A DNA stretch of 64,000 bases. Origin: Martelella limonii (GTDB taxonomy: Bacteria; Pseudomonadota; Alphaproteobacteria; Rhizobiales; Rhizobiaceae). Shown in pieces: positions 1 to 64,000 of this stretch. Made by a program: the position numbers and the translations under genes. The notes below the pieces were generated by a model. The model was given only the letters and a program-made list of their open reading frames with translations. It searched no databases and was not told the origin of the DNA. How positions within the stretch are numbered: the first letter of the stretch is position 1; every line of letters begins with the position of its first letter. The DNA is taken from positions 434,001 to 498,000 of the forward strand of contig NZ_JABUOU010000002.1 in the NCBI RefSeq assembly GCF_013344475.1. Reading direction: 5' to 3'.

Positions 1-1
1 G

Positions 2-1480
2 CCCGATCCAAAACGACTGATCCCCGGCGCCACCGGCGACTGGGAGGTGATCATCGGCATGGAGGTGCATGCGCAGGTGCTCAGCCAGTCAAAGCTGTTT
101 TCCGGTTCATCCACCACGTTCGGCAAGGCGCCGAACGCCAACGTGTCGCTGGTCGATGCCGCCATGCCCGGCATGCTGCCGGTGATCAACGAGGAATGCG
201 TGCGCCAGGCCGTGCGCACCGGTCTCGGCCTCAAGGCCAAGATCAACAAGCGCTCGATCTTCGACCGCAAGAACTATTTCTACCCCGACCTACCGCAGGG
301 ATACCAGATTTCCCAGTACAAGGATCCGATCGTCGGCGAAGGCACGATCACGATTTCGCTCGGGCCTGACAAACAGGGCAATTTCGAGGATATCGAGATC
401 GGCATCGAGCGCCTTCATCTGGAGCAGGATGCCGGCAAGCTGATGCATGACCAGCACCCTTCGTTCTCCTTCGTCGACCTGAACCGGTCGGGCGTCGCCC
501 TGATGGAGATCGTCTCCAAGCCCGACATGCGCTCGGCGGACGAGGCCAAGGCCTACATGACCAAGCTTCGCACCATCGTGCGCTATCTCGGCACCTGCGA
601 TGGCAACATGGACGAAGGCTCGATGCGCGCCGACGTCAACGTCTCGGTCAGGAAGCCCGGCGGCGAATTCGGCACGCGCTGTGAGATCAAGAACGTCAAC
701 TCGATCCGCTTCATCGGTCAGGCGATCGAAAGCGAGGCGCGCCGCCAGATCGATATCCTGGAGGAGGGCGGTTCGATCGATCAGGAGACCCGCCTGTTCG
801 ATCCGATCAAGGGCGAGACCCGCTCGATGCGCTCGAAGGAAGATGCGCAGGACTACCGTTATTTTCCCGATCCGGACCTGCTGCCGCTCGAATTCGATGA
901 CGCCTTCATCGCGGAACTGGCGAAGGACCTGCCGGAACTCCCCGACGACAAGAAGGCCCGCTTCGTCGATCAGCTCGGCCTGTCGGTCTACGACGCCTCG
1001 GTGCTGGTCTCCGAGAAGGCCGTTTCCGACTATTACGAAAAGCTCGCAGAAGGCCGTGATGCCAAGGCCGCCGCAAACTGGGTGATCAACGATCTGCTTG
1101 GCGCGCTCAACAAGGCCAGCAAGGGCATCGACGAAACGCCTGTCTCTCCGGAGCAGCTAGGTGCCATTCTCGACCTTCTCAAGGAAGGCGTGATCTCCGG
1201 CAAGATCGCCAAGGACCTGTTCGAGATCGTCTGGAACGAGGGCGGCGACCCGAAGGCGATCGTCGAGGAACGCGGCATGAAGCAGGTGACCGATACCGGC
1301 GCGATCGAGAAGATCGTCGACGAGATCATCGCCGCCAATCCGGACCAGGTCGAGAAGGTCAAGGCCAAGCCCTCGCTTGCCGGCTGGTTCGTCGGTCAGG
1401 TGATGAAGGCATCCGGCGGCAAGGCCAATCCGCAGGCGGTTCAGGCCCTCGTCAAGGAAAAGCTCGGCGTCACGGAGTAA
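2..1480 (+). CDS. gatB: Asp/Glu-tRNA amidotransferase subunit B (5' partial)
   Basis: GatB is the kinase/transamidation subunit of the GatCAB complex, which converts misacylated Glu-tRNA(Gln) and Asp-tRNA(Asn) to Gln-tRNA and Asn-tRNA using ammonia made by GatA. The frame is open from base 2, giving 492 residues here, so only the first few residues of the roughly 500-residue protein are missing. The GTG at 47 is internal, because family-like sequence ([16 protein letters not shown]) precedes it. Family motifs are [22 protein letters not shown] and [14 protein letters not shown], followed by the helical YqeY-like tail that binds tRNA. gatA and gatC are not in this window. Confidence 0.97.
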
Positions 1481-1485
1481 GCTGG

Positions 1486-1989
1486 ATGTTCTTCGTCCGC
1501 ACTGCGATGGAAGGCGATATCCCGGCGGTTTGCAGCCTGCTAGCCGAAACCTGGCACGCCACCTATGACGCGATCCTCGGGCCGGAAAAGGTCGAGACGA
1601 TCATCGACAGCTGGCTGTCACCCGAGGCTATGCTGCGGCGGCTGCGCAAGCCCCATGGCGAGTTTCTGGTGGCCGACAGCGGCGCCCTGATCGGCGGCAT
1701 GGCCTTTGCCTCGCCGTCGAAGGACAATGCAGACGTGGTCAATCTGAGCCAGCTCTACGTGCTGCCGGGCTTGCAGCGGCAGGGCATTGGCGAACAGCTG
1801 TTTGCCGAGATCGAGACGTGTTTCCCGAATGCGAAGCGCCTGGCGCTCGAGGTCGTTCCGGACAACGCCCCTGCGATCCGCTTTTACGAGGCGCATGGAA
1901 TGCGCGAGGTCGGACGGCACAATGAATGCGGTGCGCCCAATTCCGGCATTCCGGCCATCCGGATGGAGAAGGAGCTTGCCCATGGCTGA
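1486..1989 (+). CDS. GNAT family N-acetyltransferase
   Basis: A 167-residue single-domain GNAT protein that should transfer an acetyl group from acetyl-CoA to an unknown amine. The acetyl-CoA binding motif A is seen as LYVLPGLQRQGIGEQLF (Q-R-Q-G-I-G), followed by the usual FYEAHGM motif near the C-terminus. The ATG is 5 bp after the gatB stop and the stop overlaps the next GNAT gene by 8 bp, so gatB and both GNAT genes are probably co-transcribed. The substrate cannot be inferred from sequence. Confidence 0.9.
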   Translation: MFFVRTAMEGDIPAVCSLLAETWHATYDAILGPEKVETIIDSWLSPEAMLRRLRKPHGEFLVADSGALIGGMAFASPSKDNADVVNLSQLYVLPGLQRQGIGEQLFAEIETCFPNAKRLALEVVPDNAPAIRFYEAHGMREVGRHNECGAPNSGIPAIRMEKELAHG

Positions 1990-2470
1990 GAAAGTGGCTG
2001 ATCTGGAAAATCTCGTGATCCGCGAGGCGCGTCTCGACGATCTGCCGGTGCTGATTTCGATCTTTGCGGCCGATACGCTTGGCGGACATGGCGACACCAC
2101 CTCCGACGAGGCCTATGACGATTACCGCGATGCCTTCGAGGCGATCAAGGCATCGGCCAGCAATACGCTTTATGTGGCCGAACTCGATGACATGATCGTC
2201 GGTACCTTCCAGACCACCTATATCCGCACGCTGACGGGCAGGGGTGGGGCGTCGCTCACCATCGAGGCGGTGCAGGTTCACCCAGAATGGCGCGGCCTTG
2301 GCATCGGCGCCAAGATGATCGAAACCGCGATCGACGAGGCGAAGATCGAGGGCTGCCGCCTGGTGCAGCTGATGTCCAACACATCGCGCGAGGACGCCCA
2401 CCGCTTTTATGAACGGCTCGGCTTCCGGCAGTCGCATCACGGATTCAAAATGAAGCTGAAAGGCGCCTGA
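1982..2470 (+). CDS. GNAT family N-acetyltransferase
   Basis: A second GNAT of 162 residues, starting at an ATG inside the tail of the preceding gene (8 bp overlap, suggesting translational coupling). Motif A is VQVHPEWRGLGIGAKMIE and the C-terminal GNAT motif is FYERLGF. The frame stays open upstream to 1787, but the overlap start fits the normal GNAT length and the first family-like residues (LVIREARLDDLPVL). The two adjacent GNATs are diverged paralogues rather than a recent duplication. Substrate unknown. Confidence 0.88.
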   Translation: MAEKVADLENLVIREARLDDLPVLISIFAADTLGGHGDTTSDEAYDDYRDAFEAIKASASNTLYVAELDDMIVGTFQTTYIRTLTGRGGASLTIEAVQVHPEWRGLGIGAKMIETAIDEAKIEGCRLVQLMSNTSREDAHRFYERLGFRQSHHGFKMKLKGA

Positions 2471-2559
2471 GACGGGGCCTGGCTCTGGACAAGATCGGCC
2501 TGACGCGCCATACACGGGTTAATGCAAACGGGCCGTTTCGGCCGGACGAAGGAAAGAAA

Positions 2560-2958
2560 ATGGCTGGCTTTCTGACCAAGATGTTCACCTGGTGGAATGG
2601 TTCGACCATCGGAACCGACGTATTCACCCGTCGTTTCGGCAAGAAGGTCGGCGAGGACCAGTTCGGCAACATCTATTACGAAGGCGGCATGTCCACCTAT
2701 GGCCTGAAGCGCCGCTGGGTTGTCTACAAGGGCTATGCCGATGCATCGAGCATTCCCCCCGGCTGGCACGGCTGGATGCACCACCGCACCGATGTTCCGC
2801 CGCCCGAGCAGAACTACAAGGCGCGCGAATGGGAAAAGCCGCATAACCCGAACCTGACGGGCACCGCGCTTGCCTATCGTCCGCAGGGCTCTCTTGCCGT
2901 CGAAGGCAAGCGCCGCGAGGTCACCGGCGACTACGACGCCTGGACGCCCGGCAACTGA
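2560..2958 (+). CDS. NADH:ubiquinone oxidoreductase NDUFA12-family subunit
   Basis: A 132-residue protein of the NDUFA12/B17.2 family, the alphaproteobacterial homologue of the mitochondrial complex I 17.2-kDa accessory subunit. It is expected on the peripheral arm of complex I at the inner membrane. Family features are the aromatic N-terminus with WWNG, the block RRWVVYKGYADASSIPP followed by WHGWMHH, and a C-terminal half ending YDAWTPGN. A purine-rich GGAAAGAAA precedes the ATG. It is followed by a DUF2155 gene, an arrangement common in Rhizobiales and distant from the main nuo cluster. Confidence 0.93.
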   Translation: MAGFLTKMFTWWNGSTIGTDVFTRRFGKKVGEDQFGNIYYEGGMSTYGLKRRWVVYKGYADASSIPPGWHGWMHHRTDVPPPEQNYKAREWEKPHNPNLTGTALAYRPQGSLAVEGKRREVTGDYDAWTPGN

Positions 2959-3057
2959 CCCGCGTTTCGCCGCATTTTTGCGGTACCGCCTTTCTGCATG
3001 GGTGAGAGACGGTGCTTCGATGTCGTGGACATTGTCGAGCGCTTTCCCTCTCTCCGC

Positions 3058-3086
3058 GTCACACTCGGGTGAAGCCCGAGTGTGAC
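3058..3086. repeat. 12-bp perfect inverted repeat (hairpin)
   Basis: GTCACACTCGGG, a 5-nt loop TGAAG, then the exact complement CCCGAGTGTGAC. It lies between the NDUFA12 and DUF2155 genes. No T-run follows on either strand, so it is not a classical intrinsic terminator. It could be a processing hairpin, a Rho-linked end, or one copy of a small dispersed palindromic element. Confidence 0.6.
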
Positions 3087-3145
3087 CCAGTAGGGATTTG
3101 AAGGCGCAGCAAGGCCTTCGCGCCTTTGTTTGAGAGGGATCATTA

Positions 3146-3556
3146 ATGCGTCAATACGGGTTTGCAAATCATGTCGCCGCCTTTGGCCTCGCCGTCGCGG
3201 CAATTGCTGCTGCCACGCCCGCCCTGGCGGCCCGCGTTGAGAATCCCGTTGCCGTCTTCGGCGGGATCGACAAGATCACCGGCCGCACCTACACCTTCGA
3301 TGCCTATGTCGGCGAAACCGTGCAGTTCGGCCGCCTTCAGGTGACGCCGCAGGTCTGCTATTCGCGCGACGAGACCGAGGAACAGCAGATCGACGCCTTC
3401 GTCCAGGTCGACAAGGTTTCGCTTCAGAATGATATCGGCAGGATTTTCTCGGGCTGGATGTTTGCAGATTCGCCCGCGCTCAATGCCGTGGAAGACCCGA
3501 TCTATGATGTCTGGCTGACCGACTGCGTGTCGGCGGAGGAAGTGCCGGCACCCTGA
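3146..3556 (+). CDS. DUF2155 domain-containing exported protein
   Basis: A 136-residue protein with a Sec signal peptide (hydrophobic stretch about residues 9-27, cleavage near ATPALA-AR). The mature part matches the DUF2155 family: it opens with an A-V-F-G-G-I-D-K-I-T-G-R-T block and carries a conserved cysteine in TPQVCYSRDETEE plus a C-terminal DC pair. The biochemical role is unknown; in Rhizobiales the gene commonly neighbours the NDUFA12 gene and aat. A purine-rich stretch (GAGAGGGATCATTA) precedes the ATG. Its stop lies 4 bp from the convergent aat stop, with no separate terminator between them. Confidence 0.85.
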   Translation: MRQYGFANHVAAFGLAVAAIAAATPALAARVENPVAVFGGIDKITGRTYTFDAYVGETVQFGRLQVTPQVCYSRDETEEQQIDAFVQVDKVSLQNDIGRIFSGWMFADSPALNAVEDPIYDVWLTDCVSAEEVPAP

Positions 3557-3560
3557 CCCC

Positions 3561-4178
3561 TCACGGGAACGGCTGATCGGGCCACACGAGCGCTGCGTTC
3601 AGCAGCGTCATGTATCTGTCCTTTTCGATGTCGATCGCGCCCATCGTCTTCAGGTGGTCGGTGGTAAACTGCGTGTCGAGCAGCTGGAACCGGTTTTCCT
3701 TCAGCCGTTCGACCAGGTGCACAAGGCAGATCTTGGAGGCGTTGGGCCGGCGCGAGAACATGCTTTCGCCGAAGAAGGCGGCCCTCAGCGAAACCCCGTA
3801 AAGACCGCCCACCAGTTCCCCATTCTCATAGGCCTCGACGGAATGGGCGTGGCCCATCCGGTGCAGCGCGTTGTAGAGCGAGCGGATTTCGGCGTTGATC
3901 CAGGTTTGCGGACGATCCGGGGCAGGGGCCGCACAGGCCTCCATGACGCCGTCGAAATCATGATTGAAGCGGATATCATAGGGTGACCTGCGCAATATCT
4001 TGCGCAGGCTGTGGGAGACGTGGAGCCCATCCAGCGGAATGATGCCGCGGATCTCCGGCTCCACCCAGAACAGTTCCGTATCCTCCGCGGATTCGGACAT
4101 GGGAAAGAGGCCGATGCTGTAAGCATTCAAAAGCAGTTCGGGGGTAATGCCGCTGCCTTTCTTTCCGCCTCTTTCCAT
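3561..4178 (-). CDS. aat: leucyl/phenylalanyl-tRNA-protein transferase
   Basis: Transfers Leu or Phe from aminoacyl-tRNA to N-terminal Arg or Lys of proteins, creating N-degrons recognised by ClpS/ClpAP. At 205 residues it has the usual length for the bacterial family. Visible family motifs are [14 protein letters not shown] near the N-terminus, [14 protein letters not shown], and a C-terminal block containing [20 protein letters not shown]. The ATG lies 10 bp downstream of the accC stop, so it is the last gene of the operon aroQ-accB-accC-aat. That placement after accC is typical of Rhizobiales. Confidence 0.96.
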
Positions 4179-4188
4179 GGCTCCTCAG

Positions 4189-5544
4189 CTATTCTGTTTT
4201 CGCCGCCTTGGCTTCCAGGTAGTTTTCCAGCCAGTGGATATCATAGTCGCCATTGGCGATGTCCTGGTTGGCGATCAGATCCTGAAAAAGCGGCAGGGTC
4301 GTGTCGATGCCGTCGACGACGAATTCGTCGAGCGCACGCTTGAGCCGCATCATGCATTCGACGCGGGTGCGACCGTGCACGATCAGCTTGCCGATCAGGC
4401 TGTCGTAATAGGGCGGGATCTTGTAGCCCTGATAGACGCCCGAATCGATCCTGACGCCAAGGCCGCCCGGCGCATGGAAATGCGTGATCGTGCCCGGTGA
4501 CGGCCGGAAGGTCGCCGCGTTTTCGGCGTTGATCCGGCACTCGATCGCATGACCGGAGAAGGAAATATCCTCCTGCTTGACCGAAAGCCCGGCGCCCGCG
4601 GCGACCCGGATCTGCTCGTGCACGAGGTCGATGCCGGTGATCGCTTCGGTGATCGGATGCTCGACCTGCAGGCGGGTGTTCATCTCGATGAAGTAGAACT
4701 CGCCGTTTTCGTAGAGGAATTCGATCGTGCCGGCGCCGCGATACTTCATCTTGCGCATGGCATCGGCGCAGATTTCGCCGATCGTCATGCGCTGCTCGAC
4801 GTTGAGAGCCGGAGAGTTCGCCTCTTCCCAGACCTTCTGGTGGCGGCGCTGCAGCGAGCAGTCGCGCTCGCCAAGATGAACGGCCGCGCCTTCACCATCG
4901 CCGAACACCTGCACTTCGATATGGCGCGGCTTGTCGAGGTATTTTTCCATATAGACGGAATCATTGCCGAAGGCGGCAGCGGCTTCGCCGCGCGCCGTGC
5001 TCCAGGCCTCGAGCAGGTCGTCCTTGGAACGTGCAAGCTTCATGCCGCGACCGCCGCCGCCGGCGGTGGCCTTGATCAGCACCGGAAAGCCGATTTCGTC
5101 GGCAGTGCGGATCGCGTCGGTTTCGGTGTCGACTGCCCCGCCCGAACCCGGCACGACCGGAATGCCCAGCGATTCGGCCGTGGTCTTGGCGGTGATCTTG
5201 TCGCCCATCATGCGAATGTGTTCGCTGGTCGGGCCGATGAAGGTGATGCCGTGCGCCTCGAGGATCTCGGCAAACTTGGCATTTTCCGACAGGAAGCCAT
5301 AACCGGGATGCACTGCATCCGCACCGGTGATCTCGCAGGCAGCGACGATCTGGTGAATGTTGAGGTAGCTTTCGCGCGATGACGGCGGGCCGATGCAGAC
5401 GCTTTCGTCGGCAAGGCGCACATGCATGGCATCCGCATCGGCAGTGGAATGCACGGCAACGGTTGCGATGCCGAGTTCCTTGCAGGCGCGTAACACGCGA
5501 AGCGCGATTTCGCCGCGATTGGCGATCAGGATTTTGGAAAACAT
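4189..5544 (-). CDS. accC: acetyl-CoA carboxylase, biotin carboxylase subunit
   Basis: Catalyses ATP-dependent carboxylation of the biotin carried on AccB, the first half-reaction of malonyl-CoA synthesis. The 451-residue protein begins [19 protein letters not shown]-grasp features are the glycine-rich loop [10 protein letters not shown], the [12 protein letters not shown] segment and the [11 protein letters not shown] catalytic strand. The frame stays open to 5604, but the ATG at 5544 gives the family N-terminus and sits 13 bp after the accB stop. Co-transcription with accB is near universal in bacteria. Confidence 0.98.
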
Positions 5545-5557
5545 GAGCTCTGTCCCG

Positions 5558-6028
5558 TTATTCGATAACGACGAGCGCTTCGTCAAACTCGACCGGTTGG
5601 GCATCGTCCACGAGAATTTCCACGATCTTGCCGCTCTTGGGCGACGGGATCTGGTTCATGGTCTTCATCGCCTCGATGATCAGAAGCGTCTGGCCTTCCT
5701 TGACGTTGGCGCCGACTTCGATGAAGGGGCGGGCGCCCGGCGCAGGCGCCAGATAGACGGTTCCGACCATCGGTGCCTTGAGGGCGTTGTCGCGGTTGGT
5801 GGCAGCTGCAGGCGCCGGTGCGGCGGCGGGTGCAGCGGGGGCTGCTGCAGCGGGAGCAGGCGCGGCTGCGTAGGCAATGGTCTGCTGGGGCGCTGCAATC
5901 AGTTCGCGCGCGACGCGGATGCGCAGGTCATCCTGCTCCACTTCGATTTCCGTCAGATCCGTATCCTTCAGGATAATCGCAAGTTCGCGCACAAGCTTCG
6001 CGTCGATCGACTTCTTCTCATCTGCCAT
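5558..6028 (-). CDS. accB: acetyl-CoA carboxylase biotin carboxyl carrier protein
   Basis: BCCP carries the carboxybiotin between AccC and the AccAD carboxyltransferase. It has 156 residues: an N-terminal dimerisation segment (1-45), a flexible Ala/Pro linker at about 46-76, and a biotinyl domain with the EAMKTMNQI signature, Lys122 being the biotinylated residue. It is 22 bp downstream of the aroQ stop and 13 bp upstream of accC. The low-complexity linker is normal for the family. Confidence 0.98.
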
Positions 6029-6050
6029 GGGATAAATTCCTTTGTTCTTT

Positions 6051-6488
6051 TTATTCCGTGAGGGTTTTCAGGGCGCGGAGCGCCAGAAGATAGCTGTCTT
6101 GCCCAAGACCACAGATAACACCCTTTACGACGGGCGCTATCATACTCTTGTGGCGAAACGCCTCGCGGGCATGGATGTTGGATAGATGGAGCTCCACCAC
6201 CGGCACGGCAATGGCGCGGATGGCATCATGGAGCGCAATGGATGTGTGCCCGTAGGCACCGGGATTGATGGCGACGCCGGCCGCCTTTTCGTTGGCCTCG
6301 TGGATCCAGTCGACCAGAACGCCCTCGTGATTGGACTGGCGAAAGTCGATCTGAAACCCGAGTTCCTCGCCCAGAGCGCGGCACGCGGTCTCGATCGATG
6401 CAAGCGACAATGCACCATAGATGCCGGGCTCACGCTGGCCGAGCAGATTGAGATTGGGCCCGTTGAGGACGAATATTTGGCGCGTCAT
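6051..6488 (-). CDS. aroQ: type II 3-dehydroquinate dehydratase
   Basis: Third step of the shikimate pathway: dehydration of 3-dehydroquinate to 3-dehydroshikimate by a dodecameric type II enzyme. The 145-residue protein has all signatures: NGPNLNLLG with the catalytic Tyr soon after (PGIYG), [18 protein letters not shown], and the [15 protein letters not shown] block. The ATG at 6488 is preferred to an in-frame TTG six bases upstream. It heads the operon into accB-accC-aat; aroC is about 29 kb away in this window. Confidence 0.97.
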
Positions 6489-6516
6489 GGTCAATTCCGG
6501 TTTCGCCTTCTCCTAT

Positions 6517-6560
6517 AGACGTTCACGTCTTACAGGAAAAGCCCCAAGCCTTAACGTCAA
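6517..6560 (-). promoter_or_regulatory. candidate promoter and operator of aroQ-accBC-aat
   Basis: Reading the minus strand, a TTGACG (-35 candidate, 6555-6560) is followed after 19 nt by CTGTAA (-10 candidate, 6530-6535), then directly by a perfect palindrome AGACGT-GA-ACGTCT at 6517-6530, about where transcription would start. A repressor bound there would cover the start site. The 19-nt spacer is longer than ideal, so the promoter call is weak; the palindrome itself is certain. Confidence 0.4.
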
Positions 6561-6594
6561 CAGGGCGTGGTTAAGCTACGTTTTCAGAGGATGA

Positions 6595-7443
6595 TCAGGA
6601 GCATACGCCCTTGCCGCAATCGCGGATGTTGTCGATGGTCTGCTGGATCCGGTCGGCGCCGATGGCGCCCGGCAGCATGGTATCGCCGACGATATAGGAC
6701 GGCGTGCCCGAAACGCCGAGCGCGCTTGCCAGAGCGAAATGTTCCTCAAGTGCCGCTTCGGCCGGATAATCCTTGATCGCCTGATCGATGGCTGCATCAT
6801 CGACGCCGAGCGAGGCGGCGACGGCACGGGCGGTCTGTTCCGTCGCGCGTGCGCCGGAGCCCATGAGCGCGCGGTGGAACTCCTCATATTTGTCAGGGGC
6901 TGCCTTGAAGAAGGCGTAGGAGATGCGCTGCGTTGCTTCCGATTCCGGCCCGAGCACCGGGATCTCCTTCAGCACGAAACGGACGTCGTCATTTTTCGCG
7001 ATGATGTCGTCCATGTCGGACATGGCGCGCCGGCAGTAACCGCAATTGTAGTCGAAGAACTCGACGACGGTGATTGCCCCATCCGGATTGCCGAGGACGG
7101 TGTCGTGGTCGGGAAGGTAAAGCTTGTCCTGATTGGCGGCGATCACCTGCGAGGCCTGCGCCTGCTGCTCTTCCGCCTGCTTCTGCTGAAGCGCGGTCTG
7201 GACATCGAGAAGGATTTCGGGATTGCTGACGAGATAATCGTGGACGCGTGCGCCGAAGGCGGCATCATCTTCCGCGATCTGAGGGGCTTCGGGCAGCGGC
7301 GCTGCGATCTTCTCGGGCAACGGGGCCTCTGCCATCGTCTGGGGTGGTGCGAAATGGTAGATCGCCGCCGTCGTGGCCGCAGCCGTTGCGATCGCCGTCG
7401 CGAAGATCGCGCCCACTGCGAGTGTCAGTCCCTTCGAAGACAT
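6595..7443 (-). CDS. DsbA-family periplasmic thiol oxidoreductase
   Basis: A 282-residue exported protein: an N-terminal hydrophobic signal/anchor (about 5-30), a Pro/Ala-rich spacer, a helical region rich in Gln and Ala (60-105), then a thioredoxin-fold DsbA domain. The active site is C134-G-Y-C137 in EFFDYNCGYCRRAM, and the cis-Pro loop is SGTPSY (T247-P248). The helical N-terminal extension resembles ScsC/BdbD-like members. Two extra cysteines lie near the C-terminus (DCGKGVCS). The ATG at 7443 gives the signal sequence; the frame is open further upstream without family features. It faces away from the aminotransferase gene. Confidence 0.92.
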   Translation of the reverse strand: MSSKGLTLAVGAIFATAIATAAATTAAIYHFAPPQTMAEAPLPEKIAAPLPEAPQIAEDDAAFGARVHDYLVSNPEILLDVQTALQQKQAEEQQAQASQVIAANQDKLYLPDHDTVLGNPDGAITVVEFFDYNCGYCRRAMSDMDDIIAKNDDVRFVLKEIPVLGPESEATQRISYAFFKAAPDKYEEFHRALMGSGARATEQTARAVAASLGVDDAAIDQAIKDYPAEAALEEHFALASALGVSGTPSYIVGDTMLPGAIGADRIQQTIDNIRDCGKGVCS

Positions 7444-7682
7444 GTTCTCCCCTTCCGCATCATGGTTCGCGCCCGCCGTTCCAGGCTGAAACCGTCCCAG
7501 GTTTTCATGCAACCTGACTGGCTGCTCTAGGCACCAATTGTGCGCAAAAGCGGGCATTGTCTATAGCGGACGGTTCAATTAGGGCGCGACACCGCTCAAT
7601 TTCCCGTTTTTTTACATCGCACCATTGCGAGCGGGCCGGTATTGGTCCATCCCGATGACGCATTCTCGCAAAGGACCAAGAT

Positions 7683-8837
7683 ATGCCCTCCAAGCGCAGC
7701 GACATCGATTCATTTCTGGCCATGGATGTTCTGGCAGAGGCGAACCGGGCGAAGCGCGCCGGGCGGCCGGTGATCTCGATGGCGGTCGGCCAGCCCTCGC
7801 ACCCGGCGCCGGACACAGCGTTGATCGCGGCCCGCAAGGCACTGGAGCATGGTCACCTTGGCTATACCGACGCCTTTGGAAGGGACAGCCTGCGCGAGGC
7901 GATCGCGGCCGATTATCGCGACCGGATGGGGATCGCTGTCGATCCGGCGCGCATTGCTGTGACCACCGGATCGTCGGCGGGGTTCAACCTCGCCTTTCTC
8001 GCGCTCTTTGATGCCGGCGATGCGGTGGCGATCGCCCGGCCGGGCTATCCCGCCTACCGCAACATCCTGAAGGCGCTCGACCTGAAGGTGGTGGAGGTCG
8101 ATGCCGATGCCGCGCACGATTTTACGCTGACGCCGGGCTCGCTCGAAGAAGCCGAGAAAGCTCATGGCGTGAAGCTTGCGGGCGTGCTGCTGGCAAGCCC
8201 TGCCAACCCAACCGGAACCGTGACCGGGCGTGCGGCCCTGAAGCGGCTTGCCGACTGGTGCCACGAGCGCGGCACGGCCTTCATCTCCGATGAAATCTAT
8301 CACGGTCTGGTGTTTTCCGGCGAAGAGACAAGCGCGCTGTCGTTTACCGACGAGGCGGTGGTCATCAACTCGTTCTCCAAATATTACTGCATGACCGGCT
8401 GGCGGATCGGCTGGATGGTGCTTCCGGAAAAACTGGTCCGGGTGTTCGAGCAGCTGACGCAGAACATCTATATCTGCGCGCCCGACCTTTCCCAGATTGC
8501 CGCCGAGGCAGCCCTTTCGGCCCGCGCGCAGCTTGACGGCTACTGCGATATCTACCGCGCCAACCGCGATTTCTTGAACCGCGCGCTTCCGGAGATCGGC
8601 CTGCCGATCGCCTCGCCGATGGATGGCGCGTTCTATGCTTATGTTGACGTTTCCCGCTATACCAATGACAGCCTTGCCTTCGCCCGCAAGATCCTGAACG
8701 AGGCCAATGTTGCGGTGACGCCGGGCCTCGATTTCGACCCTGAAACCGGCGGACGCTCTCTCAGGCTTTCCTATGCCGGGACCGAGGCCGAGATCGTCGA
8801 GGCGGTGGAGCGGATCGGCAACTGGTTGCCGGGCTGA
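7683..8837 (+). CDS. class I/II PLP-dependent aminotransferase
   Basis: A 384-residue fold-type I aminotransferase. The PLP lysine lies in NSFSKYYCMTGWRIGW, and SPANPTGTV carries the substrate-carboxylate and PLP-contacting Asn. The N-terminus MPSKRSDIDSFLAMDVL and the GQPSHPAP segment resemble the aspartate aminotransferase-like group. Substrate specificity cannot be set from sequence; a second, more typical aspartate aminotransferase is encoded at 18539. An upstream divergent spacer of about 240 bp separates it from the DsbA-like gene. Confidence 0.9.
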   Translation: MPSKRSDIDSFLAMDVLAEANRAKRAGRPVISMAVGQPSHPAPDTALIAARKALEHGHLGYTDAFGRDSLREAIAADYRDRMGIAVDPARIAVTTGSSAGFNLAFLALFDAGDAVAIARPGYPAYRNILKALDLKVVEVDADAAHDFTLTPGSLEEAEKAHGVKLAGVLLASPANPTGTVTGRAALKRLADWCHERGTAFISDEIYHGLVFSGEETSALSFTDEAVVINSFSKYYCMTGWRIGWMVLPEKLVRVFEQLTQNIYICAPDLSQIAAEAALSARAQLDGYCDIYRANRDFLNRALPEIGLPIASPMDGAFYAYVDVSRYTNDSLAFARKILNEANVAVTPGLDFDPETGGRSLRLSYAGTEAEIVEAVERIGNWLPG

Positions 8838-8959
8838 CTCCGGCGGCCCTGCAGCCATGTGGATATCGGGGATAACAACCAGTCTCCGAACTGAACTGAC
8901 ATTTGCCGGACGGATACCCATATAGTGGGGGACCGGGCCCTCGGCCAGATGAGGCTTTG

Positions 8960-10933
8960 ATGCGTTTTCCGACATCCTTTCTTGATGAAATCCGCGACCG
9001 CGTGCCGATCTCCTCGCTGATCGGCACGCGCGTGACGTGGGACCGCAAGAAGACCAATGTCGGGCGCGGCGACTATTGGGCCTGCTGCCCGTTCCACGGC
9101 GAGAAATCGCCGAGCTTCCACTGCGAAGACCGCAAGGGCCGCTACCACTGCTTCGGCTGCGGCGTGACGGGTGATCACTTCCGCTTTCTGACGGAACTCG
9201 ACGGCATGGCCTTTCCGGAGGCCGTGGAGCGCATCGCCGACATGGCGGGCGTTGCGATGCCGGAACGCGATCCGATGGCCGAACGGCGGGAGGAAAAGCG
9301 GCGCACCCTCGTTGATGTGATGGAGCTTGCGGCCTCCTTCTTCCAGGATCAGCTCCAGACCGGTGCGGGAGCAAAGGCGCGGGCCTATCTGCGTGAACGC
9401 GGCCTTTCGGCCCGGACCATCGACACGTTCCGTCTGGGCTATGCGCCCGAAAGCCGCAATGCGCTGAAGGAGTTCCTGGCGTCGAAGGGCGTCGAGAAAC
9501 AGGAGATCGAGGCCTGCGGGCTGGTCGTCCACGGGCCCGACATCGCGGTCTCCTACGACCGGTTCCGCGACCGCATCATGTTTCCGATCCTGTCATCGCG
9601 CGAGAAGGTGATCGCCTTCGGCGGTCGCGCCATGCGCGCCGATGCGATGGCGAAATATCTCAATTCCAACGAGACCGAACTGTTTCACAAGGGCAATGTG
9701 CTGTTCAACTTTGCCCGCGCCCGCCGTTCGCTCTCAGGCGCCGACGGGGCGAAGACGATCATCGCGGTCGAAGGCTATATGGATGTGATCGCGCTTCATC
9801 AGGCGGGCATAGAGAACGCCGTCGCACCACTTGGTACTGCGCTCACCGAAAACCAGCTGCAACTGATCTGGCGGATGACGAGCGAACCCGTGCTCTGCTT
9901 CGATGGCGACGGCGCCGGCATTCGCGCGGCCGAGCGCGCCGCCGGACTGGCCCTGCCACTGCTGAAGCCCGGCCATTCGCTGCGGATTGCGCTTCTGCCC
10001 GGGGGCAAGGACCCCGACGATCTGGTGCGCGAGGGCGGCAGGCAGGCCTTTGACGCCGTGCTCGCCCAGGCCCGACCGCTGGCCGATACTGTTTTCGAGC
10101 GTGAGGCTGGTGCGCCGGAAGCGGGCGAGACCCCGGAGCGGCGCGCGGCGATAGAGGCGCGCGTCAACGCGCTTGTCGCAACGATCGCGGATGAAAGCGT
10201 GCGCCGCCACTACCAGCAGGATTTTCGCAACCGCCTCTATCAGCGGTTCCGCGGCCCGTCCCGCAGTGGCGGCGGTGGCGGCAGTTTTTCAGGCGCGCCG
10301 AAAGGGCAGGGGCGGTTCAACGGCCAGCGCGGAAGTGGCATTCTGTCCGCATCCGACCGGCTGTCGCGGTCTCCGCTTGCCAGCCTGCGCCCGGTGACGA
10401 CCAATCTCACCTTCCGCGAATGCCAGCTGGTGTTCTGCCTGATCTCGCATCCCGAGCTTGTGCGCGAGGATTTCGACAGCATCTCGGCGCTTTCCTTCGA
10501 CGCCAGCGAAATGCGCGCGTTCTGGCCGGTCTTTCTCGCGGAAGCTTCGCGGCCTGACATGGGACGCGAGAAGCTCAGGCTGAAGCTCGAGACCCAGGGT
10601 TTTGCAAGCGTCGTCAGCCAGATTTCCGCGCATGTCGGGCGCAATGTCCACTGGATCGCCGGTCCCGATGCCGCTCTTGAGGATGTGCGCGAGATCTATC
10701 AGCAGGCGCTCGCGCTCCATAATCGCGCACGGTCTCTGGCCCGCCAGAAGAGCGAGCTCGAGCGCGAAATTGCGGAAGCGACGGAGGAGGGCAATGCCGA
10801 GCTTCTGGCCGAACTCATGCCCGCATTGATCTCCGTGCAGAACGAGATCGCGCGGATCGACAACCAGGAAGCTGAGATCGACGGTTTCGGGCTGATGTCG
10901 GGACGGGGCGGAAAGGCACGCAACGGCGCCTGA
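8960..10933 (+). CDS. dnaG: DNA primase
   Basis: Synthesises RNA primers for replication. The 657-residue protein starts RFPTSFLDEIRDRVPISSLI. The CHC2 zinc-binding domain has C43-P-F-H46 and C64-F-G-C67, the TOPRIM catalytic core includes VEGYMDVIALHQAGI and CFDGDGAGIRAAERA, and the C-terminal helicase-interaction region follows a Gly/Ser-rich linker near residue 440. The ATG at 8960 fits the family; the frame opens earlier only from TTG codons. It precedes rpoD, a reduced version of the macromolecular-synthesis operon lacking rpsU. Confidence 0.98.
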   Translation: MRFPTSFLDEIRDRVPISSLIGTRVTWDRKKTNVGRGDYWACCPFHGEKSPSFHCEDRKGRYHCFGCGVTGDHFRFLTELDGMAFPEAVERIADMAGVAMPERDPMAERREEKRRTLVDVMELAASFFQDQLQTGAGAKARAYLRERGLSARTIDTFRLGYAPESRNALKEFLASKGVEKQEIEACGLVVHGPDIAVSYDRFRDRIMFPILSSREKVIAFGGRAMRADAMAKYLNSNETELFHKGNVLFNFARARRSLSGADGAKTIIAVEGYMDVIALHQAGIENAVAPLGTALTENQLQLIWRMTSEPVLCFDGDGAGIRAAERAAGLALPLLKPGHSLRIALLPGGKDPDDLVREGGRQAFDAVLAQARPLADTVFEREAGAPEAGETPERRAAIEARVNALVATIADESVRRHYQQDFRNRLYQRFRGPSRSGGGGGSFSGAPKGQGRFNGQRGSGILSASDRLSRSPLASLRPVTTNLTFRECQLVFCLISHPELVREDFDSISALSFDASEMRAFWPVFLAEASRPDMGREKLRLKLETQGFASVVSQISAHVGRNVHWIAGPDAALEDVREIYQQALALHNRARSLARQKSELEREIAEATEEGNAELLAELMPALISVQNEIARIDNQEAEIDGFGLMSGRGGKARNGA

Positions 10934-11340
10934 GAACATCAGGCGTAGACGGCCCCCGTACTGATTCCTTCAGACCGCCTCTTGTATTTGCCGGGAAGCA
11001 TTCTAAATTACGTCTTTATGGGCTGACAGAGTGACTGCATCGGCGCAGACATCGGCAGAAGCGTTTCACGAGGCGAATTTTCGGCATGAATTCGCACAAA
11101 CACGGAATTGACGCTTGACGGATGGCGAAAATCTGGGAATCACCAGTTCGAATGGCAGTGAGCAGCACAATCTCATGATCTGGACAGCATCCACCGGGGG
11201 TGAAATAGCCGCCGGGATGGAGCGTGTCCTGTTCGTGTCCGAGTTTTTTGATGCCGGCAAGGCCCCCAAAAAGGGCTCCTTAATCATTTGCAGGTAATGC
11301 CGCTTGGCAACAGCGACAAAGCGTCAGGGAAGCAGTATTT
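10934..11340 (+). other. 407-bp dnaG-rpoD spacer, probable rpoD leader
   Basis: No convincing gene. TTGTAT (about 10982) followed after 16 nt by TAAATT is a possible sigma-70-type promoter, and TTGACGCTTGACGG near 11107 offers other -35-like hexamers. A GC-rich imperfect hairpin (GCCC-N7-GGGC, 11262-11276) lies about 65 bp before rpoD. A 60-codon frame from a TTG at 11115 has no ribosome binding site and is not called. The spacer probably holds one or more rpoD promoters. Confidence 0.4.
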
Positions 11341-13392
11341 ATGGCTACAAAAGTCAAGGAAAACGAAGAAGCCGAAACCGAACGCGAAGGCGGTACCGAC
11401 GGCCCTCTTCTGGACCTTTCCGATGACGCCGTCAAGAAGATGATCAAGGCCGCCAAGAAGCGCGGCTATGTCACCATGGACGAGTTGAACTCGGTCCTGC
11501 CGTCGTCGGAAGTCACCTCCGAACAGATCGAAGATACCATGGCGATGCTCTCCGATATGGGCATCAATGTGGTTGAGGACGAAGACGAAGTCGACAACGA
11601 TAACGACAACAATTCCGACGATAGTTCCGACGACAGCGACAATGACAGCGACAGCACCGAGGTCGCCACGACCACCGGTTCCGCTGTCGCCCAGACCAAG
11701 AAGAAAGAGCCGACGGACCGCACCGACGATCCGGTCCGCATGTATCTGCGCGAAATGGGCTCGGTCGAGCTGCTGTCGCGCGAAGGCGAAATCGCAATCG
11801 CGAAGCGGATCGAATCCGGCCGCGAGACGATGATCGCCGGACTTTGCGAAAGCCCGCTGACCTTCCAGGCGCTGATCATCTGGCGCGACGAGCTGAATGA
11901 AGGCACGACGCTGCTGCGCGAGATCATCGATCTGGAGACCACCTATTCCGGTCCCGAGGCGAAGGCTGCACCGCAGTTTCAGAGCCCGGAGAAGATCGAG
12001 GCCGACCGCAAGAAGGCCGAGGAAAAGGAACAGGCCCGCAAGAAGCGTTCAGACGACGTCACCGATGTCGGGGGCGAAGGCATGGCGCCGGAGGAAGAAG
12101 ACGAGGAGGATGACGAATCCAACCTGTCTCTTGCTGCGATGGAAGCCGAACTGCGCCCGCAGGTCATGGACACGCTCGACCTGATCGCCGAGACCTATGT
12201 GAAGCTCAGGAAGCTGCAGGACCAGCAGGTTGAAGCGCGTCTTGCCGCCACCGGCACGCTGACCAATGCCCAGGAGCGCCGCTACAAGGAGCTCAAGGAA
12301 GGCCTGATCGGCGCCGTGAAGTCGCTGTCGCTCAACCAGAACCGCATCGATCTTCTGGTCGAACAGCTCTACGACATCAACAAGCGTCTCGTTGAAAACG
12401 AAGGCAAGCTTCTGCGCATGGCGACCCATCGCGGCGTCAAGCGCGACGACTTCCTCGAGCACTATCACGGCGCCGAGCTTGATCCGAACTGGATGAAGTC
12501 GATCGGCAATCTTGCCGGCAAGGGCTGGAAGGAATTCGCGAGCCAGGATGGCACCGACATCAAGGCGCTTCGGACCGAAATCCAGAGCCTTGCGACCGAA
12601 ACCGGCATCTCGATCGCCGAGTTCCGTCGCATCGTGCACATGGTCAAGAAGGGTGAGCGCGAGGCCCGCATCGCCAAGAAGGAGATGGTGGAAGCCAATC
12701 TTCGTCTGGTGATCTCGATCGCCAAGAAATATACGAACCGCGGCCTGCAGTTCCTCGACCTCATTCAGGAAGGCAATATCGGCCTGATGAAGGCGGTCGA
12801 CAAGTTCGAGTATCGCCGCGGCTACAAGTTCTCGACCTATGCCACATGGTGGATCCGGCAGGCGATCACCCGCTCGATCGCCGACCAGGCCCGCACGATC
12901 CGCATTCCGGTGCACATGATCGAGACGATCAACAAGATTGTCCGTACATCGCGCCAGATGCTGCACGAGATTGGCCGCGAGCCGACGCCTGAGGAGCTTT
13001 CCGAGAAGCTCAACATGCCGCTCGAAAAGGTTCGCAAGGTGCTGAAGATCGCCAAGGAGCCGATCTCTCTCGAGACCCCTGTGGGCGACGAGGAAGATTC
13101 GCATCTCGGAGACTTCATCGAGGACAAGAACGCGCTGCTGCCGATCGATGCCGCGATCCAGGCGAATCTGCGCGAGACCACCACCCGTGTTCTCGCCTCG
13201 CTGACCCCGCGCGAGGAACGCGTGCTGCGCATGCGCTTCGGCATCGGCATGAACACCGACCACACGCTCGAAGAGGTCGGCCAGCAGTTCTCGGTCACCC
13301 GCGAACGTATCCGCCAGATCGAAGCGAAGGCGCTGCGCAAGCTGAAGCATCCGAGCCGCAGCCGCAAGCTCCGCAGCTTCCTCGACAGCTGA
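11341..13392 (+). CDS. rpoD: primary RNA polymerase sigma factor (sigma-70)
   Basis: Housekeeping sigma factor, 683 residues. It contains region 1.1 (about 25-75), region 1.2 from [12 protein letters not shown], a large non-conserved insertion (about 180-410), regions 2.1-2.4 including [20 protein letters not shown], region 3, and region 4.2 with the DNA-binding helix [20 protein letters not shown], ending [11 protein letters not shown]. Between regions 1.1 and 1.2 there is a very acidic Asp/Asn/Ser tract (residues 79-107), and a second Glu/Asp-rich run near 245-255. An intrinsic terminator follows. Confidence 0.99.
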
Positions 13393-13417
13393 TCGGGCGA
13401 CATGTCTGGAACGAATG

Positions 13418-13445
13418 AAACCCGGTCGCAAGGCCGGGTTTTTCT
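13418..13445 (+). terminator. intrinsic terminator of rpoD
   Basis: AACCCGG (13419-13425), a short loop TCGCAAGG, then CCGGGTT running into TTTTT. It lies 26 bp after the rpoD stop and is a clear Rho-independent terminator. Confidence 0.88.
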
Positions 13446-13519
13446 GTATCTGAAAGTATGCAACCCATCCGGCAATTTCAGATACTGCGACCGCCTGAGA
13501 ACCCCGACAGGACTTCCGA

Positions 13520-14677
13520 ATGCCGAGCCCAGCCTATCCCACCGCCGAACACCCCGTCACCTTCACCACCACGCTGGATGATATCCGCAGTGCCAACTGG
13601 GCGCTCTGGTTCCGGTCCATGATCTCCGGTCGCAAGGCAAGCTTTGCCGTTTCCTGTTTCCTGTTCCCGGCTCTGGCCGTCCTTATCCTCATGCAGGATC
13701 AGCGCGACATGGCGCTGACCGTCATCGGATGGGGATCTGCGCTGTTTCCGGCAATCTATCTGGTATCGGCGATCTCGATCCTGCTCTTCAACCGGTTTTC
13801 TGCGCCTGGCGAATATCGGCTTCAGAAGGATTTGCACCATCCGATCGCCTGCTGGTGGGATGACGACGCGGTCTTTGTGGTCATCGGCGGATCGGCCGTG
13901 CGGGTCGAATGGCAGGAATTGCTGTTTGCTGCGGAAAATGACGCGGTGTTTGTCTTCAGGCAGGGGACGCTGTTGATGCGCATCATCCCCAAGCGCGCGA
14001 TGTCGCCGCAGCAAATCGCGGATCTTGGAAGGCTGCTGGATCGTCAGGGCCTGCGGAAGGTGCGCACCCGCTTGCCCGCGCCAGGCCTTCAGCCCGCACC
14101 GACTTTCGCGGCCGAGATCAGCGCGCCGGACGGGGCATTGTGGTTTGCCTACAGCGAAGAGGATATCGCGGCCGGCATGCGCCTGCATTACCGGCGCTGG
14201 CTTTTCTCGCTGAGGGGCGCGCTTGCGCTTTTCACCGCAGGGGCGGGGCTTGCCGTTTTCCTCGCGCTGATCGAACTGGCGGGATGGTCTTTCCTGCCGC
14301 GGTTTCCCACGCCCGTGATTGCCTTATCGGCCATCCTCTTTGTCTGCCTCCTCGTCCTGATTGCCTTCGTGCGATTTTGGCCGCTCGGACGCATGCGCGC
14401 CCGCAAGGCGATCCGCATGCAGCCCTCGATCGCGCTTGAACAAGGGGTCTGGTGGGATGATGACGGTATCAGCTATGCCAACGCCCGGGGGGTGCAGTTG
14501 CTGCGTTGGGCGGAAACGGTCAGGGTGGCGGAAAACGACAGCCTGTTCCTGATCTATCAGGCGCCCCGCATCTACCACATGATCCCGAAGCGGGTGCTCT
14601 CCACCGCGCAATGCGAGGAACTTGACGCACTGATCAGGCGAATGGGATTTGCCAAAGCGGGTCGTGCCGGCAAATAA
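13520..14677 (+). CDS. membrane protein with two YcxB-like halves
   Basis: A 385-residue membrane protein with internal duplication. Each half has two hydrophobic segments (about 40-60 and 67-90; 232-254 and 264-286) followed by a soluble block: residues 112-178 ([40 protein letters not shown]) and 311-377 ([41 protein letters not shown]). The soluble blocks resemble the YcxB-like domain, of unknown function. The repeat period is about 199 residues. The gene stands alone between rpoD and the cold-shock gene; no functional claim is made. Confidence 0.75.
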
Positions 14678-14739
14678 CATGGCTTGCCGAAAGAATGACG
14701 GGCGGGCCGCACCGGCCATGGCGGGCCTTGAGTGTTAAA

Positions 14740-14773
14740 GGAGATCCGGCGCAGAGCGATGCGCCGGATCTCC
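14740..14773 (-). terminator. intrinsic terminator of the cold-shock gene
   Basis: A perfect 13-bp inverted repeat, GGAGATCCGGCGC (14740-14752) and its complement (14761-14773), with an 8-nt loop. On the minus strand it is followed by TTTAA. It starts 8 bp after the cold-shock stop codon. It could also stop readthrough from the plus strand (TGAAAAT follows, without a T-run). Confidence 0.7.
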
Positions 14774-14781
14774 TGAAAATC

Positions 14782-14997
14782 TTAGTCCGTAACCTGCAGA
14801 TTGACGGCCTTCGGGCCTTTTCCGCGGCGGTCGGGCTCGGTGTCGTAGCTGACTTTCTGGTTTTCCGACAACCCCGTCAGCCCGGATGACTGCACGGCCG
14901 AGATGTGGACAAAGATGTCCGCGCCGCCATTATCCGGCTTGATGAAGCCGTAGCCCTTGTCGGTATTGAAGAATTTCACTGTGCCAGTTTCGGCCAT
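14782..14997 (-). CDS. CspA-family cold-shock protein
   Basis: A 71-residue single cold-shock domain that binds single-stranded RNA/DNA and acts as an RNA chaperone. RNP1 is KGYGFI and RNP2 is IFVHIS, both intact. The ATG is preceded by AAAAGGACCTGGAAGC, a good ribosome binding site. The upstream region of several hundred bases without genes leaves room for the long structured 5' UTR seen for many csp genes. Which of the many rhizobial csp paralogues it is cannot be decided. Confidence 0.95.
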   Translation of the reverse strand: MAETGTVKFFNTDKGYGFIKPDNGGADIFVHISAVQSSGLTGLSENQKVSYDTEPDRRGKGPKAVNLQVTD

Positions 14998-15550
14998 GCT
15001 TCCAGGTCCTTTTCTCGCCCATCCCCTCTAAGGCGGGCAGATATTTCGATGCTCGTTTTGCCCCGGAGGGCAGCGCAGGCGTTTCTCGAATTTGGAGGAA
15101 AGGTACCTTTTATCGCGGGGCTTCGATTTGTATGGAAAGCGACAGCAGGCCAAAACAAATCAAGGTCCGCCCGGAAAAATTTTGGCGTTCCCGGCGCGCA
15201 TCAGCTTATATGGTCTTCCCGTGCTCGCAAAATGCCCGAACATGAACAGAATGCTGTCTTTCATGTTTTTTGGCAAGCGAAACTTTGGATGGGGGTGCTC
15301 TGAGGGCGGTTAACGGCAGCGGTTGATGTATTTGGGTTTTCTAATCGCATGATTAGAAGAACAGCAAATCCGGATATACTCTCGCAACTTGATCGCCCGC
15401 CTGATCGCGCGCCTGCATGTCAAAGCCTGTGACATTCCCTGCAAGGCTCTGGATTTTATCGGCTAAGCTGGTGTAGGAGCGGGCAGGTCGGCCGCGCCAG
15501 AAGAGCGCGTCGGCGGTGCGCGGACCATTGAGGTAAATCAGGAGAACGCC
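14998..15550. other. 553-bp divergent spacer, csp leader side and DUF1176 promoter side
   Basis: No supported gene on either strand. On the minus strand, TTGTTT followed after 18 nt by CATACA (about 15126-15155) is a weak promoter candidate for the cold-shock gene. On the plus strand, CAGGAGAACGCC directly precedes the DUF1176 start. The spacer also contains an 8-bp-arm palindrome, listed separately. Confidence 0.35.
15339..15358. repeat. 20-bp palindrome in the csp/DUF1176 spacer
   Basis: TTCTAATC-GCAT-GATTAGAA: perfect 8-bp arms with a 4-nt centre, AT-rich in a GC-rich neighbourhood. No T-run follows, so it looks more like a dimeric regulator operator than a terminator. Its owner is unknown. 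Confidence 0.5.
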
Positions 15551-16642
15551 ATGCGTCATGAGATGCTCATACGCACCCTTGCGTCCTTGACTGCTTGTTG
15601 CGTGCTTACGGTTCCCGCAGCAGAGGCTTTCGAGTATCGCCAGATTGAAGGCTGGGCCATCAGCTGCAACAACGCCTATCTCTGCAATATTTCCCTGACG
15701 CCCGTTGCCGGCACGGGCCCTGCGCCGCTTGCAATCCAGTGGCAGAGAACGGTTGCGCCGTCCGCGCCTCTTGTCCTCAGTCTCCCTTACCCGCCAGGCT
15801 TCCTGCCTAACGGCGATGACAAGGGCAGGCTGGCGATCGATGTCGACGGGGTCGAGGATTTCTCGGCAAATGTCAGTGATCTCGTCCGCGACGATCAACT
15901 GGGCGCCTTTGCCATCAAAGACCCGGTCAAGCTGGTGGCGCTCTTTCGCCAGATGACGGAAGGCCATGAGGCAATCATCCGCTACGATGGCGTCATCGGC
16001 CGCCATTCGTCGCGCATTTCGCTTTCCGGGCTCAAGGATGCCGCGCGCTTCATCGATGAATGGCAGGGGCGCGCGGGCAGAAGTGATGCGCTTGTTTCCG
16101 TCGGAGAGGCTCCGCCGCCGGAACGCGTCGCAATCTGGTCGATCGAAAGCTACGATCAGCTGCCGCCGTCGATCCTGCGCAATCTGAGCGATCCGGAGAG
16201 CGTCTGCTTCACAGACCAGTCGCATATCGATCAGGCCGATGCCTTTGCCTATGATACCGGCAAGAGCACGATCATGCTTTTGCCCTGCGGGCCGGCCGGC
16301 GCCTATAATCAGCCCTATCAGCTGTTCGTCGGCCGCGACCAGGAGTTCCACCGCGCCGAGTTTCCGAATGTCAGCGATGCCGGGATCACGGTTCTGGATA
16401 CGGTCTACAACGTCAATTTCGACCTCGCCTCCAAGACGTTGTCATCGGTCTATCTCGGGCGCGGCCTTGGCGATTGCGGGCTTGCCCATTACTGGACGAT
16501 CAATGCGGAGGCGACAGGCAATCCGCTGGCGTTGACGCTCGAGCGGTCGAAGACGGCCTGTGACGGCGTCGATGTCGGGCCGGAAAACTGGCCCGAGATA
16601 TGGCGGCCCGCCATGGGCACGACGGAGGCCGTCGAGCGCTGA
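15551..16642 (+). CDS. DUF1176-like exported protein
   Basis: A 363-residue protein with a signal peptide (hydrophobic residues about 6-25, cleavage near AAEA-FEY). The mature sequence starts with an SCNNAYLCN cysteine pair typical of DUF1176 proteins. Later it has the conserved block with CFTDQ, LLPCGPAGAYNQPYQLF and a C-terminal GLGDCGLAHYWTIN. The function of the family is unknown; a periplasmic or envelope location is inferred from the signal. A strong AGGAGAACGCC ribosome site precedes the ATG. It converges with the PQQ-type dehydrogenase gene, only 2 bp between stops. Confidence 0.72.
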   Translation: MRHEMLIRTLASLTACCVLTVPAAEAFEYRQIEGWAISCNNAYLCNISLTPVAGTGPAPLAIQWQRTVAPSAPLVLSLPYPPGFLPNGDDKGRLAIDVDGVEDFSANVSDLVRDDQLGAFAIKDPVKLVALFRQMTEGHEAIIRYDGVIGRHSSRISLSGLKDAARFIDEWQGRAGRSDALVSVGEAPPPERVAIWSIESYDQLPPSILRNLSDPESVCFTDQSHIDQADAFAYDTGKSTIMLLPCGPAGAYNQPYQLFVGRDQEFHRAEFPNVSDAGITVLDTVYNVNFDLASKTLSSVYLGRGLGDCGLAHYWTINAEATGNPLALTLERSKTACDGVDVGPENWPEIWRPAMGTTEAVER

Positions 16643-16644
16643 GG

Positions 16645-17751
16645 CTAATCGGCCCGATAGACCCGCAACAGTGCCCCGTCGGCTTCGTCGGTGACCATCA
16701 GCAGGGATCCATCAGGTGCGATGGTCACGTCGCGCAGCCGCCCGTATTCCCTTTCGAACAACCTTTCCTCGCTGGTCACCGTTCCGGTGTCGTCGCGGAT
16801 GATATGTGCGAGCAACTCGTCCTTGAGCGCGGTTACCAGAAAATCGCCGTCCCATTCGGGAAACATGTCTCCGCGATAGACGGCGATGGCGCCCGGCGCG
16901 ATCGAGGGGTCCCAGTAGTAGACCGGTTGTTCGAGCCCGGGGGCCTCAGTGCCCTGTCCGATCTTCTCACCGGAGTAATGGACGCCGTATGAAATCTCCG
17001 GCCAGCCGTAATTGCGGCCTCGCTCCGGCGTATTGATCTCATCGCCGCCACGCGCGCCGTGCTCGACGGTGTAGAGTGTGCCTGTGACCGGATCGATGGT
17101 GATGCCCTGGGGGTTGCGGTGGCCGATCGACCAGATCTCGGGCTGCCAGCCGCTGGCGGCAGGGTCACCCGCGCTGCCGTCGCGCGCGATCTTGAGGATC
17201 GAGCCCGCGTGGTCGCCGGGGTCCTGGGCACGTTCGCTTTCGCCCCGGTCCCCGATCCCGAAGAACAGGTCGCCGGACGCATCGATCGCGATGCGCGAAC
17301 CGAAATGGCGATTGGTGCCGGAAAACCGGTTCATCGCGAATATTTGCTCAACATCCTGAAGCCGCGCGGCCTCCCGGTCGAGGGTGGCGGCAAACACCGC
17401 CGTTCCCTGTCCGCCTTCGCCGGAAACGGAAGCGGTGAAGAATATGCGCAAGCCGTTGACGGCGCCCGGATCGATCGCGACGTCGAGAAGCCCGCCCTGT
17501 CCGGCGGCGTAGAGGGACGGAAGTCCGGAAATCGGCTGTTTTTCTCCGGATGGGGAGATGACGGTCAGGCGGCCGGGCCGCTCGCTCACCAGATAGCTGC
17601 CATCTGGAAGGACCTCGACAGCCCAGGGGTGGCTGAGGCCTTCTGCCACGCGTTCGACCTTCAGGTCAGGCTGGTCGGCCAGGGCGGAAAGGGGAGCAAG
17701 CGCAGCGATCACAGTGGCGATCTGCAAGACGAATGCGGGGGTGGCTTTCAT
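16645..17751 (-). CDS. PQQ-dependent sugar dehydrogenase-type beta-propeller
   Basis: A 368-residue exported protein of the soluble glucose/aldose-sugar dehydrogenase family (six-bladed propeller, YliI-like). It has a signal peptide (residues 1-25, ending APLSALA-DQ) and the conserved blocks LSHPWAVEVLPDGSYLVSER, NRHFGSRIAID, GIGDRGE, GHRNPQGI and VEHGARGGDEIN. The His and Arg residues contacting PQQ in characterised members lie in these blocks. Actual PQQ use and substrate are inferred from family only; no pqq biosynthesis genes are in the window. Confidence 0.88.
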   Translation of the reverse strand: MKATPAFVLQIATVIAALAPLSALADQPDLKVERVAEGLSHPWAVEVLPDGSYLVSERPGRLTVISPSGEKQPISGLPSLYAAGQGGLLDVAIDPGAVNGLRIFFTASVSGEGGQGTAVFAATLDREAARLQDVEQIFAMNRFSGTNRHFGSRIAIDASGDLFFGIGDRGESERAQDPGDHAGSILKIARDGSAGDPAASGWQPEIWSIGHRNPQGITIDPVTGTLYTVEHGARGGDEINTPERGRNYGWPEISYGVHYSGEKIGQGTEAPGLEQPVYYWDPSIAPGAIAVYRGDMFPEWDGDFLVTALKDELLAHIIRDDTGTVTSEERLFEREYGRLRDVTIAPDGSLLMVTDEADGALLRVYRAD

Positions 17752-17850
17752 GGAAGTCTCCTCCTGCTGTTCTCAACGACATATGGCCCGTCACACGAAG
17801 CGCAAGGGGAGCGTCAAACACAAGGGCGTGAACGCGCCGGGCGCGAACGC

Positions 17851-18225
17851 CTAGAGACGGTCCAGCCGGTTGCGCTCCTTGCGCTCGGCATCGGCTTTCA
17901 GGTGATTGAGATTTTCGCGCCACAGATAGGAAGCGGCAAACACCATGGCGAGGCAGACCGCAAACATCATGGCAATCATGAGATCGCGTGCGGCAGTGTG
18001 AGTCATCAAGCCTTGCAGCAGGTCGCTGCCGGCGGAGGTGGAAAACGGAAAATAGCCGCTCATGAGCATGTCCTGTGCAGTGTCGGCGCTCAGCGGCGCG
18101 GATTGAAGGCGTTCCTGCGCGAAGGCGCCTGCCGGCGCAAGTACAGCAAAGCCCGCAGCAAGCAGGTAAGACCTGCGTTTGAAAGCCCTGACGACGCGCT
18201 TCGCCGCCTTGTGAACCATCCTCAT
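17851..18225 (-). CDS. small exported membrane protein, function unknown
   Basis: A 124-residue protein I do not recognise. It has a basic N-terminus, a signal-like hydrophobic stretch (about 20-37, ending PAGAFA-QE), then a second hydrophobic segment (about 80-99, MIAMMFAVCLAMVFAASYLW) and a charged C-terminal tail rich in Lys, Arg and Glu. The start ATG at 18225 is preferred over one six bases later because GAAGGAGAAGGCAG stands just upstream. It is divergent from the aspartate aminotransferase gene across about 310 bp. Confidence 0.65.
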   Translation of the reverse strand: MRMVHKAAKRVVRAFKRRSYLLAAGFAVLAPAGAFAQERLQSAPLSADTAQDMLMSGYFPFSTSAGSDLLQGLMTHTAARDLMIAMMFAVCLAMVFAASYLWRENLNHLKADAERKERNRLDRL

Positions 18226-19741
<1,516 letters not shown>

Positions 19742-19749
19742 AACGATCA

Positions 19750-19777
19750 GGGCGCGCCTGCCGGGCGCGCCCTTTTT
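19750..19777 (+). terminator. intrinsic terminator of aatA
   Basis: GGGCGCGCC (19750-19758), loop TGCCG, GGCGCGCCC (19764-19772), then TTTTT. A 9-bp GC-only stem with a T-run, 8 bp after the stop codon. Confidence 0.92.
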
Positions 19778-19838
19778 CGTTGCGGCCCCTGTCGGGAAAC
19801 GGTAATGGCGACAAGGGGTTCAACGCTTACGGGAAGCC

Positions 19839-20969
19839 ATGTCACATTTCCAGGTCGTCATCGGGTTGTTTCGCCGTTTCAAGCTGACGGTGCAGATGAT
19901 GCTGACGGCGCTCGCTCTTGCCGTCACGCTGTCTTCAGCGCATGCCCAGACGGCCGAGCCGCGACCGCAGCCCTCCGAGCTCCGCGTCGGCGTGCACGCC
20001 CTTCCGCCCTATGTGATGCGGGACAGGGATGGAAGCTGGTACGGCCTCGGCATCGATCTTCTCAACTCCGTCACACGCCGGCTCGGCACCACGTATCGGC
20101 CGGTCGAAATTCGTCCCGAAGAGATGGTGGCTGCCGTCGAAAGTGGCCAGATCGACATGGCGCTCGGCGCGGTTCCGATCAATGCGGATGACGAGGCGGT
20201 CATCGATTTCACGCTGCCCTATTACAGCGGCGACCTCGGTATCGCGCTTCGGATCGTCGACAAGCTGGGACCGAAGATCATGTTCCAGCTGCTGTCCTCA
20301 CCGGCCTTTCTCTACATGCTCGGTCTTCTGACCGGTCCGGTCTTCGTCATTGGCGCGCTGATCTGGCTGCTGGAGCGCCGGGCCAATCCGGAACAGTTCG
20401 AACCGCGTCCGGCCCGCGGCGTCTTCTCCGGCTTCTGGTGGGCAACCGTGACGATGACGACGGTCGGTTACGGCGACAAGGCGCCGGTCACGTTTCTCGG
20501 CAGGCTGCTTGCGATGTTCTGGATGTTTGCGGCCTTGATCCTCGCCGCGATCACCACCGCACAGCTTGCAGCAGGACTGACATCCTCGCTCAACTCCAAT
20601 TTCGTGGACAATATCGGCGATCTGTCGGGCCTTGACGTCGGAACGGTAAGCGAATCGGCCGCGGCCGCCGAGCTTGACCTGCTCAACATCACGTCCACAA
20701 CGTTCAACAGCGTCGATGAGGGCCTCGATGCGCTGGACCGCCATGATATCGACGCCTTCGTCTACGACCGCGCGATCCTGCAATGGGCGCTGAAGGGATA
20801 CAGCGCGCTCTATCTGACCAATCTTCAATTCTTCCAGCAGAATTACGGGTTGATCGTGCCGCAGGGCGATCCGTCGCGCGAGGCGATCAATATCGCGATC
20901 CTGAAGACGCTTGGGACCGAGCAATGGCACCTGACGGTCGAGCGCTACCTGCCCTCCGACGCCAATTAG
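19839..20969 (+). CDS. GluR0-like ligand-gated potassium channel candidate
   Basis: A 376-residue protein with a signal peptide (about 1-36) and a split extracytoplasmic ligand-binding domain interrupted by a channel. The first lobe (about 46-150) resembles family 3 solute-binding proteins (SELRVGVHALPPYVM, LGIDLLNSVTRRLG). Next come a membrane segment (157-179), a pore loop with the potassium filter T-T-V-G-Y-G-D (207-213), and a second membrane helix (221-247). The second binding lobe runs from 251 to the end. This S1-M1-P-M2-S2 order is that of prokaryotic glutamate receptor GluR0. Ligand and conductance are inferred only. The gene converges with the LysR gene. Confidence 0.85.
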   Translation: MSHFQVVIGLFRRFKLTVQMMLTALALAVTLSSAHAQTAEPRPQPSELRVGVHALPPYVMRDRDGSWYGLGIDLLNSVTRRLGTTYRPVEIRPEEMVAAVESGQIDMALGAVPINADDEAVIDFTLPYYSGDLGIALRIVDKLGPKIMFQLLSSPAFLYMLGLLTGPVFVIGALIWLLERRANPEQFEPRPARGVFSGFWWATVTMTTVGYGDKAPVTFLGRLLAMFWMFAALILAAITTAQLAAGLTSSLNSNFVDNIGDLSGLDVGTVSESAAAAELDLLNITSTTFNSVDEGLDALDRHDIDAFVYDRAILQWALKGYSALYLTNLQFFQQNYGLIVPQGDPSREAINIAILKTLGTEQWHLTVERYLPSDAN

Positions 20970-20999
20970 AGAACTGGACGTCGATCTGGGTCCGATGCG

Positions 21000-21893
21000 T
21001 TAGTTCTGCTGGCCGATATAATCCGTCATGCCCTTCACCAGCGCGTCGAACACCACGCGGCAGCGCGGCGAGCGTCGCAGATCCTCATGCATGGCAACCC
21101 AGACCGGCAGCGCGAACGGGATCTGACCTTCAAGCACTTCCGCCAGCCGGGCATCGCGCAGTCCGAGCGGTCGCTGGCAAAGGCCGAATCCGCAGCCGGC
21201 GCGGATGGCTGCGAGCTGGGCAAGGTTGCTGTCGGAGCGCAGGTTGAAGTCCGGGAGGGCAAGCTCTGGAAAGGCCTTCAGCACATCGCGGACATAGCCG
21301 AGTTCGCGGTCGAAGCCGATCGTGGGCAGGTGCCTCAGATCTTCGGTGGACTGCGGCGTACCGTGGCGGGCGATGACATCCTTGCGGGCAAAGCAGCCGA
21401 TCTCGATCTTGCCGACATGGCGCACCACCAGAGCGGCCTGGGTGGGCTCCACCAGCCTCAGTGCGATATCGGCCTTGCGGCTCAGGAGATCCTCCAGCGC
21501 GTCGGAGACCGAAAGTTCGATGGCGAGGCGTGGATGAGAGGCCATTACCGGGGCAACAATCTCCGGCAGCACTTCGATTGCAACGACATCGCTGGCGCTG
21601 ATGCGGACGCTGCCGGAAATCGCGTCACGCGTTTCGGAGGCGGCTCTGCGCATCGCGTCCGCCGAGGCGGCCATGGCTTCGGCGAGGGGCTTCATCGCAT
21701 GGGCCGTGTCGGTCGGTTCCAGCCCGCGTTGGGAGCGGGTGAAGAGCTGTTGGCCCGCCTCGCGCTCCAGCGCCTCGATATGGCGCCCGATCGTGGGCTG
21801 GGTCAGACCCAGAAGCCGGGCCGCGCCGGACAGGGAGCCGGTTTCCAGGACGGCCAGAAAGGTGCGGTAGAAATCCCAGCTCTGTGTGTTCAT
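21000..21893 (-). CDS. LysR-family transcriptional regulator
   Basis: A 297-residue LysR regulator: an N-terminal winged helix-turn-helix (SGAARLLGLTQPTIGRHIEALE) and a periplasmic-binding-protein-like effector domain from about residue 90. It is transcribed away from the epimerase-like gene, the classic LysR layout in which the regulator controls the divergent neighbour and itself. An inverted repeat fitting a LysR box lies just upstream of its start. The effector is unknown. Confidence 0.93.
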   Translation of the reverse strand: MNTQSWDFYRTFLAVLETGSLSGAARLLGLTQPTIGRHIEALEREAGQQLFTRSQRGLEPTDTAHAMKPLAEAMAASADAMRRAASETRDAISGSVRISASDVVAIEVLPEIVAPVMASHPRLAIELSVSDALEDLLSRKADIALRLVEPTQAALVVRHVGKIEIGCFARKDVIARHGTPQSTEDLRHLPTIGFDRELGYVRDVLKAFPELALPDFNLRSDSNLAQLAAIRAGCGFGLCQRPLGLRDARLAEVLEGQIPFALPVWVAMHEDLRRSPRCRVVFDALVKGMTDYIGQQN

Positions 21894-21899
21894 GGATTT

Positions 21900-21918
21900 A
21901 TGTATATCAGGCGCACAT
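21900..21918. promoter_or_regulatory. candidate LysR box (ATGT-N11-ACAT)
   Basis: ATGT at 21900-21903 and its complement ACAT at 21915-21918 are separated by exactly 11 nt, matching the T-N11-A pattern of LysR-type operators. It lies 7 bp upstream of the LysR start codon in the divergent spacer, a good place for autoregulation and for control of the gene at 21987. Confidence 0.5.
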
Positions 21919-21986
21919 TTTTATACAATTCCGTTTAGGTGTTACTGCGCTGATATTCTCCTCGACCTCAACAGAAGGAGAATGTA

Positions 21987-23006
21987 ATGACCGAAATGAC
22001 CCGAAAGCCTGTGGCGCTCATCCTGGGGGCGACAGGCGGTGTTGGCGGTGCGGTTGCGCGGGCGCTGCTTGCGCGTGGCTATCATATCCGCGCGCTCCAT
22101 CGCGATCCGTCGCGATTGTCTGAAAAGCGGACGGACTATGAATGGCTTAAAGGCGATGCGATGCGCCACGAAGACGTGGAGAAGGCAGCGCAGGGCGCGG
22201 AGCTGATCTTCCACGGCGTCAACCCGCCCGGCTACCAGAACTGGAAGTCGCTGGCGCCTGCGATGCTGGAGAACACGATTGCCGCGGCGCGGATGTCCCG
22301 TGCCCGCATTCTGTTTCCCGCAACGATCTATAATTTCGGGCGGGATGTGTTTCCGTCCCCGCGCGAGGACAGCCCGCAGAACGCCACCACCCGCAAGGGT
22401 CGCATCCGGATTGCGATGGAAAGGCGCCTCAGGGAGGCGGCCGATGGCGGCACCCAGGTGATCCTGGTGCGCGCGGGTGACTTTTTCGGCGGGGATGCGG
22501 CCGGCAACAGCTGGTTCGGACAGGTGGTCAAGCCGCATGCGCCGCTCACCCGGATCACCAATCCCGGAAGGAAGGGCGTTGGCCATCAGTGGGCCTATCT
22601 GCCGGATCTTGCCGAAACCTTCGCAGCACTCAACGACAGGGCAGGGCAGCTTCCCCCCTTCGCGAACTTTCATTTCGAGGGGTTTTACGACGCCGACGGG
22701 ATGGAGATGGGACAAGCGATCCGCCGCGTCGCCGGCGATCCGAAGCTGAAGATCGCGCGCTTTCCCTGGTTCGTCGTGCCGCTGCTTGCGCCATTCGTGA
22801 CGTTGATGCGCGAACTGCTGGAGGTGCGCTATCTGTGGAGGGAGCCGCTGCACATGACCAGCGAAAAGCTCGTATCCGTCCTCGGCCACGAGCCGCGCAC
22901 GCCGCTCGAAAGCGCCCTCGGGCAGGCACTCGAGGATATTGGCGTGACGCCGAAGCGACCTGCTCCGGGCGCGTTGCCCGTCAGAGCCCCAGTATCGAAA
23001 GCATGA
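21987..23006 (+). CDS. NAD(P)-binding epimerase/dehydratase-like protein
   Basis: A 339-residue extended short-chain dehydrogenase/NAD-dependent epimerase-like protein. The Rossmann motif is GATGGVGGAVARALLARG near the N-terminus, followed by HRDPSRL, typical of NADP-binding. The central part (FPATIYNFGRDVFPSPRED) resembles atypical SDRs acting on nucleotide sugars or aldehydes, but the Tyr-x3-Lys is not standard here (IYNFGRD), so catalysis is unclear. A strong GAAGGAG ribosome site precedes the ATG. It is probably regulated by the divergent LysR gene. Its 3' end overlaps the convergent antiporter gene by 26 bp. Confidence 0.8.
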   Translation: MTEMTRKPVALILGATGGVGGAVARALLARGYHIRALHRDPSRLSEKRTDYEWLKGDAMRHEDVEKAAQGAELIFHGVNPPGYQNWKSLAPAMLENTIAAARMSRARILFPATIYNFGRDVFPSPREDSPQNATTRKGRIRIAMERRLREAADGGTQVILVRAGDFFGGDAAGNSWFGQVVKPHAPLTRITNPGRKGVGHQWAYLPDLAETFAALNDRAGQLPPFANFHFEGFYDADGMEMGQAIRRVAGDPKLKIARFPWFVVPLLAPFVTLMRELLEVRYLWREPLHMTSEKLVSVLGHEPRTPLESALGQALEDIGVTPKRPAPGALPVRAPVSKA

Positions 23007-24075
23007 TGAAGGTCGCAAACAGCACGAAATGGGTCATGCCCTCGATCGCGTTGGTCTCGCCGTCATTCACATTGATGGCGGCGGCGATCAGCGTAATCGC
23101 AGCCATGGTGATCTGAACCGGGGTCATCGCCATGGTAAAGGGCTGGCCGGTATAGAGGGCGATCGCCTCGATCACCGGCACGGTCAGGATGACGGTCGAG
23201 AGCGAAGCGCCAAGTGCAATGTTGACCACGGCCTGCATGCGGTTGTTGAGTGCCGCGCGGATCGCGGTCAGGATTTCCGGTCCGGCGGCGATCGAGGCGA
23301 CCAGAATGGCCGTCAGCGCAAGCGGCGCCCCGGTTCCCTCCAGACCGTCATTGAGGAAGGCGGACATGAATTCCGCCAGAAGGCCGATGACCGCAACGCC
23401 GACGAGAATGATCGCAACCGACTTGGCGGTCGAGCCCTGCTCCTCCGCATGGCCCTGTTCTTCCTGCGGCTTGGTGCGCATCTTGGGGTAACGGTAAGAG
23501 AAGAAATAGCTGTGCTGGCCAACCTGAAGCTTCAGGAACAGCGCGTAAAGCGAGAGCATGGCAACGATGGTGAAGGCGGAATAATAGGTCCAGCTCGCCT
23601 CCGGAATGAAATCGGGAACCACCATCGATATGCCCATGGCCGTCAGGATCATCACCGAATAGGTCTTGCCCGAGTCGTCGTTATAGGGCTGCTCGCCATG
23701 CTTCAGCCCGCCGAGGAGCGCAGCAAGGCCGAGGATGCCGTTGATGTCGAGCATAACGGCGGCATAGATCGTATCTCTGACGAGCGTCGGCTGGCCGCTT
23801 TCGGTCATCATGATGATCAGGATCAGCACTTCGACCGTGACGGCCGAGAGCGTCAGGATCATGGTGCCGTAAGGTTCGCCGGCCTTGGCCGCGAGAATTT
23901 CGGCGTGGTGGGCCACCCGCATCGAGGCGCAGGCGATGGAGACGACGAGAAGGCCTGCGGCAATGAGCGAGAAAACCTGCCCGGCATGCATCACGTCATG
24001 TTCAACGAAAAAGGCAATGGCCCCCACCGGCAGCGCCTGCAGAAGCAGGATTTCACCGCGCAAAAAATTCAGCAT
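22981..24075 (-). CDS. chaA: calcium/proton antiporter, ChaA type
   Basis: A 364-residue inner-membrane cation/proton exchanger of the CaCA superfamily (ChaA/CAX). It has about ten hydrophobic segments in two related halves, each with the acidic alpha-repeat: HHAEILAAKAGEPYGTMILTL in the first half and GPEILTAIRAALNNRMQ in the second. ChaA exports Ca2+ or Na+/K+ against protons at alkaline pH; which ion dominates here cannot be read. It lies 68 bp downstream of the Old Yellow Enzyme gene on the same strand, possibly in one transcript. Confidence 0.9.
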   Translation of the reverse strand: MLNFLRGEILLLQALPVGAIAFFVEHDVMHAGQVFSLIAAGLLVVSIACASMRVAHHAEILAAKAGEPYGTMILTLSAVTVEVLILIIMMTESGQPTLVRDTIYAAVMLDINGILGLAALLGGLKHGEQPYNDDSGKTYSVMILTAMGISMVVPDFIPEASWTYYSAFTIVAMLSLYALFLKLQVGQHSYFFSYRYPKMRTKPQEEQGHAEEQGSTAKSVAIILVGVAVIGLLAEFMSAFLNDGLEGTGAPLALTAILVASIAAGPEILTAIRAALNNRMQAVVNIALGASLSTVILTVPVIEAIALYTGQPFTMAMTPVQITMAAITLIAAAINVNDGETNAIEGMTHFVLFATFIMLSILGL

Positions 24076-24143
24076 CGATCAGTCGTCCCCGTGATGGCGC
24101 CGCAGGGCGCCAGTGTGTCCCACGAAAGCTTTGGACGGTGGCG

Positions 24144-25259
24144 TCAGCCGCCGAGCGTGGGGTAGTCCACGTAGCCCTTGGCTTCGCCACCGAAAAGCGT
24201 TCTCTGATCCAACGCATTCAGCTGCGCATTGATCCGCAGGCGGCGCACCAAATCCGGATTGGCGATGAAAGCGCGCCCGAAACAGACGAGGTCGGCACGC
24301 TCCTTCTCCAGGGCGTCAATCGCAAGCTGGCGGTCATAGCCATTGTTGACCATCCAGGCGCCGGAACCATCGGTGCGGTAATAGGTTTCCCGCATCTCTT
24401 CGTAATCGAAGGGGCGGGGGCCCTGGGAGTAGCTGCGATCGCCCCCGGTCGCGCCCTCGATGATGTGGATATAGGCGAGATCATAGGCGCTGAGCTGGCT
24501 TGCGAGATAGTTGAACAGCGCCTGCGGATTGTCGTCCTGAATGTCGTTGGAGGGCGCCACCGGCGAGAGCCGGATTGCGGTGCGCCCGCCGCCGATCTCG
24601 CGCGAGATCGCGCCGACGATGTCGAACATGAAACGCGCCCGGTTCTCGATCGGCCCGCCGTAAAGATCGGTGCGCTGGTTGCTGCCGGACCGCAGGAACT
24701 GATCGACCAGATAACCGTTGGCGCCATGGATCTCGATGCCGTCGAAGCCCGCTTCCATGGCTCTCACGGCTGCGCGACGATAGTCGTCGATGATGCCGGA
24801 AATCTCGAAGGGCTTCAGAGCGCGCGGCATCGATGTCTCGATGAAATCGCTGGTCTGATCCGAGTAGACGACAAAGGTCTTGGCGCGGGCCTGGACGGCC
24901 GAAGGGGCCACCGGCGGGTCGCCGAAGGGCTGCAGCGATTTGTGCGATACCCGGCCGACATGCATCAACTGGCAGAAGATCTTGCCCCCGGCCTCGTGAA
25001 CGGCGGTGGTGACGTGGCGCCAGCCCTCGACGGCGGTATCGGTGTAGATGCCCGGCGCGTTGGAATAGCCCTGGCCCTGTTCGGTGATGGCGGTTGCTTC
25101 GGAAATGATCAGGCCGGCGCTGGCGCGCTGGCGGTAATATTCGACATTGAGTTCGTTGGGGACCGATTCCGGGGACCGGTTGCGCATCAGCGGCGCCATG
25201 ATGATGCGATTCTCGATGGTGACATCGCCGATCGTAATGGGATCAAAAAGGTTAGCCAT
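24144..25259 (-). CDS. Old Yellow Enzyme family alkene reductase
   Basis: A 371-residue FMN-dependent ene-reductase of the NemA/OYE family, reducing activated C=C bonds (enones, N-ethylmaleimide, nitro compounds) with NADPH. TIM-barrel motifs are MRNRSPESVPNELNVEYYRQ, the substrate-binding His/Asn in EIHGANGYLVDQFLRSG, NQRTDLYGGPIENRARF and FGRAFIANPDLVRRL. The ATG at 25259 begins ANLFDPITIG, the family N-terminus; an ATG 11 codons earlier is less likely. A role in electrophile detoxification is inferred from the family. Confidence 0.93.
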   Translation of the reverse strand: MANLFDPITIGDVTIENRIIMAPLMRNRSPESVPNELNVEYYRQRASAGLIISEATAITEQGQGYSNAPGIYTDTAVEGWRHVTTAVHEAGGKIFCQLMHVGRVSHKSLQPFGDPPVAPSAVQARAKTFVVYSDQTSDFIETSMPRALKPFEISGIIDDYRRAAVRAMEAGFDGIEIHGANGYLVDQFLRSGSNQRTDLYGGPIENRARFMFDIVGAISREIGGGRTAIRLSPVAPSNDIQDDNPQALFNYLASQLSAYDLAYIHIIEGATGGDRSYSQGPRPFDYEEMRETYYRTDGSGAWMVNNGYDRQLAIDALEKERADLVCFGRAFIANPDLVRRLRINAQLNALDQRTLFGGEAKGYVDYPTLGG

Positions 25260-25431
25260 CGAATTCCTTCCCCTGGCGGGTCGCGCGCTCAATCTGTAGC
25301 GGAAGCCCGGTGTCGACGCAATTTTCTGAAAGTCCCGCGATATCCCGAGCGCTACACCAACCGCTCTAGCGCAGAAACCGAAAAAAAGCGTTTACGCATG
25401 TTAAACGCCAGCAAAACACAGAAAAGAGCAT

Positions 25432-25539
25432 AAAAAAAAGGGCCACCAGATGGGGCCCTTGTAAGTGTGAAGGTAAAACCTCCAGAGGGGAACAGCTGCT
25501 GCAATACGACTCGCAAGCCGTATCGAAACGCATCAGCTA
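25432..25539 (-). ncRNA. AbcR-like small RNA, promoter-distal copy (alpha-r15 family)
   Basis: A predicted trans-acting sRNA of about 108 nt on the minus strand. It starts near 25539 (AGCTGATGCG), passes through the shared core whose plus-strand form is CCTCCAGAGGGGAACAGC (within 25475-25502), and ends in a strong intrinsic terminator: AAGGGCCCC-loop-GGCCCTT with eight T (25432-25460). Family knowledge: Rhizobiales carry tandem AbcR1/AbcR2 sRNAs beside lsrB/vtlR that repress ABC-transporter mRNAs with Hfq. Which copy corresponds to AbcR1 or AbcR2 is not decided. Confidence 0.85.
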
Positions 25540-25701
25540 TTATTTGATATGGTTCTTTTTTGTGCGCAATGCAATAGTTTTCATCGCGCGTTGCGAAAAA
25601 AAACACCACAGAAATACAGGCAAAAAAAGAGGGCCACCGGAAAACCGGGGCCCTTTGAGTTAGAAGGTCTCTCAAAACCTCCAGAGGGGAACAGCTGCTG
25701 C
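25475..25701. repeat. 28-bp perfect direct repeat shared by the two sRNA genes
   Basis: Identical 28-bp copies at 25475-25502 and 25674-25701, 199 bp apart, with core CCTCCAGAGGGGAACAGC. Outside the copies only the 5' start (GCATCAGCT on the plus strand, 25530-25538 and 25732-25740) and the terminator stems are alike. The pattern indicates an old duplication with selection on the RNA core. Confidence 0.95.
25546..25574 (-). promoter_or_regulatory. candidate promoter of the first sRNA
   Basis: Minus strand: TTGCAT (25569-25574), 17-nt spacer, CATATC (25546-25551), with the sRNA start expected near 25539. The spacing and position match the promoter of the second sRNA. Confidence 0.55.
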
Positions 25702-25740
25702 GGTGCACCAGGGAGAAGTTGGGCACCACCTGCATCAGCT
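25620..25740 (-). ncRNA. AbcR-like small RNA, lsrB-proximal copy (alpha-r15 family)
   Basis: A predicted sRNA of about 120 nt on the minus strand, starting near 25740 (AGCTGATGCAGG). It contains the same 28-nt core as its neighbour (25674-25701) and ends in an intrinsic terminator: AGGGCCCCGG-TTTT-CCGGTGGCCCT followed by CTTTTTTT (25621-25658). The single-stranded CU-rich core is the expected pairing region for target mRNAs. It sits between its twin and lsrB, all on the same strand, as in known AbcR loci. Confidence 0.85.
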
Positions 25741-25746
25741 GCGTGC

Positions 25747-25775
25747 TATATGCTCTCCGATTAGGCATTGGACAA
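25747..25775 (-). promoter_or_regulatory. candidate promoter of the lsrB-proximal sRNA
   Basis: Minus strand: TTGTCC (25770-25775), 17-nt spacer, CATATA (25747-25752), with transcription expected to start near 25740. This hexamer pair is better than that of the other copy. Confidence 0.6.
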
Positions 25776-25823
25776 TGCATTTTTGTGCATGGCTGCCATG
25801 CGATTGGCGAAAAATGCTGCAAG

Positions 25824-25863
25824 TTTTGCTTAAAATTGGAGCGGGTTCGATTTTAGCCTAAAA
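25824..25863. promoter_or_regulatory. AT-rich LysR-like sites upstream of the sRNA pair
   Basis: TTTTGCTTAAAA (25824-25835) and TTTTAG-C-CTAAAA (25851-25863). The second has perfect 6-bp arms and fits T-N11-A exactly. They lie about 85-120 bp upstream of the expected start of the lsrB-proximal sRNA, near where LysR regulators bind. In Brucella and Agrobacterium the LsrB/VtlR protein activates abcR2, so these are candidate binding sites. Confidence 0.35.
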
Positions 25864-25922
25864 TATAGTCATAAAATGCAAGCCAAAGGGCAGCCTTTTT
25901 GTGGCTTTCGCAAGCAGCAGTG

Positions 25923-25942
25923 AAAACCTCTGGCGGCAGAGG
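25923..25942 (-). terminator. intrinsic terminator of lsrB
   Basis: Minus strand: CCTCTG-CCGC-CAGAGG followed by TTTTCA, starting 2 bp after the lsrB stop. The stem is short (6 bp) but sits exactly where the trxB-lsrB transcript should end. Confidence 0.6.
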
Positions 25943-25944
25943 TC

Positions 25945-26856
25945 TCAGAAGCTCCAGTTGCGGGCCTTGGCGACGATGAAATCGCGGAAGACTTTCAGCT
26001 TGGCGGAGTTTTTCAGTTCGTCGGGATAGCAGAAATAGGTGTCGAAGCTCGGCACATCTGCATGGGTGACGAGCTGCAGCAGGCCCGGGTCGCGGCCGAC
26101 GATATAATCCGGCAGCATCACGATGCCGATTCCAAGAAGCGCCGCGCGCTTGATCGAGGTCAGCGAATTGATCTGCAGATGCGCCGGTCGGGGATTGTCG
26201 GGCGAGCGGCCGGCAATTTCGAGCCAGTTGACATCGAGCAGATAGGCCGGTGCCGGTTCGCCGAAGGTGATGATCCTATGATTGTCCAGATCTTCCAGCG
26301 CCTGGGGTTCGCCATGCCGGTTTATGTAGGAAGGCGAGGCATAGACATGCATGTGCACGGTGAACAGCTTGCGCTGGATCAGGTCCGGCTGCTGAGGCTG
26401 ACGCAGGCGGATGGCGCAGTCCGCATGGCGCATGTTCACGTCCAACTCCTCGTTGTCGAGAATCAGCTGGATCTGCATGTCGGGATAGAGCTGCAGGAAT
26501 TCCTGCACCTTGTCGGTGAGCCAGCCCTGGCCGAGGCCGACGGTGGTGGTCACGCGCAGCTTGCCGGAGGGTTTCTCCTTGGTTTCCGTCAGGCGCGAAC
26601 GCACGCCCTCGAGCTTCAGAAGAACGTCATTGGCCGTGCGGTAAAGCAATTCGCCCTGTTCGGTCAGAATCAGGCCGCGGGCATGGCGGTGGAACAGCTT
26701 GACGCCGACATCCTGTTCCAGCGCAGAGACCTGGCGGCTGATCGCCGACTGCGAAAGATGGAGCTTGTCGGCGGCATGCGTGAACGATCCTGCCTCCGCC
26801 GCGGCATGAAATATCCTGAGCTTGTCCCAGTCCAGAGGCATGCTCGTGCTTTTCAT
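25945..26856 (-). CDS. lsrB: LysR-type regulator, LsrB/VtlR orthologue
   Basis: A 303-residue LysR regulator with an N-terminal winged helix (FTHAADKLHLSQSAISRQV) and an effector domain. Location directly after trxB and before tandem AbcR sRNAs identifies it as LsrB (Sinorhizobium) or VtlR (Agrobacterium, Brucella), which controls symbiosis, oxidative stress, lipopolysaccharide genes and abcR2. Cys147 (RHADCAIRL) aligns by position with the redox-sensing Cys146 described for S. meliloti LsrB; a second cysteine is Cys276. The ATG is 5 bp after the trxB stop, so the two genes are one operon. Confidence 0.92.
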   Translation of the reverse strand: MKSTSMPLDWDKLRIFHAAAEAGSFTHAADKLHLSQSAISRQVSALEQDVGVKLFHRHARGLILTEQGELLYRTANDVLLKLEGVRSRLTETKEKPSGKLRVTTTVGLGQGWLTDKVQEFLQLYPDMQIQLILDNEELDVNMRHADCAIRLRQPQQPDLIQRKLFTVHMHVYASPSYINRHGEPQALEDLDNHRIITFGEPAPAYLLDVNWLEIAGRSPDNPRPAHLQINSLTSIKRAALLGIGIVMLPDYIVGRDPGLLQLVTHADVPSFDTYFCYPDELKNSAKLKVFRDFIVAKARNWSF

Positions 26857-26861
26857 AAACC

Positions 26862-27839
26862 TTACTCCGCGGCAGCCAGGGTGCCGGTTTTCAGCGCTGC
26901 CAGAAAACGTTCAGCCTCGAGAGCCGCCATGCAGCCCATGCCGGCGGCGGTCACCGCCTGCCGGTAATTGTCGTCGGTGACATCGCCGGCGCCGTAAACG
27001 CCCTCGATGCTGGTCTTGGTCGTGCCCGGTTCCGTCCACAGATAGCCATTCGGCTTCAGCCGCAGCTGGTCGCGGATCAGGGAAACCTGGGGCGTATGGC
27101 CGATCGCGATGAACACGCCATCCGCCGGAATTGTCTGCTTTTCGCCGGTCTTGACGTTCTTCACCTCGACGCCGGTGACGGACGGCGGCAGCGGCGGCAC
27201 GGCGGTGGTGCCGACGATATCTTCCACCGCATGGTCCCAGACGACCCTCACATTTTCGAGCGCGAACAGGCGTTCCTGAAGAATGCGTTCGGCGCGGAAA
27301 CTGTCGCGCCGGTGAACCACCGTCACGGACTTTGCGATATTGGCGAGGTAGAGCGCCTCCTCGACTGCGGAATTGCCGCCGCCGACGACCACGACATCCT
27401 TGCCGCGATAGAAGAAGCCGTCACAGGTCGCGCATGCTGATACGCCGCCCCCGTTAAAAGTCTGCTCGCTCTCCAGGCCAAGCCACTTCGCCTGGGCACC
27501 GGTGGCGAGAATCACCGTCTCGGCGGTCCAGACCTCACCCGAATCGGTGGTTGCCGTGAAGGGGCGCTTCGAGAGGTCCAGCTTCGTCACGATATCGTTG
27601 ATGATTTCGGTGCCGACATTCTCGGCCTGCGCCAGCATCTGTTCCATCAGCCACGGGCCCTGGATCGGCTCGGCGAAACCGGGGTAGTTCTCGACATCGG
27701 TGGTGATCGTCAGCTGGCCGCCCTGCTCGAGGCCTGCAATCAGCACCGGCTTCATCATTGCGCGCGCGGCGTAGATGGCGGCGGTATAGCCGGCCGGGCC
27801 TGAACCGATGATGAGCACCTGCGTATGGTGGTCTGCCAT
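26862..27839 (-). CDS. trxB: thioredoxin-disulfide reductase
   Basis: Reduces thioredoxin with NADPH through FAD. The 325-residue protein begins ADHHTQVLIIGSGPAGYTAA (FAD-binding GxGxxG), has the redox-active CATC in SACATCDGFFYRG, the NADPH-binding GGGNSAVEEALYLA, and the C-terminal GAGDVTDDNYRQAVTAAG FAD block. The ATG at 27839 is the family start. It is divergent from the Lrp-type regulator and cotranscribed with lsrB. Confidence 0.98.
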   Translation of the reverse strand: MADHHTQVLIIGSGPAGYTAAIYAARAMMKPVLIAGLEQGGQLTITTDVENYPGFAEPIQGPWLMEQMLAQAENVGTEIINDIVTKLDLSKRPFTATTDSGEVWTAETVILATGAQAKWLGLESEQTFNGGGVSACATCDGFFYRGKDVVVVGGGNSAVEEALYLANIAKSVTVVHRRDSFRAERILQERLFALENVRVVWDHAVEDIVGTTAVPPLPPSVTGVEVKNVKTGEKQTIPADGVFIAIGHTPQVSLIRDQLRLKPNGYLWTEPGTTKTSIEGVYGAGDVTDDNYRQAVTAAGMGCMAALEAERFLAALKTGTLAAAE

Positions 27840-28036
27840 GTCTGAATCCTTTTGAGCGCACCGATGACGGTACGCCGCTCTAATTGCAAGTCTTGCCCCA
27901 TTTATGGCTGCCAGGGGCTTTCTTTCAAGGTCGCGCGGCGCGCTACCAACAGCCGATTTCATTCTGTTGAAAGAATCTGGCTGCATGTTGTAATAAAATT
28001 GCTTATACGCCTGTTTTCCCGCCTCAGGAGCCATGA

Positions 28037-28501
28037 ATGCGCGCCGATCTCGATTCCGTCGATCTTAAAATCCTGCGTGAGCTCCAGCGCGACGGCCGCA
28101 TGACCAATGTCGAGCTTGCCGAGCGCGTCGGCATCTCCGCACCGCCGTGCCTGCGCCGGGTGCGCCGGCTGGAGGAAACGGGAATCATCGAAGGCTACAT
28201 TGCGATGCTGCACGGGCCGAAGCTCGGCTATGATCTCGTCGCCTTCTGCATGGTCGGCCTCAAGCATCAGTCGGAGGTCGAGCTCAAGGCATTTGCGCGG
28301 GCCACCGAGGACTGGCCGATCGTGCGCCAGGCCTGGATGACCTCCGGTGAAACCGATTTCCTGCTGCACTGCGTGTGCGAGAACCTGATGCAGTTCCAGG
28401 ATTTCGTGATCGAGGTGCTGACCGCCAATACTCATGTCGACACCGTGCGCACGATGCTGACGATCCGCCAGATCAAGAAGGAAGGTCTGGTGGCGATCTA
28501 G
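28037..28501 (+). CDS. Lrp/AsnC-family transcriptional regulator
   Basis: A 154-residue feast/famine regulator: an N-terminal HTH (LDSVDLKILRELQRDGRMTN, VELAERVGISAPPCLRRVRR) and a C-terminal RAM/AsnC ligand domain. The ATG at 28037 is chosen over one at 28033 in another frame; GGAG lies 7 nt before it. Amino acid ligand unknown. It is divergent from trxB and overlaps the convergent glycosyltransferase by 4 bp. Confidence 0.94.
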   Translation: MRADLDSVDLKILRELQRDGRMTNVELAERVGISAPPCLRRVRRLEETGIIEGYIAMLHGPKLGYDLVAFCMVGLKHQSEVELKAFARATEDWPIVRQAWMTSGETDFLLHCVCENLMQFQDFVIEVLTANTHVDTVRTMLTIRQIKKEGLVAI

Positions 28502-29634
28502 GCTTCCAGCAGGGCTTGATAAGCCGCGAATTCGTTTTCCAGCATCTGTTCGACCGTGAAGTTTTCGAGGATATTGGCGCGGCCTGCCTGCCCCATGGCG
28601 CGAAGGCGTGCCGGGTCTGCGAGCGCTGCATCGATGGCCTCGGCAAGCGCCTTTGCATTTGCCGGTTGCACCAGAAAACCGGTTTTCCCTTCGATGATGG
28701 TCTCCAGGCTGCCGCCATGGGCGGTGGCGATCACGGGCGTTCCCATCACCTGAGCCTCGATCGCGACGCGGCCAAAGGCCTCCGGGCGGGTAGACGTCGA
28801 AACCGCAAGGTCCGAAGCCGCCATGACCGCAGGAATGTCCCTGCGGCTGCCGGTGATCGTCACCCGTTCGGAAAGGCCGTGCTCTTTCACCTTCGCCTCA
28901 AGTTCGTTGATGATGCCCTGGTTGCCGGAGCCGACGATCGCCAGCCTGAATGCCTTGTTTTCGCAGAGCGCCATCGCCTCGATCATGTAGCGATGGCCCT
29001 TCCAGTCCGTGATCCGCCCGACGATCGTGACAAGTGGCGTATCGCCCGCAACACCGAGCGCGGCCCTGACCCTTGAACGCTCATCGGCGCTGACGAGGTC
29101 AGGGTTGAAGATGGCGGTATCGACCCCGCGCTGGGAGACGATGATCCGTTCCAGCGGAAATCCGTAGACAGATACGATATGGTCGCGGATGAAGCCCGAA
29201 TTGGCGACAACCACCGGTGCCTTCAGCATCACGCTGTTATAGGCGCGCTTGAACCGGTTGCCGTGGCTGTAGACGCCGTGAAAGGTGGTGAGAAACCGCG
29301 GCTTGCGCCGCGATTGCCGGCAGGCAAGCCATCCCGCCCAGGCCGGCGCACGGCTTCGCGCATGCACCAGATCGATCCCGTTTTCATCGATGATGCGCGC
29401 GAGCCTTCTGGCGTTGGAAAGGATCGCGAAGGGCGATTTCCTGCCGACATCGAGGTTGATATAATGGGCATCGGTTGCGGCGAGTTGTTCGGTGAGGGGA
29501 CCTCCGGAACTGACGACCCAGTTTTCGATCTTCATTTGAGACAGATAACCGGCCATCTCGACCGTTCCACGCTCGACGCCGCCATCGCCGAGAGCCGGGA
29601 GAAGCTGCAGGATTTTCGGAGACGGGCTTCTCAT
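28498..29634 (-). CDS. GT4-family glycosyltransferase
   Basis: A 378-residue GT-B fold retaining glycosyltransferase. The N-terminal acceptor domain starts KILQLLPALGDGGVERGTVE, and the C-terminal donor domain has GRITDWKGHRYMIEA and the E-x7-E motif in PEAFGRVAIEAQVMGTPVIA. The likely product is a cell-surface polysaccharide or lipopolysaccharide core sugar linkage, inferred from family. It is divergent from a second glycosyltransferase across about 255 bp, suggesting a small surface-sugar locus. Confidence 0.9.
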   Translation of the reverse strand: MRSPSPKILQLLPALGDGGVERGTVEMAGYLSQMKIENWVVSSGGPLTEQLAATDAHYINLDVGRKSPFAILSNARRLARIIDENGIDLVHARSRAPAWAGWLACRQSRRKPRFLTTFHGVYSHGNRFKRAYNSVMLKAPVVVANSGFIRDHIVSVYGFPLERIIVSQRGVDTAIFNPDLVSADERSRVRAALGVAGDTPLVTIVGRITDWKGHRYMIEAMALCENKAFRLAIVGSGNQGIINELEAKVKEHGLSERVTITGSRRDIPAVMAASDLAVSTSTRPEAFGRVAIEAQVMGTPVIATAHGGSLETIIEGKTGFLVQPANAKALAEAIDAALADPARLRAMGQAGRANILENFTVEQMLENEFAAYQALLEA

Positions 29635-29739
29635 GAAAAGAGTGGCCTTTCAATGAATGCGGACAAGTTGTCGTGTTTTGCCAAGTTCGCGCTTGCTCAG
29701 CAGGAAAGTGAAGTTAAAAAGGGTTGCAAACAAGAGGCA

Positions 29740-29755
29740 GGCGGCAATTGCCGCC
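29740..29755. repeat. 16-bp perfect palindrome between two glycosyltransferase genes
   Basis: GGCGGCAATTGCCGCC, a perfect palindrome without a loop, in the divergent spacer. It is followed on the plus strand by a run of ten A after 10 nt. Position between divergent promoters suggests an operator; it is too symmetric and lacks a T-run for a terminator. Confidence 0.45.
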
Positions 29756-29889
29756 AGACCTTTGCAAAAAAAAAAGGCGAGAGCACGGATCGGCTGGCGT
29801 TGGATGTGCCACATTCCATCCATGGCTGACAAGTATTTCGCATGGGGCACTCCAGTCCTTGGAGGCGCCGAACTTTCGAGGAACTGATC

Positions 29890-30621
29890 GTGCAGACCAT
29901 CGTGTGCATAAAGTGGGGAACGCGCTACCCGGCGGACTATGTGAACCGCCTGTGGTCTATGATCAGGCGCAACACCAGTCGCCCGACACGGCTGATCTGT
30001 TTTACAGAAGATGCGAGCGGGATCGATCAGGCGGTCGAGACCAGACCGCTGCCCGATATCGTCATTCCGCAATCTGTCGCCTGGACCCCGTGGCGCAAGA
30101 TCTCGCTGTGGCAGGCGCCCCTTTTCGATCTTTCGGGCGATGTCCTGTTTCTCGATCTTGACGTGGTCATCACCGGCAGCATCGATTGCATGTTCGATTA
30201 CAAGCCCGGCGCGTTCTGTGCTTGCGAGAACTGGACGCAGCTCGGGCAGGGGATCGGCAATACCTCGGTGTTCCGCTGGCATATCGGCGATCACACCCAT
30301 ATTTTCGATGACTTCGAGGCGGACGGCGAGGGGATCTGCCGGAAATATCGCATCGAGCAGGTCTACATCTCGGCCGTCATTGATCGGATGGAGTTCTGGC
30401 CGAAGGAATGGTGCGTGAGTTTCAAGCACACGCTCGTCCCGACCTGGCCTCTCAACTTCTTCAAGGTGCCGAAGCTTCCGAGCACCGCGCGGATCGTGGC
30501 GTTTACGGGAAAGCCTGATCCTGACGAGGCTGCGATCGGCGAATGGCCGGTGGAAAAGGCCTGGAAGAAAATCTACAAGCACGTGCTGCCGACCCGCTGG
30601 ATCGACGAGAACTGGTGCTAA
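29890..30621 (+). CDS. putative glycosyltransferase (GT-A, DxD)
   Basis: A 243-residue soluble protein with a nucleotide-sugar/metal motif FLDLDVVITGSID (D-x-D) near residue 90 and a surrounding layout like small GT-A glycosyltransferases acting on surface glycans. I choose the GTG start at 29890 because GAGGAACTGATC stands just before it and the product begins QTIVCIKWGTRYPADYVNRL, with little sense upstream. The frame is open back to 29842. Donor and acceptor unknown. A minus-strand terminator lies shortly after its stop. Confidence 0.75.
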   Translation: MQTIVCIKWGTRYPADYVNRLWSMIRRNTSRPTRLICFTEDASGIDQAVETRPLPDIVIPQSVAWTPWRKISLWQAPLFDLSGDVLFLDLDVVITGSIDCMFDYKPGAFCACENWTQLGQGIGNTSVFRWHIGDHTHIFDDFEADGEGICRKYRIEQVYISAVIDRMEFWPKEWCVSFKHTLVPTWPLNFFKVPKLPSTARIVAFTGKPDPDEAAIGEWPVEKAWKKIYKHVLPTRWIDENWC

Positions 30622-30667
30622 GACGCGCCGCTGCACCGTCAACCCGTGCCATTGATGTCAGCCAAAG

Positions 30668-30707
30668 AAAAAAGCCGCCTGACCGGTATTCTCCGGATGG
30701 CGGCCTT
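30668..30707 (-). terminator. intrinsic terminator of the 110-residue protein gene
   Basis: Minus strand: GCCGCC (30699-30704) pairs with GGCGGC (30674-30679), with an inner CCGG-AGAATA-CCGG hairpin, followed by six T (30668-30673). It lies just beyond the stop of the gene at 30714 and may also serve the convergent glycosyltransferase. Confidence 0.75.
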
Positions 30708-30713
30708 TGGACC

Positions 30714-31046
30714 TCAAACGGAGGCGCGACGCTTGCTCTTCATCGCATAATAGGGCGTGCGCTTGTGGTTTACCGGCTTGCCGACGCTGTGTCGTTCCTT
30801 GAACAGGCGCTTCTTCGGCACGGAGCCTTCGCCGGCTGTGCTGTGACCGGAGAGGAAGCCCAATCCGAACGCGATCAGGCCCACAAGGGCAACGGCCGAT
30901 CCGCTGGCTGCGGGGTGGGTGCGGGCGGTCTTCGCGAGCGCGCCGACCTCATCGCGCACTGCGGCGCTCGCGCGCTCAACGGGGGATTTCTGCGAAAAGC
31001 CGAGGCGGTCGATCAGGTCACTCGCCGAAGTCTTGCTGTCGAACAT
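30714..31046 (-). CDS. small single-pass membrane protein
   Basis: A 110-residue protein beginning FDSKTSASDLIDRLGFSQKS. It has an amphipathic Ala-rich stretch (about 25-50), one membrane helix (about 51-67, SAVALVGLIAFGLGFLSG) and a very basic tail (VPKKRLFKERH, KRTPYYAMKSKRR). The layout recalls ElaB/YgaM/DUF883-like ribosome- or envelope-associated proteins but no clear signature is visible. The ATG at 31046 has CAAGGGAGAAT upstream. Followed by a clear terminator. Confidence 0.65.
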   Translation of the reverse strand: MFDSKTSASDLIDRLGFSQKSPVERASAAVRDEVGALAKTARTHPAASGSAVALVGLIAFGLGFLSGHSTAGEGSVPKKRLFKERHSVGKPVNHKRTPYYAMKSKRRASV

Positions 31047-31206
31047 CGATATTCTCCCTTGCGGTTTTAGAGACCGTCGCAGGAAATTGCGGCGGAAAAA
31101 GAGGCATCGCGGCGCGCCCGAAGGCAGCACCGCGAACTCAAAATCTATAACGCTAAACAAGGGGCGCCGGTTCCTTGAAGAACCAAGCCGACGCTTGACG
31201 ATCCAT

Positions 31207-31284
31207 TCAGATGAACAGCATGGCCGCGATGAAGATGAAGGCGGCGCCGATCAGGATCGTATGCAGGGAACGTGAAAAGGTCAT
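31207..31284 (-). CDS. 25-residue membrane microprotein
   Basis: A very short gene: the ATG is preceded by GGAGGAGACGAT, a near-perfect ribosome binding site, and the product (TFSRSLHTILIGAAFIFI then AAMLFI) is a single hydrophobic helix with a short basic N-terminus. The stop TGA is at 31207-31209. Its size and one-helix form match the conserved small membrane proteins that modulate larger membrane complexes, but no partner is evident. It could be spurious, though the ribosome site and composition argue otherwise. Confidence 0.55.
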   Translation of the reverse strand: MTFSRSLHTILIGAAFIFIAAMLFI

Positions 31285-31568
31285 ATCGTCTCCTCCATTT
31301 ATGGTTACGAATATATGACGATTTTTCCCCTGCGCAAAGCGAATTTGTTGAAGCGGTGCACAAACTGTGGCGGAACGGCGGCACGGCGCGCAGGTCGGAT
31401 TTTCTTCGGCGGACGACTAGATCAGCAAAAACAGCAGCATAAATGGTTACCGGCGCGGCGGCTCCTGCTTCCGTAACGCGACTATTTTTTTTGAGAGCCT
31501 GATGGCGCTTGAGCTTTTTGCGGGTTCGGCCCTATGTTTGTTCTATCAGCAGGTTTGAAAGGAATTTG

Positions 31569-33008
31569 ATGGAGCAGGTTGTCCAAGAAGCCGTGACCCA
31601 TGCGGGCTCTCACGGCGGCAATTTCGCGGCCGTCGCTCTTGTGATCGCCATCGCAGCGCTTGCGGGCCTTGGCTTTCTCTGGCTCAGGCAGCCGCCGCTG
31701 GTCGGTTTCATTCTGGCCGGCATCCTGCTCGGGCCCACTGGCATGGGCCTCATCGAAAACAACGACAGCGTTGCGTTCCTTGGCGAGATGGGCGTCGTCG
31801 TGCTGCTGTTCTTCATCGGCATGGAACTGTCCATCAAGGCCTTCGTCATGTCGCTCCGACAGGCGCTGCTGGTCGTCGGCGGCCAGCTTGTCAGCGCTGC
31901 ATTGCTGGCGATCATGATCGGCCTGGTGCTTGATGTGACGACGCGCGAGATTGTCATTCTGTCTTTCGTCATCGCGATTTCGTCCACCGTTGTGGCCATG
32001 AAGATGCTGGATGAGATGGACGCGCTGCGCGGCGATGCGGGCCGGATCGCCGTTGGTGTGCTGATCGCGCAGGATATCGCCGTGGTGCCGATGCTGATCT
32101 TCGTCTCGAGCTTCGGCGGCGAGGGTTTCGACATCATGACCACGGCGGTCAGGGTTTTCGTCGCGGTGGGCATCATGGCGGGCCTGCTCTGGTATTTCGG
32201 CCGGTTCGGAAAGCTGAAAGTGCCGTTTGCCGCCAAGGTGGAAGACAAGGTCGAACTGCTGGCGCTGGGCGCGCTCGCGCTCTGCTTCTCGGCCGCCGCG
32301 ATCTCTGGCGTCGCAGGCCTGTCTCCGGCCTATGGCGCCTTCCTGGCGGGTATCTGCATTGGCAATTCGACCCTGCGCAGCCGGGTCATTCCGGTGGTCG
32401 AGCCGATCCAGAGCGTCCTTCTGGTGATCTTTTTCCTGTCGATCGGCCTGTTGATCGATCTTGGTTTCATCTGGGAGCATCTGGCCATCGTGCTGCTGGC
32501 GTCCGTGGCCGTCGTGGCGGTGAAATCGGTCCTCAACGTAATGCTGCTGCGCTGGACCGGCTCCTCGCCGCAGACCGCGCTGATCGCCGGCCTGTCGATG
32601 GCGCAGCTTGGGGAATTCTCCTTCGTGCTTGCCGCTGCAGGCCTTGCCGCGAGCGCGCTGAGCGAGGATCTCTACCGGCTGGTGATCGCGGTAACTGCAA
32701 TCACGCTGCTGGTCTCGCCGGTCTGGGTGTCGGTCATGCGCAGGGTGCAGGTAACATTGACGGAGGGTCTCGAGAGCTATCGCAACGCCCTTGCCATTGC
32801 CTATGCCCAGGAATTGCGTGAAGTGGGAAGGGGCAGGGCGTTTCTCGGCGGCATGGTGGCAGGCTCACGCGCCCGGCTGATCGCCTTCAACCACGCGCGC
32901 CGGGAACGTCGCCGCAAGAAGGCGGAACGCCGTGCCGAGCGGAAAGCCGCGAAACAGAAGGACGCGGCGACGGCAGAAGCCGTCAAGCAACCGGACGATC
33001 ACGTCTGA
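31569..33008 (+). CDS. CPA2-family monovalent cation/proton antiporter
   Basis: A 479-residue inner-membrane antiporter of the KefB/KefC-type CPA2 family, exchanging K+ or Na+ for protons. About twelve membrane segments cover residues 15-400. Family blocks are LRQPPLVGFILAGILLGPTG, EMGVVVLLFFIGMELS and ISSTVVAMKMLDE, and the ion-binding region GRIAVGVLIAQDIAVVPML has the conserved QD. Unlike KefB/C there is no C-terminal RCK (TrkA-N) domain, only a basic, Lys/Arg/Ala-rich tail (about 440-479). The ATG at 31569 is preferred over an upstream in-frame start at 31509. Confidence 0.9.
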   Translation: MEQVVQEAVTHAGSHGGNFAAVALVIAIAALAGLGFLWLRQPPLVGFILAGILLGPTGMGLIENNDSVAFLGEMGVVVLLFFIGMELSIKAFVMSLRQALLVVGGQLVSAALLAIMIGLVLDVTTREIVILSFVIAISSTVVAMKMLDEMDALRGDAGRIAVGVLIAQDIAVVPMLIFVSSFGGEGFDIMTTAVRVFVAVGIMAGLLWYFGRFGKLKVPFAAKVEDKVELLALGALALCFSAAAISGVAGLSPAYGAFLAGICIGNSTLRSRVIPVVEPIQSVLLVIFFLSIGLLIDLGFIWEHLAIVLLASVAVVAVKSVLNVMLLRWTGSSPQTALIAGLSMAQLGEFSFVLAAAGLAASALSEDLYRLVIAVTAITLLVSPVWVSVMRRVQVTLTEGLESYRNALAIAYAQELREVGRGRAFLGGMVAGSRARLIAFNHARRERRRKKAERRAERKAAKQKDAATAEAVKQPDDHV

Positions 33009-33116
33009 ATGTCGCAGACCCTGCCGCCGATGTGGCTGGCAGACAAATCTCCGCACTCATGCGGATTGCGGAAGGGGCGAGCCAGTCATGCCTGCCGATG
33101 ATGCAGGCCAGAAACG

Positions 33117-33152
33117 CAAAAAAAACGCGCGGGCCTGAGCCTACGCGTTTTC
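33117..33152. terminator. bidirectional terminator between antiporter and rpmG
   Basis: AAAACGCG (33121-33128) pairs with CGCGTTTT (33143-33150), enclosing an inner GGC-CTGA-GCC. It is flanked by A-runs on the left and T's on the right, so it can end transcripts from both the plus-strand antiporter and the minus-strand rpmG. Confidence 0.8.
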
Positions 33153-33176
33153 AAAAAACTCAGGAACTGCGCAAGA

Positions 33177-33344
33177 TTACTTGATCTTGGCTTCCTTGAA
33201 TTCAACGTGCTTGCGCGCTATCGGATCGTATTTGGTCTTGACCATCTTATCCGTCATCGTGCGGCTGTTCTTCTTGGTAACGTAGAAAAAGCCGGTGTCT
33301 GCCGTCGACAGCAGCTTGATCTTGATCGTTGTTGCCTTTGCCAT
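33177..33344 (-). CDS. rpmG: 50S ribosomal protein L33
   Basis: A 55-residue ribosomal protein: [19 protein letters not shown], then [20 protein letters not shown] and a C-terminus ending [10 protein letters not shown]. This is the cysteine-free (zinc-independent) L33 form found in alphaproteobacteria. The Thr/Lys-rich start and length are exact for the family. A bidirectional terminator follows its stop. Confidence 0.97.
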
Positions 33345-33631
33345 TTTATTCCGCCTTCAAGAGCAATCCGCTATCCTCATCGGAAAACGGAACCGGTACG
33401 CCCGGACTTTATCTGAAAATCGAGAAGCTTTCGGTAGGAAAGCTTCGCCTGCTCGCCGGGCCGAAGGCCACAGCAAAATCTGGCGGGACACTACGAATCC
33501 TGGCGTAAAAGTCAATACAACCTTTTCTGAAAAGCCAAACTTGGGGCAATTCTTGGCAGATGCGTTGCAGTTTCGGCGATTTTGGGCGAGGTAGGGAGCC
33601 ATCGGCCAGCTCGTCTGGTGCACGGAACCGG

Positions 33632-34327
33632 ATGGCGCCAATGATTCCCTGGGTAGAACTTGATACCGCCGACATACCCGGAGAGACGACGACCCTCCGC
33701 CTCAAACGGCGCGGCGAGGAATTCTCCATCATGCTCGGCGCCAACGAGTTGATGAACAGCAGGCTGTCGGGCTCCGAAGAGGCGCTGGCGGAGCTGTCAT
33801 GCGAGAAACTCGCCGGACGAAAGAAGCCCGTCGTTCTGATCGGCGGACTTGGTATGGGGTTCACGCTGCGCGCTGCGCTTGCCGTTCTGCCGCCGGATGC
33901 AAGGATTATCGTCGCCGAACTGGTGCCGGCCGTGGTGAAGTGGGCGAGGGGGGAGATGGCGTCGGTGTTTTCCGGCGCGCTCGACGATCCGCGTGTCGAA
34001 ATCCACACCGGTGACGTCGTATCACTGATATCATCGTCTAGGGAAGCATACGATGCCATTCTGCTCGATGTGGACAACGGTCCCGATGGTCTGACGCGCG
34101 GCAGCAACGACAAGCTCTATGATCTCGGTGGGCTTGGCCGCGCGCGCAAGGCGCTGAAGCGCGGGGGCGTGCTGTCGGTCTGGTCTTCGGCGCCTGATCC
34201 TCGATTTACTGCAAGAATGGCGAAGGCCGGATTCGCGACCGAATTAAAGATGGTGAGGGCTAACGCAAAGCGACGTGGCGCAAAGCACGTCATCTGGCTG
34301 GCTGTGCCGGCAAGCGAGCAAAACTGA
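33632..34327 (+). CDS. spermidine synthase-like SAM-dependent methyltransferase fold protein
   Basis: A 231-residue Rossmann-fold protein. The nucleotide-binding motif is VLIGGLGMGFTLRAALAVLP, the acidic ribose-binding position follows in IIVAELVPAVVKWARG, and YDAILLDVDNGPDGLTRGSN fits the spermidine synthase-like group. The aminopropyltransferase gate motif is not clear, so a methyltransferase or related activity is as likely. Starts at 33632 and 33641 (ATG) are both in frame; GGAACCGG precedes the first. It is separated from rpmG by a divergent spacer of about 290 bp with no other feature seen. Confidence 0.8.
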   Translation: MAPMIPWVELDTADIPGETTTLRLKRRGEEFSIMLGANELMNSRLSGSEEALAELSCEKLAGRKKPVVLIGGLGMGFTLRAALAVLPPDARIIVAELVPAVVKWARGEMASVFSGALDDPRVEIHTGDVVSLISSSREAYDAILLDVDNGPDGLTRGSNDKLYDLGGLGRARKALKRGGVLSVWSSAPDPRFTARMAKAGFATELKMVRANAKRRGAKHVIWLAVPASEQN

Positions 34328-34420
34328 CTGTCAAAAGTCGTGGCTTATCGCGAAATTTGATGGCTACTATGACAGAGGTTCGCCCATGACGACGACCGAT
34401 CAACCAACGATCGCGCTGAC

Positions 34421-35332
34421 ATGAAGACAAAGCTGAGAAAAATCATACGCTTCATGGATACGGCGGATCTTTTTTTTGCTGTGTTCGATGAGAACGACAT
34501 TCTGGTCTACGCGAACCAGTGTTACCGCGATGCATTCTTTCTGACTGCGGATGAATACCCCTGGTGGGGAGAGATGATGCGCCGCAACCATCGAGAGCGG
34601 CGTGGCACCGTGGTTGCGACGGATGACTTCGAAAGCTGGCTGAAAGGAACGCTGTCGCGACGCGGCAAGGTGCCGTTCCGCGCCTTCGAGACGGACGTTC
34701 ATGACGGGCGCTGGCTGTGGATGACGGAAAGCGTCGACGAGGATGGCTGGATGATCTGCATCGCCAGCGACATCACCGCGCTGCGCGCCCAGGGACGGTC
34801 GCTTCGACAGGAGCGGGATCAGGCGCTCCGCCGGTCTCTGACGGACGACCTGACAGGCATTGCCAACCGGCGGTTCGTGATGGAGCGTCTGGCAGACATG
34901 TTATCAAGAGGAACGGCCTTCACCCTCCAGAAACCCGGCTGTTTCGCAATCCTCGATCTCGACAATTTCAAGCAGGTCAACGACCGTTTCGGCCATTTTG
35001 CGGGCGATCGCCTGCTGATCGACTTCGCGCGCGAAATTTCCGCGCTGGTGCGTAGGACGGATTGCTTCGGCAGGCTGGGCGGGGAGGAATTTGGCCTGGT
35101 GCTGCCTGCGACATCCGGCGAAGAGGCCGCCGTCATCGTCAACCGCATGCTTGAACAGATCAGGGCGATGCGGCCCTTTCCCGAGCATCCGGATTTTTCC
35201 TATTCCTGCTCTGCAGGCGTTGCTCCCGTGGTGCCGGGTGAGGAGCAGACCGAACTCTACGCCCGCGCCGATCTGGCGCTTTACCGCGCCAAGCGGGAAG
35301 GCAAGAACAGGGCCTGCATCGCCGATCAGTAG
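34421..35332 (+). CDS. PAS-GGDEF diguanylate cyclase
   Basis: A 303-residue soluble protein making cyclic di-GMP from two GTP. A PAS-like sensor domain (about 10-120, DLFFAVFDENDILVYANQC) is joined by a coiled linker (122-140) to a GGDEF domain (140-300). The active-site loop is GGEEF at 220-224, the motif LTDDLTGIANRRF opens the domain, and the inhibitory I-site R211-x-x-D214 is intact five residues before GGEEF, so product inhibition is expected. The start overlaps the stop of a 12-codon upstream frame. The 3' end overlaps the convergent DUF983 gene by 7 bp. Confidence 0.93.
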   Translation: MKTKLRKIIRFMDTADLFFAVFDENDILVYANQCYRDAFFLTADEYPWWGEMMRRNHRERRGTVVATDDFESWLKGTLSRRGKVPFRAFETDVHDGRWLWMTESVDEDGWMICIASDITALRAQGRSLRQERDQALRRSLTDDLTGIANRRFVMERLADMLSRGTAFTLQKPGCFAILDLDNFKQVNDRFGHFAGDRLLIDFAREISALVRRTDCFGRLGGEEFGLVLPATSGEEAAVIVNRMLEQIRAMRPFPEHPDFSYSCSAGVAPVVPGEEQTELYARADLALYRAKREGKNRACIADQ

Positions 35333-35751
35333 TCGGCGGGCCGGTCTTCGCCCTTGCCGTCGAAGCCGTGCATCTTCAGCGCCCATTGCAGGCCAACGAC
35401 GCCGCCCTTTATCGGCTGGATCATGGCAAAGGCGGCGATGGCCGTCAGCGGCACCCAGATGGCGAGATGGACCCAGTCGGGCACATCCATCAGCTCCGCT
35501 CCCGCCATGTAGCCGCCGACGATGAAGTGGCCGAGAACCAGGATGACAAGATAGGCCGGCAGGTCATCTGCGCGGTGGTGGTGAATTTCGGTGCCGCATT
35601 CCGCGCAGGCATCGACCGTTTTCAGGAAGCGGCCGAACAGCTTGCCCTTGCCGCAATTGGGGCAACGGCATTTCAGCCCGTTGATGATCGCGGGCATCAG
35701 CGCGCGTTCGCGCTTGTCACCATATCTTTGATGATCGCTCTGGTCGGCCAT
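35326..35751 (-). CDS. DUF983 zinc-ribbon membrane protein
   Basis: A 141-residue protein. An N-terminal zinc ribbon has two CxxC pairs (CRCPNCGKGKLF and ACAECGTEI), then two membrane helices (about 75-95 and 102-122) in DLPAYLVILVLGHFIVGGY and HLAIWVPLTAIAAFAMIQP. DUF983 proteins are widespread in alphaproteobacteria with unknown function. The ATG at 35751 gives the family start; the frame is open upstream into the aroC tail. A second DUF983 gene lies at 49016. Confidence 0.87.
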   Translation of the reverse strand: MADQSDHQRYGDKRERALMPAIINGLKCRCPNCGKGKLFGRFLKTVDACAECGTEIHHHRADDLPAYLVILVLGHFIVGGYMAGAELMDVPDWVHLAIWVPLTAIAAFAMIQPIKGGVVGLQWALKMHGFDGKGEDRPADY

Positions 35752-35818
35752 GCGTTTCTCCCTGACGCCCGACTGTTTCAGAACGGCGCGCCAAAGGCAA
35801 TCTCCGTCCGCGGCCGTC

Positions 35819-36916
35819 TCAGCCGAGGCGGCCGGTCTGGCCGCGATCGCGCAGATAATGATCGGCGATGGTGCATGCAAGCATGGCCTCGCCAATCGGC
35901 ACGGCACGGATGCCGACGCAGGGATCGTGGCGGCCCTTGGTGCGCAACTCGACTTCCTTCCCGTCCCGGTCGATGGACTGACGCGTCGTCAGGATCGAGG
36001 AGGTGGGCTTGACCGCAAACCGTGCGACGATGGGCTCGCCCGTCGATATGCCGCCGAGAATGCCGCCCGCATGGTTCGACAGGAAGCGCGGCCGGCCGTC
36101 ATTGCCGATCCGCATCTCGTCGGCGTTTTCCTCACCCGTCAGTTCGGCCGAATTGAAGCCTTCGCCGATCTCGACGCCCTTGACCGCGTTGATCGACATC
36201 AGGCCGGCGGCAATCTCCTGGTCGAGCTTGGCATAGATCGGCGCGCCAAGGCCTGCCGGAACGCCTTCGGCGACAACCTCGATCACCGCCCCGACCGATG
36301 AGCCCGCCTTGCGGATCTCGTCGAGATAGGCTTCCCATACGGGCACCATCTCGGCATCCGGGCAGAAGAAGGCATTGTTGTCGACCTCGTTCCAGTTCCA
36401 GTTGGCGCGGTTGACCCTGTGCTTGCCGATCTGTACCAGCGCGCCACGATAGCTGACATCGGGCAGCACCTTGCGGGCGAGGGCGCCGGCTGCAACGCGC
36501 GCTGCCGTCTCGCGCGCGGAAGAACGTCCGCCGCCGCGATAGTCACGCAGACCGTATTTCACGTCATAGGTATAATCGGCATGGCCGGGACGGTATTGAC
36601 GCGAGATTTCGCCGTAGTCCTTGGAGCGCTGGTCGGTGTTTTCGATCATCAGCGATATCGGCGTTCCGGTGGTGATGAAGGTGACGCCGTCATCCTGCGG
36701 CAGAACGCCGGACAGCACCTTCACCTCATCGGCCTCGCGGCGCTGGGTCACGAACCGCGACTGGCCGGGCTTGCGCCGGTCAAGGAAGGTCTGGATGTCT
36801 TCAAGCGTGAAGGCGATGCCGGGCGGGCAGCCATCCACCACGCAGCCAAGCGCCGGCCCGTGGCTTTCGCCCCAGGTGGTGACGCGGAACATATGCCCGA
36901 ATGTGTTGTGCGACAT
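35819..36916 (-). CDS. aroC: chorismate synthase
   Basis: Converts 5-enolpyruvylshikimate-3-phosphate to chorismate with reduced FMN, the last shikimate-pathway step. The 365-residue protein begins [20 protein letters not shown] and has [20 protein letters not shown] plus [14 protein letters not shown] in the FMN region, with the C-terminal [17 protein letters not shown]. The ATG at 36916 is chosen over a TTG one codon upstream. Other shikimate genes in this window: aroQ at 6051. Confidence 0.98.
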
Positions 36917-37117
36917 CAAAAACCTCCGCCGGCGCCGGCCTTTTCGTTTGGCACGGCTCTATAGCAATTGCTCATCCAGGGAAAGACCGGGGGCCGCGTT
37001 CGTCGATCATCCGACGTGCGGGGCCATGCCTGCGGCGCGCAGGAAGCATGCCATGTTCCCCACCCGGCGAGGGCCGTGACGTTTCATTCAGGCCGTAGCC
37101 CTCGGATGTGGAAAATC

Positions 37118-37711
37118 CTAGACAACCCATCCGATCGTGCCGGCTTCGGGATCGACGCTCAATATATTGTCCTGCGGGATCGGCAGTTCGGCGGCTTCGT
37201 GCGTGCTTGCGCCGCCGACGATCCGGAACAGGGCGCGGATGACACCGCCATGGGCGACGCAAACCGTCGGACCGACAACGTCCTTGAGCCATGCGCCGAC
37301 GCGCCAGGAGAGGATCTCGTAGCTTTCGGCATCATCGCCCGGCGGCACGAAGGCCCACTTGTCCTGCTCGCGCTGTTCGAGAAGGGCAGGGCTGATGTCT
37401 CCGACTTCCTTCAGCGTCCGGCCTTCCCAGTCGCCGAAGGAGAGTTCCTTCAGCCGGTCGTCGGTGCGGTAGAGTTCCGGTGTCAGGCCCATCGAGGCGC
37501 GGACCCGCTCCATGGTTTCGCGGGTTCTGGAAAGCGGGCTTGCGACGAAATCGTAAAGGCCCGTTTCCGAGCCGAGGATTTCTGCCAACTGCTTGCCATT
37601 GCCGGTTGCCTGGCCGCGACCGGTTTCGTTCAGCGGTATGTCCTTCTGGCCCTGAAGCCTGAAGGCGGCGTTCCAGTCGGTCTGGCCGTGGCGGATGACA
37701 TAGATCTGCAA
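37118..37711 (-). CDS. histidine phosphatase family protein
   Basis: A 197-residue phosphoglycerate-mutase-like phosphatase. The catalytic RHG is in IYVIRHGQTDWNA, the arginine of SPLSRTRETMERV follows, and the second catalytic His is in VCVAHGGVIRALFR. The only start before the RHG motif is a TTG at 37711 with GGGACC upstream, so translation begins at TTG. Substrate not inferable; the gene lies about 200 bp upstream of aroC on the same strand. Confidence 0.9.
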   Translation of the reverse strand: MQIYVIRHGQTDWNAAFRLQGQKDIPLNETGRGQATGNGKQLAEILGSETGLYDFVASPLSRTRETMERVRASMGLTPELYRTDDRLKELSFGDWEGRTLKEVGDISPALLEQREQDKWAFVPPGDDAESYEILSWRVGAWLKDVVGPTVCVAHGGVIRALFRIVGGASTHEAAELPIPQDNILSVDPEAGTIGWVV

Positions 37712-37843
37712 TGTTCAGGTCCCGTTATGGCTTTGCATCACCTGATCAAATTTCATTACAGTGCGATGCTAAAATTCAGATGGGTTTTTGTGTTTTGCAC
37801 ACTTTTGGGAGGAGCGGCGGGGATTGTCCCGCGCGAAAATGAA

Positions 37844-37869
37844 AAAGGCGCGGTCATGGCCGCGCCTTT
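37844..37869 (-). terminator. intrinsic terminator of fabI
   Basis: AAAGGCGCGG (37844-37853), loop TCATGG, CCGCGCCTTT (37860-37869). On the minus strand it runs into TTTTTC. It begins 5 bp after the fabI stop. Confidence 0.85.
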
Positions 37870-37874
37870 GATCG

Positions 37875-38693
37875 TCAGTCCTTGACCACCGAGATGTCGG
37901 GCGCGTCCACGGCCTTCATGCCGACGACGTGATAGCCCGAATCGGCATGAAGCACCTCGCCGGTGATCGAGGTGGAAAGGTCCGACAGCAGGAACAGCGC
38001 GGTGTTGCCGACCTCGTCGATCGTGACGTTGCGCTTCAGCGGCGAATTGTACTCGTTCCACTTCAGGATGTAGCGGAAGTCGCCGATCGCGGAGCCTGCA
38101 AGCGTCTTGATCGGGCCTGCCGAAATGGCGTTGATGCGGATGCCGCGGCCGCCGACATCGACGGCCATATAGCGCACGCTCGCTTCAAGGGCCGCCTTGG
38201 CGACACCCATGACATTGTAATGCGGCATCACCTTTTCGGCGCCGTAATAGGTCAGCGTGATCATCGATCCGCCGTCATTCATCATCTTCTCGGCGCGGCG
38301 GGCAATGGCGGTAAAGGAATAGACCGAGATATCCATCGACTTCGCGAAGTTCTCGCGCGAGGTATCGATATAGCGACCGGTCAGCTCTTCCTTGTCGGAA
38401 AAGGCGATGGCGTGAACGACGAAATCGATCTTGCCCCATTCCTGCTCAAGCTTCGCGAACACGTCGTCGATGCTGGCCGGATCGGTAACGTCGCAGTGGC
38501 CCGCCATGAGGGCGTTCAGTTCTGCTGCCAGCGGCTCAACCCGCTTCTTCAGGTTGTCGCCCTGCCACGTCAGTGCAATTTCGGCTCCGGCGTCATGACA
38601 CGCTTTGGCAATGCCCCATGCAATCGAACGGTTATTGGCGACACCGAGGATAATGCCGCGTTTGCCTTTCATGAGGCCGGTTGCTTCCGCCAT
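37875..38693 (-). CDS. fabI: enoyl-ACP reductase (NADH)
   Basis: Reduces trans-2-enoyl-ACP in the last step of each fatty acid elongation cycle; target of triclosan in many species. The 272-residue protein is the exact family length. It has the SDR start GLMKGKRGIILGVANNRSIAWG and the catalytic Y-x6-K in YYGAEKVMPHYNVMGVAKAA. The ATG at 38693 matches the family N-terminus. Rhizobia often carry two FabI paralogues; which one this is cannot be told. Divergent from pdxH. Confidence 0.95.
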   Translation of the reverse strand: MAEATGLMKGKRGIILGVANNRSIAWGIAKACHDAGAEIALTWQGDNLKKRVEPLAAELNALMAGHCDVTDPASIDDVFAKLEQEWGKIDFVVHAIAFSDKEELTGRYIDTSRENFAKSMDISVYSFTAIARRAEKMMNDGGSMITLTYYGAEKVMPHYNVMGVAKAALEASVRYMAVDVGGRGIRINAISAGPIKTLAGSAIGDFRYILKWNEYNSPLKRNVTIDEVGNTALFLLSDLSTSITGEVLHADSGYHVVGMKAVDAPDISVVKD

Positions 38694-38922
38694 GTGTCGA
38701 TGCTCCTTGAAACTCATTTGGTTTCTGCCTATGGCATAGGCGGCTAAACGGTTCAAGCTGGCCTTTCTTTGTGTCACCTGCTTTCGCGATGTAAAAGCGC
38801 CTTGCAACGGGGCGCGGTTTGCGCTTCGCTGATTTCGAACCATGCCTCAGGCCTTACGCAGAAATCCGAAGACGATGCGGCAGTGCCTGCGGCAGACAAG
38901 ACACGATCCGGGAGTGACGAGA

Positions 38923-39543
38923 ATGGTTGACGGGAGCGGCGGCAAGGCCGATTTCACCAAGGAGAGCGATCCCTTCGAACTGTTCGCCAAATGGCTGAAG
39001 GACGCCGAGGCAAGCGAGCCGAACGATCCGAGCGCTGTTGCGGTCGCCACCGTCGATGAGGATGGCCTGCCGAATGTGCGCATGGTCCTGATGAAGGAAT
39101 TCGACAAGAACGGCTTCGTTTTCTACACGAATTTCGAAAGCCAGAAGGGCCGGGAGCTGCTCGGCCAGCCAAAGGCTGCGATGTGCTTCCACTGGAAAAC
39201 GCTGCGTCGCCAGGTGCGGTTGAGGGGCCCGGTAGAGGTCGTATCCGAAGAAGAGGCGGACGCCTATTTCCAGTCGCGCCCGAGGGGCAGCCGCATCGGC
39301 GCCTGGGCGTCGAAACAATCGCGTGCGCTTGAAAGCCGCTTCGCGCTCGAAACGGCGGTTGCGCAGACGACGGCGCGCTACGGCGTCGGCGAAATTCCGC
39401 GCCCGCCATACTGGTCCGGTTTCCGGCTGAAGCCGGTTTCGATCGAGTTCTGGCATGACGGCAAGTTCCGTCTCCACGACCGCATCGAATTCCGCCGCAA
39501 TGCGGCCGAGGGCGGCTGGCACAAGGTTCGCATGTATCCTTAA
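38923..39543 (+). CDS. pdxH: pyridoxamine 5'-phosphate oxidase
   Basis: FMN-dependent oxidation of pyridoxine/pyridoxamine 5'-phosphate to PLP. The 206-residue protein starts [20 protein letters not shown]. It has [20 protein letters not shown], the FMN-binding [14 protein letters not shown], and the C-terminal PP-x-W-x-G-F-R-L-K-P ([11 protein letters not shown]) and [10 protein letters not shown] signatures. GGGAG precedes the ATG; the frame is open to 38842 without family features. A short gap leads to the UPF0303 gene. Confidence 0.96.
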
Positions 39544-39557
39544 GAAAGAGGCCGAAG

Positions 39558-40022
39558 ATGACGCGGGAACTGGAAGATCAGGTGGCAGAGGAAGAGCGGA
39601 CGCTTGTTTTTGGCCGCTTTGACGAGGAAGACGCATGGGATCTCGGTCAGCGGCTGGTTGATCGCGCCATGGCGCACGCAGCCCCGGTGGTGATCGATAT
39701 CCGCACGCCGAGCAGGACGCTGTTTCACGCGGCGCTGCCCGGTTCTGCTCCCGACAATGATCTGTGGGCCAGGCGCAAGTCGAACACCGTTTTCCATTTT
39801 CACCGTTCGTCCTACGCCATCGAGCTGGAACATCGCCGCAAGGGCCGGTCCATCGGGCCGGAGCTCGGGCTGAGCCTTTCCGATTACGCCGACCATGGCG
39901 GCAGCTTTCCGGTGCGCATCAGGCGCGTCGGCGTCGTGGCCGCCATCACGGTCTCCGGCCTTGCGAGCAAGGACGATCACGCGCTGATCGTCGGCGTGCT
40001 CAGGGAGTTCGTGAAGGCGTAG
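39558..40022 (+). CDS. UPF0303/heme-degrading domain protein
   Basis: A 154-residue protein of the UPF0303/HbpS-like family: LEDQVAEEERTLVFGRFDEE, VDRAMAHAAPVVIDIRTP, RRKSNTVFHFHRSSYAIELE and a C-terminal VRIRRVGVVAAITVSGLASK. Some relatives (HbpS, DUF336) bind and degrade heme, others are uncharacterised, so the function is open. The ATG is 14 bp after the pdxH stop with GAAAGAGG upstream, so it probably shares the pdxH transcript. Confidence 0.82.
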   Translation: MTRELEDQVAEEERTLVFGRFDEEDAWDLGQRLVDRAMAHAAPVVIDIRTPSRTLFHAALPGSAPDNDLWARRKSNTVFHFHRSSYAIELEHRRKGRSIGPELGLSLSDYADHGGSFPVRIRRVGVVAAITVSGLASKDDHALIVGVLREFVKA

Positions 40023-40039
40023 AATCCGGGATCTGTCCC

Positions 40040-40597
40040 TCAGGGACGGTCACTGCCGCAAAGCGATCCGGTCTCGCGCGCAAGGACGCTTGCCTCCGAC
40101 CGTTGCCAGCTTGTCGGAACCGGTTTCTGCATCATGATCAGTGGGAAGGGCAGGCCGTTGTCGTCGGTCGCGCGCCGTTTGATGCCGCAAAAGCCGTGAC
40201 GGCGGTAGAAGGCAAGCGCGCGGTGGTTGGCGGCGTAGACCTCCAGCAGAAGATGGCCCTTGAGGCGGAAGGCATGGTCGAGGAGCGCTGACCCTATGCC
40301 GCCGCCCTGACAATCCGGCGACACGAACAGGCCGCCGATGAAACTGTCGATCAGGCCGACGAAGCCGATCGGCGTTTCGCCGGATACAGCGACCCAGGTT
40401 TCCGTTTCCGGCAGGTATTTTTCCGCAACCAGCTTCTTCTGCGTTTCGAGCAGATGCTCTGGCAGGAAGTGGTGCGAGATAGCGGAGGCCGCATGCCAGA
40501 TATCGGCCAGCACGCGATTGTCATCCGCCCGATAGGGGCGAATGACATGCTCGGATGAAAATGATGCCCCGAGAGGGGAACGGGCTACGCAATACAT
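40040..40597 (-). CDS. GNAT family N-acetyltransferase
   Basis: A 185-residue GNAT. The acetyl-CoA motif A is LFVSPDCQGGGIGSALLDHA and the C-terminal motif is AFYRRHGFCGIKRR. The N-terminal core starts HVIRPYRADDNRVLADIW. The ATG at 40597 is the best start, though an upstream TTG at 40627 and weak ribosome signals leave it uncertain. It converges with the UPF0303 gene and follows tldD on the same strand. Substrate unknown. Confidence 0.83.
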   Translation of the reverse strand: MYCVARSPLGASFSSEHVIRPYRADDNRVLADIWHAASAISHHFLPEHLLETQKKLVAEKYLPETETWVAVSGETPIGFVGLIDSFIGGLFVSPDCQGGGIGSALLDHAFRLKGHLLLEVYAANHRALAFYRRHGFCGIKRRATDDNGLPFPLIMMQKPVPTSWQRSEASVLARETGSLCGSDRP

Positions 40598-40666
40598 TGG
40601 CGCATTGAGCCCGAAAGCCGTAAACAATCCGCTAAAGCCGCTAAAGCCGCTAAGGCGCGGCTGTCC

Positions 40667-42085
40667 TCATGCCTGCGTGCCGCCGACGGTGATCTGGTCG
40701 AGCCTGAGATGCGGCTGGCCGACACCGACGGGGACCCACTGGCCTGCCTTGCCGCAATTGCCGATGCCATTGTCGAGCGCGAGGTCGTTGCCGACCATCG
40801 AGACCCGCTTCATCGCTTCCGGTCCGTTGCCGATCAGGGTCGCGCCCTTGATCGGTGCGCCGATCTTGCCGTTTTCGATCAGATAGGCCTCGGTGCAGGA
40901 GAACACGAACTGGCCCGATGTGATGTCGACCTGCCCGCCGCCGAAGGTGACGGCATAGATGCCCTTCTTGACCGAGGCGATGATCTCTTCCTTGGTCTTG
41001 TCGCCGGCAAGCATGTAGGTGTTGGTCATGCGCGGCATCGGCAGGCTTGAATAGGATTCCCGCCGCCCGTTGCCGGTGGGGGCAACGCCCATCAGCCGTG
41101 CATTCATGCGGTCCTGCATGTAGCCGGTAAGCCTGCCGTTTTCGATCAGCACATTATAGGCGGAGGGCGTGCCCTCGTCATCGATCGAGATCGAACCGCG
41201 GCGGCTTTCGATCGTGCCGTCGTCGACGATGGTGACGCCGGGTGCCGCCACCATCTCGCCGACAAGGCCTGAAAAGGCAGAGAGGTTCTTGCGGTTGAAA
41301 TCGCCCTCGAGCCCGTGGCCGACGGCCTCATGGATCATCACGCCCGGCCAGCCATTGCCGAGCACCACGTCCATGGTCCCGGCCGGCGCCTCGATCGCCT
41401 CGAGATTGACGAAGGCCTTGCGCAGCGCCTCTTCGGCGCCAGACTGCCAGTCCTGGCGGGCAAACAGATCGGCAAAGCCATGCCGTCCGCCGATGCCGAA
41501 GGAGCCTGTTTCCTGGCGGTCGCCATCGCCGACGATCACCGAAATGTTGAGCCGCGTCATCGGCCGCACGTCGCTGGCGCGGTAACCGTCGGCGCGCAAT
41601 ATGTCGACGATCTGGTGGCTTGCGGCAAGCGAGGCGGAGACCTGCCGCACGCGCGGATCGCGTTCGCGCAAATAGGCATCGATCTCGCCGAGCAGCTGGA
41701 CCTTCTCCTCGAAGGAGGGCGCGCCGATCGGGTTTTCCTCGGAATAAAGACGCGTGTTGGTGCCGCGCGGCGGCTCGGCATAGGTGCCCGCATAGCCGTT
41801 GGTGACGGCCTTTGCGGTTTCGGCGGCCCGCTTCAGGGCGCCCAGCGACAGTTCGCCTGCGTGGGCAAAGCCGCTGGCGTCGCCCGCGACGGCGCGCAAC
41901 CCGAAGCCGTGGCCGGTATTGAACGAGCCGCTCTTCAGGCGTCCGTCATCAAAGGAGAGCGATTCGCTCTGGGAATATTCGACATAGAGTTCGCCGTCAT
42001 CGGCATCGTGGAGCGTGTCTTCCACGACCCTCCGGATTGTCGCTTCATCGGCATCGAAATGGCTGAGGAGGTCGCGGTCGGTCAT
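40667..42085 (-). CDS. tldD: TldD metalloprotease
   Basis: Subunit of the TldD/TldE zinc protease that matures modified peptides and CcdA-like antitoxins. The 472-residue protein has the metal-binding motif HEAVGHGLEGD (H-E-x3-H), the GGRHGFADLFARQDW region, and the C-terminal VSMVGNDLALDNGIGNCGKA. Three in-frame ATGs (42121, 42112, 42085) precede the family start; 42085 has GGAAACCACC before it and gives the usual length. The partner gene tldE/pmbA is not in this window. It lies 59 bp downstream of the IalB gene. Confidence 0.95.
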   Translation of the reverse strand: MTDRDLLSHFDADEATIRRVVEDTLHDADDGELYVEYSQSESLSFDDGRLKSGSFNTGHGFGLRAVAGDASGFAHAGELSLGALKRAAETAKAVTNGYAGTYAEPPRGTNTRLYSEENPIGAPSFEEKVQLLGEIDAYLRERDPRVRQVSASLAASHQIVDILRADGYRASDVRPMTRLNISVIVGDGDRQETGSFGIGGRHGFADLFARQDWQSGAEEALRKAFVNLEAIEAPAGTMDVVLGNGWPGVMIHEAVGHGLEGDFNRKNLSAFSGLVGEMVAAPGVTIVDDGTIESRRGSISIDDEGTPSAYNVLIENGRLTGYMQDRMNARLMGVAPTGNGRRESYSSLPMPRMTNTYMLAGDKTKEEIIASVKKGIYAVTFGGGQVDITSGQFVFSCTEAYLIENGKIGAPIKGATLIGNGPEAMKRVSMVGNDLALDNGIGNCGKAGQWVPVGVGQPHLRLDQITVGGTQA

Positions 42086-42144
42086 GGTGGTTTCCGTCTT
42101 CTTGTCGTTCATGACGCCCATATAGGAATGATCGCCGGGCGATA

Positions 42145-42957
42145 TCAGGGCAGATTGTCGAAACCCTCGACGAAGCCGGTAAGGTCGACCGGAATGCCGA
42201 TCGTGTCCTGATCGACGGAGAAGGTGAGCGTGAAAACCGCCTCGCGGCCGGCGCGCATGATCTTCATCAGATCCTCGTCGATGTCGATCTCGACATAGCA
42301 GCCGTCGAGATAGCATCGGGTAAAGTAACCCTTTCCGATATTCACGCCGTCGACGAACATGTCCATGCCGGACGGCAGGAAGACACCGAGCGGGGAGAGG
42401 ATGCGCAACAGCGTTGCCTCGCGGTCGGCGGTCTTCAGCACGGCGATCGAAAGCCCGATTTCCGGACGGTCCTCGGCAATCACGTTCTGCATCAGCGCGC
42501 ATTGCTCGACGCTCGATCCGGGCGGCTGGTCGCAGATCGTCGACCATGCGCCGTGATTCTCGCGGACCACGTTTTCCGTGACTGTGTCCTCTGCGGGGAT
42601 CGGCAGCGGAGCCAGTTCTTCCTCGCTCGCCTGCGCATCGGCATCGCTTGTCGCAGCACCGGGCTCATCAGCTGCAGGCGCGGGCGTCGCATCCGCTGCG
42701 CCCTCAGTCTCGGGCGCCTGCGTTGTTTGCGGCTCGGCTTCTCCAACAGACGCCTCAGGCGTTTCTTCTGCCGCGGTGGTTTCCGGTGCGGCCTGATCCG
42801 TCCCTGTCGCGGGTTCCTCGACGGGACGGGAGGTGCGGGCCGAAGGCGCAGCGCCGCTATCCTGCGCGCTTGCCGGAAGGGCAGTGGAACACAGCAACGC
42901 GGCGAGGGCGAGCGCGCCTGCCTTGCGATACGCATGATTTGCAAGAACGACAGGCAT
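42145..42957 (-). CDS. invasion-associated locus B (IalB) family protein
   Basis: A 270-residue exported protein. A signal peptide (about 1-32, ending LPASA-QD) leads to a long low-complexity segment (about 33-125) of Ala, Pro, Glu and Thr, then the IalB domain (about 130-265) with its cysteine pairs (WSTICDQ, VEQCALMQ; FTRCYLDGCYVEI). IalB was named for red-cell invasion in Bartonella; in free-living Rhizobiales the role is envelope-related and unclear. The ATG at 42957 gives the signal peptide. Divergent from the cytochrome oxidase operon. Confidence 0.85.
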   Translation of the reverse strand: MPVVLANHAYRKAGALALAALLCSTALPASAQDSGAAPSARTSRPVEEPATGTDQAAPETTAAEETPEASVGEAEPQTTQAPETEGAADATPAPAADEPGAATSDADAQASEEELAPLPIPAEDTVTENVVRENHGAWSTICDQPPGSSVEQCALMQNVIAEDRPEIGLSIAVLKTADREATLLRILSPLGVFLPSGMDMFVDGVNIGKGYFTRCYLDGCYVEIDIDEDLMKIMRAGREAVFTLTFSVDQDTIGIPVDLTGFVEGFDNLP

Positions 42958-43318
42958 TGGGCGGGCTCCTCGGCTGATTAGGACGGTCTTAATTACCACA
43001 ACCGGCTTTGTGCCGCGTTCGAAAGAAATTTTCAACGGCTGAAGAAGGACTTGACCTGGGAAAGGGCGGCGAAATATCACTGTGAACTTATGCCGCAGCT
43101 GACAATTTGACGCTTCAAATCAGCAAATGCTATGGCATAATTGTGACTGAGGGAGAAAAACCGGGTCGATGATGTCATTGGATCGCCGGGCAAGGGGTGC
43201 GCCCCGGGTGGGAGATGATATCATGGCCGCCACGCGATGCGCGCGGTTTTGATCTTTCAGAGGCAGTCGAACAGGGATCCGGTCTGGTTTCAGCCAGACA
43301 TTGGTGGGAGAATTCAAC
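42958..43318. other. 361-bp divergent spacer with candidate cox promoter
   Basis: On the plus strand TTGACG (43107-43112) is followed after 17 nt by CTATGG (43130-43135), matching the alphaproteobacterial -35 TTGAC/-10 CTAT pattern. That would give a long leader of about 180 nt before coxB. The leader holds a small GC hairpin (GGGG-TGCG-CCCC at 43194-43205). No convincing gene is present. Confidence 0.4.
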
Positions 43319-45875
<2,557 letters not shown>

Positions 45876-45897
45876 GCGGAGCGAAAGAAACTGGTCT

Positions 45898-45928
45898 CGC
45901 GCGCCGCTTCCGGCGCGCGGGCCTTTTT
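45898..45928 (+). terminator. intrinsic terminator after coxA
   Basis: CGCGCGCCG (45898-45906), loop CTTC, CGGCGCGCG (45911-45919), then GGCCTTTTT. A 9-bp GC stem between the structural genes and the assembly genes; it may only attenuate, lowering ctaB-ctaE expression relative to coxBA. Confidence 0.82.
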
Positions 45929-45944
45929 GAAATGAGAGCGGATA

Positions 45945-46871
45945 ATGACAGCAATCGACAATGAACTCGGCGGCGATCTCGTGCTTTCGGAAGCGACCGG
46001 ACGCGACTATTTCGCGCTGCTGAAGCCCCGGGTAATGTCGCTGGTCGTGTTCACGGCCTTTGCCGGCCTGTTCCTGGCGCCAGGGCCGATCAACCCGGTC
46101 ATGGGCGCGATCGCCATTCTCTGCATCGCGGTTGGCGCAGGCGCCGCCGGTGCGCTGAACATGTGGTACGACGCCGATATCGACGCGATCATGTCGCGCA
46201 CGGCAAAGCGCCCGATTCCCGCGGGCAAGGTCCGCCGGGATGAAGCGCTGGCCTTCGGCATCGCGCTTTCCTGCTTCTCCGTGGCGACGCTTGGCCTTGC
46301 GATCAACTGGTTCGCGGCCGGCCTTCTCGCCTTCACGATCTTCTATTACGCCGTGTTCTACACGATGTGGCTGAAGCGGGCGACGCCGCAGAACATCGTG
46401 ATCGGCGGTGCAGCCGGCGCATTTCCGCCCATGATCGGCTGGGCCGCCGTCACCGGCGGCATTTCGCTCGACAGCGTCATCCTGTTCTCGATCACCTTCC
46501 TGTGGACTCCGCCGCATTTCTGGGCGCTCGCGCTCTTCAAGAAGGGCGACTACGACGACGTTGGCATTCCGATGATGCCGAACGTTGCCGGCGAGGCTTC
46601 CACCAAGAACCAGATGGTTGTCTATGCGGTGCTGACGGCCATTGCCGGCGTCGCGCCGTGGTTCACGGGTCTTGCAAGCCCCTTCTATGCGGTCTTCGCT
46701 GCAGCGCTCGGCGGTTACTTCGTCTATCATTCGCTCAAGGTGCGCGCGATGGCCGAGGGCGACCAGAAGATGGTGCCGGCCAAGAAGATGTTTGGCTATT
46801 CGCTCTTCTATCTTTCAGCGATCTTCGCCGCTCTGATCGTCGATCGTGCCGCAATGTTGATGATCGGGTGA
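45945..46871 (+). CDS. ctaB: protoheme IX farnesyltransferase (heme O synthase)
   Basis: Farnesylates protoheme IX to heme O, precursor of the heme a used by CtaD. The 308-residue UbiA-family protein has about nine membrane helices and the Mg-binding motif [20 protein letters not shown] (D-x3-D). The second acidic loop is in [13 protein letters not shown]. It lies between the coxA terminator and coxF, 4 bp before the latter. Confidence 0.97.
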
Positions 46872-46875
46872 TAGG

Positions 46876-47010
46876 ATGATCGAGACCGTCAAGCTGACCG
46901 AAAAGCAGAAGAAGGCCCGGCGCGCGCGCAATATCGCGCTTGGCTTCGTGCTGTTCGGCCTTGTGGCCCTGTTTTACATCATGACCATGGTGAAGCTCGG
47001 CGCTTCGTGA
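46876..47010 (+). CDS. CoxF-like small cytochrome oxidase protein
   Basis: A 44-residue protein: a charged N-terminus ([18 protein letters not shown]) and one membrane helix (about 20-41, [19 protein letters not shown]). Alphaproteobacterial cox operons commonly carry such a small gene between ctaB and ctaG, named CoxF or a subunit-IV-like protein. The ATG is 4 bp after the ctaB stop, with ATAGG before it. Its exact role in assembly or stability of the oxidase is inferred from position. Confidence 0.85.
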
Positions 47011-47033
47011 GCGATCCGTTGGGGGGAGAGGGT

Positions 47034-47615
47034 ATGACTGACGTGAGCGATAAGCGGCAACGCAACAACGGCGCCATCGTGCTGATGTGCCTCACTTTCG
47101 TCGTGGGCATGACGGCGATGAGCTTTGCCGCCGTTCCGCTTTACCGCATCTTCTGTCAGGTCACCGGCTATAACGGCACGGCCCAGCGCGTGGAGCAATA
47201 TTCGAATGTCGTGCTCGACCAGACGGTCAAGGTGACCTTTGATGCCAATGTCGCACCGGGTCTCGACTGGGAGTTCACGCCTGAGCAGAAATCGGTCTCG
47301 CCGAAGATCGGCGAGACGGTGCAGGTGATGTTCCATGCCCGCAACAAGAGCAGCGAGCCTGTGCGTGGCCAGGCCATCTTCAACGTGACGCCGCTGCAGG
47401 CTGGCGCCTATTTCAACAAGGTCGAGTGCTTCTGCTTTACCGAGACGGTGCTTCAGCCCGGCGAGACGCTGGAAATGCCGGTGGTCTTCTTTGTCGATCC
47501 GGCATTCGCGGATGCCGAGGAAACGCGGGATATCCGGGTGCTGACGCTGTCCTATACGTTTTTCGAGCACGAGAAACCGGTTGCGGCCGTCAAGGCGGTC
47601 GCGGAACCTTCGTAA
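47034..47615 (+). CDS. ctaG: cytochrome c oxidase assembly protein CtaG (Cox11)
   Basis: Inserts copper into the CuB site of subunit I. The 193-residue protein has one N-terminal membrane helix (about 14-36) and a periplasmic beta-domain with the copper-binding CFCF in [15 protein letters not shown] and the conserved FCQVTGYNG. The ATG at 47034 is chosen for the GGGAGAGGGT before it; a GTG at 47007 overlapping the coxF stop is also in frame. Confidence 0.95.
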
Positions 47616-47759
47616 CGAGCCGCCGATTATTTGAGGCGGGGATTGATTAAGACGGTGAATTCGGACCAAATGCTTTGAAAGCTTCGGTTGATTTGCCAGA
47701 GAGTTTACTGAAGCGGCGCCCGACGGGAGCTTCAGGGAGAGAGGAAACGGGGACCAGGA

Positions 47760-48644
47760 ATGGCAGACGCGCATCACAAGAACCACGATTATCATATCAT
47801 CGATCCGAGCCCCTGGCCGCTGGTTGCCTCCATCGGCGTCTTCCTGATGGCCTTTGGCGGCGTCGGCTACATGCGCTATCTGAGCGGAGGCACCTTCGAA
47901 ATCCTCGGTCTCAACCTTGCCCAGCCGTGGATCCTGCTGATCGGCCTCGCGGTCGTTCTCTACGTGCTCTTCGGCTGGTGGTCGGACACGATCAAGGAAG
48001 GCCGCGAAGGCCATCATACCCCGGTGGTTTCGCTCCACCTGCGCTACGGCATGATCATGTTCATCGCCTCGGAGGTGATGTTCTTCGTGGCCTGGTTCTG
48101 GGCGTTCTTCGACGCGAGCCTGTTCACCGGCGAAGCCATCCAGGCAGCGCGCGTTCAAGCAACGGGCGGCACCTGGCCGCCGGAAGGCATCGCGGTCGTC
48201 GATCCGTGGCACTTCCCGCTCTACAACACCGTGATCCTGCTTCTGTCCGGCACGACGCTGACCTGGGCACACCACGCCCTGATCCATGGCGATCGCAAGG
48301 GCCTGATCCAGGGGCTGTCGCTGACCGTCCTGCTCGGCCTTATCTTCACCGGTGTTCAGGCCTATGAATATTATGAAGCGCCGTTTGCCTTCAAGAACTC
48401 CATTTATGGCGCAACCTTCTTCATGGCGACCGGTTTCCATGGCTTCCATGTGATCGTGGGCACGATCTTCCTGATCGTCTGCCTGATCCGGGCCGCCAAG
48501 GGTTCCTTCACGCCGGAGCGCCATTTCGGCCTCGAGGCGGCGGCCTGGTACTGGCATTTCGTCGACGTGGTCTGGCTGTTCCTGTTCTTCACCATCTATA
48601 TCTGGGGCGGGTGGGGCGCACCGCTGGCAGAAACCGGCCACTGA
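47760..48644 (+). CDS. ctaE: cytochrome c oxidase subunit III
   Basis: A 294-residue membrane subunit with seven helices that stabilises the oxidase and lipid-lined oxygen path. Family blocks are the N-terminal [41 protein letters not shown] and the C-terminal [17 protein letters not shown]. It is 145 bp downstream of ctaG, with GGGAGAGAGGAAACGGGGACCAGG before the ATG in two purine-rich parts. A strong terminator ends the transcript. Confidence 0.97.
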
Positions 48645-48659
48645 GTTCTGGATATCATT

Positions 48660-48687
48660 CCGCCGCCCACCGGGCGGCGGATTTTTT
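48660..48687 (+). terminator. intrinsic terminator of the cox operon
   Basis: CCGCCGCCC (48660-48668), loop ACC, GGGCGGCGG (48672-48680), then ATTTTTT. A 9-bp GC stem with a T-run. Confidence 0.93.
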
Positions 48688-48701
48688 AGGGAGTGCGCTT
48701 G

Positions 48702-48983
48702 ATGTCGATAGAGGAAGAAAAGACCGCTTCGGGTGGTCGCTACTATACCGTCGTTGAAGGCCACGAGGCGGAGATGACCTATTCCCGCGCCTCTGACAGG
48801 CTGATCATCATCGATCATACTGGCGTGCCGGATGCGCTTCGCGGCAAGGGCGTGGGCAAGGTGCTTGCCGAGCATGCCGTGGACGAAGCCCGCAAGGGCG
48901 GCTGGAAGATCATTCCGCTCTGTCCCTTCTTCAAGGCGCTCAGCGTCCGCCACCATGATGAGTGGCACGACGTCATCAACTGA
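48702..48983 (+). CDS. small GNAT-like N-acetyltransferase
   Basis: A 93-residue protein of the small YidJ/GNAT-like type: ASDRLIIIDHTGVPDALRGK then GVGKVLAEHAVDEARKGGWK, where RGKGVGKVL is the acetyl-CoA loop, and IIPLCPFFKALSVRHHDEW follows. These half-size GNATs lack the usual N-terminal strands. The ATG at 48702 has GGGAG upstream. Substrate unknown. It begins a second run of closely packed genes after the cox terminator. Confidence 0.85.
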   Translation: MSIEEEKTASGGRYYTVVEGHEAEMTYSRASDRLIIIDHTGVPDALRGKGVGKVLAEHAVDEARKGGWKIIPLCPFFKALSVRHHDEWHDVIN

Positions 48984-49015
48984 AGACCTGTCTTTCCGAC
49001 TGCCGAAAGTTTGCC

Positions 49016-49405
49016 ATGCCCGCTGATTCGAATCCGCTCGCCCCGCTTGTCCTGTCCGGCCTTAAGGGGCGCTGCCCGCGTTGCGGCGAGGGCCATCTCT
49101 TCGAAGGTTTCCTGTCGCTGAAGACGGAATGCGAGCAATGCGGGCTGAGCTACAGCTTCGCCGATGCCGGCGACGGACCGGCGATCTTCGTCATGCTTGC
49201 CGTCGGCTTTCTGGTGATCGCGCTTGTGCTGTGGACGGAGATCACGTATTCGCCGCCGTTCTGGGTCCATATCCTCGTCTGGGGACCTGTGGCAGTCGGG
49301 CTTTCGCTTGCCGCCCTCAGGGCCTTTAAGGGCGTCCTGATCGTCCTGCAATACCGCCACAGCGCGGCAGAAGGAAAGATCGGTCCGAAGGGTGACGATG
49401 TCTAG
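49016..49405 (+). CDS. DUF983 zinc-ribbon membrane protein
   Basis: A 129-residue DUF983 protein with the same plan as the one at 35326: zinc-ribbon CxxC pairs (GRCPRCGEGHLF, CEQCGLSYSF) and two membrane helices (about 56-78 and 84-106). Position after the cox operon and before SURF1 is conserved in many alphaproteobacteria and suggests a link to oxidase assembly, but this is inference. The stop overlaps the start of SURF1 by 8 bp. Confidence 0.88.
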   Translation: MPADSNPLAPLVLSGLKGRCPRCGEGHLFEGFLSLKTECEQCGLSYSFADAGDGPAIFVMLAVGFLVIALVLWTEITYSPPFWVHILVWGPVAVGLSLAALRAFKGVLIVLQYRHSAAEGKIGPKGDDV

Positions 49406-50126
49406 CCGCCTGTCGTTGATGCGGGTCATCGGGCTGGTTCTGGCCGCACTCGCCTTCATCGCCCTCATCTCGCTTGGCAATTGGCAGGTCCGCCGCCTGC
49501 ACTGGAAGGAGGCGCTGATCGCCTCGGTCGATGCGCGCGTCGAGCAAGCGCCGCTGCCGCTTGGAGCCGTCGAAGCGCTGCCGCAGGACGAACGCGAATA
49601 TCGTCCGGTCACTGCCACTGGGCGGTTCGAGCATGACCGCGAACGCCATTTCTTCGCGACCCATGAAGGCCAATCCGGCTATTATGTCTATACGCCGCTC
49701 AGGCTTGAGGATGGCCGCGCCGTGTTCGTCAATCGTGGCTTCGTGCCGTTTGATGACAAGGAAGCGGCAACGCGGCCGGAAGGACAGATCAAGGGTGACG
49801 TGACAGTCACGGGCCTCGCCCGCAACCGGCTCGACGGCAAGCCTTCCTTCGCGGTTCCGGAAAACGATATTCCGCAGAACATCTTCTACTGGAAGGACCT
49901 CGATGCCATGGCGCAGTCGACGGGGCTTTCCGGAGGCGAGGTTCTGCCGTTCTTCGTCGATGCCGACGATACGCAAAATCCGGGCGGTCTGCCGGTCGGC
50001 GGCGTCACCCGGATCGAGTTTCCGAACGACCATCTGCAATATGCCATCACATGGTACGGCCTTGCCACGGTGCTGGCGGTGATCGTCGCGCTGATGGCCT
50101 GGCGCGGCCGGCGCCGGCATGCGTGA
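49398..50126 (+). CDS. SURF1-family cytochrome oxidase assembly protein
   Basis: A 242-residue SURF1 (Shy1) protein that helps insert heme a into subunit I. Two membrane helices flank a periplasmic domain: one near the N-terminus (about 8-28, with LGNWQVRRLHWK after it) and one at the C-terminus (about 212-234, FPNDHLQYAITWYGLATVLA). The ATG at 49398 overlaps the DUF983 gene, and its own stop overlaps the next gene by 8 bp. This coupling ties it to the oxidase assembly set. Confidence 0.93.
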   Translation: MSSRLSLMRVIGLVLAALAFIALISLGNWQVRRLHWKEALIASVDARVEQAPLPLGAVEALPQDEREYRPVTATGRFEHDRERHFFATHEGQSGYYVYTPLRLEDGRAVFVNRGFVPFDDKEAATRPEGQIKGDVTVTGLARNRLDGKPSFAVPENDIPQNIFYWKDLDAMAQSTGLSGGEVLPFFVDADDTQNPGGLPVGGVTRIEFPNDHLQYAITWYGLATVLAVIVALMAWRGRRRHA

Positions 50127-50598
50127 CCTGTTGGCGCCAGGGCTTTCCGTCGTCTTCTGCGGCACGGCGAAGGGCCTTGTTTCTGCCCGCACGGGTTCCT
50201 TCTATGCCCATCCCTCGAACCGGTTCTATCTGACCCTCCACGAAATCGGCCTGACGCCGGAGCGGGTGGGCCCGGCCGAGTTCCGCAAGCTTCTGGATTA
50301 TGGCATCGGGCTGACCGATCTGAACCAGGTGGAAAGCGGCATGGACAAGGCCCTGACGCCATCAGGATTCGACATTCCCGCCTTCGAGGAAAAGATCAGA
50401 ACCTACCGGCCGCGTCTTGTCGCCTTCACCAGCCTCGCAGGCGCCCGCATCTATTTCGGCGACAACCGGATTGCCTGTGGGCTCCAGCCGCGCGGGATCG
50501 ATGGAATACCGGTTGTCGCGCTGCCCTCGACCTCTGCGGCAAACGGGCATTGGACAAAGGACCGTCATCATTGGTATCAGTTGCCAGAACTGATTTGA
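50119..50598 (+). CDS. Mug-like mismatch-specific uracil/thymine DNA glycosylase
   Basis: A 159-residue protein of the uracil-DNA glycosylase superfamily, Mug/TDG side. The N-terminal strand [20 protein letters not shown] aligns with the active-site loop of Mug; the canonical GINPG is replaced by CGTAKG, so the usual catalytic Asn is absent. The C-terminal loop [11 protein letters not shown] matches the DNA-intercalation motif (NPS-type). Activity is therefore uncertain. The ATG overlaps the SURF1 stop by 8 bp and ispH follows after 5 bp. Confidence 0.8.
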
Positions 50599-50603
50599 GC
50601 GAG

Positions 50604-51599
50604 ATGACCATGACCCCATTGACTATTCGCCTTTGCGGCCCGCGCGGCTTCTGCGCCGGCGTCGACCGGGCGATCCAGATCGTCGTGCTGGCGCTGAAGC
50701 GCTATGGCGCGCCGGTCTATGTGCGTCACGAGATCGTGCACAACCGCTACGTCGTCGAAGGGCTTGAGGCGCGCGGCGCGATCTTCGTCGAGGAGCTGGA
50801 CGAGATTCCGGCCGAGCATCGCGAGCAGCCTGTGGTGTTTTCCGCCCATGGCGTGCCGAAATCCGTGCCGGAGGATGCCGAGAGCCGCAATCTTTTCTAC
50901 CTCGATGCCACATGCCCGCTGGTCTCCAAGGTGCACAAGCAGGCAATGCGCCACGAACGGCTCGGCCGCCATGTGATCCTGATCGGCCATGCCGGCCACC
51001 CGGAGGTGATCGGCACCATGGGTCAGTTGCCGGACGGCGCCGTCTCGCTGGTCGAGACGGTGGAAGACGCAAAGCGCTATCAGCCGGCGGATCCGGACAA
51101 TCTCGGCTATGTCACCCAGACCACGCTCTCGGTGCAGGATACCGCCGACGTGATTGCAACGTTGCGTGAACGCTTTCCGAACCTCACGGCGCCTTCAGCC
51201 GACTCGATCTGCTACGCCACCACCAACCGGCAGGAATCGGTGTCGGCGGCAGCGCCCGGCTGCGACCTCTTCATCATCGTCGGCGCGCCGAATTCGTCGA
51301 ATTCCAAACGCCTCGTCGAGGTCGCCAAACGGGCCGGAGCCAAAGAAGCGATGCTGGTCCAGCGCGCCTCGGAGCTTGATTTCGAAGCGATCGGCGACGT
51401 CCGCACGCTCGGCCTTTCCGCCGGTGCTTCCGCGCCCGAAGTCGTGGTCAACGAGATCATCGAGGCATTCCGGCAGCGATTCGACACCACGATCGAACTT
51501 GCCGAAACCACGATCGAAAACGAACACTTTCTCGTCAACCGCCAGCTCCGCGACGTCGAACTGACCGTCGAGGACATGGCCTTCGTCAACGGACGATAA
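50604..51599 (+). CDS. ispH: 4-hydroxy-3-methylbut-2-enyl diphosphate reductase
   Basis: Last step of the MEP pathway, making IPP and DMAPP with a [4Fe-4S] cluster. The 331-residue protein has the three cluster cysteines in [27 protein letters not shown] and [19 protein letters not shown], plus [13 protein letters not shown] and the conserved TTNRQ. The ATG at 50604 is used, with a second in-frame ATG two codons later. It sits 5 bp after the Mug-like gene and 4 bp before thrB. Confidence 0.97.
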
Positions 51600-51603
51600 G
51601 CAT

Positions 51604-52572
51604 TTGGCCGTCTATACCGATATCAATGAAGACGATCTCAGGCAGTTTCTCAAAGCCTATGACGTCGGGGAGCTCCTGTCCTATCGCGGCATCGCGGAGG
51701 GCGTCGAGAACTCCAACTTCCTGCTGCATACCGACCGTTTCCCACTGATTCTGACGCTATATGAAAAGCGGGTGGATGAGGGCGATCTGCCGTTCTACCT
51801 CGGCTTGATGCAGCATCTGGCCGACCGCGGGCTTTCCTGCCCGCTCCCGCTTGCCCGAAGCGACGGCGAGCCCTATGGCAGGCTTTGCGGGCGTCCCGCA
51901 GCGCTGATCTCCTTTCTGGAAGGCATGTGGCTCAGGAAGCCGGCGGCAGAGCATTGCCGGGAACTTGGCGCAGCGCTTGCCCGCATGCATGTGGCCGGTC
52001 AGGATTTCGCGCTGTCGCGCAAGAACGCGCTGGCGCTGAAGGGCTGGGTCGATCTCTGGGACAAGGCGGCATCGCGCGCCGACGAGGTGCAGCCCGGTCT
52101 TGAAAGCGAGATCACGATGGAACTCGCCACGCTTGAGGACCGCTGGCCAGTGGACCTGCCGGAAGGCGTGATCCATGCCGATCTCTTTCCCGACAACGTC
52201 TTCTTCATCGGCGATCAGCTTTCGGGCGTGATCGACTTCTATTTCGCCTGCAATGATTTTCTCGCCTATGACCTGTCGATCTGCCTCAATGCCTGGTGTT
52301 TCGAGAAGGACCGCTCCTTCAACGTGACCAAGGCCCGCGCTCTGATCGAGGGCTATCAGAGCGTAAGGCCGCTCGGCGATGATGAGATCGAGGCGCTGCC
52401 GCTGCTCTGTCGCGGCTCGGCGCTCAGGTTTTTCCTGACGCGGCTTTACGATTGGCTCAACACGCCTGCGGGCGCCCTGGTGGTCAAGAAGGACCCGCTC
52501 GAATATCTGCGCTATCTGCGCTTCCACCGCGCGGTGACGAGCGCCAGCGAATACGGTGTGGAGCGGTCGTGA
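51604..52572 (+). CDS. thrB: homoserine kinase (ThrB, aminoglycoside phosphotransferase fold)
   Basis: Phosphorylates homoserine for threonine synthesis. This is the APH-like type II ThrB of alphaproteobacteria, not the GHMP type. The 322-residue protein has [19 protein letters not shown] at the nucleotide loop and the catalytic [11 protein letters not shown] (H-x-D-x4-N) with [11 protein letters not shown] as the second metal motif. Translation starts at TTG 51604, 4 bp after the ispH stop; the product [20 protein letters not shown] is the family N-terminus. thrC is about 6 kb downstream. Confidence 0.95.
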
Positions 52573-53021
52573 AGAAACAGGTCGAGATTTTTACGGACGG
52601 GGCCTGCTCGGGCAATCCCGGACCTGGCGGCTGGGGCGCGATCCTGCGCTATGGCGACAAGAGCCGTGAGCTCAATGGCGGCGAGAAGCTGACCACCAAT
52701 AACCGCATGGAACTGATGGCGGCGATCGAGGCCTTGAAGGCGCTCAAGGAACCGTGCACGGTGGAACTCTATACCGACAGCGTCTATGTCAAGGACGGGA
52801 TAACGAAGTGGATCTTCGGGTGGAAGAAGAACGGCTGGAAAACCGCCGCGAAGAAGCCCGTGAAGAATGCCGAATTGTGGCAGGCGCTCGAAACCGAGCG
52901 CAACCGGCATGAGGTGACCCTGCACTGGGTCAAGGGCCATGCCGGCCACGAAGAAAACGAGCGCGCGGACGAACTGGCGCGCGAGGGGATGGAACCGTTC
53001 AAACAGGGGCGAGGGGGCTGA
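52569..53021 (+). CDS. rnhA: ribonuclease HI
   Basis: Degrades RNA in RNA-DNA hybrids. The 150-residue protein has the catalytic D-E-D-D set: [43 protein letters not shown] and the final [11 protein letters not shown]. The GTG start at 52569 overlaps the thrB stop (GTGA), indicating coupling. The basic handle region [16 protein letters not shown] is present. Confidence 0.97.
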
Positions 53022-53039
53022 GGCCCTCCGAACAAAATC

Positions 53040-53348
53040 ATGATCATGCATTGTGTTTTCATTCGTTTCCCGCAGGAAACGGGAAGCGACGAGAAACAGG
53101 CGCTTTATGACGAGATTTCCGCGCTTAAACGGGTCATTCCCGGCATCGTCGATGTGAAGGCGGGCGCGAATGTCTCGCCGGAAGGTCTCGATAGCGGTTA
53201 CGCCGACGGCTTCGTCGTAACCTTCGAAGATGCTGCTGCGCGCGATGCCTATCTGGAGCATCCCGACCATCAGGCGGTCGGCGCAAAGATCGTCGCGGCG
53301 GCCGTCGGCGGTATTTCCGGCATTCTCGTTTTCGATATGAAGATCTGA
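53040..53348 (+). CDS. Dabb-domain (stress-responsive A/B barrel) protein
   Basis: A 102-residue dimeric alpha-beta barrel protein: IMHCVFIRFPQETGSDEKQA, IPGIVDVKAGANVSPEGLDS, YADGFVVTFEDAAARDAY and LEHPDHQAVG are typical Dabb blocks. The function is unknown, with roles in stress or small-molecule metabolism suggested for plant and bacterial members. Starts at 53040 or 53046 are both possible; no strong ribosome site is seen. Confidence 0.83.
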   Translation: MIMHCVFIRFPQETGSDEKQALYDEISALKRVIPGIVDVKAGANVSPEGLDSGYADGFVVTFEDAAARDAYLEHPDHQAVGAKIVAAAVGGISGILVFDMKI

Positions 53349-53389
53349 GCGAGCGGCGCCGACGCCTGTCGATTGCATGTGGGCCGCGG

Positions 53390-54490
53390 CTAGGCCATCA
53401 GCCGCCCGATCATGCGCCCTGCGGGATAGAACAGGAACCGCCAGCCGAACCTTGCGGCGCGGTAGCTGAAATAGGCGGCCCCCACCAGCCACAGCACGAA
53501 GGTGGTGGTCCAGCTTGCTGCCGTGATCAAAAGTCCCGTCAGCGTGATGGCGCCCGAGCCCAGCAGGAAGACGATGGCGCGAAAGCGCTTGCCGAAGCGG
53601 GCGGAGAGCTTGCCGAGCTTGGTGAGGTCCGCCGGCGTGCTTGCAACCTTCAGCATGTCGGTACCGGCCTTGAACCCGTTCTTGCCCATCACCGTGCCGA
53701 CTTCCATGGCCGCGTCCTGCATCTTCAGAAGAGGCTTGGTGTTGAGCGAGCTTTGAAGGGCGCGCCTTGCAGCGGGTATATTGCCGCGCTTCAGAAGCGG
53801 CATCGTCTTGCGCAAGGCCGGTCCGCTGACGACCTGGCTTGAAAGCCTGGTGAAAGAGCGGCGTAATGGCGTGGCGATCGCGCCCGCCTTGCCGGCAGCC
53901 TTCAGCGCGCTGGTTCCCACCTTCGAAGCCGATGCCGTGCCGCCCGAAAGGATGACCGCGCCGGTGACGGCGAGGCCGGCAACCGAAAGACCAAGGATCA
54001 GGGAATCGTAATCTTCTCCCTGAAGATAGGCGCCGCCCTCGATGATGATGTCGCGAACGTCGCCGACCGTGGTCAGATCGGTCGCAACCGCGCCCACCAT
54101 GCCGATTGCGCTGTCCGGGCGTCCGGTAATGGCCCCGTCCCAGAGCTCCTGGATCTGGTTGCCGAGGCTTGCCTCTTCGGAGACCGCCATCTCCACCCGC
54201 TCGCGCGTCACGCCGTCAATGCGGATGCCGCGGCTGTCTGCAAGGTCGAGGATGCTTTCGGCGAGGCCGGCATCGTCGCTTGCCAGCGCTTCGGCGATCG
54301 CGCGGTCGTAATCGGTAGGCCGCAGCTTCTCCAGACGGTATTCGGTGAGTTCGACCGGATTGTTGTGCATGGCAAGAAGCTTCACGGCCTCAAGGCCATT
54401 CGGCACCACAAAGGGTGTCGAGACCACCAGCGCAACGGCAAGCACTGCCGTTGCCGCCCGTCTCAGCGATGTGACCGTCACACCAACCAT
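53390..54490 (-). CDS. multi-pass membrane protein, function unknown
   Basis: A 366-residue protein I cannot place in a family. It has an N-terminal hydrophobic segment (about 10-30), a helical soluble part (45-150), a glycine-rich hydrophobic segment (about 165-190, LILGLSVAGLAVTGAVILSG), a basic helical region (200-310), and two C-terminal membrane helices (about 308-350, FRAIVFLLGSGAITLTGLLI, TTFVLWLVGAAYFSY). The ATG at 54490 is chosen for GGAGATATGG before it. It stands alone between Dabb and peroxiredoxin genes, facing them on the minus strand. Confidence 0.7.
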   Translation of the reverse strand: MVGVTVTSLRRAATAVLAVALVVSTPFVVPNGLEAVKLLAMHNNPVELTEYRLEKLRPTDYDRAIAEALASDDAGLAESILDLADSRGIRIDGVTRERVEMAVSEEASLGNQIQELWDGAITGRPDSAIGMVGAVATDLTTVGDVRDIIIEGGAYLQGEDYDSLILGLSVAGLAVTGAVILSGGTASASKVGTSALKAAGKAGAIATPLRRSFTRLSSQVVSGPALRKTMPLLKRGNIPAARRALQSSLNTKPLLKMQDAAMEVGTVMGKNGFKAGTDMLKVASTPADLTKLGKLSARFGKRFRAIVFLLGSGAITLTGLLITAASWTTTFVLWLVGAAYFSYRAARFGWRFLFYPAGRMIGRLMA

Positions 54491-54653
54491 CCATATCTCC
54501 GATCGGGCGCATCGTAGCAGAGACGCATGGCAAGATATATTCTGTTTTCTAGGGGCGTATGACGTTCGGCGGAGGCGCTGGTCAACCAGGCGGAAATGCC
54601 GCTGCACCTTCTATTTGCGACCGGAAGCCGGAGCGGCGGCGCACCGGCGTGAA

Positions 54654-54674
54654 GGCCGCCCGTTGCAGGCGGCC
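54654..54674 (-). terminator. possible terminator downstream of the peroxiredoxin gene
   Basis: GGCCGCC (54654-54660), loop CGTTGCA, GGCGGCC (54668-54674). On the minus strand it is followed only by TTC, so it is a hairpin without a real T-run. It sits 16 bp beyond the peroxiredoxin stop. Confidence 0.4.
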
Positions 54675-54689
54675 CTCGATTTCAGGCGC

Positions 54690-55175
54690 TCAGAGCTGGC
54701 CGAGAATAGTGGCTGCCGCCGAGACCGTGGCTTCGCCGGAATTTTCCTCGACGTTGAGTTCCTTAACCTTGCCATCTTCGACCAGCATCGAATATCGCTT
54801 CGAGCGTGTGCCGAGACCAGGGCCGGGGATGTCCGTTTCCATCCCCAGTTCCTTGGTGAAAGACGCATCCGCGTCCGAAAGGTAGCGGATCTTGCCCGCG
54901 CCGCCGGTGGCCTTCGCCCAGCCGCCCATCACGAACGGATCGTTGACCGCGACAACCACGATTTCATCGACGCCGCGCGCAAGGATCGCGTCACGATTTT
55001 CGAGATAGGTCGGCAGATGGTTGATCGAGCAGGTCGGGGTAAAGGCGCCGGGAACGGCGAACAGCACCACTTTGCGGCCCTTGAAGATGTCGTCGGTCGA
55101 CACCTTTTCCGGACCGTTGTCGGTCAATTCACGCAGGGTGGAAGAGGGAAGGGCGTCGCCCTTGGAAATGGTCAT
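54690..55175 (-). CDS. Prx5-type peroxiredoxin (one-Cys)
   Basis: A 161-residue thiol peroxidase of the Prx5 group. The peroxidatic cysteine is Cys49 in VPGAFTPTCSINHLP, with the conserved Arg in GLGTRSKRYSML. There is no other cysteine in the protein, so it must be resolved by an external thiol (glutathione, glutaredoxin or thioredoxin). The ATG at 55175 starts TISKGDALPSSTL; the frame is open upstream to 55235 without family sequence. It follows the DsbD-alpha-like gene by 34 bp. Confidence 0.92.
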   Translation of the reverse strand: MTISKGDALPSSTLRELTDNGPEKVSTDDIFKGRKVVLFAVPGAFTPTCSINHLPTYLENRDAILARGVDEIVVVAVNDPFVMGGWAKATGGAGKIRYLSDADASFTKELGMETDIPGPGLGTRSKRYSMLVEDGKVKELNVEENSGEATVSAAATILGQL

Positions 55176-55209
55176 GATGAAACTCCTTGGTGGCGTTGCA
55201 TGCACACAG

Positions 55210-56025
55210 TTAGGGCGCGTCATGCTCAAAGACAAGCGGCGTTTCCAGCGCCCGGTCCCCGGTCTTGACCAGTATCAGCCATTCGCTCTCGAGCGATTCC
55301 GCGCCATCCGGCAATGAAGATGCGGGAATGGTGATCACGTAGCGGCCGTCCTGAAAGCTGCCCTCAGGCGCCTTGACGATGAAGCCGTCGCTGCTTGCAA
55401 GCGTGATTTCCGGCGCCGTCTGATCGGGCAGGGTGAGGGCAAGCGTCAGCGCTTCGCCGGTGATGACCGCGCTTGCGATCCGAAAATCATCGGACGGGGC
55501 TTCGGGAAGCGTGGTCGCGGCAACGGCGAGGATCGCAGTGTCGACCGCGCTTGCCTTGTAGGTTTCTTTCCCGACATGAAAGGACGCCTGGAAAGGGATG
55601 CAGATATCCTTGCAAAGCCCGATAAAGGCGCTGACGTCCAGTTGCGGCATTGTGCCGGGGCTTGCCTTCAGCATCAGCGGAAAGGTCACGGGGCCGTCAT
55701 AACCCATATCGGTCACGCCGGTCAGTTCGATGCGCTTGGGCACCGGATAGGCGATGCTTTCAAGGCTGACGTCACTGTCCGCGCTGACCGAAATCTGCGG
55801 CGGTATCCCGCTTTCACCGGGTTCGCGCCAATAGGTGATGAAGCCATCGGCGGGCTCCACCTGCAAGGCACCGCGGATCCTTCCGTCGGCATCGGGCGCG
55901 GTCACGATCAGGCGCATGCGCCCGCCGGTGTCCTCGGCCCATGGGGTTGCGCCGGCATGGGCGTCCGATCCGGCAGGGATCGACAGCGCAAGAGCGGTAA
56001 AAACGAGGGTGCAGCGAATGTTCAT
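55210..56025 (-). CDS. DsbD alpha-domain-like exported protein
   Basis: A 271-residue exported protein with a signal peptide (about 1-22). It resembles the N-terminal (alpha) domain of DsbD (YWREPGESGIPP, FPLMLKASPGTMPQLDVSAF), with the cysteine pair C-K-D-I-C in LCKDICIPFQASF as redox site. The membrane and C-terminal thioredoxin parts of full-length DsbD are absent, so electrons must come from a separate CcdA/DsbD-like membrane protein not in this window. Downstream lies the peroxiredoxin gene. Confidence 0.8.
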   Translation of the reverse strand: MNIRCTLVFTALALSIPAGSDAHAGATPWAEDTGGRMRLIVTAPDADGRIRGALQVEPADGFITYWREPGESGIPPQISVSADSDVSLESIAYPVPKRIELTGVTDMGYDGPVTFPLMLKASPGTMPQLDVSAFIGLCKDICIPFQASFHVGKETYKASAVDTAILAVAATTLPEAPSDDFRIASAVITGEALTLALTLPDQTAPEITLASSDGFIVKAPEGSFQDGRYVITIPASSLPDGAESLESEWLILVKTGDRALETPLVFEHDAP

Positions 56026-56127
56026 ATCACTCCTTTAGCGGGCCGGATGCGGCGGCGATATGGCTTTCGCTCCGAAATGCGGACAATTTCATTTGAACAT
56101 CGCGTGACATTGCCCCATCTTGATCTG

Positions 56128-56778
56128 ATGCCGACGACGAATTTGAAATGCGATCCAAAGACATCGCGGGAGAACGATTTGCTTGAGAACCTTGCGAACG
56201 GACGTGAACGCGGACCTTTTGACGGCCAGTTCCTGATCGCTATGCCGCAGCTTGCGGAAAGCGCGTTCGAACGCAGCGTCATCTATATCTGCGCGCATTC
56301 GGATGAAGGGGCGATGGGCTTCATCATCAACCGCGCCCAGCACGTGACCTTTCCGGAAGTGCTGCAGCAGCTTGCTCTGCTGGATCAGGGAGCGGAGCTT
56401 TCCGTGCCCGCGCTCGCGGATTTCCTGGTGCTCTCCGGCGGGCCGGTGGAGCCCGGTCGCGGTTTCGTTCTGCACAGCTATGACTATTCGGGCGATGGCA
56501 GCATTCCGGTCAGCGACGAACTGGCGATGACAGGTACGCTCGATGTGCTGAAATCAGTTGCAGCCGGCAAGGGGCCGGAGCGGGCGGCATTGCTTCTGGG
56601 GTATGCCGGCTGGGGTCCGGGCCAGCTTGAAAGCGAGATCGCCAACAATGACTGGCTGACCTGCCCGGCGATTGAAGACATGGTGTTCGATTCCGATCTC
56701 GACAGCAAATATGAGCGTGCCCTGTTCTCGATGGGCGTGCGGCCATCGTCGCTGTCGACAAATATCGGGCACGCCTGA
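56128..56778 (+). CDS. YqgE/AlgH family protein
   Basis: A 216-residue protein of the UPF0301 family: GQFLIAMPQLAESAFERSVI, SDEGAMGFIINR, VLSGGPVEPGRGFVLHS, and ERAALLLGYAGWGPGQLE leading into an NDWLTCPA block. The family role is unclear. Members include AlgH, linked to transcription of alginate genes, and YqgE, often next to yqgF or gene pairs of oxidative stress. The ATG at 56128 is preferred; the frame is open far upstream without family features. Divergent from the DsbD-alpha-like gene. Confidence 0.93.
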   Translation: MPTTNLKCDPKTSRENDLLENLANGRERGPFDGQFLIAMPQLAESAFERSVIYICAHSDEGAMGFIINRAQHVTFPEVLQQLALLDQGAELSVPALADFLVLSGGPVEPGRGFVLHSYDYSGDGSIPVSDELAMTGTLDVLKSVAAGKGPERAALLLGYAGWGPGQLESEIANNDWLTCPAIEDMVFDSDLDSKYERALFSMGVRPSSLSTNIGHA

Positions 56779-56847
56779 AACAAAACGGCCCTATACACCG
56801 TTTAGGGGCGTCGGTCGTGATGTGCGACCACAAATTGCGAGGCCCCC

Positions 56848-57912
56848 ATGAAACTCTTCGAATGCGATCATTGCGGACAGACTGTCTATTTCGACAATGA
56901 CACCTGCGTGGCTTGCGGCCATCGCCTGGGCTTTGCACCGAGCGATCTGGCCATCTATGCCCTCAAACAGGCTGAGGGTGATATCTGGTACAAGGCGAAT
57001 GACCGGAGCAGGAAGTTCCGTCTTTGCGAGAACACAAAGATCGGCGTTTGCAACTGGCTGGTGGATGAAGGCGAGGACGAGACCTTCTGCGTTTCCTGCC
57101 GTCACAACAATTTGATTCCCGATACCACGACGGAGATCGGGCTTGACCGCATGCGCCGCATCTGCGCCGCCGAACGGCATCTTTTCTATTCGCTGCTGCG
57201 TTGGAACGTTGCGACGCCGACGCGCAAGCAGGACCCTGAAAGCGGTCTTGTCTTCGACTTCCTCGAAGACACGGTTTCACCGGACGGGACGGTTACGCCT
57301 GCCATGACCGGCCACGAGGACGGTCTGATTTCGCTGCGCGTTGCCGAAGCCGACCACGTCACGCGCGAAATCATCCGCGACCAGATGAACGAGCCCTACC
57401 GGACGATGCTCGGTCATTTCCGCCATGAGGTCGGCCACTATATCTGGGACAGGCTGGTGCGCGACGGCGGACGTCTTGAAGACTATCGTCAGCTCTTCGG
57501 CGACGAGCGCGAAGACTACCAGGAAGCGCTCCAGCGTCATTATGAAAACGGGCCGAGGCCTGATTGGCCGGAGCATCATGTCAGCGCCTATGCCTCCACC
57601 CATCCCTGGGAGGATTTCGCGGAAAGCTTTGCCCATGCGCTTCATATCGTGGACACGCTGGAAACGGCCCGGTCGTTCGGCCTTGCCGTCGACGACGCCA
57701 AGCTTGCGCCTTTGGGCGACCCCTATAAATGCGCTGATGGCGAACGTCTTGCCGCCGCATGGATTCCGTTGACCATCGCGATGAACGCGATCCATCGCTC
57801 CATGGGGCAGAGGGATTTCTATCCCTTCGTCCTCACGCCGGATATCGTCACCAAGATCGATTACATCATCTCGCTGATGAACGGTCGGCGGCCGACGGCG
57901 AAGGCCGCCTGA
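56848..57912 (+). CDS. zinc-binding metallopeptidase (Peptidase_Mx type)
   Basis: A 354-residue protein with an N-terminal zinc ribbon (C6-x2-C9 and C20-x2-C23) and a second CVSCRHNN motif, then a metallopeptidase-like domain. Its active site H-E-x-x-H is GHFRHEVGHYIWDRL, followed by the downstream acidic Asp/Glu in STHPWEDFAESFAHALH. This is the pfam Peptidase_Mx / DUF2248-like group in alphaproteobacteria, of unknown substrate. GCGAGGCCCCC precedes the ATG. A strong intrinsic terminator follows. Confidence 0.88.
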   Translation: MKLFECDHCGQTVYFDNDTCVACGHRLGFAPSDLAIYALKQAEGDIWYKANDRSRKFRLCENTKIGVCNWLVDEGEDETFCVSCRHNNLIPDTTTEIGLDRMRRICAAERHLFYSLLRWNVATPTRKQDPESGLVFDFLEDTVSPDGTVTPAMTGHEDGLISLRVAEADHVTREIIRDQMNEPYRTMLGHFRHEVGHYIWDRLVRDGGRLEDYRQLFGDEREDYQEALQRHYENGPRPDWPEHHVSAYASTHPWEDFAESFAHALHIVDTLETARSFGLAVDDAKLAPLGDPYKCADGERLAAAWIPLTIAMNAIHRSMGQRDFYPFVLTPDIVTKIDYIISLMNGRRPTAKAA

Positions 57913-57928
57913 ACCGAAGCAACGGCAC

Positions 57929-57966
57929 GCCGATCCCCGTTTGCTGAAAACGGGAATCGGCCTTTT
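57929..57966 (+). terminator. intrinsic terminator of the metallopeptidase gene
   Basis: GCCGATCCCCGTTT (57929-57942), loop GCTG, AAAACGGGAATCGGC (57947-57961), then CTTTT. A long stem with one internal mismatch, 17 bp after the stop. Confidence 0.88.
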
Positions 57967-57977
57967 GCGGAACTTGA

Positions 57978-58010
57978 AAGGACCGGGCGCTCCGAAGACC
58001 CCCGGTCCTT
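57978..58010. repeat. 10-bp inverted repeat, possible terminator of the minus-strand lipoprotein
   Basis: AAGGACCGGG (57978-57987) and its complement CCCGGTCCTT (58001-58010), 13-nt loop. On the minus strand it is followed by TTTC, so it may end the lipoprotein transcript, though it lies about 130 bp after that stop. The rest of 58011-58136 shows nothing clear. Confidence 0.45.
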
Positions 58011-58136
58011 CATCAATAGACCTACGAGGCTTGGAGCCCGACCGGACGCGCGAAAACGCTTTGAACGGCCTTCATTTCTGCCTGGCCGCTGATTCGCTTT
58101 CGCCGACCGCGCTCTCTCCGGCGCCTGCCGTAAGGC

Positions 58137-58673
58137 TTACTTCGCGATTCCGATGCGGACCGCGGTGTTCGGGCTTGCCGTCAGCGGCACGGGCAGATTG
58201 TCGGCGCGGAACAGGAACTGCGTGGACAGGCCGTCTGCTGGCAGAGTCACCTGCTGCTGGATCACCTCCGAATAGACTGCGACGTCGCCATCCACCACCT
58301 CGACACGAACCGGAACGGTATAGGAGCCGGGCTTTGCCTTGGGGCCGCCGACGAGACGGCCGACAACGGAGATCTGCTCGATCAGCTTGTCGCCCGTGGG
58401 GGCGGGACCACAGGTCCGGCTGAACTCGCCGAGCGACACCTGATAGACGAGATTTTCCGGCGCATCGGAATTGGCTGGCGCATAGATTCGGCGGAACGCC
58501 ACGTCGTCATCGAGCATCACCGGCGGGCAGAGCTTCGTCAGCGCCGTCAGGTTGACGCCGGGCGTGACCGGGCGCGCGGGCGTCGCCTCCGGCTCGGACG
58601 ACGTGGTAGAGCAGGCAGCCAATGCCGAAACGGCAAGAACGGCCGCCACGCGGCGGGTAGTGCGAAATGACAC
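58137..58673 (-). CDS. lipoprotein of unknown function
   Basis: A 178-residue predicted outer- or inner-membrane lipoprotein. The signal has an arginine-rich start and a lipobox L-A-A-C with the lipidated Cys21 (VSALAACSTTSS), followed by a Pro/Ala/Thr-rich spacer. The mature domain has two cysteines (KLCPPVML, RTCGPAPTG) and beta-rich sequence (SYTVPVRVEVVDGDVAVYS) of the kind seen in small Rhizobiales lipoproteins of unknown role. Translation starts at GTG 58673 with AAAGGAAG upstream. Divergent from thrC. Confidence 0.75.
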   Translation of the reverse strand: MSFRTTRRVAAVLAVSALAACSTTSSEPEATPARPVTPGVNLTALTKLCPPVMLDDDVAFRRIYAPANSDAPENLVYQVSLGEFSRTCGPAPTGDKLIEQISVVGRLVGGPKAKPGSYTVPVRVEVVDGDVAVYSEVIQQQVTLPADGLSTQFLFRADNLPVPLTASPNTAVRIGIAK

Positions 58674-58858
58674 GGCTAAACTTCCTTTCCTCTCTCAAGG
58701 GCTTTGCAACCCCTCCGGCTTTGTTTTATATCAGCGCCAACACAGATTGTCTGGTTGACCGCCCCCTCATCTCCGTCCGAACGGTCTTAACAGGTAAGGC
58801 CAAAGCCTGCCACAAGCTAGACAATTTCCGGATTCTGGCAAGCACAAAGGGGCTTTGC

Positions 58859-60247
58859 GTGGACTATATTTCTACTCGCGGCGAGGCGCCTGTCCTCGGA
58901 TTTTCAGATGCGGTTCTGGCCGGCCTTGCTGAGGATGGCGGGCTTTATTTGCCGCGCGAATGGCCCTATCTGCCCGCAGACAGCGTACGCGCGCTGCGCG
59001 GCAAGTCCTATCAGGATATCGCCTTTGCCATCATCAAGCCGTTCATCGACGGCGAGATCGAAGACGGCGAACTGAAGGCGATGATCGATGATGCCTACGC
59101 GACCTTCCGCCACGAGGCCGTGACGCCGCTGGTGCAGAGCGGCGCCAACCGCTTCACGCTGGAATTGTTCCATGGCTCGACGCTGGCCTTCAAGGACGTC
59201 GCCATGCAGCTTCTCGCCCGGCTGATGGACCATGTGCTGGCCAAGCGTGGCCAGCGGGCAACGATCGTCGGCGCAACGTCGGGCGATACCGGCGGCGCTG
59301 CAATCGATGCATTTGCGGCAAGCACCCGCACCGACATCTTCATCCTGTTCCCCCACGGCAAGGTTTCGCCCGTCCAGCAGCGGCAGATGACCACGCTTGG
59401 CGCCGAAAATGTTCACGCCATCGCCGTCGAAGGCCATTTCGACGACTGCCAGAACCTGGTGAAGGCGATGTTCGCCGATACCGTGTTCCGCAACGAGGTG
59501 AAGCTTTCCGGCGTCAACTCGATCAACTGGGCGCGGATCATGGCGCAGGTGGTGTATTACTTCACCGCCGGCATCGCGCTTGGCGCGCCGGACCGCGCGA
59601 TCGACTTCACTGTGCCCACCGGCAATTTCGGCGATATCTTCGCGGGCTATGTCGCCTCGAAGATGGGGCTGCCCGTCGGAAGGCTGGTGATTGCCACCAA
59701 CGAGAACGATATTCTCGCCCGCACGCTTGAGACCGGGCGCTACGAGATGCGGGGCGTGGAGGCAACCACCTCGCCGTCGATGGATATCCAGATCTCGTCG
59801 AATTTCGAGCGTCTTCTGTTCGAGGCCAGTGGTCGCGACAGCGACTATGTGCGCCGCGCCATGGCGAGCCTTAAGCAGTCCGGAGCCTTCGATATCGAGG
59901 AAAAGACGCTTGCCGAGATCCGCAAGCTGTTTGCCGCCGGCCGCACCGACCAGAAGGCCGCCGCCGCCGAGATCGAGCGCTCCCTGCGGGACACCGGCGT
60001 GTTGATCGATCCCCACACGGCCGTCGCCGTTTCCGTAGCCAGAGACCATCAGCGCACCGAAAACCCGATGGTTGTGCTGTCGACCGCGCATCCGGCAAAA
60101 TTCCCCGACGCCGTAAAATCTGCAAGCGGTATTGACCCGGCGCTTCCCGCGTGGCTTGCTGGCCTGATGGACAAGGAGGAGCGTTTCAGTGTCCTTTCTC
60201 CCGAGCTCGATGCCATCGAGGCGTTCATTCGCCAGGGAATCGCTTGA
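58859..60247 (+). CDS. thrC: threonine synthase
   Basis: Converts O-phosphohomoserine to threonine with PLP. The 462-residue protein starts at GTG 58859 (AAGGGG eight bases before) giving DYISTRGEAPVLGFSDAVLA, the family N-terminus; the frame is open back to 58667. The PLP lysine is in ELFHGSTLAFKDVAMQ, and the phosphate-binding Gly loop in GATSGDTGGAAIDAF. This is the long threonine synthase type of proteobacteria. Together with thrB at 51604 it covers the last two threonine steps. Confidence 0.96.
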   Translation: MDYISTRGEAPVLGFSDAVLAGLAEDGGLYLPREWPYLPADSVRALRGKSYQDIAFAIIKPFIDGEIEDGELKAMIDDAYATFRHEAVTPLVQSGANRFTLELFHGSTLAFKDVAMQLLARLMDHVLAKRGQRATIVGATSGDTGGAAIDAFAASTRTDIFILFPHGKVSPVQQRQMTTLGAENVHAIAVEGHFDDCQNLVKAMFADTVFRNEVKLSGVNSINWARIMAQVVYYFTAGIALGAPDRAIDFTVPTGNFGDIFAGYVASKMGLPVGRLVIATNENDILARTLETGRYEMRGVEATTSPSMDIQISSNFERLLFEASGRDSDYVRRAMASLKQSGAFDIEEKTLAEIRKLFAAGRTDQKAAAAEIERSLRDTGVLIDPHTAVAVSVARDHQRTENPMVVLSTAHPAKFPDAVKSASGIDPALPAWLAGLMDKEERFSVLSPELDAIEAFIRQGIA

Positions 60248-60281
60248 GGCTGAGCACTGAACAACACGAAGGCAGGACCGC

Positions 60282-61580
60282 ATGACAGTAGAGTACACCC
60301 GGCTTTCATCCGGGTTGACCGTCGTTACCCAGAACATGCCGCATATCGAGAGCGTCGCGATCGGAACCTGGATCAAGTCCGGTTCCCGCAACGAATTGCA
60401 TGACGAGCATGGCATCGCCCACCTTCTGGAACACATGGCCTTCAAGGGCACCAAGCGCCGTACGGCGCGCCAGATCGCGGAAGAGATCGAAAATGTGGGG
60501 GGCGAGGTCAACGCCGCCACATCGACCGAAACCACGTCCTATTACTGCCGCGTTCTGAAAGACCATCTCCCTCTCGCCGTCGATATCCTTGCCGATATCC
60601 TGACCGGCTCCGCCTTCGATGAAGACGAGCTGGCGCGCGAAAAGAACGTGATCATGCAGGAGATCGGCGCGGCGAGCGACATGCCGGACGATGTCGTCTT
60701 CGACAATTTCGCCGGTGCCGCCTTCCGCGACCAGACCATCGGCCGCCCGATCCTCGGAACGCCGGACACCGTCATGGCCTTCACGCCCGATGACATCCGC
60801 CGCTACCTTGCCCGAAACTACACCACCGACCGCATCTTCATCGTCGCCACCGGCGCGGTCGACCATCAGGTGTTTGCGCGGATGGTCGAGGATCGTTTCG
60901 CGGCGCTTCCCCGCAAGCCCGAAACGCCGCCGCAGATGGAAACGGCGATCTATACCGGCGGCGAAGTGCGCGAGTTGCGCACGCTTTCGGATGCGCAGGT
61001 GATCCTTGGCTTCGAGGGCCCTGCCTATCACGCGCAGGACTTCTACTGCTCGCAGATCCTCGCCAATATCCTTGGCGGCGGCATGTCATCGCGTCTGTTT
61101 CAGGAAGTGCGCGAAATCCGTGGCCTCTGTTACTCAGTCTATGCCTTCCACTGGGGCTTTTCCGATTCCGGCGTGTTTGCCGTCCACGCGGCAACGGGCG
61201 GCGAGCAGCTTCCCGAACTGATGCCGGTGATCGTGGATGAGCTGCAGCGCGCCGCCGATCGGTTCGACGAAAGCGAGATCGAACGGGCGCGCCAGCAGAT
61301 CAGGGCCCAGCTTCTGATGGGCCAGGAAAGCGCGTCGGCGCGCGCCGGACAGATCGCCCGCCAGGTGATGTTGTGGGGACGGCCGATCCCGAACGAGGAG
61401 ATGATGCTTCGCATCGAGAACATCACCCCGAAACGCCTGACCGATCTTGCCGGACGCTGTTTCTACGATGCGCCTCCGACCCTTTCCGCCATCGGTCCGC
61501 TCGAGCACCTCGCCTCCCTGGAAGAGATCGCGGGCAGCCTTTCCTTCAATCAGAAGCAGGCGGTGAATGCTGGGCGGTAA
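60282..61580 (+). CDS. M16-family zinc peptidase (processing protease-like)
   Basis: A 432-residue pitrilysin-family protease, related to mitochondrial processing peptidase beta. The inverted zinc motif H47-L-L-E50-H51 is in HGIAHLLEHMAFKGTKRR, with the third ligand Glu about 76 residues further (ELAREKNVIMQEI). The C-terminal half contains the flexible glycine-rich stretch ANILGGGMSSRLFQE. It stands 34 bp after thrC with GGCAGGACCGC before the ATG; the conserved order thrC-M16 protease-GNAT is common in rhizobia. Confidence 0.93.
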   Translation: MTVEYTRLSSGLTVVTQNMPHIESVAIGTWIKSGSRNELHDEHGIAHLLEHMAFKGTKRRTARQIAEEIENVGGEVNAATSTETTSYYCRVLKDHLPLAVDILADILTGSAFDEDELAREKNVIMQEIGAASDMPDDVVFDNFAGAAFRDQTIGRPILGTPDTVMAFTPDDIRRYLARNYTTDRIFIVATGAVDHQVFARMVEDRFAALPRKPETPPQMETAIYTGGEVRELRTLSDAQVILGFEGPAYHAQDFYCSQILANILGGGMSSRLFQEVREIRGLCYSVYAFHWGFSDSGVFAVHAATGGEQLPELMPVIVDELQRAADRFDESEIERARQQIRAQLLMGQESASARAGQIARQVMLWGRPIPNEEMMLRIENITPKRLTDLAGRCFYDAPPTLSAIGPLEHLASLEEIAGSLSFNQKQAVNAGR

Positions 61581-61586
61581 GCCGAC

Positions 61587-62240
61587 ATGGCGCGAAAGCT
61601 CACGCGCCCCCGTCTCGAAGCCGCCGGAGTAGCCTGCGTGCTTGCGTTGCTGACTTCGCCGCGCGCGCGCCGGCGTCACAGGTTTGCGCTGCAATCGGCA
61701 AGCCACATGCTCCGGCTTCCGAGAGCATCGGATTACGGCGCCTGGCACAAGCTCAGAACCGAAAGCCGTGATTTTCTGCAGCCCTGGGAGCCCGTCTGGA
61801 GCGCCGAGGAGATGACGCGGAACAGCTTCCGCAAGCGTATAGAGCGCGTAAACCTGGAGTTCGACGCAGGGTCGAGTATCCAGCTTTTCATCTTCCAGAA
61901 AGATCCCGAGAGACTTATCGGCGGCATCACGATCGGCCTTATCCGCCGGGGCGTCGCGCAAATGTGCATGCTCGGATACTGGATGGGCGAACAATATGCG
62001 GGCAAAGGTCATATGTTCGCCGCACTTCAACTCGTAATTCGCTATATCTTCGATGAACTGAGGTTGCACCGCATCGAGGCCGCCTGTATCCCCACCAACA
62101 TGCGCAGCGCTTCGCTGCTGCAAAAGGCCGGGTTCCGGAAGGAAGGGTACTTGCACAAATATCTGCGCATCAACGGCCAGTGGCAGGATCATCAGCTCTT
62201 CGCCCTGATCAAAGAAGAAGACGTCCGCAAAGGGAATTGA
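61587..62240 (+). CDS. RimJ-like ribosomal protein N-acetyltransferase
   Basis: A 217-residue GNAT of the RimJ/RimL type. Family blocks are SRDFLQPWEPVWSAEEMT, MLGYWMGEQYAGKGHMFAAL (the acetyl-CoA loop), RLHRIEAACIPTNMRSASL and LQKAGFRKEGYLHKYL. The N-terminal 40 residues are Arg-rich and poorly conserved, so a later start cannot be excluded. It follows the M16 protease by 6 bp and precedes the sensor gene by 9 bp, one operon. Target protein unknown. Confidence 0.88.
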   Translation: MARKLTRPRLEAAGVACVLALLTSPRARRRHRFALQSASHMLRLPRASDYGAWHKLRTESRDFLQPWEPVWSAEEMTRNSFRKRIERVNLEFDAGSSIQLFIFQKDPERLIGGITIGLIRRGVAQMCMLGYWMGEQYAGKGHMFAALQLVIRYIFDELRLHRIEAACIPTNMRSASLLQKAGFRKEGYLHKYLRINGQWQDHQLFALIKEEDVRKGN

Positions 62241-62249
62241 AGACCACCC

Positions 62250-64000
62250 ATGCCAATCATTCCCTTCCGGTTCGGCCGACAGCTTCTGGCGCATCTTTTC
62301 GCATTCTTCGTCATGATCGCGTGTGCCCTTCCGGCCCTGGCGCTGGAACCGGTCGAGGTTTCGCGCGGCGATGTCGCTATCGATCTCACCAATCAGGTCG
62401 AGCTTTACCCCAACCAGGGGGAGAGCTTCCAGATTTCGACCGTTCCCGACACCAACGGCATCCGCCGCCGTATCGAGGTGCGCGCCAATGGTGGATCGCA
62501 TAGCGGAGACTGGGCGGTTTTTTCGCTTGCCAACGTGTCCGACGAACAGCTTGACCGGCTGATCGTCGCACCGCATTTCCGGCTCGCCGATTCCGGTCTG
62601 TTCTGGCCGGATCTCGGATCGTCGCGGATCGAGGCGATCACGCCGAGCGAGGGCTTTGCGCTGACAAGGGTGAAGAGCGACGACGCCGACGTGTTTTCGA
62701 TCACGCTCAATCCGGGCGCGGTGATCACCTTTGTTGCCGAGCTCAACACGGCCGAACTCCCGCAGCTCTACATGTGGGAGCCCGAGGCCTACAAGGACAC
62801 CGAGAACGCCTTCACGCTCTATCACGGCGTGGTGCTGGGCATCGCTGGCCTTCTCGCCGTGTTCCTCAGCATCCTGTTCGTCGTCAAGGGCACCTCTGTG
62901 TTGCCGGCAACGGCAATGCTTGCCTGGTCGGTGCTGCTATATGTTGCGATCGATTTCAATTTCCTGAACCAGATCATACCGTTATCGGCAAGCGATCAAC
63001 GAATATGGCGGGCAAGTGCGGACGTGGCGATCGCGTTCTCGCTGGTGGTGTTCCTGTTTACCTATCTCAATCTCGCCCGCTGGCATGCGCAGCTCGGCTA
63101 CGGCATGGCGGCCTGGGGCGTGCTGCTGATGGCGCTGTTCGGCGTCGCGCTGTTCGACCCGTCGGCTGCTGCCGGCATTGCACGCGTCTCCTTCGCGGCA
63201 ACCGTGATCGCCGGCATCGTGCTGATGCTCTATCTCAGCATAAGGCGCTATGACCGCGCCATCCTGCTGGTGCCGGCCTGGGCGCTGATCGTCGCCTGGC
63301 TGTTTGCCGCCTATATGACGATCACCGGCCGGATCGACAACGACATCGTCCAGCCCGCACTTGACGGCGGCATGGTGCTGATCGTGCTGCTGCTCGGCTT
63401 TACGGTGATCCAGCATTCGTTTGCGGGCGGCGTTTACCAGCCGGGGCTTTTCTCCGATCTCGAGCGCCAGGCACTTGCCTTCCTCGGAACGGACGCAACG
63501 GTCTGGGACTGGGATGTGGGCCGCGACAGGATCGTGACCGAACCCGATTTCGCACCCAAGCTCGGCCTCTCCCCCGGCGCGCTCAACGGTCCGGCGCGCA
63601 CGTGGCTGCAATATCTGCATCCCGCCGACCGCGACCGGTTCCGCTCCACGCTCGACATGTTCCTCGAATGGCGTCGCGGGCGGCTGAAGCTGGAATTCCG
63701 GGTGCGCGCCAATGACGGCCACTATCATTTCATGATGATCCGCGCCCGGCCCGTGCTCAGCACGGACGGCGAGGTGATCCGCTGCGTCGGCACGCTCAGC
63801 GACCAGACCGACCAGAAGGTCTCGACCCAGCGCCTGCTGCAGGATGCGGTGATCGACAATCTGACCGGCCTGCCCAATCACACCATCCTGATCGACCGGC
63901 TGCAATCGCTGATCGCCATGTCCGAGGCGTCTCCCCATTTCCGCCCGACACTGATCGTCGCCGATATCGACCGGTTCAAGGAAATCAACGAGACGCTGGG
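62250..64000 (+). CDS. membrane-bound PAS-GGDEF signalling protein (3' partial)
   Basis: The frame is open from the ATG at 62250 to the window end (583 codons). A signal peptide (about 1-32) leads to a periplasmic beta-rich domain (about 35-180), then about seven or eight membrane helices (190-395), a layout like 7TMR-DISM sensors. A PAS domain (about 410-530, DATVWDWDVGRDRIV, FRVRANDGHYHFMMI) is followed by the start of a GGDEF domain (DAVIDNLTGLPNHTILIDR, LIVADIDRFKEIN). An EAL domain is likely beyond the edge but not seen. Expected to respond to an external or membrane cue by changing cyclic di-GMP. Confidence 0.9.
   Translation, partial: MPIIPFRFGRQLLAHLFAFFVMIACALPALALEPVEVSRGDVAIDLTNQVELYPNQGESFQISTVPDTNGIRRRIEVRANGGSHSGDWAVFSLANVSDEQLDRLIVAPHFRLADSGLFWPDLGSSRIEAITPSEGFALTRVKSDDADVFSITLNPGAVITFVAELNTAELPQLYMWEPEAYKDTENAFTLYHGVVLGIAGLLAVFLSILFVVKGTSVLPATAMLAWSVLLYVAIDFNFLNQIIPLSASDQRIWRASADVAIAFSLVVFLFTYLNLARWHAQLGYGMAAWGVLLMALFGVALFDPSAAAGIARVSFAATVIAGIVLMLYLSIRRYDRAILLVPAWALIVAWLFAAYMTITGRIDNDIVQPALDGGMVLIVLLLGFTVIQHSFAGGVYQPGLFSDLERQALAFLGTDATVWDWDVGRDRIVTEPDFAPKLGLSPGALNGPARTWLQYLHPADRDRFRSTLDMFLEWRRGRLKLEFRVRANDGHYHFMMIRARPVLSTDGEVIRCVGTLSDQTDQKVSTQRLLQDAVIDNLTGLPNHTILIDRLQSLIAMSEASPHFRPTLIVADIDRFKEINETL

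Follow-up and report, generated by a model that had tools for sequence, protein, structure and literature searches.

The locus downstream of lsrB in Martelella limonii raises the question of whether the two units encoded there in tandem belong to the AbcR family, whose RNAs repress transporter mRNAs in an Hfq-dependent manner, and of whether the two siblings would reach their targets in the same way. In a scan of the window, the 64-kb (64,000-nucleotide) stretch of DNA that was analysed, the lsrB-proximal unit 1 matched Rfam RF02345 (ar15, AbcR family) with 101.5 bits (E 3.7e-20, 25740-25625) and the lsrB-distal unit 2 with 78.6 bits (E 2.1e-14, 25538-25434), both on the minus strand and over the full length of the model. 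Given a gathering score of 40 for RF02345, both units were far above the threshold in the covariance-model check that the original prediction had proposed, and its assignment of AbcR1/AbcR2 (alpha-r15) RNAs to this strand, with the ends it had predicted, was borne out by the two matches. A permissive Rfam scan of 25300-25900 (E <=0.01) returned only these two ar15 matches, two lower-scoring overlaps from the same clan being left out.

Other shared features that had been read from the letters were confirmed from sequence and fold: a perfect 28-bp block is common to both units (25475-25502 and 25674-25701, 199 bp apart), both begin with AGCTGATGC (at 25740 and 25538, 202 bp apart as against 199 for the cores), and both end in a GGGCC/GGCCC terminator followed by a T run. 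Each unit is predicted to fold into three hairpins (z of -2.89 and -4.28 relative to shuffles), and both have the family's Rho-independent terminator as well as the motif aSD2 between hairpins 1 and 2. The claimed -35/-10 pairs with 17-nt spacing can likewise be read (Table 1), and the units have the claimed position after trxB-lsrB, where the LysR-type gene and the PF07992 gene adjoin the units; trxB is the name we assume for the latter, which Pfam itself places only in the pyridine nucleotide-disulphide oxidoreductase family. A generic consensus scan found no promoters and missed the terminators of both units, probably owing to a one-base bulge in the stem and to hexamers unlike those of E. 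coli. It is very probable, judging from these sequence features, that the units make up the AbcR1/AbcR2 pair of Martelella, with unit 1 under LsrB control. Such a pair is ordinary for Rhizobiaceae, and the system is already known in kind.

Table 1. Coordinates of the sRNA units, their elements and the neighbouring genes in the window.
Feature	Position	Strand	Basis
Unit 1, AbcR1-type sRNA (lsrB-proximal)	25620..25740	(-)	RF02345 match, three-hairpin fold
Unit 2, AbcR2-type sRNA (lsrB-distal)	25432..25538	(-)	RF02345 match, three-hairpin fold
aSD1 of unit 1, UUCUCCC, hairpin-1 loop	25711..25717	(-)	At published aSD1/M1 position
aSD2 of unit 1, UUCCCCUC	25684..25691	(-)	Invariant 13/13, published motif
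aSD2 of unit 2, UUCCCCUC	25485..25492	(-)	Invariant 13/13
Unit 2 hairpin-1 apex, predicted closed stem and tetraloop, aSD1 absent	25503..25529	(-)	Predicted fold
Unit 1 terminator	25622..25654	(-)	Hairpin -20.1 kcal/mol, T run
Unit 2 terminator	25432..25460	(-)	Hairpin -15.1 kcal/mol, T run
Unit 1 LsrB/VtlR box, perfect palindrome GCATGGCAGCCATGC, -61 to -47	25787..25801	(-)	Published consensus present
Unit 1 promoter, ATTGTC-N17-GCATAT	25748..25776	(-)	Sequence reading
Unit 2 promoter element, TGAAAACTrTTGCAnyGCGCACAAAAAAGAACCATAT, including ATTGCA-N17-CCATAT	25547..25583	(-)	Sequence reading
lsrB/vtlR, LysR-type regulator adjoining the sRNAs	25945..26856	(-)	PF00126, PF03466
trxB-type thioredoxin reductase	26862..28034	(-)	PF07992
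FMN oxidoreductase, downstream, outside the sRNA system	24144..25292	(-)	PF00724

In the published account for S. meliloti, mutation showed that aSD1, located in the loop of hairpin 1, and aSD2, located between hairpins 1 and 2, act independently of each other (PMC8844928); M1 and M2 of Brucella correspond to aSD1 and aSD2 (PMC5461406). In Martelella, aSD2 lies inside the shared core, which is 100% identical in both units in 13/13 genomes. The two units differ at hairpin 1. In unit 1 its loop is predicted to be open, with 7-12 nt, in the 13 Martelella genomes; TCTCC is found in the predicted loop in all of them and TCTCCC in 12, the full S. meliloti CUCCUCCC being absent. At the same apex of unit 2, a stem of 8-10 pairs capped by a loop of 3-6 nt is predicted across the 13 genomes, and CUCCC is absent in 13/13 and CUCC in 10/13. 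Since unit 2 retains CUCC in its tetraloop in the remaining three (G001, G007 and G011; duplex energy -11.2 kcal/mol), the loss of aSD1 is incomplete in Martelella. Duplex energies with the aSD1 complement GGGAGGAG, which leave accessibility uncounted, were -10.8 to -13.6 kcal/mol for hairpin 1 of unit 1 in the 13 genomes and -3.0 to -6.9 kcal/mol for that of unit 2 in 10/13. Mean pairwise identity of the hairpin-1 apex among the 13 genomes is 93% for unit 1 versus 55% for unit 2, and single-sequence folds retain the unit 2 stem while its pairs vary from genome to genome. Unit 2 stays in RF02345 despite lacking aSD1 because Rfam defines the family by its model, and a few model-matching units elsewhere are likewise without CUCCC. 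The original prediction had located the divergence in the stretch from the shared core to the terminators and suggested that the targets may differ for that reason; the units do differ there, but the divergence in known motifs sits in hairpin 1, 5' of the core, because aSD1 is lost at that point and aSD2 is shared in the core.

By analogy with relatives, the Martelella units would be expressed as Hfq-dependent, trans-acting sRNAs that block translation of transporter and metabolic mRNAs by base-pairing at their ribosome-binding sites. Unit 1 (AbcR1) would be activated by the adjoining LsrB via the palindrome upstream of it and would pair through both aSD1 and aSD2. Unit 2 (AbcR2) would have its own promoter, which is without an LsrB box and possibly of the RpoH type, and, with its hairpin 1 closed up and aSD1 lost, this RNA would probably silence aSD2 targets only. 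We rate the chances as evenly balanced that AbcR2 of Martelella represents a natural single-motif AbcR, in which an open targeting loop has become a closed stem and which acts via aSD2 alone. An unlikely alternative is that, in place of the lost aSD1, the altered hairpin 1 of unit 2 acquired a new target motif specific to Martelella; a changed apex sequence with pairing kept in the predicted folds speaks for such a gain, but the variation of the loop among Martelella genomes (UGCG, UCUG, AUCCCA, GUUUGA, GUU, CUCC and others) suggests no conserved seed. It is more improbable still that unit 2 is a copy decaying toward non-function, since the lower Rfam score and lower hairpin-1 identity that it has relative to unit 1 are set against an invariant aSD2 core, a retained hairpin-1 stem and terminator, and a near-invariant promoter. 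Finally, a 156-aa TTG-start ORF (25352-25822, minus strand) is open across both units in the M. limonii genome but is almost certainly not a real protein gene, as its frame is broken among Martelella, where hairpin 1 varies in length and the two starts lie 201, 202 or 203 bp apart.

Among the best 80 of 577 LsrB relatives, all of whose loci were scanned for ar15, the 72 loci from outside Martelella keep CTCCC in 72/72 first units, 48/50 second units and one third unit; the two second units without it are those of Rhizobium sp. CG5 (L058) and Neorhizobium petrolearium (L080). In 20 tandem pairs from other genomes of the family, which were picked non-randomly from the matches in the family sample and three of which probably duplicate members of the lsrB set, CTCCC is missing from two second units (G029 and G131, from the same genus) and from one first unit (G108). 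Loss of aSD1 from one copy is uncommon among the sampled loci, yet it is found in more than one genus, and it seems to have arisen independently in a few further lineages of Rhizobiaceae. Published descriptions touch on such variation: in alpha-r15 duplicates the hairpin-1 loop is reported as variable and the aSD motif as shared (PMC3712013), and the M1 of S. meliloti AbcR2 is reported to carry a one-letter change that may weaken it (PMC5461406). Elsewhere both AbcR motifs are called well conserved (PMC7143759). None of the titles and abstract openings in a literature search was on Martelella AbcR or on an AbcR without aSD1, although an earlier notice is possible, and Martelella is unmentioned in PMC8844928.

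With regard to the input of the two units, the S. meliloti AbcR1 promoter is given as CTTGAC-N17-CTATAT with an LsrB box, GCAT-N3-TG-N3-T, at -61 to -49 (PMC8844928). This consensus is present at the unit 1 site in 13/13 Martelella genomes, whereas none of the 13 has an LsrB box within 110 bp of unit 2. The box is read forward at -61 in four genomes and on the other strand at -59 in nine, in the latter case within the 15-bp palindrome at -61 to -47. The unit 1 promoter parts TGCCTAAT and GCATA are also kept in all 13. In the M. limonii genome, GCATGGCWGCCATGC occurs exactly at the unit 1 site alone, and at <=2 mismatches it has 30 sites (a palindrome being counted on each strand) versus 8 for a control read backwards; nine of the other GCATGGCWGCCATGC-like sites were fetched, and five of the six displayed have a long ORF starting inside the site.

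The box was found upstream of 77 first units among the best 80 of the 577 lsrB loci, and in 14/20 first and 3/20 second units of the tandem pairs; it is not universal in the family, given that six of these 20 first units are without an exact box. Among downstream units in the 80 loci, CTCCC is kept in 44/44 with a box and in 5/15 without one, eight of these 15 belonging to one genus, and in the 20 pairs it is retained in 15 of the 17 box-less second units. We considered the LsrB box as a cause of aSD1 retention but propose no such rule, in view of these 15 box-less units and of G108, which has a box and no CTCCC. The first unit of G108 (L213), with a box and without the motif, is the reverse of the arrangement in Martelella.

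Unit 2 has a putative promoter of its own. Its -35/-10 pair spans 25575-25547 within a 37-bp element that is near-invariant in 13/13 Martelella genomes, with a mean conservation within the genus of 1.84 bits versus 1.47 for the core promoter of unit 1, and the right-hand 28 bases of the element occur once in the genome at <=3 mismatches. Immediately upstream of the element there is a conserved T tract with CGCA after it. The AbcR2 promoter of S. meliloti is described as RpoH1-type, CTTGAA-N16-CCTATAT (PMC8844928). By hand count unit 2 agrees with this consensus at 9/13 letters (ATTGCA-N16-ACCATAT, the same spacing) and unit 1 at 7/13, which is a small difference, and the spacing is uninformative on the type of sigma factor because N16 with a 7-letter -10 element equals N17 with a 6-letter one. 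TTGAA and CCCATAT are present at a box-less second unit in several other genomes. An RpoH-type stress promoter for unit 2, as in S. meliloti, is weakly supported by this likeness. Because AbcR2 is without both aSD1 and the LsrB box, the siblings probably differ in input as well as in output.

Copy number gives the background to the pair. A genome search identified two ar15 copies in M. limonii, and exactly two were present in 13/13 Martelella genomes, that of M. limonii included; this set shares several assemblies with the Martelella loci among the 80 and is not independent of them. In a family sample of 151 genomes, 114 had an ar15 match at E <=0.001 and 99 had one above the cut-off under stricter filters. 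The 80 lsrB loci held 139 ar15 matches, as 22 single, 57 double and one triple, the last being Metarhizobium album (L062) with three tandem copies after lsrB. Two genomes of the family sample had six (G026) and five (G111) matches, four of those in G111 being close together on one contig.

LsrB of the window, the adjoining regulator, is 87-99% identical to the best 80 of its 577 relatives, which with few exceptions are from Rhizobiaceae or from records so titled, and 94-99% identical to LsrB of eight loci that bear the title Martelella or, in a single case, Marinicella sp. W31. The Marinicella sp. W31 record (L006) carries a Martelella-like LsrB locus (98% identity) and an Arenimonas sp. (MAG) record (L022) a Rhizobiaceae-like one (89%); it looks as though these two record names are wrong or the contigs mixed. 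Within the 303-aa ORF cysteine occurs twice, at 147 and 276, and just these two are found in LsrB of 8/8 Martelella loci and six others among the 80. In A. tumefaciens LsrB, C144 and C273 are described as a conserved pair and proposed thiol switch, and of the changes studied only that of C273 is reported as harmful (PMC11975290). The Brucella homologue is also said there to have two cysteines (PMC11975290). Owing to the equal offset of three, C147 and C276 of the window LsrB correspond to C144 and C273.

Candidate targets were sought in the M. limonii genome as the complement of a motif followed by ATG, using aSD2, aSD1 of unit 1 and a control motif. The aSD2 search gave 23 matches, which fall on 21 sites, the aSD1 search 23 sites, and the control 29 matches on 28 sites; the matched ATGs opened ORFs of >=50 aa in 15, 18 and 17 cases, respectively, of which 10, 14 and 12 were Pfam-positive, these counts dropping ORFs <50 aa, ORFs without a Pfam match and duplicate matches per site. 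Parts of ABC transporters made up 5/10 (aSD2), 4/14 (aSD1) and 3/12 (control), numbers too small to separate the groups. The aSD1 set additionally included a TRAP transporter and a tripartite-tricarboxylate transporter, the second from a mid-profile match only. Candidate leads for aSD2 include a substrate-binding protein of the Peripla_BP_5 family (L146), the SBP_bac_1 protein L163, the ABC permease L145 and the ABC ATPases L151 and L154, and those for aSD1 include NMT1-type (L124) and SBP_bac_3 (L126) substrate-binding proteins. The longer pattern AGAGGGGAA-N-ATG has two sites in the genome. Between unit 2 and the FMN oxidoreductase gene lies a third terminator-like hairpin, GGCGTTTAAC...GTAAACGC with a T run (25387-25409), whose core, as GCGTTTACGC or GCGTATACGC, is also seen in several other Martelella; possible roles for it are those of an operator and of a backup terminator.

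If Martelella AbcR2 does act through aSD2 alone, the pair would have parted into one RNA with both motifs, controlled by LsrB, and one confined to aSD2 and driven from a different promoter. The 5' hairpin has been proposed to set the target specificity of AbcR siblings (PMC3712013). As an apparent evolved aSD1-minus version, Martelella AbcR2 would amount to a natural experiment, in which comparison of the siblings could tell which targets need aSD1.

The arrangement can be set beside known AbcR systems, that of S. meliloti through published descriptions and that of A. tumefaciens likewise, rather than base by base. In A. tumefaciens, the LsrB orthologue VtlR is described as binding and activating abcR1, with abcR2 promoter DNA reported as no competitor for this binding (PMC7486931). 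Brucella abortus AbcR1 and AbcR2 have the motifs M1 (CUCCCA) and M2 (GUUCCC), and M2 overlaps the aSD2 region that is kept in Martelella; unlike in Martelella, VtlR is described as driving abcR2 and M1 is in both RNAs (PMC5461406). The Martelella pair resembles AbcR1 and AbcR2 of S. meliloti, as these are described, in its tandem position beside lsrB, its three hairpins and its aSD2 (PMC3712013, PMC8844928, PMC7143759), and also in that AbcR1 alone has an upstream LsrB box, placed at -61, and that AbcR2 has a separate promoter, which in Martelella is a partial fit to the RpoH1 consensus. It differs in aSD1, which is UUCUCCC in Martelella unit 1 as against CUCCUCCC in S. meliloti; and whereas in S. 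meliloti AbcR2 is described, as is AbcR1, with this aSD1 in the loop of hairpin 1, the motif has been lost from unit 2 of Martelella.
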